Positions 1 to 64,000 of a DNA stretch of 64,000 nucleotides are shown one piece after another (position 1 is the first letter of the stretch; the number at the start of each line of letters is the position of its first letter). The notes beneath the pieces are model-generated. The model was not told where the DNA came from. It searched no databases and worked only from the letters and a program-made list of their open reading frames with translations. Source of the stretch: Actinomycetota bacterium (GTDB lineage Bacteria > Actinomycetota > Actinomycetes > S36-B12); the NCBI GenBank assembly GCA_947449035.1, contig CANFQC010000008.1, forward strand, positions 1 to 64,000, written 5' to 3'. The translations under genes were made by a program, and so were the position numbers.

Positions 1-65
1 CTAGACCGAGCAGGGGTCGATTTCACGCTGAAAGTCGCTCTAGGTATGCTTTGGCTTCCCAATAC

Positions 66-138
66 GGGGCTGTGGCGCAGCTGGTAGCGCACCTGCATGG
101 CATGCAGGGGGTCAGGGGTTCGAGTCCCCTCAGCTCCA
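66..138 (+). tRNA. tRNA-Ala (anticodon GGC)
   Basis: Cloverleaf: acceptor GGGGCTG/CAGCTCC, anticodon stem CCTGC/GCAGG with loop ATGGCAT (GGC), T-arm GGTTCGAGTCC; discriminator A. Confidence 0.93.
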
Positions 139-139
139 C

Positions 140-367
140 GTGAGTGAGCATCAGGAGAAGAATCATCCGGTCGCCGGCGTCGTTGCCGCCATCGTGTTCT
201 CGGTCATCCTCGAGTTCCTGTTCGCTGCGATGAATCCCGATGTCCCGGCCTTGCGCTTCCTGCCGTTCATCCTCCTGTGGGCCCTCATCTCGATCTACAT
301 CTTCGGCATCCGCAAGGATTCCGACGATCATGCGGCTCACGACGCACACGCCCACGCCGACCACTAG
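140..367 (+). CDS. small predicted membrane protein, His-rich tail
   Basis: 75-aa ORF with two hydrophobic segments. Confidence 0.6.
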   Translation: MSEHQEKNHPVAGVVAAIVFSVILEFLFAAMNPDVPALRFLPFILLWALISIYIFGIRKDSDDHAAHDAHAHADH

Positions 368-373
368 TCGGTC

Positions 374-1189
374 ATGAGCGCATCGCGCGTCACGCGGATC
401 GCGCCCACTCCTAGCGGCTTCCTGCACTTGGGCAACGCCGTCAACTTCACGCTGATCTCCCTACTGGCCTCCCAATGGGATGCCGAGACCGTGCTGCGTA
501 TCGATGACATGGATTCCTCGAGATCTCGCCCGGAATACGTCGACGACATCTTCGCGACGCTGGAGTGGCTTGAGATTCCCTGGACCCGTGGTCCCCGCGA
601 ACGTGCCGAATTCGAACGCGACTTCACGATGTCTACGCGGACGGAGTACTACCGCTCGCAACTCGACCTGCTGCAAAAGTCCGATCTAGAGGTATTCGCC
701 TGCGCATGTTCTCGAGCCGATCTCGCGGCGACGGGCGGAATGAGGTGCACGGGGGGTTGCCGCACTGCGGGTCTCGAGCTGATTGCCGAGCAGACCGCCA
801 TGCGCATGCGCATCCCGGAGGGCACGTTCATCGAGATGGACGGCGAGTCAATCGATCTCGCCAAAGCCCATGGCGATGTGGTGCTGTGGCGACGCGATGA
901 CCTTCCGGCGTATCACCTTGTGACCGTGATCGAGGATCGCGATCTGGGCGTCACCGACATCGTGCGCGGCGTCGACCTACTCGATTCCAGTGCCTTGCAC
1001 ACCTGGCTGGCTCCGCACCTCAATGCCGTCAATGTCGCCGAGGCGACTTTCATTCACCACGCCCTCGTGACAGATGCGGGCGGATTGAAACTCTCGAAGT
1101 CGCAGTCGGCACCTGATCTTCGCGAACGCACGCCCGAGCTGCTGGAGCTGATCCGCTCCCGAGCCGCCGCGTTGCTTCCCTCTCCCTGA
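374..1189 (+). CDS. gluQ: glutamyl-Q tRNA(Asp) synthetase-like / truncated GluRS
   Basis: RIAPTPSGFLHLGNA class I signature, LKLSKSQ (KMSKS-like), short length lacking anticodon-binding domain, Cys cluster CACSR...CTGGC. Confidence 0.8.
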   Translation: MSASRVTRIAPTPSGFLHLGNAVNFTLISLLASQWDAETVLRIDDMDSSRSRPEYVDDIFATLEWLEIPWTRGPRERAEFERDFTMSTRTEYYRSQLDLLQKSDLEVFACACSRADLAATGGMRCTGGCRTAGLELIAEQTAMRMRIPEGTFIEMDGESIDLAKAHGDVVLWRRDDLPAYHLVTVIEDRDLGVTDIVRGVDLLDSSALHTWLAPHLNAVNVAEATFIHHALVTDAGGLKLSKSQSAPDLRERTPELLELIRSRAAALLPSP

Positions 1190-1210
1190 CTCGGCGGTTT
1201 GATCAGAGGG

Positions 1211-2242
1211 TCAGTTGTCGGCTGGCCAGATCAGGGCGCCAACGGTGAGCAGCACACCGGCAACAAGGGTGGCCCAGATTCGGAATGGCGCATTCATATC
1301 AAAGGACTGACCCTCGATCGCGAAGAGCGACATCATCGTGATCGTGATGCCAACGACGGCAATCGCGTAGTGCGCCCGTACAAAGATGAGCGTGATCGTC
1401 GCGCCCGCAGCCGCCAACACTGCGAGCTCGTAGGGGGAGTTGCCCGCGGTGAGCATCAGGGCAGTGACGAACACGATTCCGAAAATGGTGCCGAGTACGC
1501 GATGCCAGGTGCGTTCCAAGGTGAGTTGGCTCCCTGGTCGCGCTACCCACGCGACTGTCATCGGAATCCAGTACTCGTGCGGCCAGCTCAGGGAGTGGGC
1601 AATGGTCGTGGCCACCACCATGATGATGGCAAGCCGAACTCCGTATGTGACGAATGCGTCATTGCGGTGAAGGTGGCCTCGAATCCGAGTGCTGACTCTT
1701 TCTGAGGTGGGTGGCCGCTGACGCATCTGGTCTCGTGCGCCAACGGCATAGATCGCGAGTGAAGTCACGATCGTGACGAGGCCACCGATGAACACGAGCA
1801 CGCCGGTGAGAAGTGCGGCTCGGTCGGTGACGGGGCTTCCGGCAAAGACCGCGTACATGACAAGAGCCAGGCTCCCGTTGACCAGGCTGAGTCCGCCCAG
1901 GGAGGCTGCCCACCCGCACCCGATCGACATCACGGCCACCGTGACGAGCTGCCAGTAGCCGATGCTGGAGGAGAAACCACCGATGGTGGCGCCCAGGGCT
2001 AGCCAGAGGGCTGACCACCACATGGCGCGGACGTGGATGCCGAACGGCTGCTGGGTGTCGATCAGTGAGGTGAACCAGGCGCCGACGGCGAGTGGCACGG
2101 CGTATGACGTGTGGTCGGTAGCGATGCACAGTGCGGCAAGAAGCCCGGTGACGATCCCGGCGATCAGGGGGCGGCGCCAGTGCAGGTTCTCCCGCTGAAG
2201 GCGCCCGGTGCTTGCGAGAACGCTCCTGGTTGTCGACGACAT
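1211..2242 (-). CDS. FUSC-family (aromatic acid exporter-like) membrane protein
   Basis: Multiple TM segments, EYWIPMTVAWVARPG...RTWHRVLGTIFG typical of FUSC; start taken at internal MSSTTRSV. Confidence 0.75.
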   Translation of the reverse strand: MSSTTRSVLASTGRLQRENLHWRRPLIAGIVTGLLAALCIATDHTSYAVPLAVGAWFTSLIDTQQPFGIHVRAMWWSALWLALGATIGGFSSSIGYWQLVTVAVMSIGCGWAASLGGLSLVNGSLALVMYAVFAGSPVTDRAALLTGVLVFIGGLVTIVTSLAIYAVGARDQMRQRPPTSERVSTRIRGHLHRNDAFVTYGVRLAIIMVVATTIAHSLSWPHEYWIPMTVAWVARPGSQLTLERTWHRVLGTIFGIVFVTALMLTAGNSPYELAVLAAAGATITLIFVRAHYAIAVVGITITMMSLFAIEGQSFDMNAPFRIWATLVAGVLLTVGALIWPADN

Positions 2243-2317
2243 AGGGGAATCTTGGTCCCTGTCGTGAAGTCCGGTGCACCGACCCACCCGAGGGTGACCT
2301 CGTAGGATGGTCTCCTC

Positions 2318-4810
2318 ATGAGCGAGCACACGAATTCCGATAGCGCCCAGGCTGAGGCCGGCGGATATGACGTTACCGAGATCCAGGAGCGCTGGCTTCC
2401 GGTCTGGGACGACCTCGCGCCCTTCCGCTCCGGCCGCGCCGATGATCCGCGCCCCAAGAAGTACGTCCTCGACATGTTCCCGTACCCCTCCGGCGATCTC
2501 CATATGGGGCATGCCGAGGCCTATGCCTTGGGCGACGTCATCGCTCGCTACTGGGTACACAAGGGCTTTAACGTCATGCATCCCATCGGCTGGGATGCCT
2601 TTGGCCTGCCGGCCGAAAACGCTGCCATTAAGCGCGGTGCCGATCCGGTCGAGTGGACCTACGAGAACATCGCTCAGCAGAAGGCGTCGATGCGCCGTTA
2701 TGCCTGCTCATTCGACTGGGATCGCGTGTTCAACACGTGCGACCCCGAGTACTACAAGTGGAACCAGTGGTTCTTCCTGCAGATGTTCAAGCGAGGCCTG
2801 GCCTATCGCAAGGACAGCGCAGTCAACTGGTGCCCGACCTGCCAGACCGTGCTTGCCAATGAGCAGGTCGTCGGCGGTCTGTGTGAGCGCTGTGATTCCG
2901 TCGTCACGAAGAAGAAGCTGAACCAGTGGTACCTGCGCATCACTGATTACGCCGACCGCCTGCTTGACGATATGCAGCAGCTGGAGGGCAGCTGGCCCGA
3001 GAAGGTCCTGCTCATGCAGAAGAACTGGATCGGCAAGTCAGTAGGTGCCGAGGTGAAGTTCGAGATCAGCGGTCGCGCTGAGCCGGTCACCGTCTACACG
3101 ACCCGACCCGACACTCTCTACGGCGCAACCTTCTTCGTTGTCGCTGCTGACTCTGAACTGGCCGCGGAGCTCGCCGCCGGTACGTCGGCTGAGGCTGAAT
3201 TCGTCGAGTACCTCGAGAAGGTCAAGCAGGTCTCGGAGATGGATCGCCTGGATTCATCTCGAGCCAAGAGCGGTGTCTTCCTGCAGCGCTATGCGACCAA
3301 CCCGGTCAATGGCGAGCAGATCCCCGTGTGGGCATCCGATTACGTGCTGGCCGATTACGGCACTGGCGCGATCATGGCCGTGCCTGCCCACGACCAGCGC
3401 GATCTCGACTTCGCACGCGCCTTTGATCTGCCGGTGCGAGTAGTCGTCGATGCGGGCGAAGATCCTGCCGAGACCGGCGTCGCAACTGCCGATGACGGCC
3501 CACATGTGAATTCCGGTCCACTCGACGGCCTGGGCAAGCGTGAGGCGATCGACGCGATCCTGGGCATCCTGCTGGAGCGCGGCACCGGCAAGCCGGCGAC
3601 CAACTACCGCCTGCGCGACTGGCTGATCTCCCGCCAGCGCTACTGGGGTACGCCCATCCCGATCATCCATTGCGAGCATTGCGGTGAGGTGCCGGTTCCC
3701 GAAGATCAACTGCCGATCGTGCTGCCCTCGGCAGAAGGTCTTGACCTCAAGCCCAAGGGCTCGTCGCCGCTCGGCGCTGCCACCGAGTGGGCGTCTGTTC
3801 CTTGCCCGAACTGCGGCGCGCCCTCAGTTCGTGACACCGACACGATGGATACCTTCGTCGACTCGTCGTGGTACTACCTGCGCTACATCGATCCCACTGA
3901 TGACACGCAGGCCTTCAGTCCGAAGCTCGCTGCCGAGTGGATGCCCGTTGATCAGTACGTCGGTGGCGTCACCCACGCGATCTTGCACCTGCTCTACAGC
4001 CGCTTCTTCACCAAGGTGCTACACGACATGGGGCTGCTCGACTTCACTGAGCCATTCACCCGACTTCTGAATCAGGGCATGGTCGTCATGGACGGCTCCG
4101 CAATGAGCAAGTCGCGTGGCAATATCGTTCGCCTCTCCGATGAACTTGCCGTGCATGGCGTCGATGCGATTCGCCTGACTATGGTCTTCGCGGGCCCGCC
4201 GGAGGATGACGTCGATTGGGCGGATGTCTCGCCGTCAGGTTCGAAGAAGTTCCTGGCTCGCGCCTGGCGACTGTCCGGCGATGTCACCAGTGAGCCCGGG
4301 GTTGATCCGTCGACCGGTGATCTCGCACTGCGCAAGATCACCCACAAGTCGCTTCACGATGCCGAAGTGGCCATCGAGAGCTTCCGATTCAACGTGGCAA
4401 TAGCCAAGGCGATGGAACTCGTCAATGCCACGCGCAAGGTCATCGACACCGGTGCTGGGCCGGCGGATGCTGCCGTGCGCGAGGCCGTTGAGGCCGTGGC
4501 CATCATGTTGTCCCTCGTGGCGCCGTATACGTCCGAGGACATGTGGGCTCGCCTGGGTCACCAGCCTTGTGTGGCACTGGCCGGCTGGCCTGTCGTGGAT
4601 CCCGCTCTGCTTGTCGAGGACTCTGTCACCTGCGTGGTGCAGATCCAGGGCAAGGTGCGCGATCGACTCGAGGTCTCACCCGACATCAGCGAGGCTGATC
4701 TGCGTGCGCAGGCTCTAGCTCTGCCAGGCGTGGTGGCAGCACTCGAGGGTCGCGGTCTCAAGACCGTCATCGTGCGGGCACCCAAGCTCGTCAACATCGT
4801 CCCGGAGTAG
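2318..4810 (+). CDS. leuS: leucyl-tRNA synthetase
   Basis: 830 aa; [37 protein letters not shown] motifs. Confidence 0.98.
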
Positions 4811-4813
4811 CGC

Positions 4814-6049
4814 GTGAGCGTCTCGATCACTGCCGATCAGGCGCGACGCATAGCGCTCTGGCGACAGGGGTTACTCGGCACGCCGCCGAAGCCGGGTAAA
4901 CCGGCCGTGCAGGAACAACGGGTGCACGACATGGTGCGCTCACTCGGTGCAGTGCAACTCGACACCATCTCCGTCCTGGCGCGCACCCATGAGCTGGTGG
5001 CTTATGCCAGATTCGGTGCCATTGAGCGCAGGTCGATCGAGGCCGCGTATTGGAACGGTAATTCGAGCTTCGAGTACTGGTCCCATGCGGCGTGCATCCT
5101 TCCCGTGGAGTCATGGCCGCTCTTTGCCTTCCGCCGTCGCCACTACGCGAGGCGGGGAATCCGTTGGCACGAGGTGACACAGAAGTCAGTTGACGCCGTG
5201 CTCGCGCGACTGCGCAGTGATGGGCAGCTGACTACCAAGGACATCGGGGGAGCGAAGGCCTCCGGTTACTGGTGGGACTGGTCTGATTCGAAGATCGCAA
5301 TGGAGTACCTGCTCGATATCGGAGAGGTGGTATGCACCTCCCGCGTCGGATGGCGCCGCGTATACGACCTCGCGGAGCGGGTGATTCCCACAGGTTTGCG
5401 CACTAAGCGCGGCTGGTCTGATGCCGACGGCATCATTGGGCCGTCCGATGAGGAATGCACTCATGCGCTCATACGTGCCGGTGCAGATGTGATGGGTGTC
5501 GGCACAGCAGATGACATCGCCGACGTGCATCGAATCTCGAAGGTCGACGTACGAAAATTTGCCGTTGAACTCGGCCTGGTGCCGGTAACAGTGCGCGGCT
5601 GGAGTGATCCTGCCTGGGCAACTGTTGAGGCGCTCGAATGGCTGGGAAGTGGGAGTCGTGCGAAGTCGCGCACGACTTTGCTCTCGCCCTTCGATTCGAT
5701 CATCTGGCACCGGCCGCGAACTCAGCGGCTCTTCGGAATGCACCATCGACTCGAGGCATACACGCCCGCACCGAAGCGGGTTCATGGTTACTTCGCGATG
5801 CCTGTGCTGCACCGTGGTGATCTTGTCGCCCGCGTCGATCCGAAGCGTGAGGGAAGCGTGCTCGTTGCTTCGCGAGTGACCTTGGAGGAAGGCCCGGTCG
5901 GTACGGCCGCCGAGGGTGTCGCACTCGCATTGCTTGAGGCCGCCAGGTGGGTGGGGTGCGAAGACATCCGCATTGATGAGGTGATTCCCGCCTCAGCGGC
6001 GCGCAAGGTTCGTGCTGCATTGAAGGATGCCCGTAGGCTCGCATCGTGA
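4814..6049 (+). CDS. YcaQ-like winged-helix DNA glycosylase family protein (HTH_42)
   Basis: LDTISVLARTHELVAYARFG, YWSHAACILP, SPFDSIIWHR...RLFG motifs. Confidence 0.85.
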   Translation: MSVSITADQARRIALWRQGLLGTPPKPGKPAVQEQRVHDMVRSLGAVQLDTISVLARTHELVAYARFGAIERRSIEAAYWNGNSSFEYWSHAACILPVESWPLFAFRRRHYARRGIRWHEVTQKSVDAVLARLRSDGQLTTKDIGGAKASGYWWDWSDSKIAMEYLLDIGEVVCTSRVGWRRVYDLAERVIPTGLRTKRGWSDADGIIGPSDEECTHALIRAGADVMGVGTADDIADVHRISKVDVRKFAVELGLVPVTVRGWSDPAWATVEALEWLGSGSRAKSRTTLLSPFDSIIWHRPRTQRLFGMHHRLEAYTPAPKRVHGYFAMPVLHRGDLVARVDPKREGSVLVASRVTLEEGPVGTAAEGVALALLEAARWVGCEDIRIDEVIPASAARKVRAALKDARRLAS

Positions 6050-6897
6050 GCTCGAGAGTCGCTGTCGTCACCGACTCCACCTCCTACCTGCCTCGCGGGT
6101 GGGCGGGAGATCTCGGCATTGCGGTAGTGCCTGTTCAGGTCATTGTCGGCGGTCAGCCGCTGGACGAGACAAATGACGACCAGGCGCAGCAGGTCGCCAA
6201 TGCACTCACCTCATTGCTGCCCGTATCAACATCCCGCCCTTCCCCGGAGAGATTCCTCCAGGCTTTTCGCGCTGCGCAGGCTGCCGGCGCAAGCGACATC
6301 GTCGTGGCTACCTTGTCTTCGGCAATGTCTGCGACGTATGAGTCAGCGCTTCTTGCTGCGCGCGACGCCGCCATACCTGTCACTGTCATTGACAGTGGGA
6401 GCATCGCCATGGGTCTGGGCTTCGCGGTTACGAGGGGTGCCGAGGCAGCGCACGCGGGGGTGAATTCTGCTGAGGTTGCACGCATCATTGAATTGTCAGC
6501 CCGTTCGGCGCGCGTCTTCTTCTATGTCGACACACTCGAATACTTACGTCGTGGTGGTCGAGTGAGCTCGGCGAAAGCCGCTATGGGTCAGGCTCTGCAG
6601 GTGAAGCCACTTCTTCATGTGGATCATGGTCGCGTCGAGCCGCTGGAAAGAGTTCGCACCGCTGGTAAGGCACTTGCCCGGCTCGCCGAGCTCGCAGTCA
6701 TGGAGGCCGGTAGTAGTACCTGCGATATTGCCGTCCAGCATCTCGGTGCCACGGATCGCGCCTCAGCCCTCGCGAAGCAGTTACGTTCCGAACTTCCGGC
6801 CTGCGAGATTGTCGAATGCCCGGTGGGTGGAGTCGTAGGTGCGCATGTCGGGCCTGGCATGGTCGCCGTCGTTGTCTCGCCGAGAGTGAATCAGTGA
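6046..6897 (+). CDS. DegV family fatty-acid-binding protein
   Basis: VVTDSTSYLP N-terminus, ATLSSAMSATYESA, YLRRGGRVSSAKA. Confidence 0.92.
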   Translation: MSSRVAVVTDSTSYLPRGWAGDLGIAVVPVQVIVGGQPLDETNDDQAQQVANALTSLLPVSTSRPSPERFLQAFRAAQAAGASDIVVATLSSAMSATYESALLAARDAAIPVTVIDSGSIAMGLGFAVTRGAEAAHAGVNSAEVARIIELSARSARVFFYVDTLEYLRRGGRVSSAKAAMGQALQVKPLLHVDHGRVEPLERVRTAGKALARLAELAVMEAGSSTCDIAVQHLGATDRASALAKQLRSELPACEIVECPVGGVVGAHVGPGMVAVVVSPRVNQ

Positions 6898-7484
6898 TGA
6901 CTCCGCTGATGTGGTGGCTGCTGGCAGCTCCGGCGAGTTATCTGCTCGGCTCGGTGAACCCTGCAGCCTGGATCGCGCGAGTGCTCGGTGTCGATATTCG
7001 CACGGTGGGTTCAGGCAATCCGGGTGCAACAAATGTTGGTCGGGCCCTTGGCCCGCGTTGGGCAGTGCTCGTCGGCGCAATCGACATTCTCAAGGGCTTC
7101 CTGCCCGCATTGATCTTCGGAATTCTCGGCGGTGAGGTAGCGGGCGAAATCGCAGGCCTGGCAGCAGTGCTTGGTCATGTCACCTCGCCCTGGCTTCATG
7201 GCCACGGGGGCAAGGGCGTGGCCACCACCTTGGGCGCGATCCTCGGCGTTCAGCCCTGGCTGGCAATACCGGTGTTGATCGTGTTCTTCATCGGTGTGAA
7301 AGTTTTCCATCGCGTGGGCCTTGGCGCTGTCATGGCGGCGGTGGCCCTAGCCGTGAGCGGCATTGTCGGCGGCATCGCCGGGTGGTTCGATCCGTCAGAC
7401 GTCGTGTTCTCTGTCGTGCTCGCAGGCCTTGTGCTCTGGCGCCATCAGCGCAATATTCGTGCAGCGGTCGCTGCACGCTTCTAG
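6897..7484 (+). CDS. plsY: glycerol-3-phosphate acyltransferase PlsY
   Basis: [36 protein letters not shown] motifs; ATGA-type overlap with degV. Confidence 0.95.
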
Positions 7485-7562
7485 ATTTCCACACGGTGTC
7501 AGGTCGTCCACAGGTTTCGTGACGGCCCTCATCCACGGTCACGTGCTGCCTAACGTGACCAG

Positions 7563-8255
7563 GTGAACATCGGACGTCAGCAGACTCAGGCCGTGCGGTC
7601 CGATGTAGAAGAGCGTCTTCGTCGGCTGGCTGCAGGCTGGACTCCAACTCCGGCGACCCCACTCGACCTGCAGCCCCCACGTGAGCCAGTCCCTCCGCTG
7701 AGCACCGGCCACTGGAGTCGTCGATCCTGGCGGGCCTTCGTTCTGCTGCTCACTGCGGTGGCACTCGTCGCTGGCTGGCTGTGGTGGCAGGGACAACCAC
7801 GTGGTGTGACGGCCATCCCGGGCGCCGTGGCAACTGGTGCCACAGCAGCAGCGCCGTCCGGCGAGGTAACCGTGCACGTGGCCGGTGCCGTCAGGCATCC
7901 CGGGCTGGTCCGACTCGTGGCAGGTGCACGGGTGGCTGATGCGATCGAGAAGGCCGGAGGAGCGAAGTCACCGCGGTTTCTCGACAGTGTGAACCTGGCA
8001 CGAGTTCTCGTCGATGGTGAGCAGATCGTTCTTGGTGCAAAAGCCAGTGGCTCGACCACGAGCGGCAAGCTCAGCCTCGGCGCGGCAACCGCGGCCGAAC
8101 TGGAACAACTACCCGGGGTTGGCCCTGTGCTCGCCCAGCGCATCGTGTCGTGGCGCGCTGACCACGGTCCATTTCACGCAGTCGACGATCTCAATGACGT
8201 GTCAGGGGTGGGTGACTCGCTCATGGATCAGCTTCGCCCGTTGGTCATTCCCTGA
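7563..8255 (+). CDS. comEA: ComEA-like helix-hairpin-helix DNA-binding protein (SLBB + HhH)
   Basis: VTVHVAGAVRHPGLVRL SLBB and LEQLPGVGPVLAQRIVSWRADHGPFHAVDDL HhH. Confidence 0.93.
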   Translation: MNIGRQQTQAVRSDVEERLRRLAAGWTPTPATPLDLQPPREPVPPLSTGHWSRRSWRAFVLLLTAVALVAGWLWWQGQPRGVTAIPGAVATGATAAAPSGEVTVHVAGAVRHPGLVRLVAGARVADAIEKAGGAKSPRFLDSVNLARVLVDGEQIVLGAKASGSTTSGKLSLGAATAAELEQLPGVGPVLAQRIVSWRADHGPFHAVDDLNDVSGVGDSLMDQLRPLVIP

Positions 8256-10591
8256 TGGACGCCCGCCTGCTCGCGCCGGCCGGCGCGGCGTGGGCTTCGG
8301 CGGCTGCTGTGCTGTATCTCTGCTCCACTGCGCCGCAATTCGTCCTCATTGTTGTGCTGCTCTCCGTCCTTATCGCGGTGGTGGCCATCGCCACGCGAGG
8401 CCGAGGCGCTCTCCGTGCCATCGCTCTCGCGTGCGCTTTCGGTGCACTCCTCGCGGCAATTCACGTTCAGGCTCGGCACAGCGGTTCACTCGAGCATTGG
8501 GACAACACTCATGCACTCGTCGATGTGCATGCGGTTGTTACCGGTGATCCCGTACATCGCACGTCTGCGACTACACCCGTCTGGTTGCCTGCGAATTCGA
8601 CTAGCGTGTCAGTGCGCGTCACGGCCATCACCGACAATGACTCGTCGATAAGCCTCAGCGCACCGATGGTGCTGCAATTGAGTGAGGGTCAAGGCGTGCC
8701 GCCGGTCGGTTCAACAATCGTCGTGCGCATCAGGCTCGCACCCGCGCCCTGGAATCGCGATCTTGCGGCCTATGCGCGTCAATCGGGGGCACTGACTGTT
8801 GTAGGCGAACCAGGCCCCGTGAACCGCGTGGCGAATGCCATGCGTGCGGGTTTGCGTCAGTCAACCCGAGGGCTCAGTCCCGATGTCGGCTCACTCGTTA
8901 CTGGCCTCGCGGTCGGCGATGTGTCGCAGCAACCGCCGGAACTCGATGCCGCAATGCGCGCATCGGGGCTCACTCACCTCACCGCGGTATCGGGCGGAAA
9001 CGTGGCCATTGTGATCGCAGCGGTGCTGCTCGCCACATCGCGATTTCGGATCCGTCGACGATCTCGAGTGATCATTGCCATGGGTGCCCTCGTCTTCTTC
9101 GTGATCTTGGTGCGACCGCAGCCGAGTGTGATCCGTGCGGCGGTGATGTGCGCACTCGTGATCCTGGGAATGCTCACCGGTGGCAGGCGAGCAGGGCCGG
9201 CCGTGCTGTGTGCATCGGTGCTCATTCTCATCGGGCTTGAGCCTGGGCTCGCAGTCTCCTGGGGCTTTGCTCTCTCCGTGGCGGCTACTGCGGGATTGAT
9301 CATCGTCTCGCCGCGCATACAACGCATCCTCGAGCGCTCACGCTTCAGCCGTCGATGGCCGCCTGCTCTGCGTGAGGCCTTAGCTATTGCGGCTGCGGCG
9401 CAGATCGCCACTTTGCCGATCCTCGTTGCGATGGGTGCCGGACTAGGCGTGCTGTCGATCCCGGCGAACCTGCTCGCGATGCCTGCGGTAGCTCCGGTCA
9501 CGATCCTCGGCCTGTTGGCCGCGCTGGTGGCCAATGTTGCAATGCCGGTCGCCACCGTGCTCAGTCACCTCGCTGCGCCATTCGCCTGGTGGATCGCCCA
9601 TGTCGCAATCACGCTCAGCAGTCTGCCCATCGCGCATCTGGGTTGGCCCGCGGGTTTCGGCGGAGTTCTGCTTCTTGCCGCAGTGGCTGCCTCGCTCTGG
9701 TGCATTCGGCGCTGGTTGCGTCATCGCTGGCCGCATGGAGTCCCGTCAGAGGTCTCGCTTACGGCCCTCGCGATGTGCTGCGTGCTGATCGCGGTGCTCA
9801 TTGTCGCTCCGCCGAGCAGGCGAGGCTGGCCCCCGGCGAATTGGAAGCTCGTGATGTGCGATGTCGGCCAAGGCGATGCCATAGTCCTGCATGACTCGCA
9901 TGACGACGTAGTCGTCGTGGATGCAGGGCCTGACCCCGAGCTCATTGATTCGTGTCTTGCTGATCTGTCTATCTCGCGTATCGACACGGTGCTGCTCACT
10001 CACTTTCATGCCGATCACGTCAATGGCCTGCCAGGCGTTCTGCGTGGGCGCAGTGTGCGGCAGGTCCTGGTGACCTCGATTGAGGAACCGCCGCAACAGG
10101 CGGAATTCGTGCAACGCACCCTCGCCGATGCTGGCCTTGCTGCCACGGTGGCGCATGTCGATGACCGGGGGAGTGTGGGAGCAATCAGCTGGCGGGTGCT
10201 GTGGCCGCGTCGACGTATTGACTCTGGCTCAGTTCCGAATAACGCGAGCGTGGTGATTCTCGCTGTCGTCGACGGCGTGAGCATGCTCCTGACGGGCGAT
10301 GTAGAACCCGAAGCTCAGGCGGCGATCATCGTTGCTGAAGCGGGTCTCCACGTTGACGTTATGAAGGTGCCGCATCACGGCTCGCGGTATCAAGACCCTC
10401 GGCTGCCCGCCTGGAGTCACGCCCGCGTAGCCCTGATCAGTGTGGGCGAAGGGAACACCTACGGCCATCCAGCTCCCGAGACCGTAAGCGCGTGGCAGGA
10501 GTCCGGAGCTCTGGTGGCCCGTACTGACACCGGCGGTGACCTCGCCGTGGTCGGAGGCACATCCGTGGGACTGGTCTCCCGGGCGGGGTGA
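8255..10591 (+). CDS. comEC: ComEC/Rec2 DNA internalisation protein
   Basis: GLTHLTAVSGGNVAI, multiple TM, C-terminal metallo-beta-lactamase motif LLTHFHADHVNG. Confidence 0.95.
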   Translation: MDARLLAPAGAAWASAAAVLYLCSTAPQFVLIVVLLSVLIAVVAIATRGRGALRAIALACAFGALLAAIHVQARHSGSLEHWDNTHALVDVHAVVTGDPVHRTSATTPVWLPANSTSVSVRVTAITDNDSSISLSAPMVLQLSEGQGVPPVGSTIVVRIRLAPAPWNRDLAAYARQSGALTVVGEPGPVNRVANAMRAGLRQSTRGLSPDVGSLVTGLAVGDVSQQPPELDAAMRASGLTHLTAVSGGNVAIVIAAVLLATSRFRIRRRSRVIIAMGALVFFVILVRPQPSVIRAAVMCALVILGMLTGGRRAGPAVLCASVLILIGLEPGLAVSWGFALSVAATAGLIIVSPRIQRILERSRFSRRWPPALREALAIAAAAQIATLPILVAMGAGLGVLSIPANLLAMPAVAPVTILGLLAALVANVAMPVATVLSHLAAPFAWWIAHVAITLSSLPIAHLGWPAGFGGVLLLAAVAASLWCIRRWLRHRWPHGVPSEVSLTALAMCCVLIAVLIVAPPSRRGWPPANWKLVMCDVGQGDAIVLHDSHDDVVVVDAGPDPELIDSCLADLSISRIDTVLLTHFHADHVNGLPGVLRGRSVRQVLVTSIEEPPQQAEFVQRTLADAGLAATVAHVDDRGSVGAISWRVLWPRRRIDSGSVPNNASVVILAVVDGVSMLLTGDVEPEAQAAIIVAEAGLHVDVMKVPHHGSRYQDPRLPAWSHARVALISVGEGNTYGHPAPETVSAWQESGALVARTDTGGDLAVVGGTSVGLVSRAG

Positions 10592-10625
10592 TCTCAGGCA
10601 GCTGCCGTGGGAGGATGGCAGCCTC

Positions 10626-11636
10626 ATGGCCAAGGCATCCGCGCAGCCCGCTCGCGTCACCATCGCGATCGGCAACGAGCCGCTCTTCATCGAGCGCACG
10701 GTGCGCGCTGTCGCCAAGGCGGCCACGAAGGATGACCCCCAGGCACAGCGCTTTGACATCGCAGCAGGTGACGCCAATGGTGGCCTGGCAATCCGCGAAG
10801 CCTGCGCACCAACCCTGTTCGGTGACACCTCCGTTGTCATCGTCTCGGGCATCGACTCGTGCAGCGATGAGGTGGATGCCGCGCTTCGCGAGGTTGTCAC
10901 TGACTTCCCCGATCACGTCTGGCTGATCGTCACTCACCCCGGTGGAGTCAAGGGCAAGAACTTGCTCGATGCGCTCAAGAAGGCCGGTGCCGAGCAGGTC
11001 GATTGCGTGGCGCCGAAGAAGGGCAAGGACACCCTCGAGTTCCTCTCTCGTGAATTCGCTTCGCATAAGCGCACGATCACTCGTGACGGCATGGACGCCC
11101 TCTATGAGGCCCTCGGCAATGACATTCGCATGCTCTCGGCCGCTTCCTCACAGCTGTCGAGCGACGTCGTGAATGAGCCGATCACTCGTGATGATGTCGC
11201 CGCGTATTTTGAAGGCGTCGCTGAGGTCAGCGGTTTCGCGATCGCCGACGCAGTCTGGGATCGTCGATCAGTCGATGCCCTGCGCATGCTGCGCCAGGCG
11301 ATGCTGAACTCCGATTCCGTTGCGGTGCCCACGGTCTCGGCCATGGCGATGGGCTTGCGTCAGGTTGTTCGCGTGGCAGGTATGCCGCCAGGTGCCTCAG
11401 AGTTCGACATCGCGAAGGAGGCCGGCGTACCGCCGTGGAAGGTGAAGACCTTGCGTCGCCAATGGTCGGGCTGGAGTGGCGACCAGCGTCGCCTCGCTGC
11501 TGCGGCTGTTGCGCTCGCAGATGCTGATGGCGCAGCCAAGGGTGGCATCGCGCAGGGAAGCAGTCTTGATCCCGAGCAAAAGCTGCTCGAGCTCGAGCGC
11601 TTGGTGATGCTCACCTCGGCTCGAAAGTCCGAGTAA
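10626..11636 (+). CDS. holA: DNA polymerase III subunit delta
   Basis: MAKASAQPARVTIAIGNEPLFIERTV; classic actinobacterial position after comEC and before rpsT. Confidence 0.9.
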   Translation: MAKASAQPARVTIAIGNEPLFIERTVRAVAKAATKDDPQAQRFDIAAGDANGGLAIREACAPTLFGDTSVVIVSGIDSCSDEVDAALREVVTDFPDHVWLIVTHPGGVKGKNLLDALKKAGAEQVDCVAPKKGKDTLEFLSREFASHKRTITRDGMDALYEALGNDIRMLSAASSQLSSDVVNEPITRDDVAAYFEGVAEVSGFAIADAVWDRRSVDALRMLRQAMLNSDSVAVPTVSAMAMGLRQVVRVAGMPPGASEFDIAKEAGVPPWKVKTLRRQWSGWSGDQRRLAAAAVALADADGAAKGGIAQGSSLDPEQKLLELERLVMLTSARKSE

Positions 11637-11651
11637 CACCGCGACAAAGCG

Positions 11652-11677
11652 AAAGGCCCCTCCGAAGAGGGGCCTTT
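11652..11677. terminator. bidirectional intrinsic terminator (holA/rpsT convergent)
   Basis: AAAGGCCCCTCcgaaGAGGGGCCTTT between convergent gene ends. Confidence 0.88.
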
Positions 11678-11688
11678 GGAAGTAAGGG

Positions 11689-11946
11689 CTAGAGAGACGA
11701 AGCCTGCTTCGAGATCGAAGACTTGCGGTTCGCTGCCTGGTTGGCGTGGATGACGCCCTTGCTGACGGCCTTGTCGAGTGCCTTGGTGGCATCGGCTGCG
11801 AGTGCCTTTGCATCGCTGCTGCCGGCTGCGGCGGCCTCGTGGAACTTGCGCACGGCGGTCTTGAGCGAGCTCTTGACCGACTTATTGCGAAGGCGTGCCT
11901 TCTCGTTGGTGAGAATGCGCTTCTTCTGCGACTTGATGTTTGCCAC
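11689..11946 (-). CDS. rpsT: 30S ribosomal protein S20
   Basis: [30 protein letters not shown]. Confidence 0.98.
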
Positions 11947-12090
11947 GGAGCAACCTTTGTGTCTTCGGGCTCGGATGAGCCCTGGGTGGGAACTACCAGG
12001 TGTTACGGCCTCCTAGATTAGCCGTAGGCTGGCCTCAGACCCAAATTGGCCCCCTTGGCCCCCTCGGGGGCCCCTTTCGTGAGGACATCC

Positions 12091-13929
<1,839 letters not shown>

Positions 13930-13932
13930 TTC

Positions 13933-15063
13933 GTGCCCTTCGGCATCTACGTCCACGTTCCGTTCTGCGCCAGCCGCTGCGGATACTGCGACTTCAATAC
14001 CTACACGGCCACCGAGCTCGGCAATTCCGTCACTCGCGACACCTTTCATCAGGTGCTCATCGAAGAGATCCGTTATGCCCGAGGTATCGCAGGCGATCGT
14101 GAGGTCGACACGGTGTTCTTCGGTGGCGGAACCCCGACCCTGCTTGAAGCAGATGCGCTGAACGAAATCCTCGCTGTGATTCGTGAGGAGTTCGGGCTGT
14201 CAGAAGGTGCCGAGGTGACCACCGAAGCGAATCCTGATTCCGTCGATGCCACGAAACTTGGCGCGCTGCGCGAGGGCGGATTTACTCGTATCTCACTTGG
14301 CATGCAGAGCTCGGCTGCGAATGTGCTGAGGGTGCTCGAGCGCACTCATACGCCAGGCAGTAGTTCGGCGATGGCGAAGGCTGCCCGTTCGGTTGGCTTC
14401 GAGCACGTGAACCTTGATCTCATCTATGGCACGCCTGGAGAGACCGACGACGACCTGCGTCGCTCCCTCGACGAGGTCCTCGACGCCGGCGTCGATCATG
14501 TCTCCGCTTATTCGCTGATCGTCGAGCAGGGAACACCGCTTGCGCGCAAGGTCGCGCGCGGCGAGGTCGCCGAGCCTGATGACGACGTTGCCGCCGGTCG
14601 CTACGAACTCGTCGACGCGGTGCTGCGTGACGCAGGCTTCACCTGGTACGAGGTCTCCAACTGGGCGAAGCCAGGCGGCGAATGCCGTCACAACCTCGCG
14701 TATTGGCGAAACACCGACTGGTGGGGAATTGGTCCGGGCGCACACAGCCACATCGCGGGGGAGCGCTGGTGGAATCACAAGCACCCAGCCACGTATGCCG
14801 AGGCGCTCGGGCAAGGCGGCTCGCCTGCCGCAGATCGTGAAGTGCTCACTCCCGAGCAGGTGCAGACCGAGTCCGTGATGCTCGGCGTGCGCCTTGCCGA
14901 AGGCCTGCCAGTTTCTTCGATCCCAGCGAGTTCACGCACCGCCGCCGCGGTTCTCGTGGGCCGTGGCCTGCTCAACGGAGAGGCCCTGTTGGCCGGCCGC
15001 ATTCAGCTCACCGACTCCGGGCGCCTGCTCGCTGATGGCGTGGTGCGCGAGCTTCTCGGTTAG
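13933..15063 (+). CDS. hemW: radical SAM heme chaperone HemW (coproporphyrinogen III oxidase-like)
   Basis: YVHVPFCASRCGYCDFNTY, VDTVFFGGGTPTLL, HNLAYWRNTDWWGIGPGAHS. Confidence 0.95.
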   Translation: MPFGIYVHVPFCASRCGYCDFNTYTATELGNSVTRDTFHQVLIEEIRYARGIAGDREVDTVFFGGGTPTLLEADALNEILAVIREEFGLSEGAEVTTEANPDSVDATKLGALREGGFTRISLGMQSSAANVLRVLERTHTPGSSSAMAKAARSVGFEHVNLDLIYGTPGETDDDLRRSLDEVLDAGVDHVSAYSLIVEQGTPLARKVARGEVAEPDDDVAAGRYELVDAVLRDAGFTWYEVSNWAKPGGECRHNLAYWRNTDWWGIGPGAHSHIAGERWWNHKHPATYAEALGQGGSPAADREVLTPEQVQTESVMLGVRLAEGLPVSSIPASSRTAAAVLVGRGLLNGEALLAGRIQLTDSGRLLADGVVRELLG

Positions 15064-15065
15064 GT

Positions 15066-15089
15066 GTACCACTGAGGCTAAAGTGGTAC
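15066..15089. promoter_or_regulatory. inverted repeat, putative autoregulatory operator of the downstream TA module
   Basis: GTACCACT-N8-AGTGGTAC, perfect 8-bp arms, 10 bp upstream of the ATG at 15099. Confidence 0.6.
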
Positions 15090-15098
15090 TCTCACCTC

Positions 15099-15368
15099 AT
15101 GCCCACGACCAAGCCGCGCCTCCAGGTCACCGAGACTCCCGAGCTAACGGCCGCCCTCGATGCAGTGTGCGCCAAGGCCCCCGAAGAGCCGCGGTCACAG
15201 GTGCTCGCTCGCCTGGCGCTCGAGGGCTTTGCGGCCCGTGCGGATTCCGAGGTCGAGCGCCGAACTGCTCGACTGTTGGCGCTACATGACCTGACGACGA
15301 AGTTCGCTGATTGCTATCCGCCCGGCTACCTCGAAGAACTCCGCAAGGACTGGGATGGCAGACCATGA
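15099..15368 (+). CDS. putative antitoxin (VapB-like position)
   Basis: 89-aa ORF overlapping the start of the PIN toxin; VTETPELTAALDAV N-terminus. Confidence 0.72.
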   Translation: MPTTKPRLQVTETPELTAALDAVCAKAPEEPRSQVLARLALEGFAARADSEVERRTARLLALHDLTTKFADCYPPGYLEELRKDWDGRP

Positions 15369-15751
15369 TCGTCTTTGATGCGAGCGTGCTCATTGCTGCG
15401 TTGTCGCCAACCGACACACACCACCTCGCGGCCAGGTCGCTGCTCGTGAGATGCGATCTCGATCAGGGCGGCATGGTGCACCCCATCAATCTCGCCGAGG
15501 TACTCGTCGGACCGTCACGGCGGGGCAAGCACGTAGAAGCAGCGGAGGCTATTGCGGCCTCAGGCGTCGAGACCATGGCCGTGGATCTTCACACTCCCAT
15601 TCGACTTGCTCAACTACGTGCCGCGACCGGGCTCGCAATTCCGGACTGCTGCGCACTCGATGCCGCGATCGAAACGGGTTGCGCCATCGCGACCTTCGAT
15701 GACCGCCTTGCCCGCGCCGCCACGTCTTTGGGTATCCCGCTCGCCGCGTAG
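15365..15751 (+). CDS. PIN-domain ribonuclease toxin (VapC-like)
   Basis: MIVFDASVLIAAL, NLAEVLVGP, IPDCCALDAAI, IATFDDRLARAA acidic PIN residues. Confidence 0.9.
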   Translation: MIVFDASVLIAALSPTDTHHLAARSLLVRCDLDQGGMVHPINLAEVLVGPSRRGKHVEAAEAIAASGVETMAVDLHTPIRLAQLRAATGLAIPDCCALDAAIETGCAIATFDDRLARAATSLGIPLAA

Positions 15752-15777
15752 GCCGAATTGCCCCTGACTGCGTAGGA

Positions 15778-15804
15778 TTGGCACTCAGGATCCCCGAGTG
15801 CCAA
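15778..15804. promoter_or_regulatory. CIRCE operator (HrcA binding site)
   Basis: TTGGCACTC-N9-GAGTGCCAA, perfect 9-9-9 inverted repeat directly upstream of hrcA. Confidence 0.95.
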
Positions 15805-15825
15805 TGCCCGGGGTGAGTCGAGGAG

Positions 15826-16851
15826 GTGCCTGTGCTCGAGGATCGTCGCCTCGCCGTGCTGCGTGCCATCGTCGATGACTACGTCACGACCCAAGAGCCC
15901 GTCGGCTCCAAAGCCCTGGTCGAGCGGCACAATCTTGGCGTCTCGCCGGCCACCATCCGCAATGACATGGCCGCGCTCGAGGATGAGGGCTACATCACCC
16001 AGCCGCACACCTCGGCCGGCCGGGTGCCCACTGACCTGGGCTACCGCATGTTCGTCGATCAGCTCTCCACAGTGAAGCCGCTCACCTCAGCAGAGCGCCG
16101 TGCCATTCAGAGCTTCCTCGAAGACGCCGTCGATCTTGACGACGTCATGGCACGCACGGTGCGACTGCTCTCTCAGGTCACTCGTGAGGTTGCGCTGGTT
16201 CAGTACCCGACTCTTTCGCGTTCATCCGTGCGTCACGTCGAGGTCGTCTCGCTCAGCACGACTCGCATCCTTGTCGTCCTGATTGCTGACACTGGCCGCG
16301 TTGACCAGCGGATGCTCGATACTGCAGCGCCGATCGACGAGACCGTCGTGGCTGATGTGCGGGCGCGCATCGCCTTGGTCATTGGCGGACGTCGTTTCGT
16401 TGACGTCCCCGAGCTTCTTGTTGGCTTCGTCGAGTCCTTTGACATTCACGACCGTGCATTTGTCACTGCCGTGGCCGCAAGTGTCATGGAGCTCGCCGTC
16501 GAGAAATCAGATCAGCGCGTGATGATCGGCGGCACGGCCAACCTGACCCGACGCGGCGACGGCCTGCCGATAAATCTGCAGTCAGTTCTCGAGGCACTAG
16601 AAGAGCAGGTCGTGCTGCTAAAGCTGCTGGGTGAGACATCAGCCGGTGATTCGATCCTCGTGCGCATCGGACATGAGAACTCGGTGCAGGGCATGGAGGC
16701 CACCTCGGTGGTCAGTACCGGTTATGCCCGCGGCGATGAACTCGTTGCATCACTCGGCGTCGTGGGACCGACTCACATGGATTACGCCTCCAACATGGCC
16801 TCGGTGCACGCGGTTGCGCAGTACCTCGGTCGAATCCTGAGCGATCAGTAG
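15826..16851 (+). CDS. hrcA: heat-inducible transcriptional repressor HrcA
   Basis: [50 protein letters not shown]; start may be GTG 15832. Confidence 0.97.
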
Positions 16852-16859
16852 GGATATAC

Positions 16860-17990
16860 GTGGCTACCGATTACTACGCACTCCTCGGAGTCTCCCGCGA
16901 CGCGGGGGCCGATGAGATTAAGAAGGCGTACCGAAAACTCGCTCGCGAACTTCACCCTGACGTCAATCCGGATCCGGCGGCCCAGGAGAAGTTCAAGATC
17001 GTCACCGCTGCCTACGAGGTGCTCAGTGATCCCGAGAAGCGCCAGATGTACGACATGGGCGGCGATCCACTCAGTGCGAGCGGCGGTGGCTTCGGTGGCT
17101 TCACCCAAGGCTTCGACTTCGGCGACATCATGGATGCCTTCTTTGGTAGCGGTCAGCAGCGCGGGCCACGCACTCGCTCACGTCGCGGACAAGATGCCCT
17201 GATCCGCATCCAGATTGATCTTGCCGGCGCAGTCTTCGGCGAGGAGCGCGAGATCACCATCGACACTGCGACCACCTGCGGTAGTTGCAAGGGCGCTGGC
17301 ACTGCAGCCAACAGTCAGCCCGAGACCTGCGTGATGTGCAAGGGCCGCGGCGAGATCCAGCAGGTGCAACGGTCCTTCCTCGGTCAGGTCATGACCTCGC
17401 GTCCGTGCCCCACGTGCCAAGGGTTCGGCACCACGATCCCGCATCCGTGCCACGAGTGTGCCGGCGATGGCCGTGTGCGCACCCGTCGCACGATCACGAT
17501 CGCCGTTCCGCCGGGCGTCGACACCGGCACGCGAATTCAACTCACCGGTGAAGGTGAAGTCGGTCCGAACGGTGGCCCGGCCGGCGATCTCTACGTTGAG
17601 ATCCAGGTCAAGGCACATCCGGCCTTCGAGCGTCACGGCGATGAACTTCACTGCGAGGTCACCTTGCCGATGACGTCTGCGGCACTGGGCGCCTCGGTCA
17701 CCCTTGACACTCTCGATGGTCCGCAGTCAATCGACGTGCGTGCCGGAACCCAGCCCGGTGAGGTACTCGTCCTGAAGGGCAAGGGCGCCGGCCGACTTCG
17801 TGGTGGCGGACGTGGTGATCTGCATGTTCACCTCACGGTTACCGTGCCGGGCAAGCTCAATGACGAGCAGGCTTCGCTGTTGCGCAAGCTCGCTGACCTT
17901 CGCAATGAGCAGGCAACCCAGGTCGGAGTCGGTGAGGCAGAAGGTGCCGGCCTGTTCTCCAAGCTCAAGGGTTCGTTCAAGAGCCGGTGA
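16860..17990 (+). CDS. dnaJ: molecular chaperone DnaJ
   Basis: [31 protein letters not shown], four CxxCxGxG-type zinc motifs. Confidence 0.97.
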
Positions 17991-18760
17991 CAGCCTCCGT
18001 ATTTCTTGTTGACCCGGCCTCGCTCGCGCAGGTCGGTGACACCTATGTGCTCGACGGCCCGGAAGGGCGCCACGCAGTCGCGGTCTCGCGCATTGGCATC
18101 GGTGAGCGCATTCATGTGGTTGATGGCGAGGGCACCAGGGTTATCGGAACTGTTCGCGAGTATCAGGGCAAGGACTCCTGTGTCATTGCAGTGGAGTCCG
18201 TCGAGCGAATTCCCGAACCATCACCGCGCTTGATCGTCGTTCAGGCTCTACCCAAGACCGAGCACGGTGAGCTTGCGGTTGATCTGCTCACCCAGGCAGG
18301 CGCTGATGTGATCGTGCCGTGGGCTGCGTCTCGTTGTGTGACTCAATGGCGCGCAGATCGTGCCGATAAGTCGCGGACCAAGTGGGTGCAGGCTGCGCGA
18401 GCAGCGACGAAGCAGTCGCGCAGGTCGCGGGCCCCGCAAATTCGGCCAGTCGCCTCGCTCGCTGAAGTTAAGGCCTTGGTTGCGTCCGCCTCTGCTGCCT
18501 ACGTCCTGCATGAGGAAGCGACAGCCCTCCTGGGTACCTGCGACGTTCCGACCGCCGGAGACATCGTGCTCATCGTCGGCCCCGAGGGCGGAATTTCACC
18601 CGATGAAGTCGCCGCGCTCACCGAGGCAGGTGCCCGCGCGGTACTCATCGGTGCCACGGTTCTGAGGTCATCGTCCGCCGGGGCAATGGGTATCGCGGCG
18701 CTGATGTCACGCTCCCCGTCCTGGACAGGTCGGTCCATGGGAGGATCAGCAGGTGAGTGA
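17987..18760 (+). CDS. rsmE: 16S rRNA (uracil1498-N3)-methyltransferase
   Basis: [50 protein letters not shown]-like knot motif. Confidence 0.93.
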
Positions 18761-19091
18761 CTGTTTGTTCTGCCGGATCGTCGCGGGGGAGATCCCCGCT
18801 GACATGGTGCTGCGCACCGATGACTTCGTGGCATTCCGCGATATCTCGCCGCAAGCTCCCGTGCACGTGCTGGTAATTCCGGTGGCGCATCACGCCAATG
18901 CGGGTTCGCTTGCCGATGCTGACCCCTTGCTGGCCGGACACTTGCTGGCCGCTGCCAAGGAGGTCGCTGCGAGCGAAGGCCTGACTGACTACCGCTTGGT
19001 GTTCAACACGGGCGCCGAGGCCGGCCAGTCGGTCTTCCATGTTCATGCTCATGTGCTCGGTGGTCGCTCGCTTACCTGGCCGCCCGGATAG
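18753..19091 (+). CDS. HIT family (histidine triad) nucleotide-binding protein
   Basis: CLFCRIVAGEIPADMV, FHVHAHVLGG. Confidence 0.95.
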   Translation: MSDCLFCRIVAGEIPADMVLRTDDFVAFRDISPQAPVHVLVIPVAHHANAGSLADADPLLAGHLLAAAKEVAASEGLTDYRLVFNTGAEAGQSVFHVHAHVLGGRSLTWPPG

Positions 19092-19093
19092 TC

Positions 19094-20092
19094 ATGACCT
19101 CAATCGTTCCCGCGCCTGCGCCCGCCGGGCCTCCGCATGCACAAGCCATGATCACCGTTCCCGCCTCGCAGCCCATGGTTGCTCTGCTGGGCACAAGTGA
19201 TGAGTACCTGCGCCTGATTGAGGCCGCCTTCGGCGATGCCGACATCCTGGTGCGCGGAAATCAGATCACGATCACTGGCACTCCCGCTGATATTGCCTTG
19301 ATCGAAACCCTCTTCGGAGAGATGCTCGCCTTCCTGCGCACTGCGCAACCATTGAGCGCCGAGAACATTGAGCGCTCGATCACGCTGCTTCGCTCGGGTG
19401 AGCGTCCGACTGAGATCTTGAGCTCGAACATCCTCAGCAATCGCGGTCGCACGATCCGACCAAAGACTGTTAACCAGAAGAACTACGTCGACGCCATCGA
19501 TAAGAACACGATCGTGTTCGGCATCGGACCTGCGGGAACTGGCAAGACGTATCTCGCCGTGGCCAAGGCCGTTCAGGCTCTTCAGGCTAAGCGCATCACT
19601 CGTATCGTGCTCACTCGTCCGGCAGTCGAAGCAGGTGAGCGTCTCGGATTCTTGCCTGGCACGCTCTCCGAGAAGATCGACCCGTATTTGCGGCCGCTCT
19701 ATGACGCGCTGCACGACATGATCGATCCGGAGTCGATTCCTCGCCTAATTACGAGCGGCACCATTGAGGTTGCACCGCTGGCCTACATGCGTGGTCGCAC
19801 CCTCAATGACGCCTTCATCATCCTTGACGAGGCGCAGAACACCACTGCAGAGCAGATGAAGATGTTCTTGACCCGTCTTGGCTTCGGCTCGACGATGGTT
19901 GTTACCGGCGACGTCACTCAGGTCGACCTTCCGGGTGGTGCCACAAGCGGACTTCGTGTGGTGTCCGACATTCTTGAAGGAATTGAGGATGTCGAGTTCT
20001 GCCGCCTCACCTCGCAAGACGTCGTGCGTCACAAGCTCGTGGGCCGAATCGTTGAGGCCTACGACAAGTACGACCAGAAGCGGGAGCAATGA
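19094..20092 (+). CDS. phoH: PhoH family ATPase
   Basis: FGIGPAGTGKTYLAVAKAV, LTRPAVEAGERLGFLPG, FIILDEAQNTT. Confidence 0.95.
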   Translation: MTSIVPAPAPAGPPHAQAMITVPASQPMVALLGTSDEYLRLIEAAFGDADILVRGNQITITGTPADIALIETLFGEMLAFLRTAQPLSAENIERSITLLRSGERPTEILSSNILSNRGRTIRPKTVNQKNYVDAIDKNTIVFGIGPAGTGKTYLAVAKAVQALQAKRITRIVLTRPAVEAGERLGFLPGTLSEKIDPYLRPLYDALHDMIDPESIPRLITSGTIEVAPLAYMRGRTLNDAFIILDEAQNTTAEQMKMFLTRLGFGSTMVVTGDVTQVDLPGGATSGLRVVSDILEGIEDVEFCRLTSQDVVRHKLVGRIVEAYDKYDQKREQ

Positions 20093-20541
20093 CGGGCATC
20101 ACCGTGACTAATGAGAGTGCGGTCAATTGCGATACTGACGCTCTCGCTCGACTGGCAGCCTTCTTGCTCCCCTTGGTTCGAGTCTCCGATGATTGCGAAC
20201 TGTCCATCACCATTGTCGATGAGCCGCGCATGGAGGAACTCCACATCCAGTGGATGGATCTGCCTGATGCGACGGACGTGCTCTCATTTCCGATGGACGA
20301 GCTTCGAAGCGCTGGCCAGGGTGAGGAATTCCCGATCGGGATCCTCGGCGACATCGTGCTCTGCCCGGAATTCGCGCGTAAGCAGGCAGCCGAGGCCGGT
20401 CGGTCCCTTGATGCCGAGCTTCAATTCCTCACGACCCATGGGATTCTTCACTTGCTCGGCCACGACCACATGACTCCCGAGGAGTACGACCTCATGTTCG
20501 CCCTGCAAGACGAGTTGCTCGCGAAATGGAATGTGTCATGA
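20089..20541 (+). CDS. ybeY: endoribonuclease YbeY
   Basis: TDVLSFPMDE, LGDIVLCPE, THGILHLLGHDH zinc motif. Confidence 0.97.
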   Translation: MTGITVTNESAVNCDTDALARLAAFLLPLVRVSDDCELSITIVDEPRMEELHIQWMDLPDATDVLSFPMDELRSAGQGEEFPIGILGDIVLCPEFARKQAAEAGRSLDAELQFLTTHGILHLLGHDHMTPEEYDLMFALQDELLAKWNVS

Positions 20542-21848
20542 ACACCTCCCAGGCTTGGCTGCTGATCCTCTCACTGGTGCTGATCGTGATCTCCGGGCTC
20601 ATGGTCAGCGCGGAGACCGCCATTGGTCGTGTCTCGCGGGGTCACATTGAGGAGCTCGGCCGTGAGGGCGAGAAGCGCGCTGCACGATTGATTCGGGTGC
20701 TCGATGATCGTGCCCGTTACGTGAACGTGCTGCTCTTCCTCTCGACCGTCGCAACCGTGACGGCGACAGTGCTCGTCGGTTACGTCTGTGTCGGCATGTT
20801 CACTAGCTGGCCGATCGGCTGGGCAATGGCCTTGGCCGTGGCCATCATGGTCGTGATCTCCTACGTGGCTCTTGGTGTTGCCCCGCGCACCCTCGGTCGT
20901 CAGCACGCTGATCGCATTGCCCTCGCTTCGGCCGGAATCGCGCGCTTCCTCGCGGTGATTCTCGGTCCGATCACATCCCTGCTCATCCTCGTGGGCAATG
21001 CACTCACCCCGGGCAAGGGCTACCGCGAAGGTCCCTTCGCTTCAGCGGCTGAATTGCGCGAGTTCGTCGACATGGCCGAGGCCAGCAGTCTTATCGAAGA
21101 TGACGAGCGCCAGATGATCCACTCAGTGTTCGAGCTGGGAGAGACCTACGCCAAGGAGGTCATGGTCCCGCGAACTGAAGTCGTATTCATCGAACGTGAC
21201 CGAACCCTGCGCCAGGCACTGTCGCTTGGATTGCGATCAGGGTTCTCTCGCATTCCCGTGATCGGCGAGAACACCGACGACATCATTGGCATTGTCTACT
21301 TGAAGGATGTCGTCCGCCGTACCTTTGAGCATCGTGAGGCCGAGCAGTCCGAGAAGGTCGACTCGATCATGCGCCCTGCGTACTTCGTCCCCGATAGCAA
21401 GCAGGCGGACGATCTCTTGCGTGATATGCAAGCCAACCGACAGCACTTGGCCATCGTGATTGATGAATACGGTGGCACCGCTGGCGTGGTCTCGATTGAA
21501 GATGTCCTTGAGGAGATCGTCGGTGAGATCGCTGATGAGTACGACACTGAGCTCCCGGAGGTCATCGAACTGGCCGATGGTGGCTACCGACTCAGCTCGC
21601 GTATGCACATTGAGGATTTCGCGGAACTTGTCGATATTGAGCTCGACTCGGAGGAAGAGGGCGTCGACACAATTCTCGGCCTCATGGGCTTGCGCCTCGG
21701 GCGCGTGCCGATCGCAGGCTCCGAGGTCGTCGAGAACGGCTGGCGACTCGTGGCGGAGCAGGGAGTCGGTCGACGCAAGCGCATCGGCACGATCCATGCA
21801 CTGCCGGTCAAGGCTGCTGTATCGGAAGAAGGTGACGGCGATGAGTGA
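20538..21848 (+). CDS. hemolysin/CNNM-family transporter (DUF21 + CBS pair + CorC_HlyC)
   Basis: SAETAIGRVSRGH, VMVPRTEVVFIERD, IVIDEYGGTAGVVSIEDVLEEIVGEI. Confidence 0.95.
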   Translation: MNTSQAWLLILSLVLIVISGLMVSAETAIGRVSRGHIEELGREGEKRAARLIRVLDDRARYVNVLLFLSTVATVTATVLVGYVCVGMFTSWPIGWAMALAVAIMVVISYVALGVAPRTLGRQHADRIALASAGIARFLAVILGPITSLLILVGNALTPGKGYREGPFASAAELREFVDMAEASSLIEDDERQMIHSVFELGETYAKEVMVPRTEVVFIERDRTLRQALSLGLRSGFSRIPVIGENTDDIIGIVYLKDVVRRTFEHREAEQSEKVDSIMRPAYFVPDSKQADDLLRDMQANRQHLAIVIDEYGGTAGVVSIEDVLEEIVGEIADEYDTELPEVIELADGGYRLSSRMHIEDFAELVDIELDSEEEGVDTILGLMGLRLGRVPIAGSEVVENGWRLVAEQGVGRRKRIGTIHALPVKAAVSEEGDGDE

Positions 21849-22173
21849 GTTACTTGATGCTGAAGACGCCAAGTTGTTGACATTGGCACGTGGGGCTCGA
21901 GGTCGCATCGCAGCGGCCGAGGGAGCTGCCATCCGTGACGAGATGGGCCGCACCTATTCGGCAGCTACTGTCGACAACGGCACTCTCTTCATCAGTGCCC
22001 TGGATCTCGCAGTTGCCCAGGCCATCTCTGCGGGTGCCCGAGGTGCTGAAGCCGCTGTAGTTGTCACTCATGCAGATATCGAGACCACTGGGTTTCGATC
22101 ACTCGCCGGTGAAGGCGTTCCCGTCTACGTCTGCACTCCCGCAGGCGCCCTGACCGATACCGTGCTCACGTGA
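21841..22173 (+). CDS. cytidine deaminase-like protein (no recognisable Zn ligands)
   Basis: GRTYSAATVDNGTLFISALDLAVAQAISAG resembles Cdd fold but CAE and PCxxC motifs absent; position between CNNM gene and era. Confidence 0.75.
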   Translation: MSELLDAEDAKLLTLARGARGRIAAAEGAAIRDEMGRTYSAATVDNGTLFISALDLAVAQAISAGARGAEAAVVVTHADIETTGFRSLAGEGVPVYVCTPAGALTDTVLT

Positions 22174-23087
22174 GCGATTACAAGAGCGGGTTCGTCTCCC
22201 TCGTCGGCCGTCCCAACGCCGGCAAGTCAACCTTGACCAATGCCATCGTGGGTCAAAAGGTCGCCATCATGTCCGACCGCCCGCAGACCACTCGTCGTGC
22301 GTTACGTGGAATTGTGACTCGCGAGGATGCGCAGCTGATCCTGGTTGATACGCCCGGTCTGCATCGTCCGCGAACCCTTCTTGGTGAGCGACTGAACGAC
22401 GAAGTCCGCGAGACCTGGAACAGTGTCGATGTCATCGGCTTCTGCATCGCTGCCGACCAGGAAATCGGACCTGGCGATCGGTTTATCGCCAACGAGATCA
22501 AGAACCTTCATCGCAAGAAGCTCGTCGGCATCCTCACGAAGACCGATCTGGTCAACAAGGACATCCTTGCCGAGCGTCTGCAGGCAGTAGCCCAGCTTGC
22601 CGAAGAACTCGAGTTCGCTTGGGCCGACATCGTGCCCGTCTCCGCTCGCGACGGTGCCAATGTGCAGGTTCTCACTGATCAGTTGATTGCACTTCTTCCT
22701 GATGGTCCGATGCTCTACCCCGATGGTGAGATCACCGACGAAGACATCGAGATTTCCGTAGCCGAGTTAATTCGCGAGGCTGCCCTCGAAGGGGTGAACG
22801 ACGAACTTCCTCACTCCATTGCCGTCGTGGTCGAAGAGATCGTTCCCCGCGAGGATCGCCCTGCTGATCGGCCGCTCACCGATGTTCGGGCCTTCCTCTT
22901 CGTCGAGCGCGATAGCCAGAAGGCGATTGTGATCGGCAAGGGTGGTGCGCGGCTGAAGCACGTGGGCACCAAGGCTCGCAAGGGCATTGAGGAACTCCTC
23001 GGTGTGCCGGTCTACCTCGATCTTCATGTCAAGATCGCCAAGGACTGGCAGAAGGACCCCAAGCAACTGCGTCGACTGGGCTTCTGA
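22170..23087 (+). CDS. era: GTPase Era
   Basis: SLVGRPNAGKSTLTNAIVGQKVAIMSDRPQTTR, C-terminal KH domain VIGKGGARLKHVGTKAR. Confidence 0.98.
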   Translation: MSDYKSGFVSLVGRPNAGKSTLTNAIVGQKVAIMSDRPQTTRRALRGIVTREDAQLILVDTPGLHRPRTLLGERLNDEVRETWNSVDVIGFCIAADQEIGPGDRFIANEIKNLHRKKLVGILTKTDLVNKDILAERLQAVAQLAEELEFAWADIVPVSARDGANVQVLTDQLIALLPDGPMLYPDGEITDEDIEISVAELIREAALEGVNDELPHSIAVVVEEIVPREDRPADRPLTDVRAFLFVERDSQKAIVIGKGGARLKHVGTKARKGIEELLGVPVYLDLHVKIAKDWQKDPKQLRRLGF

Positions 23088-23134
23088 CCGCCGCGCCGCC
23101 ACCCCTCGAGGGTCGCAGCGCGAGACAATGAACT

Positions 23135-23872
23135 GTGCCCCTCTACCGTGACGAAGCAGTCGTGCTGCGCGCCCAGAAGCTGGGTGAGGCCGATCGCATC
23201 GTCACGCTACTAACCCGCAATCACGGGCGAGTGCGGTGCGTGGCCCGCGGCGTCCGCAAAACCACGAGTCGTATCGGGGCGCGTCTGGAGCCCTTCAGCC
23301 ACGTCGATGTGCAGTTGTATGAGGGTCGCTCCCTCGACACAGTCAGCCAGGTCGAGTCAATTCAGTCGCATGGCGGAACTATTTCGGGTGACTATGCGGC
23401 CTATACGGCGGGCACGGTGATGCTTGAGACCGCCGAGCGCATGACCCCCGAGGAGCGCGAACCTGCAATTCAGCAGTACGCCCTTCTTGTCAGTGGCCTG
23501 CGCTCACTGTCGGCGCGTGAGCATGAGCCCACCTTGATCCTCGACTCGTATCTCTTGCGTTCGCTGTCGGTAGCAGGGTGGTCACCGTCATTCGACGCGT
23601 GCGCACGATGCGGTGCTGAAGGCCCGCACCGCGCCTTCTCGATCCAGGCGGGTGGCATGGTGTGCGCCGAGTGCCGTCCACCTGGTTCGGCAGCACCGTC
23701 ACCGGATTCGGTCGAGCTGCTCGGCGCCCTGCTCAGCGGCGACTGGTCGGTTGCAGACTCCAGCGATGATCGACCTCGGCGTGAGGCAAGCGGCCTGGTG
23801 GCGGCGTTCTTGCAGTGGCATCTCGAGCATGGCCTGAGATCCCTGCCTCTTGTCGATCGCACCAGGCCATGA
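23135..23872 (+). CDS. recO: DNA repair protein RecO
   Basis: [40 protein letters not shown]. Confidence 0.96.
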
Positions 23873-23888
23873 CTGGCAGGATGCTGGG

Positions 23889-24674
23889 GTGACCCGCCAT
23901 CGTCCGCCGACTCCGCATCCCAGCGGCGCCACGCCTCCGGTGATCCCGCGGGATCTGGTGCCGAAGCATGTCGCCATCGTGATGGACGGGAATGGTCGGT
24001 GGGCAAAGGAGCGCGGTCTGCCGCGTACGGCCGGTCACGAGATGGGCGAGGCAAGTCTCTTTGACTGCGTCGAAGGAGCACTTGAGCTCGGAGTCGAGTG
24101 GCTCTCGGCGTATGCCTTCTCCACCGAGAACTGGAAGCGCTCGCCGGAGGAAGTCCGCTTCCTGATGGGCTTCAACCGCGATGTCATCCGCCGGCGCCGA
24201 GACGAGATGAACGAACTCGGGGTGCGGGTGCGCTGGGCGGGGCGTCGACCGAAGCTGTGGCGCAGCGTGATCTCCGAGCTGGAAGAAGCCGAGGAGCTCA
24301 CCAAGAAGAATCGAAAGCTCACTCTCACGATGTGCGTGAACTACGGCGGTCGCGCCGAAATCGCTGACGCCGCTGCGGCAATGGCCCGCGATGTGCAGGC
24401 AGGCAAGCTAGATCCCAAGCGCATCGACGAGCGCATGTTCCACAAGTACCTCGACGAGCCCGACATGCCTGACGTTGACCTCTTCGTGCGTTCCTCAGGC
24501 GAGCAACGCACCAGCAACTTCCTGCTCTGGCAGGCAGCTTATGCCGAGATGGTCTTCCTTGACACTTTGTGGCCTGACTTCGATCGCCGTGACTTCTGGC
24601 ATGCCTGCGAGATCTTTGCGTCACGTGATCGCCGGTATGGCGGTGCAGTACCGAATCCGCCCGCTAAGGGCTAG
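23889..24674 (+). CDS. uppS: isoprenyl (undecaprenyl/decaprenyl) diphosphate synthase
   Basis: [61 protein letters not shown] start chosen. Confidence 0.95.
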
Positions 24675-24686
24675 ACGCCGAAAGCC

Positions 24687-25073
24687 TCAGTTGCACCGTG
24701 GGCAGAGGCCGAACAGTTCCATGGTGTGGCTGACCTGCGAATACCCATGCTCGGCGGCCACGGCGTCAGCCCACTTCTCGACGGTTGGTCCGGCAATCTC
24801 GACAGTGGCGCCGCAACTTCGGCACACCAGATGGTGATGATGCTCGCCGCTGCACTTTCGATACACGGTCTCGCCCTCGTCGTTGACGAGTTGGTCGACA
24901 TCTCCTGATGCTGCAAGTGACTGCAGGGCGCGGTAGACGGTGGTGAGGCCAACAGAGTCACCGCGGTGACGTAGATCGTCGTGCAGCTGCTGAGCTGAGC
25001 GAAAGTCGTTGATCTCGGCGAGTAGCTCCGCGACCGCGGTGCGCTGGCGCGTCTGGCGCTGGGGCACGCTCAT
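24687..25073 (-). CDS. zur: Fur-family regulator, probably Zur
   Basis: TRQRTAVAELLAEINDFRSAQQLHDDLR, GLTTVYRALQSL, HHHHLVCRSCG, FGLCPRC; operon with Zn-type ABC genes. Confidence 0.9.
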   Translation of the reverse strand: MSVPQRQTRQRTAVAELLAEINDFRSAQQLHDDLRHRGDSVGLTTVYRALQSLAASGDVDQLVNDEGETVYRKCSGEHHHHLVCRSCGATVEIAGPTVEKWADAVAAEHGYSQVSHTMELFGLCPRCN

Positions 25074-25897
25074 GAGTGCTCCCGTCGTCGGCGTCGAATA
25101 GGCACGGCCACGATGGCCAGGATCGCGAAGCAGGCCAGGGCGATGATGACGATCGCGGGGCCGGGGGGAGCTTCGACATAGAACGAGCCGACTAGGCCGG
25201 TCACTGAGGCGATCACGCCGATCACGACAGCCAGCGCTGCAGTGGCGCGGAAGGAACGGGTCACCTGCTGCGCTGCGGCGACGGGCACGATCATGATTGC
25301 GCTGACAAGAAGTAGGCCGACCACGCGCATACCGACGACCACCACGATGGCAGCGAGAATCGCCATGAGCGTGCTCATCGCGCGAACCTTGATGCCCTGC
25401 ACCTGGGCGATGTCGGGGTCCAGGCTCACCGCAAACAGTTCGCGGCCGAAGAACAGCAGGACTAAGAGCACGGTGACGACGAGAGCGCCGAGAGCCCATA
25501 GGTCACCACTGGCCACGGTAGAGAGTGATCCGAACAGGTACGAGTTCAAAGACGAGCTAGCCCTGCCCGGCGCGAGCGAGGCAAAGAGCACGCCGCCGGC
25601 AATACCGCCGTAGAACAAGAGCGCGAGAGCAACATCGCCAGCAGTACGACTGCGGTAACGGATGAACTCAATCAGGAATGCACCGAGCGCCGCTGTTGCC
25701 ATGGCGGTCGGGATTGGTGCCGTACCGAGTAAGAAGGCCAGGCCCACGCCTGTCAGAGCCACATGTCCCATGCCGTCGCCGAGCAGGGCGAGCCTGCGCT
25801 GTACCAAGAAGACGCCGATGAGCGGCGCGATAAGCCCGACGAGCGCGGCGGCGAGAAGTGCGCGCCGCATGAAGTCGAAGTCCCAGATCATCGTCAT
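25070..25897 (-). CDS. znuB: metal (Zn/Mn) ABC transporter permease
   Basis: MRRALLAAALVGLIAPLIGVFLVQRRLALLGDGMGHVALTGV. Confidence 0.92.
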   Translation of the reverse strand: MTMIWDFDFMRRALLAAALVGLIAPLIGVFLVQRRLALLGDGMGHVALTGVGLAFLLGTAPIPTAMATAALGAFLIEFIRYRSRTAGDVALALLFYGGIAGGVLFASLAPGRASSSLNSYLFGSLSTVASGDLWALGALVVTVLLVLLFFGRELFAVSLDPDIAQVQGIKVRAMSTLMAILAAIVVVVGMRVVGLLLVSAIMIVPVAAAQQVTRSFRATAALAVVIGVIASVTGLVGSFYVEAPPGPAIVIIALACFAILAIVAVPIRRRRREHS

Positions 25898-26670
25898 GAC
25901 TCCATCCCGATCACCGGGGGAGAGTCGTCGATCACGGCATCGTGGTGATGGTGATGATCATGGGCAAAGGAGTTAGGTACGGGCGGTGGCCCGTCGTACT
26001 GCACCGAGTGATGCGCATCGGGTGCAAGCACTATTGCGCGCGTCACCAGCGACTCGATCGCATCGATCTCGTGCGTCACCACGATGATCGTGCGGCCTCG
26101 GGCTTTGAGTTCGCCCAGCAGACGGGCCAATGCAGTCACGTTTGCCGCATCGAGCCCTGCCGTCGGCTCGTCCATCAAGATCACGTCGGCATTGCTCGCG
26201 AGGGCTCGGGCGACGAGAACTCGGCGCTGTTGACCACCGGAAAGTGTGTCGAGACGTGAGTGACGGCGATCCCAGAGATCGACATCGTGAAGTGCCTGGA
26301 CTGCTGCGTTCTTCTCGGTACGAGAGAAAGGGCGCCAGCGGGTGCGCGGTGAGATCGCGCCGGAGAGCACGGTCTCCCAGACCGAGACGGGAATGCTGCT
26401 TGCGCCCGGAAGACGTTGCGGCACCAGAGCAATGCGCTGCCACTGCTTGAACCTGCGCAGGGGAGTACCAAAGAGAGTGATGCGACCGTGATCGACAGGC
26501 TGCAATCCGAGGATTGCGCGAATCAGCGTCGACTTGCCGCTTCCGTTGGGGCCGAGAAGCGCGATGACGTCACCGGCCTGGATATCGACGTTGACATCCT
26601 CGAGCACGTGGGCGCCGTCGAATTCCACGCACAGGCGCTCGATCGAGATCACTGTGTCGTTCACGAGCAA
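25894..26670 (-). CDS. znuC: metal ABC transporter ATP-binding protein
   Basis: LLGPNGSGKSTLIRAILG Walker A, LSGGQQRRVLVARALA, His-rich C-terminus. Confidence 0.93.
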   Translation of the reverse strand: MLVNDTVISIERLCVEFDGAHVLEDVNVDIQAGDVIALLGPNGSGKSTLIRAILGLQPVDHGRITLFGTPLRRFKQWQRIALVPQRLPGASSIPVSVWETVLSGAISPRTRWRPFSRTEKNAAVQALHDVDLWDRRHSRLDTLSGGQQRRVLVARALASNADVILMDEPTAGLDAANVTALARLLGELKARGRTIIVVTHEIDAIESLVTRAIVLAPDAHHSVQYDGPPPVPNSFAHDHHHHHDAVIDDSPPVIGMES

Positions 26671-27545
26671 CCCTGACCTTTCGCAAGAGTTGCGAGGTTC
26701 TCGCGCATCACCGTGGCGTAATCGCCGGTTGCGCCGGGCTGAAGGCCCTCAAGTGGATCGAGTTTCTGTGCGCTTGCACCTGTCTCGTCCGCAATAGTTT
26801 GCGCGACCTTGGGGTCGACGAGAGTCTCGTAGTAGATGGTGTTCACGTTCTCCTTTGCCACCACGTCGGCCACCTCGCGAATTCGCGCAGGGCTCGGCTC
26901 GGCCTCCGGTGAGAGACCGGAGATGCCCACCTGGGTGAGTCCGAAGGCCTTGGCCAGATAGGCGAAGGCATCGTGGCTGACGACCATCGTGCGCGTACGG
27001 CAGTTCGTGAGTGCGGCGGAATAGTCACTCGAGAGCGCTGACATGGTGCCTGTGAGTGCAGCACTGTTCTTTGCGTAGGACGCAGCGTCGTCGGGGGAGA
27101 TCTCGGCAAGACGCTCGGCGATCGCGGTTCCGATTGTCGACATGTTGCTGGGATCTAGCCAGACGTGCGGATCCGCGGCGCCGTCGAGGGTTAGCCGAGA
27201 GATTGCCGCGCTGACATCGATTGCGCGATCGGGTGCCTGTTGGGCGATGGCCTCGTCGACAGCCGGCTGAAAGCCCTTCACGTAGAGCACGAGGTCGGCG
27301 TTCGCGATCTCGCCGACCTGCTGTGCGCTGAGCTCAAGATCATGTGGCTCGACGCCGGACTGGGTGAGATTCGTGACGCTCACACTGGAGCCGCCCACCT
27401 GCTCGGCGGCGTACTGAAGTGGATAGAAGGCGGCGACGATCCGCGGACCGCTGGAGGCCTGGTCGGGAGTGCCCATGGAGGCGGGGGCACACGCTGCAGT
27501 GAGGGGAATGGCGGCGGCCAGCACCAGGGCAGGCCAACGTCGCAT
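26661..27545 (-). CDS. znuA: metal ABC transporter substrate-binding lipoprotein
   Basis: Lipobox-like LTAAC, FYPLQYAAEQVGG, GVEPHDLELSAQQV, DPHVWLDP. Confidence 0.92.
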   Translation of the reverse strand: MRRWPALVLAAAIPLTAACAPASMGTPDQASSGPRIVAAFYPLQYAAEQVGGSSVSVTNLTQSGVEPHDLELSAQQVGEIANADLVLYVKGFQPAVDEAIAQQAPDRAIDVSAAISRLTLDGAADPHVWLDPSNMSTIGTAIAERLAEISPDDAASYAKNSAALTGTMSALSSDYSAALTNCRTRTMVVSHDAFAYLAKAFGLTQVGISGLSPEAEPSPARIREVADVVAKENVNTIYYETLVDPKVAQTIADETGASAQKLDPLEGLQPGATGDYATVMRENLATLAKGQGCS

Positions 27546-27565
27546 AACCCGAATTTAGGCCTTAA

Positions 27566-27580
27566 TGAAAATGATTGTCA
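27566..27580. promoter_or_regulatory. Zur-box-like operator upstream of znuA
   Basis: TGAAAATGATTGTCA, 7-1-7 imperfect palindrome 20 bp upstream of the znuA start. Confidence 0.8.
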
Positions 27581-27587
27581 AGTGCGA

Positions 27588-27962
27588 TTAGAGGATGCCG
27601 ATGAACTTGAACAAGGCCAGCAGCACCACGACGATCACGATGAGCACGCGCAGGAACTTCGACTGACCGTTGATCACCGGCCATGACAGGGCGAGCAGCC
27701 AGCCCAGGAAGAAGGCCACGATCAGCAGCAGGATGCCGCCGAGCCACGAAAGCGAACGCGGCATAACCAGGCCGAGGAACAGGCACAACGCGATGCCGAC
27801 CACGAGTAGCCAGCGCGGAACACGAGTCAGGCGCATCAGGATCGGCAGGCTGGCCTTCTCGAGTTGAGGGCGCATTGAGCTTGGCTGGTTCGCAGGGCCG
27901 CCGGGGCCGCGCACGGCCGAGGGCTTCTTCTTGCCCGACGAGCTCTTATTCGCTTTCGCCAC
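27588..27962 (-). CDS. predicted membrane protein with Lys-rich N-terminus
   Basis: 124-aa ORF, three hydrophobic segments. Confidence 0.75.
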   Translation of the reverse strand: MAKANKSSSGKKKPSAVRGPGGPANQPSSMRPQLEKASLPILMRLTRVPRWLLVVGIALCLFLGLVMPRSLSWLGGILLLIVAFFLGWLLALSWPVINGQSKFLRVLIVIVVVLLALFKFIGIL

Positions 27963-27992
27963 GTGCTTACTCCCACCGCTAGCGTGTGTCAG

Positions 27993-28385
27993 GTGACCGA
28001 CCCTACCTTCATCGTCCTCAATCGCTTCCGTACCCAGAGCCCCGATTTCCCGGCGTCAGCCCGTACGGCGATTGCGGCCCTTGCCGTCTGCCCCGGCTTT
28101 GTCGATGCCCACCTGGGTCAATCCACCGACGAGGCCGATCTGCGCACAATCACCACCCGTTGGGTCTCGGTCGGCGCATATCGCAGGGCGCTGTCGAACT
28201 TTGAGGTCAAGATGACGGCTATTCCCCTGCTCTCGACCGCGATCGACGAGCCCAGTGCGTATGAGGTCGTGCATTACCGCTCACCCGAGGGCTTCGTCGA
28301 TGCCGTCACCGGCCTGGCCCTCGATGCCGGCTCCATCGGTCTGGGGGAGGCCGCCGGCCCCGATATCCGTGCCGTGGATGCCTGA
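27993..28385 (+). CDS. antibiotic biosynthesis monooxygenase (ABM)-domain protein
   Basis: FIVLNRFRTQ...CPGFVDAHLGQS...WVSVGAYRRAL pattern; GTG start. Confidence 0.7.
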   Translation: MTDPTFIVLNRFRTQSPDFPASARTAIAALAVCPGFVDAHLGQSTDEADLRTITTRWVSVGAYRRALSNFEVKMTAIPLLSTAIDEPSAYEVVHYRSPEGFVDAVTGLALDAGSIGLGEAAGPDIRAVDA

Positions 28386-28475
28386 CCCCTCTCACTCTCG
28401 TCACACCAGCCTCACCGCCTACACTTACCGCGTCCGCCGACAACCAGCCGGAGTGGAGCGCACAAGCGCTCAGAA

Positions 28476-29870
<1,395 letters not shown>

Positions 29871-29881
29871 AGCGCAAAGCG

Positions 29882-29908
29882 AAAGGGCCCGCCATCGGCG
29901 GGCCCTTT
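29882..29908. terminator. bidirectional intrinsic terminator (glyS/MFS convergent)
   Basis: AAAGGGCCCGCCatcGGCGGGCCCTTT. Confidence 0.9.
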
Positions 29909-29909
29909 G

Positions 29910-31538
29910 CTATTCCTTGTCCTTCGGCGGCTCGTAGCCCTCTGACTCAACGCGCGCTGCATTGCGCGGCAGCAGGAAGCTCGTGAGCAATCCGAGGAAG
30001 ACGAACAGTGCGGCAACCCACGACACAGTCTTCGTGGCATCGACGAAGCCTTCGGATGCACCTTCGACCATGACCTGACCATCAGGCATGGCTCCCATGC
30101 CGGTGACCGCTTGGCCCGCTGATGCCTGCATCGCATCCGCTACCTGCGTAGCCGTGGCAGCGGGAACGCCGCGGTCGGTGAGCTGGTTGGTCGTGTAATG
30201 GCCAAGGCCGATGAGAAGTGTGGTGCCGAGAATCGCGGTACCAATGGCTGCGCCCACCTGGCGCGCTGTCGACGTCACCGCGCTCGCTGAGCCAGATTCC
30301 GAGACCGGAATCTCGGAGAGCACCACGCCAGTCAGCTGCGCCGTAGCGAAGCCGACGCCCGCGCCATAGATAAACAGCCATGGCGCAAGACCCCAACCGG
30401 TGACAGTCGTGGACATGGAGACACCGATACCGATGATGCCGATGACCTCGAGCGCCATACCGATCTGCAGAACGCGAACCGGACCAACGCGCTGCGAAAG
30501 GCCTGCACCGATGCCTGATGCCACGAAAGCGCCGGCAGCAAGTGCTACGAGGATGACGCCGGTTTCCATTGCGCTGTAACCGCGCACCGCCTGCAGGAAC
30601 AGCGGAATCGTAAAGAGCAGACCGAACTCACCGAGGCTGACGACCAACGCGACGATGTTGCCGGCGCCAAAGCTTCGAATCTTGAACAGACGCAGATCGA
30701 TGATCACGATCTTGCCGGCGCGAAGCCTGGACTTCTCGACGAAGACCAGCGCGATCAGCGCAGCGATGCCTATGAGTCCGGCGACAAGCACGACTGAGAT
30801 GGTGTCGGCCGGCCAGGTGAAGCCACCGGCCTTGAACTCGGTGGTTCCGACGATCCAGCCGTAGTGCTGACCCTCGATCAGCGCAAAGACAACGCCGAGA
30901 AGTCCGAGAGTGACGAGAACCGTTCCGGGTACGTCAATTCCCTTGCGACCGGTTTCATCCTTGGTCTCGGGAACGAAGAGGAAGAGGCCGATGAGCACGA
31001 TGATGCCGATCGGCACGTTGATCAAGAAGGCCCAGTGCCAGGACTGATACGTGGTCAGGTAACCGCCCACCAGCGGGCCGAGGGCAGCCATGCCGCCAAT
31101 CGTTGAGCCCCACACTGCGAAAGCGATCGCGCGCGAGCGACCGGTGAAGACCGCGTTGATCACCGAGAGTGACGCGGGCAGGATCATTGCGCCACCGATG
31201 CCCTGCAGGGCACGTGCGCCGATGACCTCGATCGAGTTCGTCGACATCGCGACGAGCACGCTTGCGCCGACGAAGACGACGATGCCGATGGCGAAGAGCA
31301 GGCGGCGACCGAACCGATCGGCCAGGCGGCCGTTGAGAATCAGCAGTGACGCGAAGGTCAGCGAATAGGCCGCAGTCACCCATTCGGCATCAGTGGTGCT
31401 GAGGTCGAGGTCCTTGACCATTGCCGGGAGCGCGACATTGACGACAGTGCCGTCGAGGATGATCATCGCGACGCCGAGCGCAAGCACCACGAGTGCCCAC
31501 CAGCGCCTCTTGCCCATCAGTTCGACACTCGTACTCAT
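29910..31538 (-). CDS. MFS transporter, DHA2 (EmrB/QacA) family
   Basis: 14-TM pattern, LDGTVVNVALPAMVKDL, NGRLADRFGRRLLFAIG; start at MSTSVELMGKRR. Confidence 0.92.
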   Translation of the reverse strand: MSTSVELMGKRRWWALVVLALGVAMIILDGTVVNVALPAMVKDLDLSTTDAEWVTAAYSLTFASLLILNGRLADRFGRRLLFAIGIVVFVGASVLVAMSTNSIEVIGARALQGIGGAMILPASLSVINAVFTGRSRAIAFAVWGSTIGGMAALGPLVGGYLTTYQSWHWAFLINVPIGIIVLIGLFLFVPETKDETGRKGIDVPGTVLVTLGLLGVVFALIEGQHYGWIVGTTEFKAGGFTWPADTISVVLVAGLIGIAALIALVFVEKSRLRAGKIVIIDLRLFKIRSFGAGNIVALVVSLGEFGLLFTIPLFLQAVRGYSAMETGVILVALAAGAFVASGIGAGLSQRVGPVRVLQIGMALEVIGIIGIGVSMSTTVTGWGLAPWLFIYGAGVGFATAQLTGVVLSEIPVSESGSASAVTSTARQVGAAIGTAILGTTLLIGLGHYTTNQLTDRGVPAATATQVADAMQASAGQAVTGMGAMPDGQVMVEGASEGFVDATKTVSWVAALFVFLGLLTSFLLPRNAARVESEGYEPPKDKE

Positions 31539-31616
31539 GCGGGGTCCATTCGTGAGGGAATCAGGCCCCTTGAGACTACTGGGGGCGGACACCAGGGATC
31601 GTGGGAGAATCGCCGC

Positions 31617-32795
31617 ATGTCGGTCACCATGTCGCCCCGCTTCCTGCAGGTGGGTGCCGTCCAGATCGACTCACCTGTGGTGCTGGCGCCGATGGCCGGC
31701 ATCACCAATCGGGCCTATCGCACGCTGTGCCGCGAATACGGGAACACCGATCCCTCGAAGCCCAATGGTCTCTATGTCTCCGAGATGGTGACCTCGCGAG
31801 CGTTGATCGAGCGCAATGCCGAGACCCTCGACATGGTCACCTTCGGTTCAAGTGAGAATCCGCGCTCCGTGCAGCTCTACGGTGTTGATCCCGTGGTGAT
31901 GGCCGGCGCCGTGAAGATCATTGTCGATGAGGACCGTGCCGATCACATTGATCTGAACTTCGGCTGCCCTGTTCCCAAGGTGACTCGCAAGGGCGGCGGC
32001 AGTGCACTGCCGTGGAAGAAGGATCTCTTCCGCTCGATTGTTCGCGCTGCGGTCACGACGGCCGATGGGCGAGTGCCGGTGTCGGTGAAGATGCGAAAGG
32101 GCATTGACGACGATCACCTGACGTATCTCGAGGCCGGTCGTGCTGCTGCTGAAGAAGGAGTGGCCTGGGTAGCCCTGCACGGACGCACTGCACAGCAGAT
32201 GTATGGCGATACCGCAGATTGGGATGCCATCGCGCGCCTGAAGAGCGAGCTCGCGCCGCTGGGCACCCCGGTTCTGGGCAACGGAGATATCTGGACCCCG
32301 CAGGATGCCCTCGACATGGTTGCTCGCACCGGCGCCGACGGCGTTGTAGTCGGTCGCGGCTGCCTCGGGCGCCCCTGGCTCTTCGGCCAACTCGCAGCAG
32401 CATTCGCAGGTGAGCCGATCCCGGCCGATCCTCGCCTGGGTGAAGTACTCACCATCTTGCGTCGTCATGCCGAGCTTCTCGTCGTCGATTACGGCGAGGT
32501 GAAGGGCTGCCGCGATATCCGCAAGCACATGGCCTGGTATCTCAAGGGCTTCAGTGTGAAGCAGCAGGTGCGCCAGGCGCTGGGCACGGTTGCAACTCTT
32601 GTTGAGCTCGATTCACTCCTTGCCCAGATTGATCCTGATCAGGATTTCAATGCGGAGGTCGGTTCGGGGCCGCGCGGGCGCACGTCCGGCGGTCGACGTC
32701 CGACCCTTCCTGACGGTTGGCTCGATTCGCCGTATCTCGATGAAACGCAGGCCGCGGAGATCTCGCAGGCCGAACTTCATGTCTCCGGCGGCTGA
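31617..32795 (+). CDS. dusB: tRNA-dihydrouridine synthase
   Basis: VLAPMAGITNRAYR, DLNFGCPVPKVTRKGGGSAL, HGRTAQQMY. Confidence 0.96.
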   Translation: MSVTMSPRFLQVGAVQIDSPVVLAPMAGITNRAYRTLCREYGNTDPSKPNGLYVSEMVTSRALIERNAETLDMVTFGSSENPRSVQLYGVDPVVMAGAVKIIVDEDRADHIDLNFGCPVPKVTRKGGGSALPWKKDLFRSIVRAAVTTADGRVPVSVKMRKGIDDDHLTYLEAGRAAAEEGVAWVALHGRTAQQMYGDTADWDAIARLKSELAPLGTPVLGNGDIWTPQDALDMVARTGADGVVVGRGCLGRPWLFGQLAAAFAGEPIPADPRLGEVLTILRRHAELLVVDYGEVKGCRDIRKHMAWYLKGFSVKQQVRQALGTVATLVELDSLLAQIDPDQDFNAEVGSGPRGRTSGGRRPTLPDGWLDSPYLDETQAAEISQAELHVSGG

Positions 32796-32868
32796 TCACT
32801 AGATCACAAGCGGGTACCCACGGTGTGTTGTCGGACGCGTGACGCGAGTGACATGTGAGCATGGGGGG

Positions 32869-33534
32869 ATGTCCACTGCAGCACCAGCGCCGTCGCGCCC
32901 AAGTGCTTCCAGTCAGGTTGCCGCAAGCGTTCCGCGCACCGGCAGAGGCATCATCACGGCACTGGCCATGCTGCTGGCCTTCGCTCTGCTCCTCATCCCC
33001 ATCGGTGTGGTGCTCCAGATCGTGCTGACGGCCCAATTCGACGATCGCACCAAGACCCAGGCCATCGTTGTGCTCGACCCGGCCCGCGTCTGGGGCGATC
33101 CGGCACCCGTGCTCAAGGCTCGGCTCGACCATGCGGCAGACCTCTATGGCCAGGGGGTGGCTCCGGTCATCATCGTCGCCGGGCCGCAGAAGTACGCCGA
33201 CGATGCCAAGACTCATCTGCTCAGCAAGGGCGTGGCGAACGAGGACATCGTCATCTTCACGACAGGGCGCGACACGGTTGGCTCTCTCCAAGTGATCGCC
33301 ACGGTCATGAAGGATCTCGACTGGTCCTCGGCCACAGTCGTCACGGACCCGGCCAATGCCGCGCGCGCCGATGCCACCGCGACCCAATTCGGTATTGATG
33401 CGCACCTATCGCCGACCAAGACTGGTCCAGGTACGGCATTGACCTCGGAGTACGTCGGCCGTGAGACAGCAGCGCTCATGCGCTACTACCTGCTTACCCG
33501 CTGGGGCCAGCAACGGATCCTCCCCGGCGATTAA
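32869..33534 (+). CDS. YdcF/SanA-like DUF218 membrane protein
   Basis: TM helix then IVVLDPARVWGDPAPVLKARLDHAADLYGQGVAPVIIVAG. Confidence 0.8.
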   Translation: MSTAAPAPSRPSASSQVAASVPRTGRGIITALAMLLAFALLLIPIGVVLQIVLTAQFDDRTKTQAIVVLDPARVWGDPAPVLKARLDHAADLYGQGVAPVIIVAGPQKYADDAKTHLLSKGVANEDIVIFTTGRDTVGSLQVIATVMKDLDWSSATVVTDPANAARADATATQFGIDAHLSPTKTGPGTALTSEYVGRETAALMRYYLLTRWGQQRILPGD

Positions 33535-33605
33535 TTCAGATGGCGAGCGAGAGTTCGCTCGGCCTGCTGAGACGCACTGCGCAACTGCGGCAGTAGTCTC
33601 GTAGC

Positions 33606-34829
33606 GTGACCCGCGGCTATACCGAGCATGACGCAGCCCGGTACGTGCATGAGCCTGTCAAGGAATCCGTGCGCAGTGACTTCGCTCGAGACCGTGCCCG
33701 TGTTCTGCATTCAGCAGCGCTGCGCCGCCTAGCCGCCAAGACCCAGGTGATGGTGGCGGGGGAGGCTGACTTCCCGCGTACTCGCCTGACCCACACCCTC
33801 GAGGTTGCCCAGATCGCACGCGAGCTCGGCGAGGCCCTCGGCTGCGACCCTGACGTGGTCGATATCGCGGGTCTGGCTCATGACCTCGGTCACCCGCCTT
33901 ACGGTCACAACGGTGAGGACGAACTCAACGAGCTCGCCGCATCCTTCGGCGGCTTTGAAGGCAATGCCCAGTCGTTCCGCATTCTCTCCAGGCTCGAAGC
34001 CAAGGTTGTCGATCCCCGCGACGAACGCAGCGTCGGCTTGAATCTGACGCGTGCGTCGCTAGACGCGGCGTGCAAGTATCCGTGGGCGCGCCAACCTGGA
34101 GTGCGCAAGTTCGGTGTCTATGACGACGATCTGCCGATCTTCAACTGGTTGCGTGACGGCGCTCCTGAGGGCCGCACCTGTCTCGAAGAGCAGATCATGG
34201 ACTGGGCCGATGACGTCGCGTATTCCGTGCACGATGTCGAGGATGCGGTTCACGGCGGGCATGTTCATCTGAGCGAGTTCACGTCACCGGGCGAGCGCGC
34301 TGCTTTAGTCGAGATCGCGCACGAACGCTACGGACTCGATGTCGGAATGCTTACCGACGCGATCGGCCGCCTCACCAAACTCGAGTACTGGCCGTCGTCA
34401 TTCGACGGCTCAATGAATGACCTCGTCGCTCTCAAGCGCTTCACCAGTTACCTCATCGGGCGCTTCTGCGTTTCGGCGCAGGTGGCCACGCAGGTCGAGT
34501 ACGGCAGCAATCCGCTTACCCGTTACGCCGCCAACCTGGTTGTGCCCGAGGAGGTGCGCGGCGAGGTTGCGGTGATGAAGGCCATCGCCGTGCGCTACGT
34601 CATGAACCGCGAAGGCGCGGAGGCCGAATACGCCCGCCAGCGCGAGCAGATTGCCGAGCTGTATCACGCACTCGTTCTCGACAGCGGCCGATCACTCGAG
34701 GCCTGGCTCAAGCCCTCATTCGATTCTGCACAGACAGACGGCGAGCGCAAGCGAGTGATCGTCGACCAGATCGCCAGCCTCACTGACGTGAGCATCGTCG
34801 ACTGGCATGCACGACTCGTGCGTCACTGA
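33606..34829 (+). CDS. dgt: deoxyguanosinetriphosphate triphosphohydrolase-like (HD domain)
   Basis: TRLTHTLEVAQIARELG, GLAHDLGHPPYGHNGE. Confidence 0.95.
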   Translation: MTRGYTEHDAARYVHEPVKESVRSDFARDRARVLHSAALRRLAAKTQVMVAGEADFPRTRLTHTLEVAQIARELGEALGCDPDVVDIAGLAHDLGHPPYGHNGEDELNELAASFGGFEGNAQSFRILSRLEAKVVDPRDERSVGLNLTRASLDAACKYPWARQPGVRKFGVYDDDLPIFNWLRDGAPEGRTCLEEQIMDWADDVAYSVHDVEDAVHGGHVHLSEFTSPGERAALVEIAHERYGLDVGMLTDAIGRLTKLEYWPSSFDGSMNDLVALKRFTSYLIGRFCVSAQVATQVEYGSNPLTRYAANLVVPEEVRGEVAVMKAIAVRYVMNREGAEAEYARQREQIAELYHALVLDSGRSLEAWLKPSFDSAQTDGERKRVIVDQIASLTDVSIVDWHARLVRH

Positions 34830-34854
34830 CGCACGATGAATGAGTAAGAAAGCG

Positions 34855-35271
34855 CTACTGCTTCTTCATCACGATGATGGTGAGCTTCTGCGGTGCATCA
34901 GCCGTTCCGCCAGGGCTCGTGGCAATGATGTTCACGGTTGCTGTGCCCACCGCCTTGGCTGCGATATCCCAGGTTGTGGTGCCCGGAACGCCGACCATGC
35001 CATTGGCACTTTCCGGTGCGGCGTACACGCCTTCGTAGACCTTGACGGCCGAGGTCTTCCCGGTCACCTTGGTGGTCCAGGTGTAACCGGTCGTCTTATT
35101 GGTCGAGAGCGACAGAAGGATGTGCTCGCCTGGGATGAGGCGCACCTGAGCGGGGAGCTGGGTGACCACCAACGTGGGCTTCGTCGCTGCCGTGGCGGCG
35201 GGGGAGATCCCGACGGCTGCGGTGGCGGCAAGGGAGACGGCGGCAAGGGCGATCAGCGGCTTCTTGGTCAT
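34855..35271 (-). CDS. secreted chagasin-like (peptidase inhibitor I42) protein
   Basis: Signal peptide; STNKTTGYTWTTK (NPTTGY-like loop) and GVPGTTTWDIAAKAVGTATVNI strand pattern. Confidence 0.72.
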   Translation of the reverse strand: MTKKPLIALAAVSLAATAAVGISPAATAATKPTLVVTQLPAQVRLIPGEHILLSLSTNKTTGYTWTTKVTGKTSAVKVYEGVYAAPESANGMVGVPGTTTWDIAAKAVGTATVNIIATSPGGTADAPQKLTIIVMKKQ

Positions 35272-35320
35272 GAGTCCATTAGACATCGGCCAAGGTCGCT
35301 TGGAAAGACCGACTCGCAGT

Positions 35321-36091
35321 TCAGTTCTCGGATGCGGGGAGCAGGCCCATCTCGACAGCTCGCTGAGCGGCGGTTGTCCGGTCGCTTGTGCTCGTGGAGC
35401 GCATGATCCGCTGGAGTTCCTGCTTCACGGTTGACACCGACACGTGAAGCTCAGTAGCAATCTGGTGATTGCCGATGCCCCGATTGACCATCTCGACGAT
35501 GTCCTGCTGACGTTGAGTGAACATCAGCATCGGTTCAGTGCCGGCAGATCGATACAGGGGAGCGACGGGGGTATGCGGATGAGTGGCCCAGAGTCCGAGC
35601 GCGGAGGAGATTGCGGTCAGCACTGAGAAGTCATGTGAAGTCCAGTCGCGAGGGGTTTCTGTCGTGAACTGAACAACTCCATGAGTGATCCCCTGGTGAA
35701 CGATCGGGATCCCCACCAGGTCACCTTCATTCATGCTGAGCCGATCCATCATCTGCTTGTAATGGATTCGGTCAAAGGTGGCGTTCGGATACTTCGTCGG
35801 GAAGTCGGCGCTTGCCGTCACATAGATCTCGCCAAAACGGACAACATCAACCATCTGGGAGTCAAACGTCAGGGGGATTCGATGCCAGCGCGCGAGATCC
35901 TCACCGCTGAAGCCGACGTACCCCACCATTCCGAGGGACTGCCGATCCTCGACCAGCCACATCACGGTGGCTCGCGCGTCGAATGAGGCGAAGATGCCGT
36001 CGTTGAGCGCAGTCGTCAGGTGCTGTCCGTCGGGGTGACTCGAGAGAAGCCGAAGTAAGGACGGCAGTCCGAACACGGGATCAGAACTCAT
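35321..36091 (-). CDS. GAF-like sensor with C-terminal LuxR-type HTH
   Basis: FTQRQQDIVEMVNRGIGNHQIATELHVSVSTVKQELQRIMR. Confidence 0.85.
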   Translation of the reverse strand: MSSDPVFGLPSLLRLLSSHPDGQHLTTALNDGIFASFDARATVMWLVEDRQSLGMVGYVGFSGEDLARWHRIPLTFDSQMVDVVRFGEIYVTASADFPTKYPNATFDRIHYKQMMDRLSMNEGDLVGIPIVHQGITHGVVQFTTETPRDWTSHDFSVLTAISSALGLWATHPHTPVAPLYRSAGTEPMLMFTQRQQDIVEMVNRGIGNHQIATELHVSVSTVKQELQRIMRSTSTSDRTTAAQRAVEMGLLPASEN

Positions 36092-36316
36092 GAGTCCTCC
36101 CGGGGATAGCCGTGTCGGCGGAAGCTGATCCAGCCGACCCTCGGCTGACTCTCGAACGATATCGCCGGAACTTCATGTCGGCTGATCGAGGAAAGAATCA
36201 GGGGAAGTCGGGACATATCCCGATTTGTCCTCGGCCAGGCCTCACCGCGGAGGCGGATCCCACCTGCGCCCATTAGTTTCATGAGGTCGATTAGTCGGCC
36301 CGGGCGGGAGACGTAG

Positions 36317-36349
36317 CTCCGGTGCGCATCTGCAGAGATGTCGCCGGAG
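36317..36349. other. strong hairpin upstream of dnaG
   Basis: CTCCGGTG(C)GCATCT-gcag-AGATGTCGCCGGAG; about 14-bp stem with one bulged base (two G-U pairs). Confidence 0.55.
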
Positions 36350-36433
36350 GGACGGGGGTGTGCGTCTCCCATCCGCCCGAAGGCTGACGATTCCTCCGTC
36401 GGCCGCAGGTGATTTCCCGCCTAGAATCAGCCC

Positions 36434-38302
36434 ATGGCCGGCCGAATTCGTGATGAGGACATCGCGGAAGTCCGTGAGCGGGCCAAGATCGACGATGTTG
36501 TCCGTGAGTACGTCACGCTGAAGAGTGCCGGCGGCGGCTCGATGAAGGGTCTGTGCCCTTTCCATGACGAGCGAAGCCCGAGTTTCCATGTCACCCCGAG
36601 CAGGGGCATGTGGTACTGCTTCGGCTGCGGCGAGGGCGGCGATGTTCTCTCCTTCCTCCAGAAGATCGACCACCTGAGTTTCGCCGAGTCGGTCGAGAAG
36701 CTGGCCGCCAAGACCAACGTCGAGCTCCGTTATGTCGACGGCGGTGCCGCGGTTAACCGGCAGGCGGGTCAGCGCACTCGATTGGTGGAGGCACACAAGA
36801 CTGCTGCCGAGTTCTATCGCCATCAGCTCGAGTCACCCGAGGCTCAGGTCGGACGCGAGTTCTTGAAGCAGCGCGGCTTCGACAATGAGGTATGCGCCCA
36901 CTTCGGCGTCGGTTACGCACCTAAGTCGTGGGATGCACTGACCTCGCATCTGCGCAAGAAGGGCTTCACTGACGCCGAGTTGCAAGCCGGCGGCCTCGTG
37001 AGCCAAGGCGATCGCGGTATCTATGACCGTTTCCGCGGCCGTGTGGTCTGGCCGATCAAGGATCTCGCCGGTGATGTCGTCGGTTTCGGAGCTCGCAAGC
37101 TCTATGACGACGACCAGGGCCCGAAGTACCTGAACACCCCTGAGTCACCTCTCTATAAGAAGAGTCAGGTGCTCTATGGCATCGATCTCGCCCGCAAGGA
37201 CATCTCCAAGGAGCAGCAAGCAGTCATCGTCGAGGGCTACACCGACGTCATGGCATGTCATATTGCCGGTGTCACGAATGCCGTCGCCACTTGCGGCACC
37301 GCATTCGGCGCCGAGCACATCAAGGTTCTTCGCCGTCTCCTGATGGACTCCGATCAGATGCGCGGCAGCGTCGTGTTCACGTTCGATGGTGACGCCGCTG
37401 GCCAAAAAGCCGCTCTGCGTGCCTTCGAGGAAGACCAGAAGTTCGTCAGTCAGACATTCGTGGCCGTGGAGCCCAGCGGCCTTGACCCGTGCGATCTTCG
37501 CCTGCAGCACGGTGATGCGGCAGTGAAGGCACTAGTCGATCGGCGAGTCCCGCTGTTTGAATTCGCGATCAAGTCAGCACTGAAGCAGCATGACCTCGAT
37601 CGAGTTGAGGGTCGCGTTGCGGCGATGAACGATGCTGCGCCGATCGTCGCCAAGATTCGGGATGCAGCGATCCGCCCCGAGTACACGCGCGAGCTCGCGA
37701 AGTGGCTCGGCCTTGACGTCGAGACAGTGACTAAGGCGGTCAGTAAGGGCGCGAAGTCGTCTGCACCTGCACCGCGCAACGCGGAGTCTTCCGCGCAGGT
37801 GCTGCCTAGCCGCCCGACACAGTCTGGTCGACGCGATCCCGTGATGGTGATCGAGCGCGAAGCTCTCAAGTGCGCATTGCAACAACCGGCCATCGTCACG
37901 CACTGGTACGAGAGCGTTGAAGAAACCGCCTACACGCACCCGAGCGCTGTTGCAGTTCACCAGGCAATCGCTGGGGCGGGCTATCCATCCGAGGATGTCG
38001 ATGGTCTCGCATGGATCGACGCGGTTCTCGAACACTGTGCCGATGATCAGGTGCGTAATCTCGTGCGCGAGCTCTCGGTTGACCCTCTGCCGGCTGACGC
38101 CGGTCAGGACGTCCGCTACGCAACAAGTGTCATTGCACGCTTGCTCGAACTCGATGCCTCACGTCGTATCGAAGAGCTCAAGGGCCGCCTCCAGCGCACC
38201 GATGATGATCCCGAGGCAGCAACTGAGGTGATGCGCGATCTCATGGCGCTTGAGGACTACCGCCGGTCACTGCGCGCCAACGCCACCGGGCAGACAAGCT
38301 GA
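36434..38302 (+). CDS. dnaG: DNA primase
   Basis: GLCPFHDERSPSFHVTPSRGMWYCFGCGEGGDV zinc domain; VEGYTDVMA TOPRIM. Confidence 0.98.
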   Translation: MAGRIRDEDIAEVRERAKIDDVVREYVTLKSAGGGSMKGLCPFHDERSPSFHVTPSRGMWYCFGCGEGGDVLSFLQKIDHLSFAESVEKLAAKTNVELRYVDGGAAVNRQAGQRTRLVEAHKTAAEFYRHQLESPEAQVGREFLKQRGFDNEVCAHFGVGYAPKSWDALTSHLRKKGFTDAELQAGGLVSQGDRGIYDRFRGRVVWPIKDLAGDVVGFGARKLYDDDQGPKYLNTPESPLYKKSQVLYGIDLARKDISKEQQAVIVEGYTDVMACHIAGVTNAVATCGTAFGAEHIKVLRRLLMDSDQMRGSVVFTFDGDAAGQKAALRAFEEDQKFVSQTFVAVEPSGLDPCDLRLQHGDAAVKALVDRRVPLFEFAIKSALKQHDLDRVEGRVAAMNDAAPIVAKIRDAAIRPEYTRELAKWLGLDVETVTKAVSKGAKSSAPAPRNAESSAQVLPSRPTQSGRRDPVMVIEREALKCALQQPAIVTHWYESVEETAYTHPSAVAVHQAIAGAGYPSEDVDGLAWIDAVLEHCADDQVRNLVRELSVDPLPADAGQDVRYATSVIARLLELDASRRIEELKGRLQRTDDDPEAATEVMRDLMALEDYRRSLRANATGQTS

Positions 38303-38808
38303 TGTTCGGTCTGCGTCGCACGCGCCGCCTGCCTTCGGGTATTCGCGAACGTCTCGAGGTTCCCAAGAGCGAGCGGGTCATTGCGTGGGGAGTCGACCCC
38401 GTGAACGACATCTACACCCTCGCCACTGACAAGGCGCTCTATCCCGAGCAAATTCACGAGCGACTGCGCTGGGATTCCATCAGCAAGGCCACCTGGGACG
38501 AACCGATCCTCAATGTCACCGTTCAAGACACGACCGGAGCCATGAAGGGAAATCTCAAGCTTCGCGTCGAGGAGTCCGGCGATTTGCCCGCGGCTGTGTT
38601 CGCCCTGGTCACCGACAGCGTGGTGATTTCCGAGCATGTCGAGCTCGGCGAAGGTGCGGGGGCTCGCATGGTGGCTCGCCGTGATGGCGATGAGGGCACC
38701 ATCTGGTGGTCGGTGGTCTTCGACACCGGGCTCAATCCCGCAGATCCCGCCCTGCGGGCGCGAGCAGATGAGGAACTTGCCTCCTTGCGCGAGGCCCTGG
38801 GCATCTAG
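38302..38808 (+). CDS. hypothetical protein downstream of dnaG
   Basis: 168-aa ORF with ATG overlapping the dnaG stop (TGATG); good coding context. Confidence 0.75.
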   Translation: MFGLRRTRRLPSGIRERLEVPKSERVIAWGVDPVNDIYTLATDKALYPEQIHERLRWDSISKATWDEPILNVTVQDTTGAMKGNLKLRVEESGDLPAAVFALVTDSVVISEHVELGEGAGARMVARRDGDEGTIWWSVVFDTGLNPADPALRARADEELASLREALGI

Positions 38809-38824
38809 CCCGAGAAGTGCGGAG

Positions 38825-38983
38825 TTACTGAGAGCTAGGCGTTGGGTTCTCAGACTTAGTCGGGATTTCTTTGAAGTTCGTGAAGACGTCATTCGTCTCT
38901 AGATAGTCGGCGAGTTCGTCGGCTTGCTGCTCAGTGAGAGTTGAGCCGTCTGCGAAATGCCAGGTGTTCCCGATCTTGCGCAC
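38825..38983 (-). CDS. putative small antitoxin
   Basis: GTG start preceded by AAGGAGG SD located at the end of the upstream gene; VRKIGNTWHFADGSTLTEQQADELADYLE. Confidence 0.55.
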   Translation of the reverse strand: MRKIGNTWHFADGSTLTEQQADELADYLETNDVFTNFKEIPTKSENPTPSSQ

Positions 38984-38984
38984 C

Positions 38985-39338
38985 TCACACCTCCTTGGCC
39001 AGCAGGTCGCGCCACTTTTGCCGCGCATCCATCGCGTGAATGATCACGACATCTCCATTCTCCTTCAGGATCACCCCGATCTCAAGCAGCCGACCGCTGT
39101 CATCAGAGCCGATGGCCATAAGGAAATTTCCGTCTGCTCTGGAGGAGGTATCGAGGAACAGGCGAGGTGAGTTCATTAGGCAGGACTGCATTCGCGATCG
39201 CCCGATACGGTGACGCCTGCTCGATGTCGAAAAGTCGAGTGTGGATTCCAGTGCAGATTTCCTCAAGATCGAGGCCAGATAAGGGCCGGCATCGATGAAA
39301 TCGGGCATGAAGCAAGCAGACCTGATCCTGCGGTTCAT
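38985..39338 (-). CDS. putative toxin-like protein (small domain with IGxDxSGRLLEIGVI...VIIHAMDARQKW)
   Basis: C-terminal motif recalls a widespread actinobacterial TA-associated/BrnT-like family; start uncertain. Confidence 0.55.
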   Translation of the reverse strand: MNRRIRSACFMPDFIDAGPYLASILRKSALESTLDFSTSSRRHRIGRSRMQSCLMNSPRLFLDTSSRADGNFLMAIGSDDSGRLLEIGVILKENGDVVIIHAMDARQKWRDLLAKEV

Positions 39339-39454
39339 CCGGGTGCCCAGCTACTACCTGGGGATGAATGGACGGTGAGGCAGGGCTTGTGAATGCCTCA
39401 GCTCGGGCCAGTCACGAGCACGGTCCGGGACTTGATATCCTTCTCAGGCCTTGA

Positions 39455-39527
39455 TCCCCCATAGCTCAATTGGCAGAGCATTCGACTGTTAATCGAAGGG
39501 TTTCTGGTTCGAGTCCAGATGGGGGAG
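39455..39527 (+). tRNA. tRNA-Asn (anticodon GTT)
   Basis: TCCCCCA/TGGGGGA acceptor, loop CTGTTAA, encoded CCA at 39528-39530. Confidence 0.95.
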
Positions 39528-39535
39528 CCAGTGTG

Positions 39536-39562
39536 AAGGGCCGGGAGAAATCCCGGCCCTTT
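39536..39562. terminator. intrinsic terminator after tRNA-Asn
   Basis: AAGGGCCGGGAgaaaTCCCGGCCCTT followed by TGTCTTT. Confidence 0.88.
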
Positions 39563-39614
39563 GTCTTTAACCGCAAGTAGCCGCTTGAGTTCCCCGCTCA
39601 GGCGGGCGACGGGC

Positions 39615-39983
39615 TCAGGCCCCGCAACTGAGGTTGCCCGTGCAGAGGAACTGGAGCCCGGCCAAGCCGATCACCGTGACGAGGATCCCGATAAGCGGAA
39701 GCAGGTAGACGATGCCGCGGAACAGGCGAGCAGATCCACCTCGATGCTGACGAGTCGCTGCCCAGATGATCCACGAACCGATCACAGACAGGCCGCACAG
39801 CACCAGGGATGACAAGAGACCGACGAAAATCGTGACCGCCCAGAACGAGGTTCCCGAGTCAAAGAGCATCGGACTGAAGACCGTCGGGATGAAGAGAACA
39901 AGCGCGGTGATGATCCAGCCGACAGTGGCAAGGATGGGCAGCAGTGGTCCCGTAGCAGGGTGCGTACGTGTGTCGGTGCTCAT
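39615..39983 (-). CDS. predicted 3-TM membrane protein
   Basis: 122-aa hydrophobic ORF. Confidence 0.7.
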   Translation of the reverse strand: MSTDTRTHPATGPLLPILATVGWIITALVLFIPTVFSPMLFDSGTSFWAVTIFVGLLSSLVLCGLSVIGSWIIWAATRQHRGGSARLFRGIVYLLPLIGILVTVIGLAGLQFLCTGNLSCGA

Positions 39984-40034
39984 GGATTACCTCGCTTAGG
40001 AAATCGGCGGAAAACGATGTCTGAGAACTGGGAG

Positions 40035-40328
40035 TCAGGACCCTGTCAGCGTTGCCGCCCGTGCGGCAAGCTGCTGCGGCTCCTCGGTCTCGATCGACAC
40101 AATCTTGGTGCGAGCAGTATGGCCTGAGACCACTCGGATATCTCGAGACTTGATTTTGAGCGCCTCGGCGAGAGCTTTCACCACGGCCTCATTGGCTGCG
40201 CCATCAACCGGCTGGGCATTGACGGCCACGATGAGGGCGCCGTCGTGGTTACCGCCGACCTTGGCCCGACTCGACCCCGGCTTCACTCGCACGCTCAGTC
40301 GTATCTCAGCCACGATCAAGACTCCCAT
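40035..40328 (-). CDS. DUF167 (YggU) family protein
   Basis: LSVRVKPGSSRAKVGG, PVDGAANEAVVKALAEAL. Confidence 0.9.
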   Translation of the reverse strand: MGVLIVAEIRLSVRVKPGSSRAKVGGNHDGALIVAVNAQPVDGAANEAVVKALAEALKIKSRDIRVVSGHTARTKIVSIETEEPQQLAARAATLTGS

Positions 40329-40370
40329 GGTCCGTTGCCTAGACTGTCAGGACATCCCGATTGGAGCCTC

Positions 40371-40964
40371 ATGTCACGCGTTCGCGCACTGCCCGCTGCC
40401 CTTGCCGTTCTCGGCCTGACTGGCGCCCTTGCTCTTGCAGGCTGCTCCAACTCCTCTTCATCGACCTCTGCGTCTTCGGCTACACCGGCTGCATCAGCTG
40501 GCGCCTCCGCCGCGGCTTCGCCGGCAGCCTCGGTCGACGCCGGTGCCGCCTCGGCCGCCGCATCCGCACTTCCGGCGGATCCGTCACCCATCCCGTCTGA
40601 TCTGACAAAGCCGGCTTTCTGCCTGCTGACTGCGCCTCTCTACGACAAGGCTGCGTTGCCGAGCACTTCGACTGACTCTGAAGCCGGTGTGCTGCTCGCC
40701 GCCAAGCGCCTGATCAAGGGCACACAGGCCCTGAGCCAAGCTGAGCGACTCAAGGCACTAACCGCGAAGCAGGTTGCTGAGATCCAGGTGACTATGGCGA
40801 TTCTCCTGACTTTGTTGCAGGACCCAACCCTGGAGAAGGGCACGGTTGAGGAGATGTCCAAGGCCAGTGGTGTCGACACCAAGACTCTCGAGATCGCCCA
40901 GACTCAGGGCTTCAAGGACGAGAGCGCCGTCGCGTTCGCGGATCTCGGCAAGTTCTGCGCATAA
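40371..40964 (+). CDS. putative secreted lipoprotein with Ala/Ser-rich linker
   Basis: Lipobox LALAGC followed by SNSSSSTSASSATPAASAGAS... Confidence 0.8.
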   Translation: MSRVRALPAALAVLGLTGALALAGCSNSSSSTSASSATPAASAGASAAASPAASVDAGAASAAASALPADPSPIPSDLTKPAFCLLTAPLYDKAALPSTSTDSEAGVLLAAKRLIKGTQALSQAERLKALTAKQVAEIQVTMAILLTLLQDPTLEKGTVEEMSKASGVDTKTLEIAQTQGFKDESAVAFADLGKFCA

Positions 40965-40973
40965 GGACGACTC

Positions 40974-41531
40974 ATGACCGACTCTGACGTGATCATGTTC
41001 ATCCGTCACGGCGAGAAGCCTGGCGATGACGGCCCGCCTCATGGCATCAACAACAAGGGCGAGAACGATCCGCATTCACTCTCGGTGCGCGGTTGGACTC
41101 GTGCAGGTGCGCTTGCCGCGCTTTTTGCCCATGCTCCCTACGTGACGCACCCGAACATCGTTGTACCCGCACGTATCGTCGCCACCAAGTCGACTGACAA
41201 CTACAAGAGCAAGCGTGAGGTTGATACGGCAACGCCGCTCGCTCACCGGTTGACCCTCACTGTCGATCAAAGCTTCGATCACGAGCATGCGACGCAGCTC
41301 TGCGACTCACTCCAGAGTGACCCTCGTCCCACTCTCGTCGTGTGGCATCACGGATCGATGACTGAAGTCCTTGCAGGTTTACCTGTCAGCAACCGTGCCG
41401 ACATTCCTCACCACTGGCCCGAGGATCGCTTCGACCTCATCTGGACCCTGAGTAAGCAGCAGGGGGAGTCCGATTACGCGTTCGACGTCGTCGCCCAGCA
41501 ACTGCTCGACGGAGATCTGCCCACCGTCTAG
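40974..41531 (+). CDS. histidine phosphatase-like family protein
   Basis: MFIRHGEKPGDD N-terminal RHG motif and LVVWHHGSM. Confidence 0.75.
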   Translation: MTDSDVIMFIRHGEKPGDDGPPHGINNKGENDPHSLSVRGWTRAGALAALFAHAPYVTHPNIVVPARIVATKSTDNYKSKREVDTATPLAHRLTLTVDQSFDHEHATQLCDSLQSDPRPTLVVWHHGSMTEVLAGLPVSNRADIPHHWPEDRFDLIWTLSKQQGESDYAFDVVAQQLLDGDLPTV

Positions 41532-41593
41532 CCACCTGTGCACTAGCCCGGATGGCCAAGTATTCGGGCCGATAGGATTCAGCATCCCCATCG

Positions 41594-41667
41594 GGGGCGG
41601 TAGCTCAGCTGGTTAGAGCCCCGGACTCATAATCTGGTCGTCGTCGGTTCGAGCCCGACCCGCCCCA
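41594..41667 (+). tRNA. tRNA with CAT anticodon (probably elongator tRNA-Met; tRNA-Ile2 not excluded)
   Basis: GGGGCGG/CCGCCCC acceptor, CCGGA-CTCATAA-TCTGG anticodon arm. Confidence 0.88.
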
Positions 41668-41842
41668 CTATTCAGGTGTGCTTCCGTCTCATAGTCGAGA
41701 GGTTGACGTCGGTTCATCAGTCACATGATCTCGTGCTGGCCGATCCTTGCAGGCATATTCGGAGCGGACTTCCTTGCCACACATGACAGTCTGCGCCTGC
41801 CTGGCGCCACATCGCCAAAGAGAAGGCGTGGCCTTTGGTGTC

Positions 41843-41876
41843 CAAGCTTTGGAGTCGCTTTCGACTCAAAGGCTTG
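41843..41876. other. long imperfect hairpin in intergenic region
   Basis: CAAGCTTTgGAGTCG-cttt-CGACTCAAAGgCTTG, two single-base bulges. Confidence 0.5.
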
Positions 41877-41967
41877 AAGCAGCGTGACAGGAAAGTACAG
41901 ACTCCGCATGCAGGCGCATTAGACTCGTCAAAAAGCAATTGCAGTTGAGTTGACCCAGGGGGCCCGA

Positions 41968-43200
41968 ATGCGCCGAGATCAGTTCATCGCGCGAAAGGTC
42001 GTCACTAGCGCGCTGCTTGTTTTGGCTTCGGTGCTGGGTGTAAGCGCGCTCGCGCCCCAGGCGATGGCCGTGACCACGCAGGCCGTTCTAGCGCCCAACA
42101 CTGCCAATCAGGTCGTCACCTTGCCCGCGGTGACCGGATTCGCGTCTTCGGATGTTCTCCTAGTCGGAGTCTCGCTCAATGGCGCGCCTGTCGGAACGTC
42201 ATTGAGTTTCACATCAACCACCGGACTCACTCCGGCATACGGATACTCATTCACTGCCGGCATGCAGGAGATCAGTTTCGTCGGAACACAGGCGAGCGTG
42301 AATGCAACGCTGGCCTCGGCGCTGATCTCCACCGGCGTGGCCGAGGGCGCTTTCACGATCCACGTCGGTGCCGTCCTGAACTCTCCGAATGTCTACTACC
42401 TGCCCTCGAGCGGCAGCTTCTACGAATTCGCCTCCGGAGACGTCTCGTGGACATCCGCACGAGCGAGCGCAGCGACTGCCGTGTTCTGGGGCTCGACCGG
42501 TCATCTTTCGAACATCACCAGCTCCCACGAGAACGATTTCATCAGCTGTCATGTCAATGCCCAGAACGTCTGGATCGGCGCGAGCGACTCGGCTCAGGAG
42601 GGAACCTGGATCTGGGTCGATGGCGCGGAATCAGGCACACAGTTCTGGCAAGGCGACTCGTCCGGCAGTACGACGCAGCCATGGAATTTCGCATCATGGG
42701 CAATCGGTCAGCCGAGCACAGATAACGCGGGGAACGACTACGGCGTCACGAATTGGCGCGGCACCAACGGGTTCTGGAATGCCGTGCCTAACCGACCTGA
42801 TCGCACGATGAACGGATACCTCGTTGAGTTCGCCGGGCCATTCACTGGCGTGTTCACGGATCAGCTGACTGTTGCTGTCGGCGGGGGTGACTACGCAATC
42901 TCGGATGTTGCGCCGCCGAACACCGCATGCGATTCGGGCGCGATCACTCCCGATGCCGTTGTAGTCACCCCGAGCACGGGATGGTTGCAGTCCTATGCAA
43001 GGACTAAGGGCGCTGAATGCGCGCGGAGTTGGAGTCCCTCGTGGGCGGTATGGGCTGTGCCCGTGAGCGGCGGGTCGGTATGTAATCGGGGCGTGTACTG
43101 GAGCGGTACTCAATGGATGCAAAATCCTGACCTGGGCTGGGGAAACTTCGATTCTGCGCTTTCTGGTCCGTGGGATGGTCTCTCCGCGCCACCTGGCTGA
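41968..43200 (+). CDS. secreted C-type-lectin-like domain protein with C-terminal W/C motif
   Basis: Signal peptide; GHLSNITSSHENDFI...WIGASDSAQEGTWIWVDGAESGTQFW...WAIGQPS...GNDYGVTNW...GFWNAVP...YLVEFAG. Confidence 0.82.
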   Translation: MRRDQFIARKVVTSALLVLASVLGVSALAPQAMAVTTQAVLAPNTANQVVTLPAVTGFASSDVLLVGVSLNGAPVGTSLSFTSTTGLTPAYGYSFTAGMQEISFVGTQASVNATLASALISTGVAEGAFTIHVGAVLNSPNVYYLPSSGSFYEFASGDVSWTSARASAATAVFWGSTGHLSNITSSHENDFISCHVNAQNVWIGASDSAQEGTWIWVDGAESGTQFWQGDSSGSTTQPWNFASWAIGQPSTDNAGNDYGVTNWRGTNGFWNAVPNRPDRTMNGYLVEFAGPFTGVFTDQLTVAVGGGDYAISDVAPPNTACDSGAITPDAVVVTPSTGWLQSYARTKGAECARSWSPSWAVWAVPVSGGSVCNRGVYWSGTQWMQNPDLGWGNFDSALSGPWDGLSAPPG

Positions 43201-43280
43201 CGTCGCACGACGACAAATATTTCTGACGGGGGAGCTACTGCGGCCTGTCCATCGGAAAGTGGAAACCAGCTCTTGGCCGT

Positions 43281-43943
43281 TCAGCTCCCGTAGGCGGGCA
43301 GGAACTTGTTGCACACGTACCCGCCCTTGCCGCCGTTAGGCCAGGTGTCCCAGGAGTCGGTGTAGCCATCCGGGCAGGTAGCGGTGGCTGATGCCCGGCC
43401 GATGGCCTGTTGCCACATCGGGATGGCTGCCGTTGTTTCTTCTGGCAACGTTACTGGGACCAGAACGTCATTGGCGGAGTCCCATACCCACACAGTCGCG
43501 CCTGATAGCGACGAGTTGGTAGTCGTGTATCCGCTGCCCCAGGACACCGTAATGACATCACCGGAATGAGCGGAAGTACTGGCGTCCACAAATAGGAAGG
43601 CGCCGTCCCCTTCGGTGTCGTCGCCCGAGAACGCCCTGCTTTGGCAGGACCTAATCGTTTGCGGGACCAAGTTATAGCTCAAGGTAATTCCGTAATCGAC
43701 GCAGTGACTTGGGTCATTGCCAGTCCAGGTGTTTGACGTGAAAAACGCGGTTGGCAGGTCAATCTCGGCCCAGTTCGCATCACCAGTGAGTGTGGTGGAC
43801 GCACTTCCCGAAACCGCCACTCCTGATGCAAATGACGCGAACTGCGCTGTCTCATTTGCCGCGAAGGCGACCGGAGCTAAACCCACGCCGCGCGAAGATG
43901 CCTGTTCTAGAGGCGATCGTGAGGTACTTTCCCATCGTGTCAT
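43281..43943 (-). CDS. secreted protein with C-terminal W/C motif
   Basis: Ends AIGRASATATCPDGYTDSWDTWPNGGKGGYVCNK; signal peptide partly disrupted or misframed. Confidence 0.65.
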   Translation of the reverse strand: MTRWESTSRSPLEQASSRGVGLAPVAFAANETAQFASFASGVAVSGSASTTLTGDANWAEIDLPTAFFTSNTWTGNDPSHCVDYGITLSYNLVPQTIRSCQSRAFSGDDTEGDGAFLFVDASTSAHSGDVITVSWGSGYTTTNSSLSGATVWVWDSANDVLVPVTLPEETTAAIPMWQQAIGRASATATCPDGYTDSWDTWPNGGKGGYVCNKFLPAYGS

Positions 43944-44007
43944 TCCTCCCTTTGTGGGGGACTGGCCGACTGGATGTTCTTAGTGGCTGGGATGCGAGGA
44001 GTTCGTA

Positions 44008-45213
44008 ATGCGCAGGTTATTGGTAACGGTTGCCTCGATTGCTGCGCTCGTTGTTCCTGGGGTCTGGTCCAGTCCGGTTGCATTAGCGTCAGTCGGGGAT
44101 GTCACCTTCACCAACAAGACCACCCTCGACGGACTCGGAAACGACCGAACGTACGGCGTGTTTGCCGCCGGTGGCACGGTATATGCCGCAACTTCCGCGG
44201 GCCTGAGTATCTCCACCGATGGCGGGGCGTCGTTCACCAACAAGACCACGGGCAGTGGACTTGGCGACAACCAGGTAAACGGCGTTTATGTCGCCGGAGG
44301 CACGATCTATGTCGCCACCGGCGGGGGTCTGAGTATTTCCACGGATGGCGGCGCCTCCTTCATCAACAAGACCACCACTAGCGGACTCGCCGACAATTAC
44401 GTGTATTGCGTTTATGCCTCCGGTGACACGATCTACGCAGGCACATCCTCGGGCTTGAGTATCTCCACGGATGGCGGGACGTCATTTACGACCAAGACCG
44501 CCATCGCCAATGGACTTGGCGATGACTATGTGTACGGCGTTTTTGCCGCAGGTGGCGTGATTTACGCTGCTACCAACGCGGGCTTGAGTATCTCGGCAGA
44601 TGGCGGCACGTCGTTCACCAACAAGACCACCATCAGTGGACTCGGTGACAACGTCGTGAACGGCGTTTTTGCCGGGGGTGGCGTGATTTACGCCGCCACC
44701 TTCGCAGGCTTGAGTATCTCCACGGATGGCGCGGCATCCTTCATCAACAAGCCCGTCGGGAGCGGATTCGGGAACGACAGTGCGTACAGCGTGTACGCCT
44801 CTGGCGCCACTGTCTACGTCGGTACCGCCTCAGGCTTGAGTATTTCCACAGATAGCGGGACTTCCTTTACCAACTACACGACCACGAGCGGACTCGGAAA
44901 TGACACCGTGCCGGGCGTGTATGCGGACGACAGCACGATCTACGCCGCTACCGCCGGAGGGTTGGGTATCTCCCATTCCTTCGCGGCTGTTGGGAGCGAT
45001 GTGCCAGTCGCACCAATGCAGGCATACGGGCGAGGAGCCGACGGAAAATGCGACAGCAATGCACCTTCGTGGGTGAACTGGTCCGGGGTTGCTGACAAGC
45101 AATACGCGGCTTGGGTTACGAGCTGGCAGTGGTGGCCGAATAACGGAACTGGCGGATATGTATGTGTACGCCAGCCGTACTACACCACGAGCAACGCTTG
45201 GGCCGTTCAGTAA
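44008..45213 (+). CDS. secreted seven-repeat beta-propeller-like protein with C-terminal W/C motif
   Basis: Signal peptide then seven ~42-aa repeats (SFTNKTTxSGLGDNxVxGVYAxGxTIYAATxxGLSISTDGGT). Confidence 0.88.
   Translation: MRRLLVTVASIAALVVPGVWSSPVALASVGDVTFTNKTTLDGLGNDRTYGVFAAGGTVYAATSAGLSISTDGGASFTNKTTGSGLGDNQVNGVYVAGGTIYVATGGGLSISTDGGASFINKTTTSGLADNYVYCVYASGDTIYAGTSSGLSISTDGGTSFTTKTAIANGLGDDYVYGVFAAGGVIYAATNAGLSISADGGTSFTNKTTISGLGDNVVNGVFAGGGVIYAATFAGLSISTDGAASFINKPVGSGFGNDSAYSVYASGATVYVGTASGLSISTDSGTSFTNYTTTSGLGNDTVPGVYADDSTIYAATAGGLGISHSFAAVGSDVPVAPMQAYGRGADGKCDSNAPSWVNWSGVADKQYAAWVTSWQWWPNNGTGGYVCVRQPYYTTSNAWAVQ
44101..44988 (+). repeat. seven tandem ~126-bp coding repeats
   Basis: Repeat lengths 43,42,42,43,42,42,42 aa counted directly from the translation. 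Confidence 0.9.
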
Positions 45214-45273
45214 CGCATTGGTATTCTCTTCGCCCTGAGTTTGCCTGAACGACGGTTCTTGGCGTAGTGACAC

Positions 45274-46278
45274 CTACCGTGGGTTGACCTCGGCACTTTG
45301 CAGAGAAGGTATTACCTCATTCAGTACGTCAACCACTTGCTGCACATGGGGATGCATCAGAACGCTGCCGTGATTGCCCGCGGCCTCAAGCACAGTGATG
45401 TGCGGTGTAAGCCCCATCCATGTTGCGGCGGCGCGCGAATCTGCGACTTGGAGCACCGTGATCGGGAAGTCCGCGGGCGCAGGTCGGTAACGTCTTCGAG
45501 CGCGTGCAGCGATGCCGCCAATCAGTCGATAGCGATCTGCCCCGGCTGGCACGGTGCGCACCGTTCGGTTGTAGTAGGCGTATCGCAAGCGTTCGCGAAA
45601 CTCACTGATTCTGCTCTGTAATCGAGCTGGGTCCAACTGCCGCGTTGACACCACTTTCGTCCGAAGCGTTCGGTCGTACACCAGGTAGGAATCAATCATG
45701 ATGACATGGGTGAGGCGACCGTCACGTCGCAACAGCTGAGCACATTCGTAAGCGGGGACACCACCAGCTGAGTACGCGACCATGACGACTGGTCCCTCTG
45801 GTTGATACTGCCGAACCTGGTCGTACAGATCGGCTCCGGCTTCGGGAATGCTTCGAGCGACTCTGCCCTGATTGTGCATCCCCTCCGGTTCGATGACCAC
45901 GACTGGTTGATGCGATGGGAGTGAATCAATCAGAGCCGCGAACGCCAATCCGGTTCCAGCTGGAGCACTGACGCAGTGAATGGGCGGGAGTGTTCCTGAA
46001 TCATGGAAAAGCAGGCTTGCTGACTGCCGCAGTGGGGGCGTCCGCAGTATGTGCGCGGCAATGGCGGCAGAAGTTCGATACGTCAGAAAGATCGTTGGGT
46101 CAATGTCAGCGAGTCCCGCTTCGGAACACGCCTCAGCGAGTTCCAAAGCGTTGAGTGAGTCGAAGCCGGCATCCCAGAGGTCATCGTCAAGCCGCAGATC
46201 CTCCCGCATCATCTCCACGCGAGCAGCGCTCAGCACGAAGGACTGGAGCTCGTGCAGCGGGCGAAGCGGTTCAGTCAT
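45274..46278 (-). CDS. stand-alone acyl/peptidyl carrier protein-thioesterase didomain protein
   Basis: Carrier motif LWDAGFDSLNALELAE (Ppant Ser), alpha/beta hydrolase TE with VAYSAGG, MIDS, GNHGSVL. Confidence 0.85.
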   Translation of the reverse strand: MTEPLRPLHELQSFVLSAARVEMMREDLRLDDDLWDAGFDSLNALELAEACSEAGLADIDPTIFLTYRTSAAIAAHILRTPPLRQSASLLFHDSGTLPPIHCVSAPAGTGLAFAALIDSLPSHQPVVVIEPEGMHNQGRVARSIPEAGADLYDQVRQYQPEGPVVMVAYSAGGVPAYECAQLLRRDGRLTHVIMIDSYLVYDRTLRTKVVSTRQLDPARLQSRISEFRERLRYAYYNRTVRTVPAGADRYRLIGGIAARARRRYRPAPADFPITVLQVADSRAAATWMGLTPHITVLEAAGNHGSVLMHPHVQQVVDVLNEVIPSLQSAEVNPR

Positions 46279-46447
46279 CGCTAGATTCTTCTCACGTCGT
46301 ATCAATGAATGGCTGATCAGGACGATAGTCGTGATTGAGCGTGACTTTGGTGAAGCGCGTCTTCGGGCTTCATTGGTCAGATGGGGTTAGGCGTCCTCGA
46401 CACGGCGTGTCATCGCGATGAGGGTTCGCGATTGCTCTATACATTGA

Positions 46448-46484
46448 CGAAGACCCCTCGAAGTATGAGTTCGAGGGGTCTTCG
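46448..46484. other. 15-bp perfect inverted repeat/hairpin in divergent intergenic region
   Basis: CGAAGACCCCTCGAA-gtatgag-TTCGAGGGGTCTTCG. Confidence 0.75.
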
Positions 46485-46910
46485 CGTTGGCTGCTCGAGT
46501 TCCGTCCGATTTCTCGGGGCCTGCGCCGGATGCTGTCCGTCGCCGCTCGCCTCGCGTTTCCGCGCTGCCGTCTCTCTGTACCGCCTCAGCCCTTCTTCGC
46601 GGCCACCCCACCAGCATGTGGTGCCCCGGACCTTCCCCGGGCGGGCCTTCGATCTTGGTACTGACCCTCGCCTTGCGGCTCGGTAGGAGATTTCTACCCC
46701 CGCGATACGAGCCGTGCAAGAGTTTTTTCCAAGAAATTCAAAAAATTTTTTCTTTCATCGCTACTCCAGCAACGTTGATACGAATACGTCACATCAGCAT
46801 CACGCATGCACGGATTCACGGGACATGCTGATGCTTCGATCGATGCTCATTCTCGCTAGCCTTGGTCGACCGGGACATGACCCGCGCTCAGGACCCGCAG
46901 GGGGAGTGAC

Positions 46911-49094
46911 ATGAGATTCGAGCGCTTGGGCCATTGGATCTTTCGTCATCGCCGATCGACTCTGGCTGTCGGCACCGTTCTCCTCGTGATTGCGGGCGTG
47001 GTCGGCTTTGGTGTCTTCCCACGACTGCTAGGTGGGGGATACGACGATCCCAACTCAGACTCTGCTGCAGTCGCTCGAATCCTTCAGGATGAGTTCGGAT
47101 CGCCGGATTCCGACCTGGTCATCGACTTGGCATTTCCGGGTTCCGCGGCGACACCTGAGGCTGCTGCTGCGGGTACGGCTCTGAGCACTCGAATCGCCGA
47201 TGTGTCTGACGTACTTCGAGTGACTGATTACTGGTCAACGGGTGCGACTGCGTTGCTCAGCGCTGACGGAAACTCGTCAGTGATCCTCGTGACCTTCGAC
47301 CCAAATGCCCCCCGACAACCGTCAGAGATCACCGACGAGATCTATTCGATGGTCGACTCGGCGAAGGCATCGGGCGAACTCGCGGGAGCGACTGCCTACA
47401 TCGGCGGTATTCAGGCTGTGTTCAAGTCGATCAATGGACAGATCAGCAAGGATCTCGCGAAGTCTGAGTCCATTGCTGTGCCGATCTCGCTGGTGCTGCT
47501 TTTCATCATCTTCGGAAGTCTCGTAGCCGCAGGCATGCCACTTCTTGTCGCCGGCGCATCGATTCTCGGCAGTTTCTTCGTGCTCTACGTGATCTCACTC
47601 TTCACTGAGACGTCCGTATTCGGTCTCAATCTCGTGACCGGCCTCGGGCTGGGGTTGGGCATCGATTACGCGCTGCTCATCGTGAGCCGATTCCGCGAAG
47701 AGCTCTTGGTTCAGCCAAATGTCGAGTCGGCCGTGGCCCGAACAGTGGGCTCAGCTGGGCGCACGGTGTTCTTCTCCGGCTTCACCGTGGGCGTGACTCT
47801 CGCGGCACTGCTGTTCTTTCCGCAGTACTTCCTGCGTTCATTCGCCTACGCGGGTATCTCGGTTGTGGTCTTCGCGATGGTGGGCGCGATCTTGATGCTG
47901 CCGGCCGTGCTCTCCATGGTCGGCCCGAGAGTTAACTCTCTGCGCATTCGCAAGAACGTGGCACGACCGAGTTCAGGAAGGCGCTGGGCAGCACTTGCCA
48001 CCTTCATCATGAAATACCCGTGGCCAATCGCGCTTGCAGCCATTGCTTTGCTGGGCGTGTTGGCGTGGCCGGCTATGGGGGCCAAGTTCAATCAGGCCGA
48101 TGAGCGCACCTTGCCGGTCACCGATTCCACCGTGGTAGCGATCGCCCAGCTGACAGATAACTTCCCCCAATTGGGAGCGTCACCGATCGAGATCATGCTG
48201 CCGGCCGGCGTGGATGCATCAGCGGTGGCTGATTACGCGACTCGCCTTTCGCAGGTGGCGACGATCAAGGTCGTGACGACCCAAGGTGGCACTTATTCAG
48301 ACGGCGCCCGGGTGGGAGATTCCTTGCCCACGGTGACCTACCTGTCGCCGCAGCATGAGCGGCTGCTTGCGTATTCGTCGGAGCGTTCGCGGAGCCCCGC
48401 AGGTGAAGTGGTGATTGCCGATGTCCGGGCGACCGCGCCACCCGTCGAGGGTGTGCTCGTGGGCGGCGTGGGAGCCGCGTACACCGATTCGCAGCATGGC
48501 ATCGGCAAGGCGCTGCCTTGGGCCATCGCCTGGGTGCTCGCGACCGTGCTGATCCTGGTCTTCCTCTTCACTGGCAGCGTGCTGCTGCCGATTAAGGCCG
48601 TGATCCTTAACATGCTGAGTCTCGCAGCCACCATGGGCGTGTTGGTCTGGGTTTTCCAGGGGGAACACCTCACCTGGCTGGTCGGCACATTTGTCCCGAC
48701 GGGGGCCATCGACACATCAGTAGTCGTCCTCACGGCGATTGTGGCCTTCGGCCTGTCGATGGACTACGAGGTTTTCCTGCTTTCACGCATCAAGGAGGAA
48801 TACGAGCACACCGGCGACAACGTGAGCTCGGTCGCGCATGGTCTCGCGAAGTCAGCGGGCATCATTACGGCGGCTGCACTGTTGCTCGCCATCGTGTTCG
48901 CTGCGTTCTTGACCTCGTCTGTCACCTTGATCAAGGTCCTCGGTCTCGGTGTCGCAGTGGCGATCTTGCTTGATGCATCGATCGTGCGCGTGTTCTTGGT
49001 GCCTGCGTTCATGCGCATCGCAGGTTCAGCGAACTGGTGGGCGCCTCGACCTCTCAAGAAGATCTACCAACGATTCGGCCTGCACGACGTCTGA
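46911..49094 (+). CDS. MMPL/RND-family transporter
   Basis: 12-TM two-fold repeat, GLGLGLGIDYALLIVSRFREEL, FGLSMDYEVFLLSRIKEEY. Confidence 0.95.
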   Translation: MRFERLGHWIFRHRRSTLAVGTVLLVIAGVVGFGVFPRLLGGGYDDPNSDSAAVARILQDEFGSPDSDLVIDLAFPGSAATPEAAAAGTALSTRIADVSDVLRVTDYWSTGATALLSADGNSSVILVTFDPNAPRQPSEITDEIYSMVDSAKASGELAGATAYIGGIQAVFKSINGQISKDLAKSESIAVPISLVLLFIIFGSLVAAGMPLLVAGASILGSFFVLYVISLFTETSVFGLNLVTGLGLGLGIDYALLIVSRFREELLVQPNVESAVARTVGSAGRTVFFSGFTVGVTLAALLFFPQYFLRSFAYAGISVVVFAMVGAILMLPAVLSMVGPRVNSLRIRKNVARPSSGRRWAALATFIMKYPWPIALAAIALLGVLAWPAMGAKFNQADERTLPVTDSTVVAIAQLTDNFPQLGASPIEIMLPAGVDASAVADYATRLSQVATIKVVTTQGGTYSDGARVGDSLPTVTYLSPQHERLLAYSSERSRSPAGEVVIADVRATAPPVEGVLVGGVGAAYTDSQHGIGKALPWAIAWVLATVLILVFLFTGSVLLPIKAVILNMLSLAATMGVLVWVFQGEHLTWLVGTFVPTGAIDTSVVVLTAIVAFGLSMDYEVFLLSRIKEEYEHTGDNVSSVAHGLAKSAGIITAAALLLAIVFAAFLTSSVTLIKVLGLGVAVAILLDASIVRVFLVPAFMRIAGSANWWAPRPLKKIYQRFGLHDV

Positions 49095-49109
49095 GTCTTG
49101 CGGCGGAGA

Positions 49110-49385
49110 TTAGTCTGCGCAGGCGTGATTGGGGGTAGTCCAGTTGTATCCGCCCGCGACCAACTCGAGATCCGAGTCGCTCAACGCCGAACTGGCCGGG
49201 ATCACGAGATGGATATCGGTGGGGGATTCCTCGTGGATGGTGACGCGGACACTGTCAGGAACCTGCTGGCCGGCGAGCGACTCCAGTGCGGAGCGCGGAT
49301 CGCTCAACAGAGCCGCGCGAAACTGGGGGTCTTCGGCAATGCGGTCAGCGATTGCCTGATCAATGGTGGTGCGGTCAATGCTCAT
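49110..49385 (-). CDS. NHLP-leader-type RiPP precursor peptide
   Basis: IADRIAEDPQFRAALLSDPRSALESLAGQQVPDSVRVTIHEESPTDIHLVIPA...LSDSDLELVAGG | YNWTTPNHACAD; GGAG SD. Confidence 0.83.
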   Translation of the reverse strand: MSIDRTTIDQAIADRIAEDPQFRAALLSDPRSALESLAGQQVPDSVRVTIHEESPTDIHLVIPASSALSDSDLELVAGGYNWTTPNHACAD

Positions 49386-49577
49386 GACGTCTCCGAGGTA
49401 GCAGGTGTTCCGGTCAGACGAGTGAAGCCTACGTCGGCGTTCCCGTTTTCGTTCGTTCTGAGGGCGTGCATGAGGGGTACCAGGGCAAGTCGTGAATAAC
49501 CCCCGCCTTCATTCAGAAATCCCCCTTCGTGCCAGGTGTGCGCGACAGGAGGAACCCGATCGCCCTACGGTCCTCTC

Positions 49578-50375
49578 GTGACCGACTCTCGATCCCTCGA
49601 CCCATCCGATCACGGCCTTCGCAACCTCGCGGGGCACACATCGCGGGGTCAGCTGACCTCCCGCATCGTGATGATCGTCGTGGTCTATGTCGGCATCGTT
49701 CTTGCCTTCGGTACGTATGTGTTGCTCAACTCTGCACCGTCACCGGAGCATTGGCCCGCATACCTCGCGTGGGATCCCGTCACTCAAGCACTTGTGCAGC
49801 CCGCCACTGGTGACGGCGCCTACCAGACGTTCGTGCTCAAGTCGTGGCTCGACGAGAAGATCCCGTTCGTGCCGATCCTGGCGCTCCCGTACATCACCTA
49901 TCTCGTGATCGTGCCCTTCCTCGTTCCTGCGCTCAATCTCGTAGCTCGCTCAATGCGCCGGTTCCTGACCGTCGGTATCGCGCTGATCGTCAGCCAGCTG
50001 ATCCTGGACCTGTCGTACTGGCTCTTCCAGACGAACGTCCCGCGCACCGTCACTCCGCCGGACGACGTCTTCGGCTGGATGGTCCGCATGGTATGGGGCA
50101 ACGACCAACCATTCAACGGATACCCGAGTGCTCATTGCACCTGGGCGATGATCGGCATCCTCGCGCTCTGGCGGCTTCGTTCACGTTTCCCGAAGACCAG
50201 TTGGATTCTGATGCCCTGGTTGGCGTTGGTATTCCCGGCCACGGTCATGCTGCAGCAGCACTTCTTGATGGACGTTTACGCGGGGGTATTCGTGGGTTTT
50301 GCTACCTACTGGGCCGTGATGTTCGCGGTTGAGCGGCCGACCCTTGTTCCTCGAGGTGAAGCTCCGCTGCGCTAG
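49578..50375 (+). CDS. PAP2-superfamily membrane phosphatase/transferase
   Basis: GYPSAHCTWAMIG and MLQQHFLMDVYAGV motifs; GTG start assumed. Confidence 0.82.
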   Translation: MTDSRSLDPSDHGLRNLAGHTSRGQLTSRIVMIVVVYVGIVLAFGTYVLLNSAPSPEHWPAYLAWDPVTQALVQPATGDGAYQTFVLKSWLDEKIPFVPILALPYITYLVIVPFLVPALNLVARSMRRFLTVGIALIVSQLILDLSYWLFQTNVPRTVTPPDDVFGWMVRMVWGNDQPFNGYPSAHCTWAMIGILALWRLRSRFPKTSWILMPWLALVFPATVMLQQHFLMDVYAGVFVGFATYWAVMFAVERPTLVPRGEAPLR

Positions 50376-50824
50376 GCCTTCTTGCGGCAGAACGCGGCGG
50401 TGGCGGGAGCGAAGGCCAATACCAAGATCGCGATGTCGTAGATCGTCAGCATGAGGCCGGCGAACCAACGGCCCTGGATCACCCAGGTGATGTCGGTAAT
50501 TGTGCCGAAGGCGACCAGGACGATGAGCACAATTCGCGCCCAGTTCTTCTGGCGAGCGATGTAGATCGCGAGCACGATGTGAACCACTGCGGCGATGAAC
50601 GAGATGATCGCGAGCGTCAGCACCATCGACTGAGCCTGCTCCGCATAACCAGCAGCTACACCTGCGTCGACGAGTTCGGCCTTGATGGCGGCTTGGTCGG
50701 TCTTGTCCCCGATGATCGCGGCGGCGATGAACTGCTCGGCGGCGATGATGAAGGTGAAGGCTGCTCCAATGTAGACAAGCAGCAGCAGGGAAAAGACAGA
50801 CGAGGGCTTCGTGGTGGTGGTCAT
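50372..50824 (-). CDS. predicted 4-TM membrane protein
   Basis: MTTTTKPSSVFSLLLLVYIGAAFTF...; SD GGAAG upstream. Confidence 0.75.
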   Translation of the reverse strand: MTTTTKPSSVFSLLLLVYIGAAFTFIIAAEQFIAAAIIGDKTDQAAIKAELVDAGVAAGYAEQAQSMVLTLAIISFIAAVVHIVLAIYIARQKNWARIVLIVLVAFGTITDITWVIQGRWFAGLMLTIYDIAILVLAFAPATAAFCRKKA

Positions 50825-50962
50825 GGCTTCCTTTCGGGATTGACGAAAGGGTAATGGCCGTCCACGGGCGGCCTCCGTCACGGGAGACCAGGTCGCGACG
50901 CACTGAAAGAAATCCGCAATTCTTCAGAGGGACTCCAGGGGCGCTGCCTCTAGGCTGAACGC

Positions 50963-51679
50963 ATGTCGCGGCCCTACGTGGAACTCGCCCCGGGGGTGTA
51001 CCGCATCCCGCATATCGGTGACTTCCTGAACAGCTTCATCGTGACTGAGTCCGATGGGTCCGTGACCTTGATCGACTGCGGCCTGAAGGGTGGACCGAAA
51101 AAGATCCTTCGGGCTCTCGAGGATCTCGGCCGGCATCCGAATGATGTGCAGCGCATCGTGTTGACCCATGCGCATTCGGACCATGCCGGGGGAGCAGCGC
51201 AGCTCGTACGCGCGAGCGGAGTCTTAGGCGCTGAGGCGCACGCGGATGATCATCCGTTTCTCAGTACCGGGACGGCGCCGCCGATAAATGCAGGGCCTAC
51301 GGCAGGTCGCATCCTCAATCGACTCCAGGACAGCACCTTCGAACCTGTGCCCCTGGCAGGAGCACTCTCCGATGGCGAGATTCTCGACGTCGCTGGCGGC
51401 ATGCAGGTCGTGCACACGCCCGGCCACACGCCCGGTCATATATCTCTTTTGATTCCGGGCAAAGAGCTGCTACTCACCGGTGACTGCATCATGAATCCGC
51501 TTGGCCGGCGCATTTATCCGTTTGGGGTCTACTGCGTCTCACCAAAGCAGAACGCCGCATCAGCGTCACTCCTTGGCGAACTTGAATACTCGCTAGCGGC
51601 CTTCACTCATGGCACTGAGATCCGTGAGAACCCGCGTGAGCGCATCCGCTCCTTCCTTACCCGCAAGGGCGCGCTCTAG
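50963..51679 (+). CDS. MBL-fold metallohydrolase
   Basis: VLTHAHSDHAGG, HTPGHTPGHISLL. Confidence 0.93.
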   Translation: MSRPYVELAPGVYRIPHIGDFLNSFIVTESDGSVTLIDCGLKGGPKKILRALEDLGRHPNDVQRIVLTHAHSDHAGGAAQLVRASGVLGAEAHADDHPFLSTGTAPPINAGPTAGRILNRLQDSTFEPVPLAGALSDGEILDVAGGMQVVHTPGHTPGHISLLIPGKELLLTGDCIMNPLGRRIYPFGVYCVSPKQNAASASLLGELEYSLAAFTHGTEIRENPRERIRSFLTRKGAL

Positions 51680-51681
51680 TC

Positions 51682-52578
51682 ATGTCCTCGGCAGTGATCA
51701 TCGCGAATCCAAAGGCGGGCGGCGGCAAGGCCCGAGGCATCGCCGAGAGTTCTGCGCGAACGCTCAATGATTTGGGTATCGATACCCGGCTCGTACTTCC
51801 CGCGACTCTCGAGGCAATGCGAACGGAGGTAACGGAAGCGTGCGAACGTCGGTCTGCTGCCGTGATTGCCTGCGGTGGAGACGGAACGGTTCACCAAGTG
51901 CTGCAGGGAGCGGCTGAGTATGGGTTGACCATGTCGGTCATTCCTGCAGGCACGGGCAATGACATCGCTCGGTCGCTAGGTATCAAGGCGAAGGAACGCA
52001 GCGTATGGCTTCGCCACCTCGCTAATCTCGTCCGATCAGGTGCTGAGTCGCGAGTCGATCTCTCACTCATCACTCATAGCGATCGCCGCATCTGGTCGCT
52101 GGGAGTTATCTCGGCCGGTTTCGACTCAGCGGTCAATGAGCGTGCCGATCGACTCACTCGACTCAGCGGTACGCCCCGCTACGTCGCGGCACTGCTGGCT
52201 GAACTGAGTGCATTCCGCATGCACGACTACGACGTCACGATTGACGGCGAGGAAATGTCGGGTCGAGCCTTGCTTATCGCGGTCGGTAATGGAGAAAGTT
52301 ACGGCGGAGGTATGCGCATCTGTCCGTCGGCCGACATGAGCGACGGGTTGCTTGATGTCACGTGGATCGACACAGCGCCGAGGCGCACTGTGCTCCGAGT
52401 ATTCCCGCGCATCTTTACTGGACGTCACGTGGACCATCCGCTGGTGCATACCTTCAGGGGAAGAGAGATCGCTATCTCCTCCAAGGGCTCCGTGCTCTAC
52501 GCCGACGGTGAGCGCATCGGCGAGCCTCCTGTGCGAATTCATGTAGTTCCAGGTGCACTGAGCGTGCTGCGCCCCTGA
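51682..52578 (+). CDS. diacylglycerol kinase-family lipid kinase
   Basis: IIANPKAGGGKARG, IACGGDGTVHQVL, IPAGTGNDIARSLG. Confidence 0.95.
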   Translation: MSSAVIIANPKAGGGKARGIAESSARTLNDLGIDTRLVLPATLEAMRTEVTEACERRSAAVIACGGDGTVHQVLQGAAEYGLTMSVIPAGTGNDIARSLGIKAKERSVWLRHLANLVRSGAESRVDLSLITHSDRRIWSLGVISAGFDSAVNERADRLTRLSGTPRYVAALLAELSAFRMHDYDVTIDGEEMSGRALLIAVGNGESYGGGMRICPSADMSDGLLDVTWIDTAPRRTVLRVFPRIFTGRHVDHPLVHTFRGREIAISSKGSVLYADGERIGEPPVRIHVVPGALSVLRP

Positions 52579-52622
52579 GATGCGCTTTGCCTGACAGCAG
52601 CCGAATCGGCGGGTAATCTCCC

Positions 52623-53765
52623 GTGCCCGTGGGAGGTTGGCACCCGGTTCGGGCTTTCGCGCAGGCAGGCGCGTTGGCCTCAGTCGTGTTGGCCGCGCAT
52701 ACCGCAGTCAATCTCCGCCGGATTCCGAGGCTATCTAGTGAACCTAACCTGGATCTCTCCGAACGCGTCTCAGTGCTCATCCCGGCACGCAATGAAGTGC
52801 ATCGCCTGGGGCCGGTGCTTACCTCGGTGATGCATCAGGTCGGCGTCCCCGACCTCGAAATCATCGTGCTGGACGATGGATCGTCCGACGACACCGCGAC
52901 CCTGGCACGCATGGTCGCGGGCGGCGATGCGCGAGTGCAGGTGGTGTCGGTCGCGGATGAGCCACTACCCGAGGGGTGGCTCGGCAAGCCCTTTGCCTGC
53001 CATCGATTGAGCGAGCTCGCCACCGGCTCGGTACTGGTGTTCCTCGACGCCGATGTTCTTCTCTCCCCGTGGGCGATCAACCAGGCGGTCACCTTCATGC
53101 GCCGCGAAGATCTGGCGCTGGTCTCGCCTTACCCGCGTCAGGTAGCCGAGACGACCGCAGAGCGAGTGACTCAGCCGCTGGTGAACTGGTCATGGATGAC
53201 AACTCTTCCCATGGGACTCGCTCGAAGCGGAAGCCCGGCATTTTGCGCAGCGATTGGGCAGTTTCTCGTGGTCGATGCAAGCGCCTATCGAGCATCAGGT
53301 GGTCACGAATCAGTGCGCGAATACGTGGTCGAGGATGTCGAGGTTCTGCGCTCGATGAAGCGAGCCGGATTTCGTGGCCTTCCACTCAATGGGAGTGGTG
53401 TTGCCTCGTGCAGGATGTACGACGGTGCGGCTGAGGTGTTCGAGGGCTATACGAAGTCTCTCTGGTCCGTCTTCGGGTCCCTGCCCGGCGCGGTGGGTGG
53501 GGTTAGCGCTATGGCACTGATCTATGTGGTGCCCGCTGCTGTCCTGATCACCTCGCGAGACCACACCGCTCGGCGCTGGGGAGCACTCGGTTACGTCTCG
53601 GGAGTCGCGAGCAGGGCGCTGACTGCGTCAGCCACTGGTGAGCGCCTCATGCCCGATGTTCTTGCGCAGCCTGTTTCAATCGGAGCATTCGCCGGCATGA
53701 CGTTGGCATCGATTATCCGTCGCAGGCGCGGATCGCTCTCCTGGAAAGGTCGGGCCCTGAGGTGA
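52623..53765 (+). CDS. glycosyltransferase family 2 (CrtQ-like membrane GT)
   Basis: VSVLIPARNEVHRLGPVL, IIVLDDGSSDDT, FLDADVLLSP, VVEDVEVLRSMKRAG, C-terminal TM helices. Confidence 0.88.
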   Translation: MPVGGWHPVRAFAQAGALASVVLAAHTAVNLRRIPRLSSEPNLDLSERVSVLIPARNEVHRLGPVLTSVMHQVGVPDLEIIVLDDGSSDDTATLARMVAGGDARVQVVSVADEPLPEGWLGKPFACHRLSELATGSVLVFLDADVLLSPWAINQAVTFMRREDLALVSPYPRQVAETTAERVTQPLVNWSWMTTLPMGLARSGSPAFCAAIGQFLVVDASAYRASGGHESVREYVVEDVEVLRSMKRAGFRGLPLNGSGVASCRMYDGAAEVFEGYTKSLWSVFGSLPGAVGGVSAMALIYVVPAAVLITSRDHTARRWGALGYVSGVASRALTASATGERLMPDVLAQPVSIGAFAGMTLASIIRRRRGSLSWKGRALR

Positions 53766-53816
53766 TCGCTCGCCCCCGACTAGGGTTACGGGAATTGCGC
53801 AACTTAAGGGGCAGCG

Positions 53817-54590
53817 ATGCGTGGGTTTGAGTTCGAGGGCAAGGTCGGCCTGATCACAGGTGCAAACCGAGGCATCGGTGCGTGCTTCGTTGACGCACTG
53901 ATGGATGCGGGCGCCTCGAAAGTGTTTGCCTGCGCACGAAAGCGTGACAGTCTCGACTGGGCAGTGGAAAAGTACGGATCCCGACTAGTGCCACTGCAGC
54001 TCGACGTCGCGGAGCCGAGTCAGATAGATGAAGTCATTTCGCGGGTGAGCGACGTCGATCTACTGATCTCCAATGCGGGTCGCGGGGGTAGCGGAAGCGT
54101 CCACGAGCTAGACGATGCTGTTGTGCGCAAACTCTTCGAGGTGCACGTGTTCGGGCCTCGGCTACTGATTACGGGATTACTGCCCGGCATCATCGAACGG
54201 CAGGGCGGCATCATCCTTGTTCAGTCCACTGCCGCGCTAGCCATGTCGCGCGGCGGACCGATGTACAGCGCAAGTAAGTCCGCAGCGACCTTCATGGGAA
54301 TGGGGCTTCGCGAAGATCTGCGCAAGGTCGGCGTGAAGGTCTCGAATGTGCACCCCGGTTTCACGAACACGGACATCATCGCCACCTACGAGATTGCCAA
54401 GGCTGAACCGCCTGACGTGGTCAATGTCGCGCTCGAAGGTTGGGCGAACGATGAGGCACACGTCTTCACTGATCTTTACTCGCAGATGGTGCATGAACAG
54501 GTTGTCGCAGAAATGAATGAGCTGCTCTTTGACCCAGTGGTTGCCGGAACTGATCTCATCGCGGAGTACCGACGTCGTACTGAAAGCTGA
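53817..54590 (+). CDS. short-chain dehydrogenase/reductase
   Basis: GLITGANRGIGACFVDALMDAGA, SNAGRGG, YSASKSA. Confidence 0.94.
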   Translation: MRGFEFEGKVGLITGANRGIGACFVDALMDAGASKVFACARKRDSLDWAVEKYGSRLVPLQLDVAEPSQIDEVISRVSDVDLLISNAGRGGSGSVHELDDAVVRKLFEVHVFGPRLLITGLLPGIIERQGGIILVQSTAALAMSRGGPMYSASKSAATFMGMGLREDLRKVGVKVSNVHPGFTNTDIIATYEIAKAEPPDVVNVALEGWANDEAHVFTDLYSQMVHEQVVAEMNELLFDPVVAGTDLIAEYRRRTES

Positions 54591-54836
54591 ACATCGTCAG
54601 GGGAAACGAGAGCGCTTTGTGTGCACAGAATGTAAGGCGTACGAGAGTATCGGCTTGAAACGTCCTCGTGAGTGCGCCGAAGGTCCGTACTCTCACTCGG
54701 CAAACGTCCCATTTGCGGTTATGTCATCCAATGTCTGGTCCAACGCCGTTCTCGACCCTTTGTCCGAGCAATAAGGGGCTATGGTGAAAAGAACGGCGCA
54801 CGAATCCAGGCTGTTCTGATTAACCAAGGGGGAGTC

Positions 54837-55733
54837 GTGAGCGATTTTCGTACACACTCGAGCGACCGACAGGATCAAGCGCGAGATCAAGCGTTAGAGA
54901 GCGTGACCTGGAATGCCTTCCTTCATAAGCCGAGTGCCGAAGTTCTGCTTGAAGTCATCGAGTTCCTCGGCGGAACGCCGAATCCCCATTCCCTCTGCCG
55001 TCACCTGACCTTGAATGTGGCGGCAGAGACCCGACCGATTGGCGCGCTCATAACCGTGCTCGAGTCCAACGGCACCCTTCGGATCGCCGGAGCCTTCGGT
55101 CTTGATGAGGCAAGCCTTGCAGCCCGAGCTGATCAGAGTGCTGCTGATGAGACGCCATTGGCTGAGGCAATTCGATCGGGTCAGCCGATGTTTCATGCGA
55201 GTGCTGAAGGTATTCGCGAATTGTTTCCGGAGTTCGCGAGCCTCGACACGACCATCATGCCGACTGCAATCTGGCCGATCGCTTCACGCGGCGAACGAAT
55301 CGGCGCAATTCAGCTCTTCTTCGATGAGCACTCTTCACAGTCACCACTTACAGCTGACTTCGAGGCCGTCGTGGCGCTCATCGCACTTTATGTGCGGCTG
55401 CAGCTTTCATTCGGAATGAGCAACACCAGGTGGTCGACGGTGGATCGACGCCAGCCGACCAGCGTGTCGGCGGCAGCAGGTGATCGTCGCCGTCCATCCG
55501 GCATTGCTGAGCTGACTGCGCGGCAGTCATCAGTGCTCGATCACATCTGCGCCGGGCGCACGAATGCTCAGATCGCTCACGTTGTTGGGTTCAGTGAATC
55601 GACCGTGCGTCAGGAGACCATGGCGATTTATCGGACACTTGGTGTCGATGGCCGAGGTCAGGCCGCAGCAATGGCGCGCGCCCATCATGCGGATGCTGTT
55701 CAGGCTGCACTTTCCGCAGTTCCATCTGCCTGA
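54837..55733 (+). CDS. GAF-like sensor with C-terminal LuxR-type HTH
   Basis: LTARQSSVLDHICAGRTNAQIAHVVGFSESTVRQETMAIYRTLGV; GTG start with AGGGGGAG SD. Confidence 0.85.
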   Translation: MSDFRTHSSDRQDQARDQALESVTWNAFLHKPSAEVLLEVIEFLGGTPNPHSLCRHLTLNVAAETRPIGALITVLESNGTLRIAGAFGLDEASLAARADQSAADETPLAEAIRSGQPMFHASAEGIRELFPEFASLDTTIMPTAIWPIASRGERIGAIQLFFDEHSSQSPLTADFEAVVALIALYVRLQLSFGMSNTRWSTVDRRQPTSVSAAAGDRRRPSGIAELTARQSSVLDHICAGRTNAQIAHVVGFSESTVRQETMAIYRTLGVDGRGQAAAMARAHHADAVQAALSAVPSA

Positions 55734-55760
55734 ACTTTCATCTCGGGCTACGCCGAGGCG

Positions 55761-56474
55761 CTACATCTGCTCCGCAGTTATCTGACGGCTCACAACTTCA
55801 TGGGCAATCGTTCGAACGAATGCCTGCTTTGTGCGCGCGTAAGCACTCATCAACTCGAACGCTGCTTCCAGGGTGATACCGGCTTGAACCGCCAGCATTC
55901 CCTTGGCCTGCTCGATCGCGATGCGGCCATGGATTGCGGTCTCCACTTCCTCGGCGAGATCGCGAGGGTTCACCGGCGCAGCCTGCTGTGCCAGGCCAAC
56001 CGCTGCGAGGTTAGCCAGAGCTTGCGCGGCGTGCAGGTCGCTCGAGGTGACCTCGTGGGGCGATCCCCCAAAGACGTTCAGCGAGCCGAGCCCATGTCCT
56101 CGAAAGCGCAGCGGCACTGCACAGGCAGATGCATAGCCGAGCTCAAGTGCGCGTCGGGTGAAATCGGGCCAAGCGGCCTGAGCGGACAAATCTGAGGCGT
56201 TGATTGCCTGACCTGTCACCCAACTGTCGTAACAGGGACCTTGGCGACGTTGGAGTTCGAATACCTCGAGCACGTGGGTGTCTTCATCTGACGCAGCGAC
56301 GACCTGCAGTTCTCCACTGCGGTCGACAACCATCACGCCTGCTGCAGCCGCGTCAAGGGCGTCCACCGTGGAACGGGCGAGGGAGTGTGCGAGATCGATG
56401 AAGTCGAAATCCGTGACGAGGGCTTCGGCCAAGGTCGCCAAGGCGGCCGGCAGCTCGGTGCGGGGATCAGACAT
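55761..56474 (-). CDS. GAF-ANTAR domain putative transcription antiterminator
   Basis: GAF core; ANTAR AIHGRIAIEQAKGMLAVQAGITLEAAFELMSAYARTKQ. Confidence 0.92.
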   Translation of the reverse strand: MSDPRTELPAALATLAEALVTDFDFIDLAHSLARSTVDALDAAAAGVMVVDRSGELQVVAASDEDTHVLEVFELQRRQGPCYDSWVTGQAINASDLSAQAAWPDFTRRALELGYASACAVPLRFRGHGLGSLNVFGGSPHEVTSSDLHAAQALANLAAVGLAQQAAPVNPRDLAEEVETAIHGRIAIEQAKGMLAVQAGITLEAAFELMSAYARTKQAFVRTIAHEVVSRQITAEQM

Positions 56475-56506
56475 GGTTCCTCCGTTGGTCGTGCGAATGC
56501 ATTTCT

Positions 56507-57214
56507 CTAGTCGTCATGGCTGAACTCCACTTCACGCTCGATGACCTGGGTAGCGAGATCGACAAGCGGAAGCCCCTCGGCGTAAGCACGAGCGCGCATC
56601 CGCGCAAACGCATCGGGCATCTGGCAGCCGAGTATTTCCGCCACCATGCCGGTTGCCTGATGCACTCGAAGCCGGTCAGTTCCTGAAGCGGAGAGCAAAT
56701 CGTCGAAGTCCGCGTTCACCAGCCCTGCCTGAAGGAAGAGCACGGCATCTGTTATCAAGTCGGCGATTAGGCGGGCTGTCGCGAATGCGTCATCGCTCAA
56801 CGGGCCTGGCTGAAGTCGCACCACATGGGCTACGCCGAGTCGGATGGCACCCAATCGAAGCGGCAAGGTCGCGATGGCGGAGATTCCTGCTTGCAACACG
56901 AGAGCACCCACGACCGGCCAGGCTGCTGTGGTGCTCGTGTTGAGGTGGTCGACGATCACGAGTCGATCGGTCCGGGTTGATTCGAAGGCTGGGCCTTCGC
57001 CCAAATCGAATTCGGCCTCGGTGAGCACTCGAGCACACTCGCCGGCGCTGGCGAGAACTCCGGCGGGGATTCCTTGAGCCGTCAGCACGACTGCTGCGCC
57101 GTCACAGGGCACCTGCGCGATCGCGAGCTTGCACAGGCGCTCGAGGAGATCGCCGTGCTCAATCGAAGCGAGTTCCCGAAGGAGGTCATGACGCCGATCC
57201 GGGTCGGGGCTCAT
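56507..57214 (-). CDS. GAF-ANTAR domain putative transcription antiterminator
   Basis: FDLGEGPAFESTRTDRLVIVDHL GAF; LRVHQATGMVAEILGCQMPDAFARMRARAYAEGLPL ANTAR; start at MSPDPDRRHD. Confidence 0.9.
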   Translation of the reverse strand: MSPDPDRRHDLLRELASIEHGDLLERLCKLAIAQVPCDGAAVVLTAQGIPAGVLASAGECARVLTEAEFDLGEGPAFESTRTDRLVIVDHLNTSTTAAWPVVGALVLQAGISAIATLPLRLGAIRLGVAHVVRLQPGPLSDDAFATARLIADLITDAVLFLQAGLVNADFDDLLSASGTDRLRVHQATGMVAEILGCQMPDAFARMRARAYAEGLPLVDLATQVIEREVEFSHDD

Positions 57215-57550
57215 TCGAGATGACGAATGGTGAGGGGGCGACTCATGGCTCGAGATCTCTCGCTGGTTGTGGCCCCCATGGGTGCACGTTAGCCCCTGGT
57301 CGAGGTGCGCCGAGAGTTCCCATAGGGGTGACGCTAGGCGTCCAGTGAGCTCGATGACCTGCCCTGGTGGGTGCTGTGACCGCCGATGACCGAGTCGTGA
57401 CTGGTCATTGAGGCTGGATGTGGGGCTGAGATCGGGGTGCTTCGTACCTTCTGGCGTGTTACGACCTGGTGAATTTGCCCTCGTGAGGGGGCGCTGGGCC
57501 CTAGGTTTCATCCACTGACGATCTACGTGTCAATTCACGAGGAGCCCCGT

Positions 57551-59107
57551 ATGAGTACCGAGAGCCCGGAGTTCTCCACCGCCGATATCCGCGAACTGGG
57601 CATCACGACTGATGCCCTCGAGGAGACCAAGCATCTCCAGCGCAACTTCGGTCGCAAGGAGATCCTGTTCTTCACCATCTGCACCCTCGTGGGTGTCGAC
57701 ACCATCGGCCTGCTGGCCGGTCTCGGTGCCGAGGCATTCACCTGGAACGTCATCATCGCCGTGACCTTCTTCATCCCGAGTGCACTGCTCTTCGCTGAGC
57801 TCGGCACGGCCTTTCCGCAGGAGGGTGGCCCCTACATCTGGGCGCGACTGGCCTTCGGTCGCCTGGCTGCCACCATCAATAACGTCCTGTACTGGGTGAC
57901 CAACCCGGTCTGGTTCGGCGGAACCCTTTCGGTCGTTGCCGCTGCCACGGTCTCGGTCTTCTTCCTCAATGGCGCTGAGCTGTCGACTTTCTGGTTCTAC
58001 GCCTTCACGCTGATCTTCATCTGGGTGGGCACGTTCGCGGCGATCCTCTCGTTCAAGGTCGGCAAGTGGATCCCGATCCTCGGCGCGTACGCCCGCTTCA
58101 TCTTGCTGACCTTCTTCACCCTCTCGACCATCATCTTCGCGATCCAGAATGGCGTCCACGGCGTCGGCTTCGGTGATTTCTCGGTGACGAAGGCAGGTCT
58201 GGTCGGGCTTGCCGGTCTCATCATGTTCGGCTACGTCGGCTTCGAGCTCCCGAATACCGCCGGTGACGAAATGAAGAACCCGAAGAAGGACGTACCGTTC
58301 TCCATCGGTCGTTCGGCCATCGTTGCCATCTTGATGTACAGCATCCCGGTGCTCTGCGTCATCGTGATCCTGCCGGCTGACCAGGTCTCCGGCCTCGGTG
58401 GCTTCATCGATGCGATGAAGTCAGTGTTCACCGTGTATGGCGGTGAGATTGCTGCTGATGGCACGTCGACTCTCTCGGGTCTGGGTGCACTCTTCGGTAT
58501 TGCCTCGGCAGTCCTGTTCATCCTGTGCCTGCTCTCCAGCGGTGTCGCCTGGATCATGGGCTCCGACCGTGCCCTCGCGGTTTCGGGCTACGACGGTGCG
58601 GCACCGCGTTGGCTCGGCAAGATCTCGGAGAAGCACGGCACGCCTGTTCGGGTGAATGTGCTCTCGGGCATCCTTTCCTCCGCCGTGCTGATTGCGGCAC
58701 ATCAGATCAGCGAAGGTGACTCGGCGAAGTACTTCCTCGTGATCTTGAGCATCGCGGTATCGACGACGCTCATCTCGTACATCGCGGTGTTCCCGGCGCT
58801 ATGGCGCCTGCGCGTCACCCACCCGGATCACCCGCGCCCCTACCGTGCGCCATGGGCACCTTTCCTGTCGATCCTGCTCACCGGCTGGATCATCTTCGCC
58901 ACCATCGAGTTGCTCTTCCCCGGCCTTGGCGTGGGCTGGTTCGGTGACGACTTCCGACCCGATGGCTGGGAGGAAGCGGAGAAGTGGAAGTACACGCTCA
59001 CCGAGCTGATCCCACTGGTGGCTTTTGTGCTACTCGGCGTGATCTTCTACGCCGTAAGCGGCAAGACGCGCCGAAACCTGGCCGCGTCGAATCTCGTCGG
59101 CAAGTAG
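57551..59107 (+). CDS. APC-superfamily amino acid permease
   Basis: 12-TM, LFAELGTAFPQEGGPYIWARLAFGR, GYVGFELPNTAGDEMKNPKKDVP. Confidence 0.93.
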   Translation: MSTESPEFSTADIRELGITTDALEETKHLQRNFGRKEILFFTICTLVGVDTIGLLAGLGAEAFTWNVIIAVTFFIPSALLFAELGTAFPQEGGPYIWARLAFGRLAATINNVLYWVTNPVWFGGTLSVVAAATVSVFFLNGAELSTFWFYAFTLIFIWVGTFAAILSFKVGKWIPILGAYARFILLTFFTLSTIIFAIQNGVHGVGFGDFSVTKAGLVGLAGLIMFGYVGFELPNTAGDEMKNPKKDVPFSIGRSAIVAILMYSIPVLCVIVILPADQVSGLGGFIDAMKSVFTVYGGEIAADGTSTLSGLGALFGIASAVLFILCLLSSGVAWIMGSDRALAVSGYDGAAPRWLGKISEKHGTPVRVNVLSGILSSAVLIAAHQISEGDSAKYFLVILSIAVSTTLISYIAVFPALWRLRVTHPDHPRPYRAPWAPFLSILLTGWIIFATIELLFPGLGVGWFGDDFRPDGWEEAEKWKYTLTELIPLVAFVLLGVIFYAVSGKTRRNLAASNLVGK

Positions 59108-59133
59108 TACTTACCGCGCACACCCGTTCCATT

Positions 59134-59163
59134 GAGACCCCCTGCCCTGAGGCAGGGGGTCTC
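59134..59163. terminator. intrinsic terminator after permease
   Basis: GAGACCCCCTGCCctgaGGCAGGGGGTCTC. Confidence 0.88.
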
Positions 59164-59302
59164 GACTTTGTCAGGGGAGTGTCAGTCCTGAAATTGCCTG
59201 GCGAGTTCTGCGGCGCGGATCAAGAAAGGGGAGTAGAACAGGAAGTGACCAGGTCCACCTGGCCGTGATTCGTTCTCATCACTTGGCGTGAAGGAGCGCA
59301 AC

Positions 59303-59800
59303 ATGTCACAGCAGTCCACAGGTCCGAGCCGTTTGAGCCGCACCGCCGCAAAGAAAGTTCCCCACCGTTCATCTGATCGCCTTTTCGCGGCGAAGGCCGC
59401 TGCTAAGAAGATGTGTGAAGACCTCATTCATGACGTGCGCAGATCGGCAGTCCATGAGGCAATGCGCATCGACTTTCTTGATGCGATTGACCAGGTCCAA
59501 CACCGCCTGCACGACATCTCGCCCGATATTCCGCATGCAGCCTCGATGGTGCGTGACTTCACCAAGGAGATCTCGCATCTGCAAGTAGCGCACACCTGGG
59601 TGGCCGCAGCAGAGCGTGTGCTGGGTCGCCTTGGCGTCAATGGTCCAAAGGGAATGCGTGATTCCCTGGTCGAATCGCAGGACTCAGTCATGTGGTGCGT
59701 GCGTGCCGGTCACTGGGACGGCCAGATGACCTCAGCGGTCACCGCTCTCGAATCCTGCGTCAAGGATGCTGAAGTGCACGCCGCGCGCGTCGCCAGCTAG
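59303..59800 (+). CDS. hypothetical protein
   Basis: 165-aa ORF with AAGGAG SD. Confidence 0.7.
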   Translation: MSQQSTGPSRLSRTAAKKVPHRSSDRLFAAKAAAKKMCEDLIHDVRRSAVHEAMRIDFLDAIDQVQHRLHDISPDIPHAASMVRDFTKEISHLQVAHTWVAAAERVLGRLGVNGPKGMRDSLVESQDSVMWCVRAGHWDGQMTSAVTALESCVKDAEVHAARVAS

Positions 59801-59809
59801 CCTGCACGC

Positions 59810-60124
59810 ATGCGCTTTCGGATCCCGCTCGTCGCCTCGGCCACGCTGATCATCGGTTTTGCAGTGGCCCGGGCGACGGGTGTGGTCTGGCTAGGGGGAG
59901 TCGTGCTGGTCATCGGCGGCGCCTGGTGCGCCTGGCAGTGGTGGCGCACCCTCGGGGTTTTTCCCGCACTTCTCGGCGTGGTGATCTACTTCGCTGCATT
60001 CGTGCTGTCCCACCCCTTCGCCCACGTAGTGGGGGCATGGCCGTCCACGATCATCGTGGCGCTCGTCGCCGGGGCGCTCGCCTGCCTGATCGAGATTCGG
60101 GCCTCCCGACGACTTGATCGTTAG
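59810..60124 (+). CDS. small predicted membrane protein
   Basis: 104-aa hydrophobic ORF. Confidence 0.65.
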   Translation: MRFRIPLVASATLIIGFAVARATGVVWLGGVVLVIGGAWCAWQWWRTLGVFPALLGVVIYFAAFVLSHPFAHVVGAWPSTIIVALVAGALACLIEIRASRRLDR

Positions 60125-60181
60125 GGCGCGAACGACCAGCGTCGTCGGTGTAGCCTTCCTGCACATCGATCTGGAGGGCAC

Positions 60182-61675
60182 ATGACCACCAACGGCGCGC
60201 TGACCGACTGGACCACCCTGGCCGGTCGTCTCGATACCCCGACTGAACTGCTCATCAATGGGCAATGGGTGCCGGCTCAAGGCGGTAATCGCCTCGACGT
60301 GGTGAGCCCTATTGATGGCTCGGTTATTAGGTCAATCGCCCTCGGCTCAGCCGCTGACATCGACCGCGCGGTGGCGAATGGCCGGGCAGCATTCGAGGAC
60401 GGTCGCTGGTCACGTACCGCCCCGGCAGAGCGCAAGGCGGTGCTCATCGCGTGGGCAGACCTCATCACTGCGCATCGCGAGGAACTCGCTGTTCTCCAGA
60501 CCCTCGAAATGGGAAAGCCTGCGCACGAGTCATGGACCATTGATCTTCGGTCCGTCGCGAACACGATTCGCTGGAATGGCGAGGCCATCGACAAGATTCT
60601 TGACGAAATCCCGCACACCGAGCCGAACTCGCTTGCGCTGGTGACTCGCGAGCCGGCCGGGGTCGTCGGTGCAATCGTGCCCTGGAACTTTCCGCTGGTC
60701 ATGGCTGCCTGGAAGCTCGGCCCCGCACTTGCTGCTGGCTGCTCGGTCGTGCTCAAGCCCGCCGAGCAGTCACCGCTTTCGGCATTGCTCCTCGCCAAGC
60801 TCGCACTTGAAGCCGGCATTCCGCTCGGGGTACTCAATGTCGTCAACGGCCTCGGTGCCGATGCCGGCGCTGCGCTTTCTGCTCACCGTGACGTTGATGT
60901 GCTTGCCTTCACCGGTTCGACCAACGTCGGTCGTTCCATCATGGAAGCCTCAGCGAAGTCGAATCTCAAGAGGGTGTGGCTTGAGCTCGGGGGCAAGAGT
61001 GCAAACATCATTTTTCCTGATGCCGATGTCGAGAAGGCGGCCAACACTGCCGCCTGGTCGATCTTCTTCAACCAGGGAGAGATGTGCACGGCCGGATCCC
61101 GACTTCTCGTTCACGAAAGCCTGCACGACGAGGTAGTGCAGCGCGTGCTCGCGATTGCGGAGACCATGCAGCCGACGAATCCGCTCACCGCAGGTGCACC
61201 GGCCGGTGCCCTCGTGAATGCGACTCACCTCGGGCGCGTGCATGCGATGGTCGAGCAGGCCAGGACTGAGGGCTCACGCCTGATTGTCGGAGGCGCCCCG
61301 GCACTCGTCGAGACCGGCGGCAGCTACTACCCGCCCACAGTCTTCGATCGCGTATCCCCGGAGGGCTACATCGCCCAGAACGAGGTCTTCGGCCCCGTGC
61401 TGGCCATCAGCACGTTCTCCTCGGAAGAGGAAGCGATCCGCATCGCTAACTCGACCGATTACGGCCTGGCGTCCGGTGTCTGGACCAACGACCTGTCCCG
61501 GGCCCACCGCGTCTCCCGAGCCCTCAAGGTCGGGGTGTGCTGGGTGAACTGCTACGAGGAGGGCGACATGACCTTCCCCTTCGGCGGAGTGAAGATGTCC
61601 GGCTTCGGCCGCGACAAGAGCCTGCATGCCCTCGACAAGTTCATGGACATGAAGTCGACCTGGATCCAGCTCTAG
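60182..61675 (+). CDS. aldehyde dehydrogenase family protein (PuuC-like)
   Basis: GAIVPWNFPLVMAAWKLGPALAAG, FTGSTNVGRSIMEAS, LELGGKSANIIF, NQGEMCTAGSRLLV. Confidence 0.95.
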   Translation: MTTNGALTDWTTLAGRLDTPTELLINGQWVPAQGGNRLDVVSPIDGSVIRSIALGSAADIDRAVANGRAAFEDGRWSRTAPAERKAVLIAWADLITAHREELAVLQTLEMGKPAHESWTIDLRSVANTIRWNGEAIDKILDEIPHTEPNSLALVTREPAGVVGAIVPWNFPLVMAAWKLGPALAAGCSVVLKPAEQSPLSALLLAKLALEAGIPLGVLNVVNGLGADAGAALSAHRDVDVLAFTGSTNVGRSIMEASAKSNLKRVWLELGGKSANIIFPDADVEKAANTAAWSIFFNQGEMCTAGSRLLVHESLHDEVVQRVLAIAETMQPTNPLTAGAPAGALVNATHLGRVHAMVEQARTEGSRLIVGGAPALVETGGSYYPPTVFDRVSPEGYIAQNEVFGPVLAISTFSSEEEAIRIANSTDYGLASGVWTNDLSRAHRVSRALKVGVCWVNCYEEGDMTFPFGGVKMSGFGRDKSLHALDKFMDMKSTWIQL

Positions 61676-61782
61676 AAGAACCCTCGAAGCAGGGTGTTTT
61701 CGGGCGGTTTTTGCCCACGCGAAAAGCCGACGTACAGTAGTGAGGTAGTCGGCTCTGCCGTGGAACGTTCGTAGGGATTTCA

Positions 61783-63126
61783 GTGAAGCTTCGTGTGGTC
61801 GTGGGCGCCGCCCTCGCCGTTGCCCTGGCCGGTGCTGTCCTGGCCGCGCCTGCCCAAGCTGTGGCCCCGTTCCCCGATGCCCCCACGATCAACGCCATCA
61901 CCCCCACTGCCACGGGCACCCTGGTGGTCACCTACTCGATTCCGGCGTCCAATGGCGGTAGCCCCATCACCTCGTACCAAGCCTCCGTCGACGGCGGCGC
62001 CAACTGGCCTACCTGCTCCGATGCGGCCGGCACCTGCACCTTGATCAATCTCACGAATGGCACGGCGTATTCCGTGCAGATCCGTGCGGTCAATGCCGCC
62101 GGCCCCGGCGCGGCCAGCGCAGCGGTCGTCGGTACTCCTGTGGCACCTGCCGGGCCTGATCCCGATAAGCCCGCAACACTGCCCAAGCCCCATGTGTGGG
62201 CAACTGCAGTGTTTGACCCCGCCGGAAACAATCTCGGTCTTTCCGCCAAGACCACAGACGCCCTCGGCGTGGGCACGTTGCCGCAGTTGACCTTCAATCG
62301 CGCGATTCCGAGCAAGGCAGTCGTAGAGCGGCACCTGACCGTCAAGGCAACAGACATGTTCGGCCGCACGTATGTCGTGCCGGGCTCCTGGGGCTGGCTC
62401 AATGACCACACCGTGATGTTCCGTCCTAAGTCGTGGTGGCCGGGAAACTCGCGCATCGACATAGCGTCGACACTCGGCAAGGCCGTGCTCGGTAAGACCG
62501 GCTCGACCTACGTCGTCGGCTCCCCGAGCCTGGAGACGACCTACACCTTCTCCACGTCGCGCCGCATGATCATTCGGGTCGACGGTAAGACGCACCTGAT
62601 GAAGGTCTATGTCAACGATCAGAAGGTCAAGACTTTCCCTGTCTCATTGGGACAGAAGGAGTGGGAATCTCGTAACGGCGTCAAGGTGATCAGTACGCGC
62701 AAGGAGCCCAAGCACACCTACACGAGCGTGTCGTTGGATCTCACCACCGCCGAAGACACCACCAACCCCGATTTCTACGAGCTCAAGGACATTCCCTGGA
62801 ATACCCGCCTCACCCCGACGGGCGAGTTCATGCACTCCGCTCCCTGGGCGCTGGGTCGGCTTGGTAAGTGGAACGGCTCCCACGGCTGCACGAATATGCG
62901 CACCGAGGATGCCAAGTGGATCTTCGACAAGACCATTCCCGGTGACGTCGCGATCTACACCAACACAGGCGGCGAAACGGTCGAACCGGGCAATGGTCCC
63001 GGCGGCCTGTGGAACATCCCGTGGGACAAGTGGTTGAAGAAGTCCGCATTGCGCAGTGTCACCGGTTCGGTCGATACCACTGCACCGGCACCCGTGACCG
63101 TCGGCAACGGCTCTGCCAGCGCCTGA
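61783..63126 (+). CDS. secreted L,D-transpeptidase (YkuD) with N-terminal fibronectin type III-like domain
   Basis: Signal peptide; FN3-like SNGGSPITSYQASVDGG...GTAYSVQIRAVNAAGPG; catalytic NGSHGCTNMRTEDAKWIFD. Confidence 0.93.
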   Translation: MKLRVVVGAALAVALAGAVLAAPAQAVAPFPDAPTINAITPTATGTLVVTYSIPASNGGSPITSYQASVDGGANWPTCSDAAGTCTLINLTNGTAYSVQIRAVNAAGPGAASAAVVGTPVAPAGPDPDKPATLPKPHVWATAVFDPAGNNLGLSAKTTDALGVGTLPQLTFNRAIPSKAVVERHLTVKATDMFGRTYVVPGSWGWLNDHTVMFRPKSWWPGNSRIDIASTLGKAVLGKTGSTYVVGSPSLETTYTFSTSRRMIIRVDGKTHLMKVYVNDQKVKTFPVSLGQKEWESRNGVKVISTRKEPKHTYTSVSLDLTTAEDTTNPDFYELKDIPWNTRLTPTGEFMHSAPWALGRLGKWNGSHGCTNMRTEDAKWIFDKTIPGDVAIYTNTGGETVEPGNGPGGLWNIPWDKWLKKSALRSVTGSVDTTAPAPVTVGNGSASA

Positions 63127-63143
63127 CGCGATAGCGTGCAGGC

Positions 63144-64000
63144 ATGCGCCTGCTGCACACCTCCGACTGGCACCTCGGGCGCACCCTTCACGGATATTCA
63201 CTAATCGACGCGCAGCGTGCCGCAGTCAATGGATTGGTCAATGAGGCCATAGCCCGCGAGGTCGATCTCTTCATAGTCGCGGGTGATGTCTTCGATAGGG
63301 CAGTGCCGCCCGTCGAGGCCCTTCGAATCCTCAACGATGCTGTCGCTCGGCTCAATGAGGCATCAATCTCCACGGTGCTGATTGCCGGCAATCATGACAG
63401 CGGAGAACGGCTTTCCACGTACTCCAGCGTGCTGCGCGAGGGAGTCTGGGTCGTGGGCGATGCTCGCGAGCTCGCCACCCCGATCGTGCTTGATGACGAG
63501 CACGGTGAGGTGCTCGTCTATGCCCTTCCGTTCCTGGACCCCGATCTGGTGCGTCATGATCTCGCTGACGGTGAACCGCTGGAGCGCAGTCACGACGCTG
63601 TGATGACTCGGGCGGTAGAGCTCATCAACGCTGATCAGGCAGCTCGTGGATATCCGCGCAGTATTGCCATCGGGCATGCATTCGTCGTGGCCGGTGAGCC
63701 ACCCGAGGTCAGCGAGAGCGAACGTGACCTTTCGATTGGTGGCGTGCAGTCGGTACCTTCCGCACGTTTTGGCGAATCCTTTGGCTACGTCGCGCTGGGG
63801 CATCTGCATCGCCCGCAGCTGGTTGGCAGCGAGGCGATCCGATACAGCGGCTCGCTCCTGAGGTACTCCTTCTCCGAGGCAGGCCACGAGAAGTCTTTCC
63901 TGGTGATCGAGATCGGAGCACCCGGAAGTGAGATCCAGGTCGAGCAGGTGCTGATCGCCCAGCCTCGACCGATGAGCAGGTTGCGTGGCTCGATGGCAGA
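63144..64000 (+). CDS. sbcD: nuclease SbcCD subunit D, truncated by window end
   Basis: MRLLHTSDWHLGRTLHGYSLIDAQRAAV, IVAGDVFDRAVPP, LIAGNHDSGERL, ALGHLHRPQ; open at 64000 so absent from ORF track. Confidence 0.95.
   Translation, partial: MRLLHTSDWHLGRTLHGYSLIDAQRAAVNGLVNEAIAREVDLFIVAGDVFDRAVPPVEALRILNDAVARLNEASISTVLIAGNHDSGERLSTYSSVLREGVWVVGDARELATPIVLDDEHGEVLVYALPFLDPDLVRHDLADGEPLERSHDAVMTRAVELINADQAARGYPRSIAIGHAFVVAGEPPEVSESERDLSIGGVQSVPSARFGESFGYVALGHLHRPQLVGSEAIRYSGSLLRYSFSEAGHEKSFLVIEIGAPGSEIQVEQVLIAQPRPMSRLRGSMA

Follow-up and report, generated by a model that had tools for sequence, protein, structure and literature searches.

The precursor gene

The locus raises the question of whether a short gene that is laid out like a RiPP precursor, and that stands apart from any recognized maturation enzyme, encodes a genuine precursor and, if so, how its product would be matured. 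In the window, that is, the whole stretch of 64,000 nucleotides analysed, a 91-aa ORF runs from ATG to stop at 49385..49110 on the minus strand (the span 49110-49385 takes in the stop codon). A sequence-only reading had already claimed this ORF and its layout of N-terminal motif, double glycine and short core; all of these were present in the sequence, and the strand, which had been left out, is added here. The features of the locus are as follows.

49110..49385, minus strand: NHLP-family RiPP precursor, 91 aa (TIGR03793, 68.6 bits; PDB 8TB1, E 3.3e-7; PDB 9CJX, E 1.5e-5)
49149..49385, minus strand: leader, residues 1-79, ending in VAGG and containing L68-SDSD-L73, an L(X)4L pair (alignment with Leu70/Leu75 of MprE7)
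49113..49148, minus strand: predicted core YNWTTPNHACAD, directly after GG, with Trp at core position 3 and Cys at position 10 (19-member alignment)
46911..49094, plus strand: MMPL-family membrane protein, convergent neighbour, judged to lie outside the system (PF03176, 252.8 bits)

The product carries IADRIAEDPQFRAALLSDPRSALESL at its N terminus, and its leader ends in LSDSDLELVAGG. A Shine-Dalgarno-like GGAG motif lies directly upstream of the ATG, and the GC3 of the ORF (0.74) is similar to that of neighbouring genes; scans for promoters and terminators around the gene found none. A plus-strand ORF with a TTG start at 49098-49499 overlaps the gene and looks like an overlap artefact.

The curated NHLP leader model TIGR03793 matched the product over model positions 2-77 of 77, well above its cut-off of 50.9 bits (E 3.2e-19), which bears out the proposal of an NHLP-type precursor and rules out a chance ORF. 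The leader could also be aligned with both solved NHLP leaders, 9CJX and the MprE7 chimera 8TB1; its similarity to nitrile hydratase alpha chains was weaker. Two other assignments were rejected, namely, a Nif11-type leader (TIGR03798, 13.7 bits against a cut-off of 32.3) and a nitrile hydratase subunit itself (20.8 bits against 249.85). Residues 12-80 could be aligned to MprE7 such that the L(X)4L pairs coincide, L68 and L73 corresponding to Leu70 and Leu75; the YcaO enzyme MprC needs both of the latter to recognize MprE7 (PMC12455567). As proof of a YcaO partner the motif was rejected, since the LanM-linked NHLPs of another genome (G041) carry it too; it thus marks an intact NHLP leader and no particular partner.

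In common with NHLP/proteusin precursors (TIGR03793; PMC2887384), the window gene has a leader that scores above the cut-off and resembles the nitrile hydratase alpha chain, a GG junction and a hypervariable short core. Unlike these precursors generally, it has a very short Trp/Cys core and stands in a genome (G000) where the maturases searched for and a C39 exporter were not found. Lack of a maturase does not bar membership, since the paper that defined the family already noted NHLPs without recognized maturases (Haft et al. 2010, PMC2887384); the window gene therefore adds to a kind already known. Judged by its sequence, it is a genuine NHLP-family precursor of a small modified peptide.

Other NHLPs and maturase searches in the same genome

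The G000 assembly (2.36 Mb, 87 contigs, 97.73% complete) was found to hold five NHLPs on three contigs, four of them of the window subfamily. A tandem triplet of this subfamily lies at C15:27375-28369(-). The fifth NHLP, at C30:11808-12080(-) (locus L037:9808-10080), is distant (90 aa, 28 bits to TIGR03793) and lies between rpoC-like and rpsL-like genes, so named from their sequence, beside a 237-aa protein without a Pfam match. The description of the window gene as an orphan thus stands as regards maturases, none of the tested families being found nearby or in the genome, but not as regards precursors, of which there are four more. The congeners G001 and G002 had no NHLP.

None of the four subfamily ORFs in G000 is interrupted. 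Among the C15 paralogues, leader dN/dS was 0.23 to 0.32, nonsynonymous changes fell below the neutral expectation (binomial p 0.0001-0.009), and neutral drift simulated at their divergence left all three frames open in only 1 to 4% of runs. These values indicate that the leaders of the triplet were under purifying selection.

We then searched G000 family by family for maturases and an exporter. Peptidase_C39 (PF03412) gave no match at E <= 1, although it was positive in 8 of 14 control genomes. YcaO reached at best 12.2 bits, under the cut-off, and the specific TIGR03882-YcaO fusion gave nothing; neither the rSAM maturase of the subfamily nor LanC-like proteins matched above cut-off in G000, DUF2332 was not found there, and the family searches revealed no partial maturase match at any G000 contig end. 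The absence of maturases noted in the window therefore extends to the families scanned across the genome. Nine radical SAM domains are present, all in housekeeping-type proteins that we read as MoaA, MiaB, HemW, RimO, FbiC (two domains), LipA, RlmN and one B12-binding-type protein; on this reading none of the nine resembles a peptide maturase.

Neighbours of the precursor gene

The sequence-only reading had also suggested an undescribed minimal system in which the precursor acts with its MMPL, ACP-thioesterase and PAP2 neighbours. A related alternative is that the GG peptide stays unmodified and MMPL serves as its exporter. Pfam confirmed the identity of all three neighbours, and the coordinates agree with the convergent arrangement described, the two stop codons being 15 bp apart, but this closeness is the only point in favour. 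Other members of the subfamily have different neighbours: a gene for a secreted alpha/beta-hydrolase-like protein (L041), a LysR-like gene (L052), a CAAX-protease-like gene (L056), and ferric-reductase-like and nucleoside-kinase-like genes around the C15 triplet. Since none of the other subfamily members in the loci read has MMPL, ACP-thioesterase or PAP2 next door, the minimal system is unsupported, and a system coupled to MMPL was rejected. Moreover, G000 lacks a C39 peptidase that could cleave at GG, and PAP2 was unmatched in eight relatives, congeners and four subfamily carriers included, in a search run without a positive control. We thus regard the minimal system, with or without modification of the peptide, as very improbable.

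Two side observations were made in the same genome. At 41950-45213 of the window, secreted lectin-like proteins and proteins with beta-propeller-like repeats, encoded on both strands, seem to share a similar Cys/Trp-containing C-terminal segment. The contig of the C15 triplet encodes an 869-aa DnaB replicative helicase (L005:5573-8182) that appears to bear an intein, with an HN/S-type end before the helicase resumes.

Relatives and their maturation clusters

A single-sequence scan of GTDB contigs returned no relative of the window precursor. A subfamily profile returned 13 loci, of which eight were close; these eight all come from MAGs, most of which have isolate names that refer to a lake or river. 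One of these MAGs was deposited as Acidobacteria and another as Bifidobacterium breve; the latter label is certainly open to doubt, since that MAG groups within the family to which the window belongs. Plasmid records yielded only two NHLPs, both distant and proteobacterial. Five relative loci bear maturation genes.

L049: three precursors, YcaO fusion, sulfotransferase-like gene, PhyH
L050: two precursors, rSAM, DUF2332
L053: three precursors, rSAM, DUF2332, sulfotransferase, YcaO fusion
L054: two precursors flanking rSAM and DUF2332, with a SagB-family dehydrogenase adjoining
L115: YcaO fusion, SagB-family dehydrogenase, PhyH-like gene (its MAG also contains the precursor contig L055/L116)

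The YcaO enzyme is a fused TIGR03882-YcaO cyclodehydratase (PF02624, 257.5 bits in L053), and the SagB-family dehydrogenase scored above the cut-off of TIGR03605. The rSAM protein exceeded the cut-off of PF04055 and has a SPASM-like C terminus; it fell far under the cut-off of every NCBIfam equivalog, the best being the nif11-type TIGR04064 and PapB. The YcaO and rSAM groups lie on one contig in L053. Our literature search found no description of a composite cluster of YcaO, SagB, radical SAM/SPASM, DUF2332 and sulfotransferase genes with very short Trp/Cys cores, and none that pairs DUF2332 with radical SAM; this cluster is the more interesting by-product of the analysis and merits a study of its own.

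These clusters can be compared with two known systems. Azole proteusins of the MprE/MprC type (PMC12455567, PDB 8TB1) share the alignable leader, and relatives of the window gene are likewise encoded beside a fused YcaO; in contrast, no YcaO was found in G000, and the clusters of the relatives additionally contain genes for rSAM/SPASM, DUF2332 and sulfotransferase. The nostatin A cluster (PMC11583998) resembles those of the relatives in combining an NHLP precursor, azole-forming enzymes and radical SAM proteins, but its core is 30 aa long and its enzymes include a PoyD-like epimerase and one like LanM, whereas cores of the subfamily measure about 10 to 30 aa and no LanM gene occurs in the subfamily clusters read. 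NHLP arrays of other subfamilies were also seen. In L038 (G041:C81), seven precursors adjoin genes for a large LanM-like and an HlyD-like protein, and the contig of L040 (G031:C42) carries a set whose cores read GSTVGTGGT, together with ABC exporter-like genes.

Precursors also occur alone in mid-contig in MAGs that carry a cluster elsewhere (L052 in the MAG of L049, L056 in that of L053), so a position away from the enzymes is normal for the subfamily. The proposal that the window product is matured in trans thus has precedent among the relatives, but the enzymes themselves were not found in G000. NHLP precursors scatter through freshwater actinobacterial genomes much like the singly dispersed prochlorosin precursors of picocyanobacteria (PMC10783134). 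Those belong to a different leader family (Nif11) and have a different maturase, ProcM; LanM was found in 9 of the 12 strains that contain prochlorosins, which means that some lack it (PMC10783134). Because of this scattering, mining by neighbourhood alone misses substrates.

Conservation of the junction and the core

Across the subfamily VAG is invariant, and the last Gly gives way to Ala in the L049 copies alone. In the 19-member alignment a Trp near GG is near-invariant and a downstream Cys is common. The GG-core junction is thus conserved, but the exact core is not, and only this Trp and Cys recur. The shortest cores have about 10 residues, such as ACWTNDCTSGP and EMCWGNCGNCAP. Cores of cluster-bearing genomes are short, and all 14 contain at least one Cys. 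The C15 paralogues have similar leaders and dissimilar cores that could not be aligned; like leaders with differing cores are the usual pattern in RiPPs.

Maturation, decay or another use

Our preferred reading, held with a probability of about 0.75, is that the window gene is a dispersed ("satellite") precursor of a YcaO/rSAM proteusin-type NHLP subfamily of freshwater actinobacteria, whose enzymes were either unbinned or lost. If it is matured, the folded leader would bind the maturases, which, to judge from their enzyme families, would turn the core Cys into thiazol(in)e, cross-link Trp/Cys by radical SAM chemistry, or do both; cleavage after GG would then follow. No maturase was seen in G000, which leaves maturation of this copy hypothetical, and the congeners G001 and G002 are without NHLPs; both points count against this reading. 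Since neither the enzymes nor a C39 exporter were found, most probably either the cluster is absent from the assembly or the gene is the unmatured leftover of a lost cluster.

That the organism has the cluster, unassembled or unbinned, and that the gene is an ordinary satellite matured in trans comes close to an even chance in our view. The purifying selection on leaders and the open frames argue for it, as do the lone satellites of cluster-bearing MAGs, the scattered prochlorosin precursors of Synechococcus and Prochlorococcus genomes (PMC10783134) and the short contigs of 3.5 to 8.5 kb on which relatives' clusters sit (L050, L049, L053). However, the assembly is 97.73% complete, its contig ends gave no partial match in the family searches, and the C15 cores have drifted, Trp or Cys being lost in two of three.

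These core losses, together with a long leader branch for the window gene (0.54 in the tree) and a longer stem for the C15 triplet (0.84), speak against active maturation and appear to fit decay better. A serious possibility, at somewhat less than even odds, is accordingly that the cluster was lost in the lineage and that the precursor genes are decaying leftovers without a product. Strong matches to the subfamily occur in six of the 167 genomes of the order (G000, G009, G071, G087, G118 and G124); the rSAM is present in G071 and G124 and the YcaO fusion in G087, G118 and G124, while G000 and G009 have neither. In G009, which is in a like state to G000, one intact copy is accompanied by a fragment and a 5'-truncated pseudogene of the same subfamily (L047:9800-10040, G009:C2), so that gene decay is seen where no cluster was found. 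A Trp within four residues of GG occurs in 14/14 cores of cluster-bearing genomes versus 2/5 in G000 and G009 (Fisher p 0.01, the copies not being independent). Loss of the cluster would also explain why the tested maturases and C39 are all missing from so complete an assembly. Against it stand the four open ORFs in G000 and the constraint on the C15 leaders, although that selection may predate the loss.

The probability that remains beside these two versions of the satellite reading falls to an unknown maturase or to unmodified use. It is conceivable but improbable that the NHLP peptides outlived their maturases and exporter and were kept by selection for another job, either unmodified inside the cell or as the target of an enzyme that belongs to none of the known families of maturases. 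If the precursors truly persist without their enzymes, they would offer a test of how long RiPP precursors survive after maturase loss.
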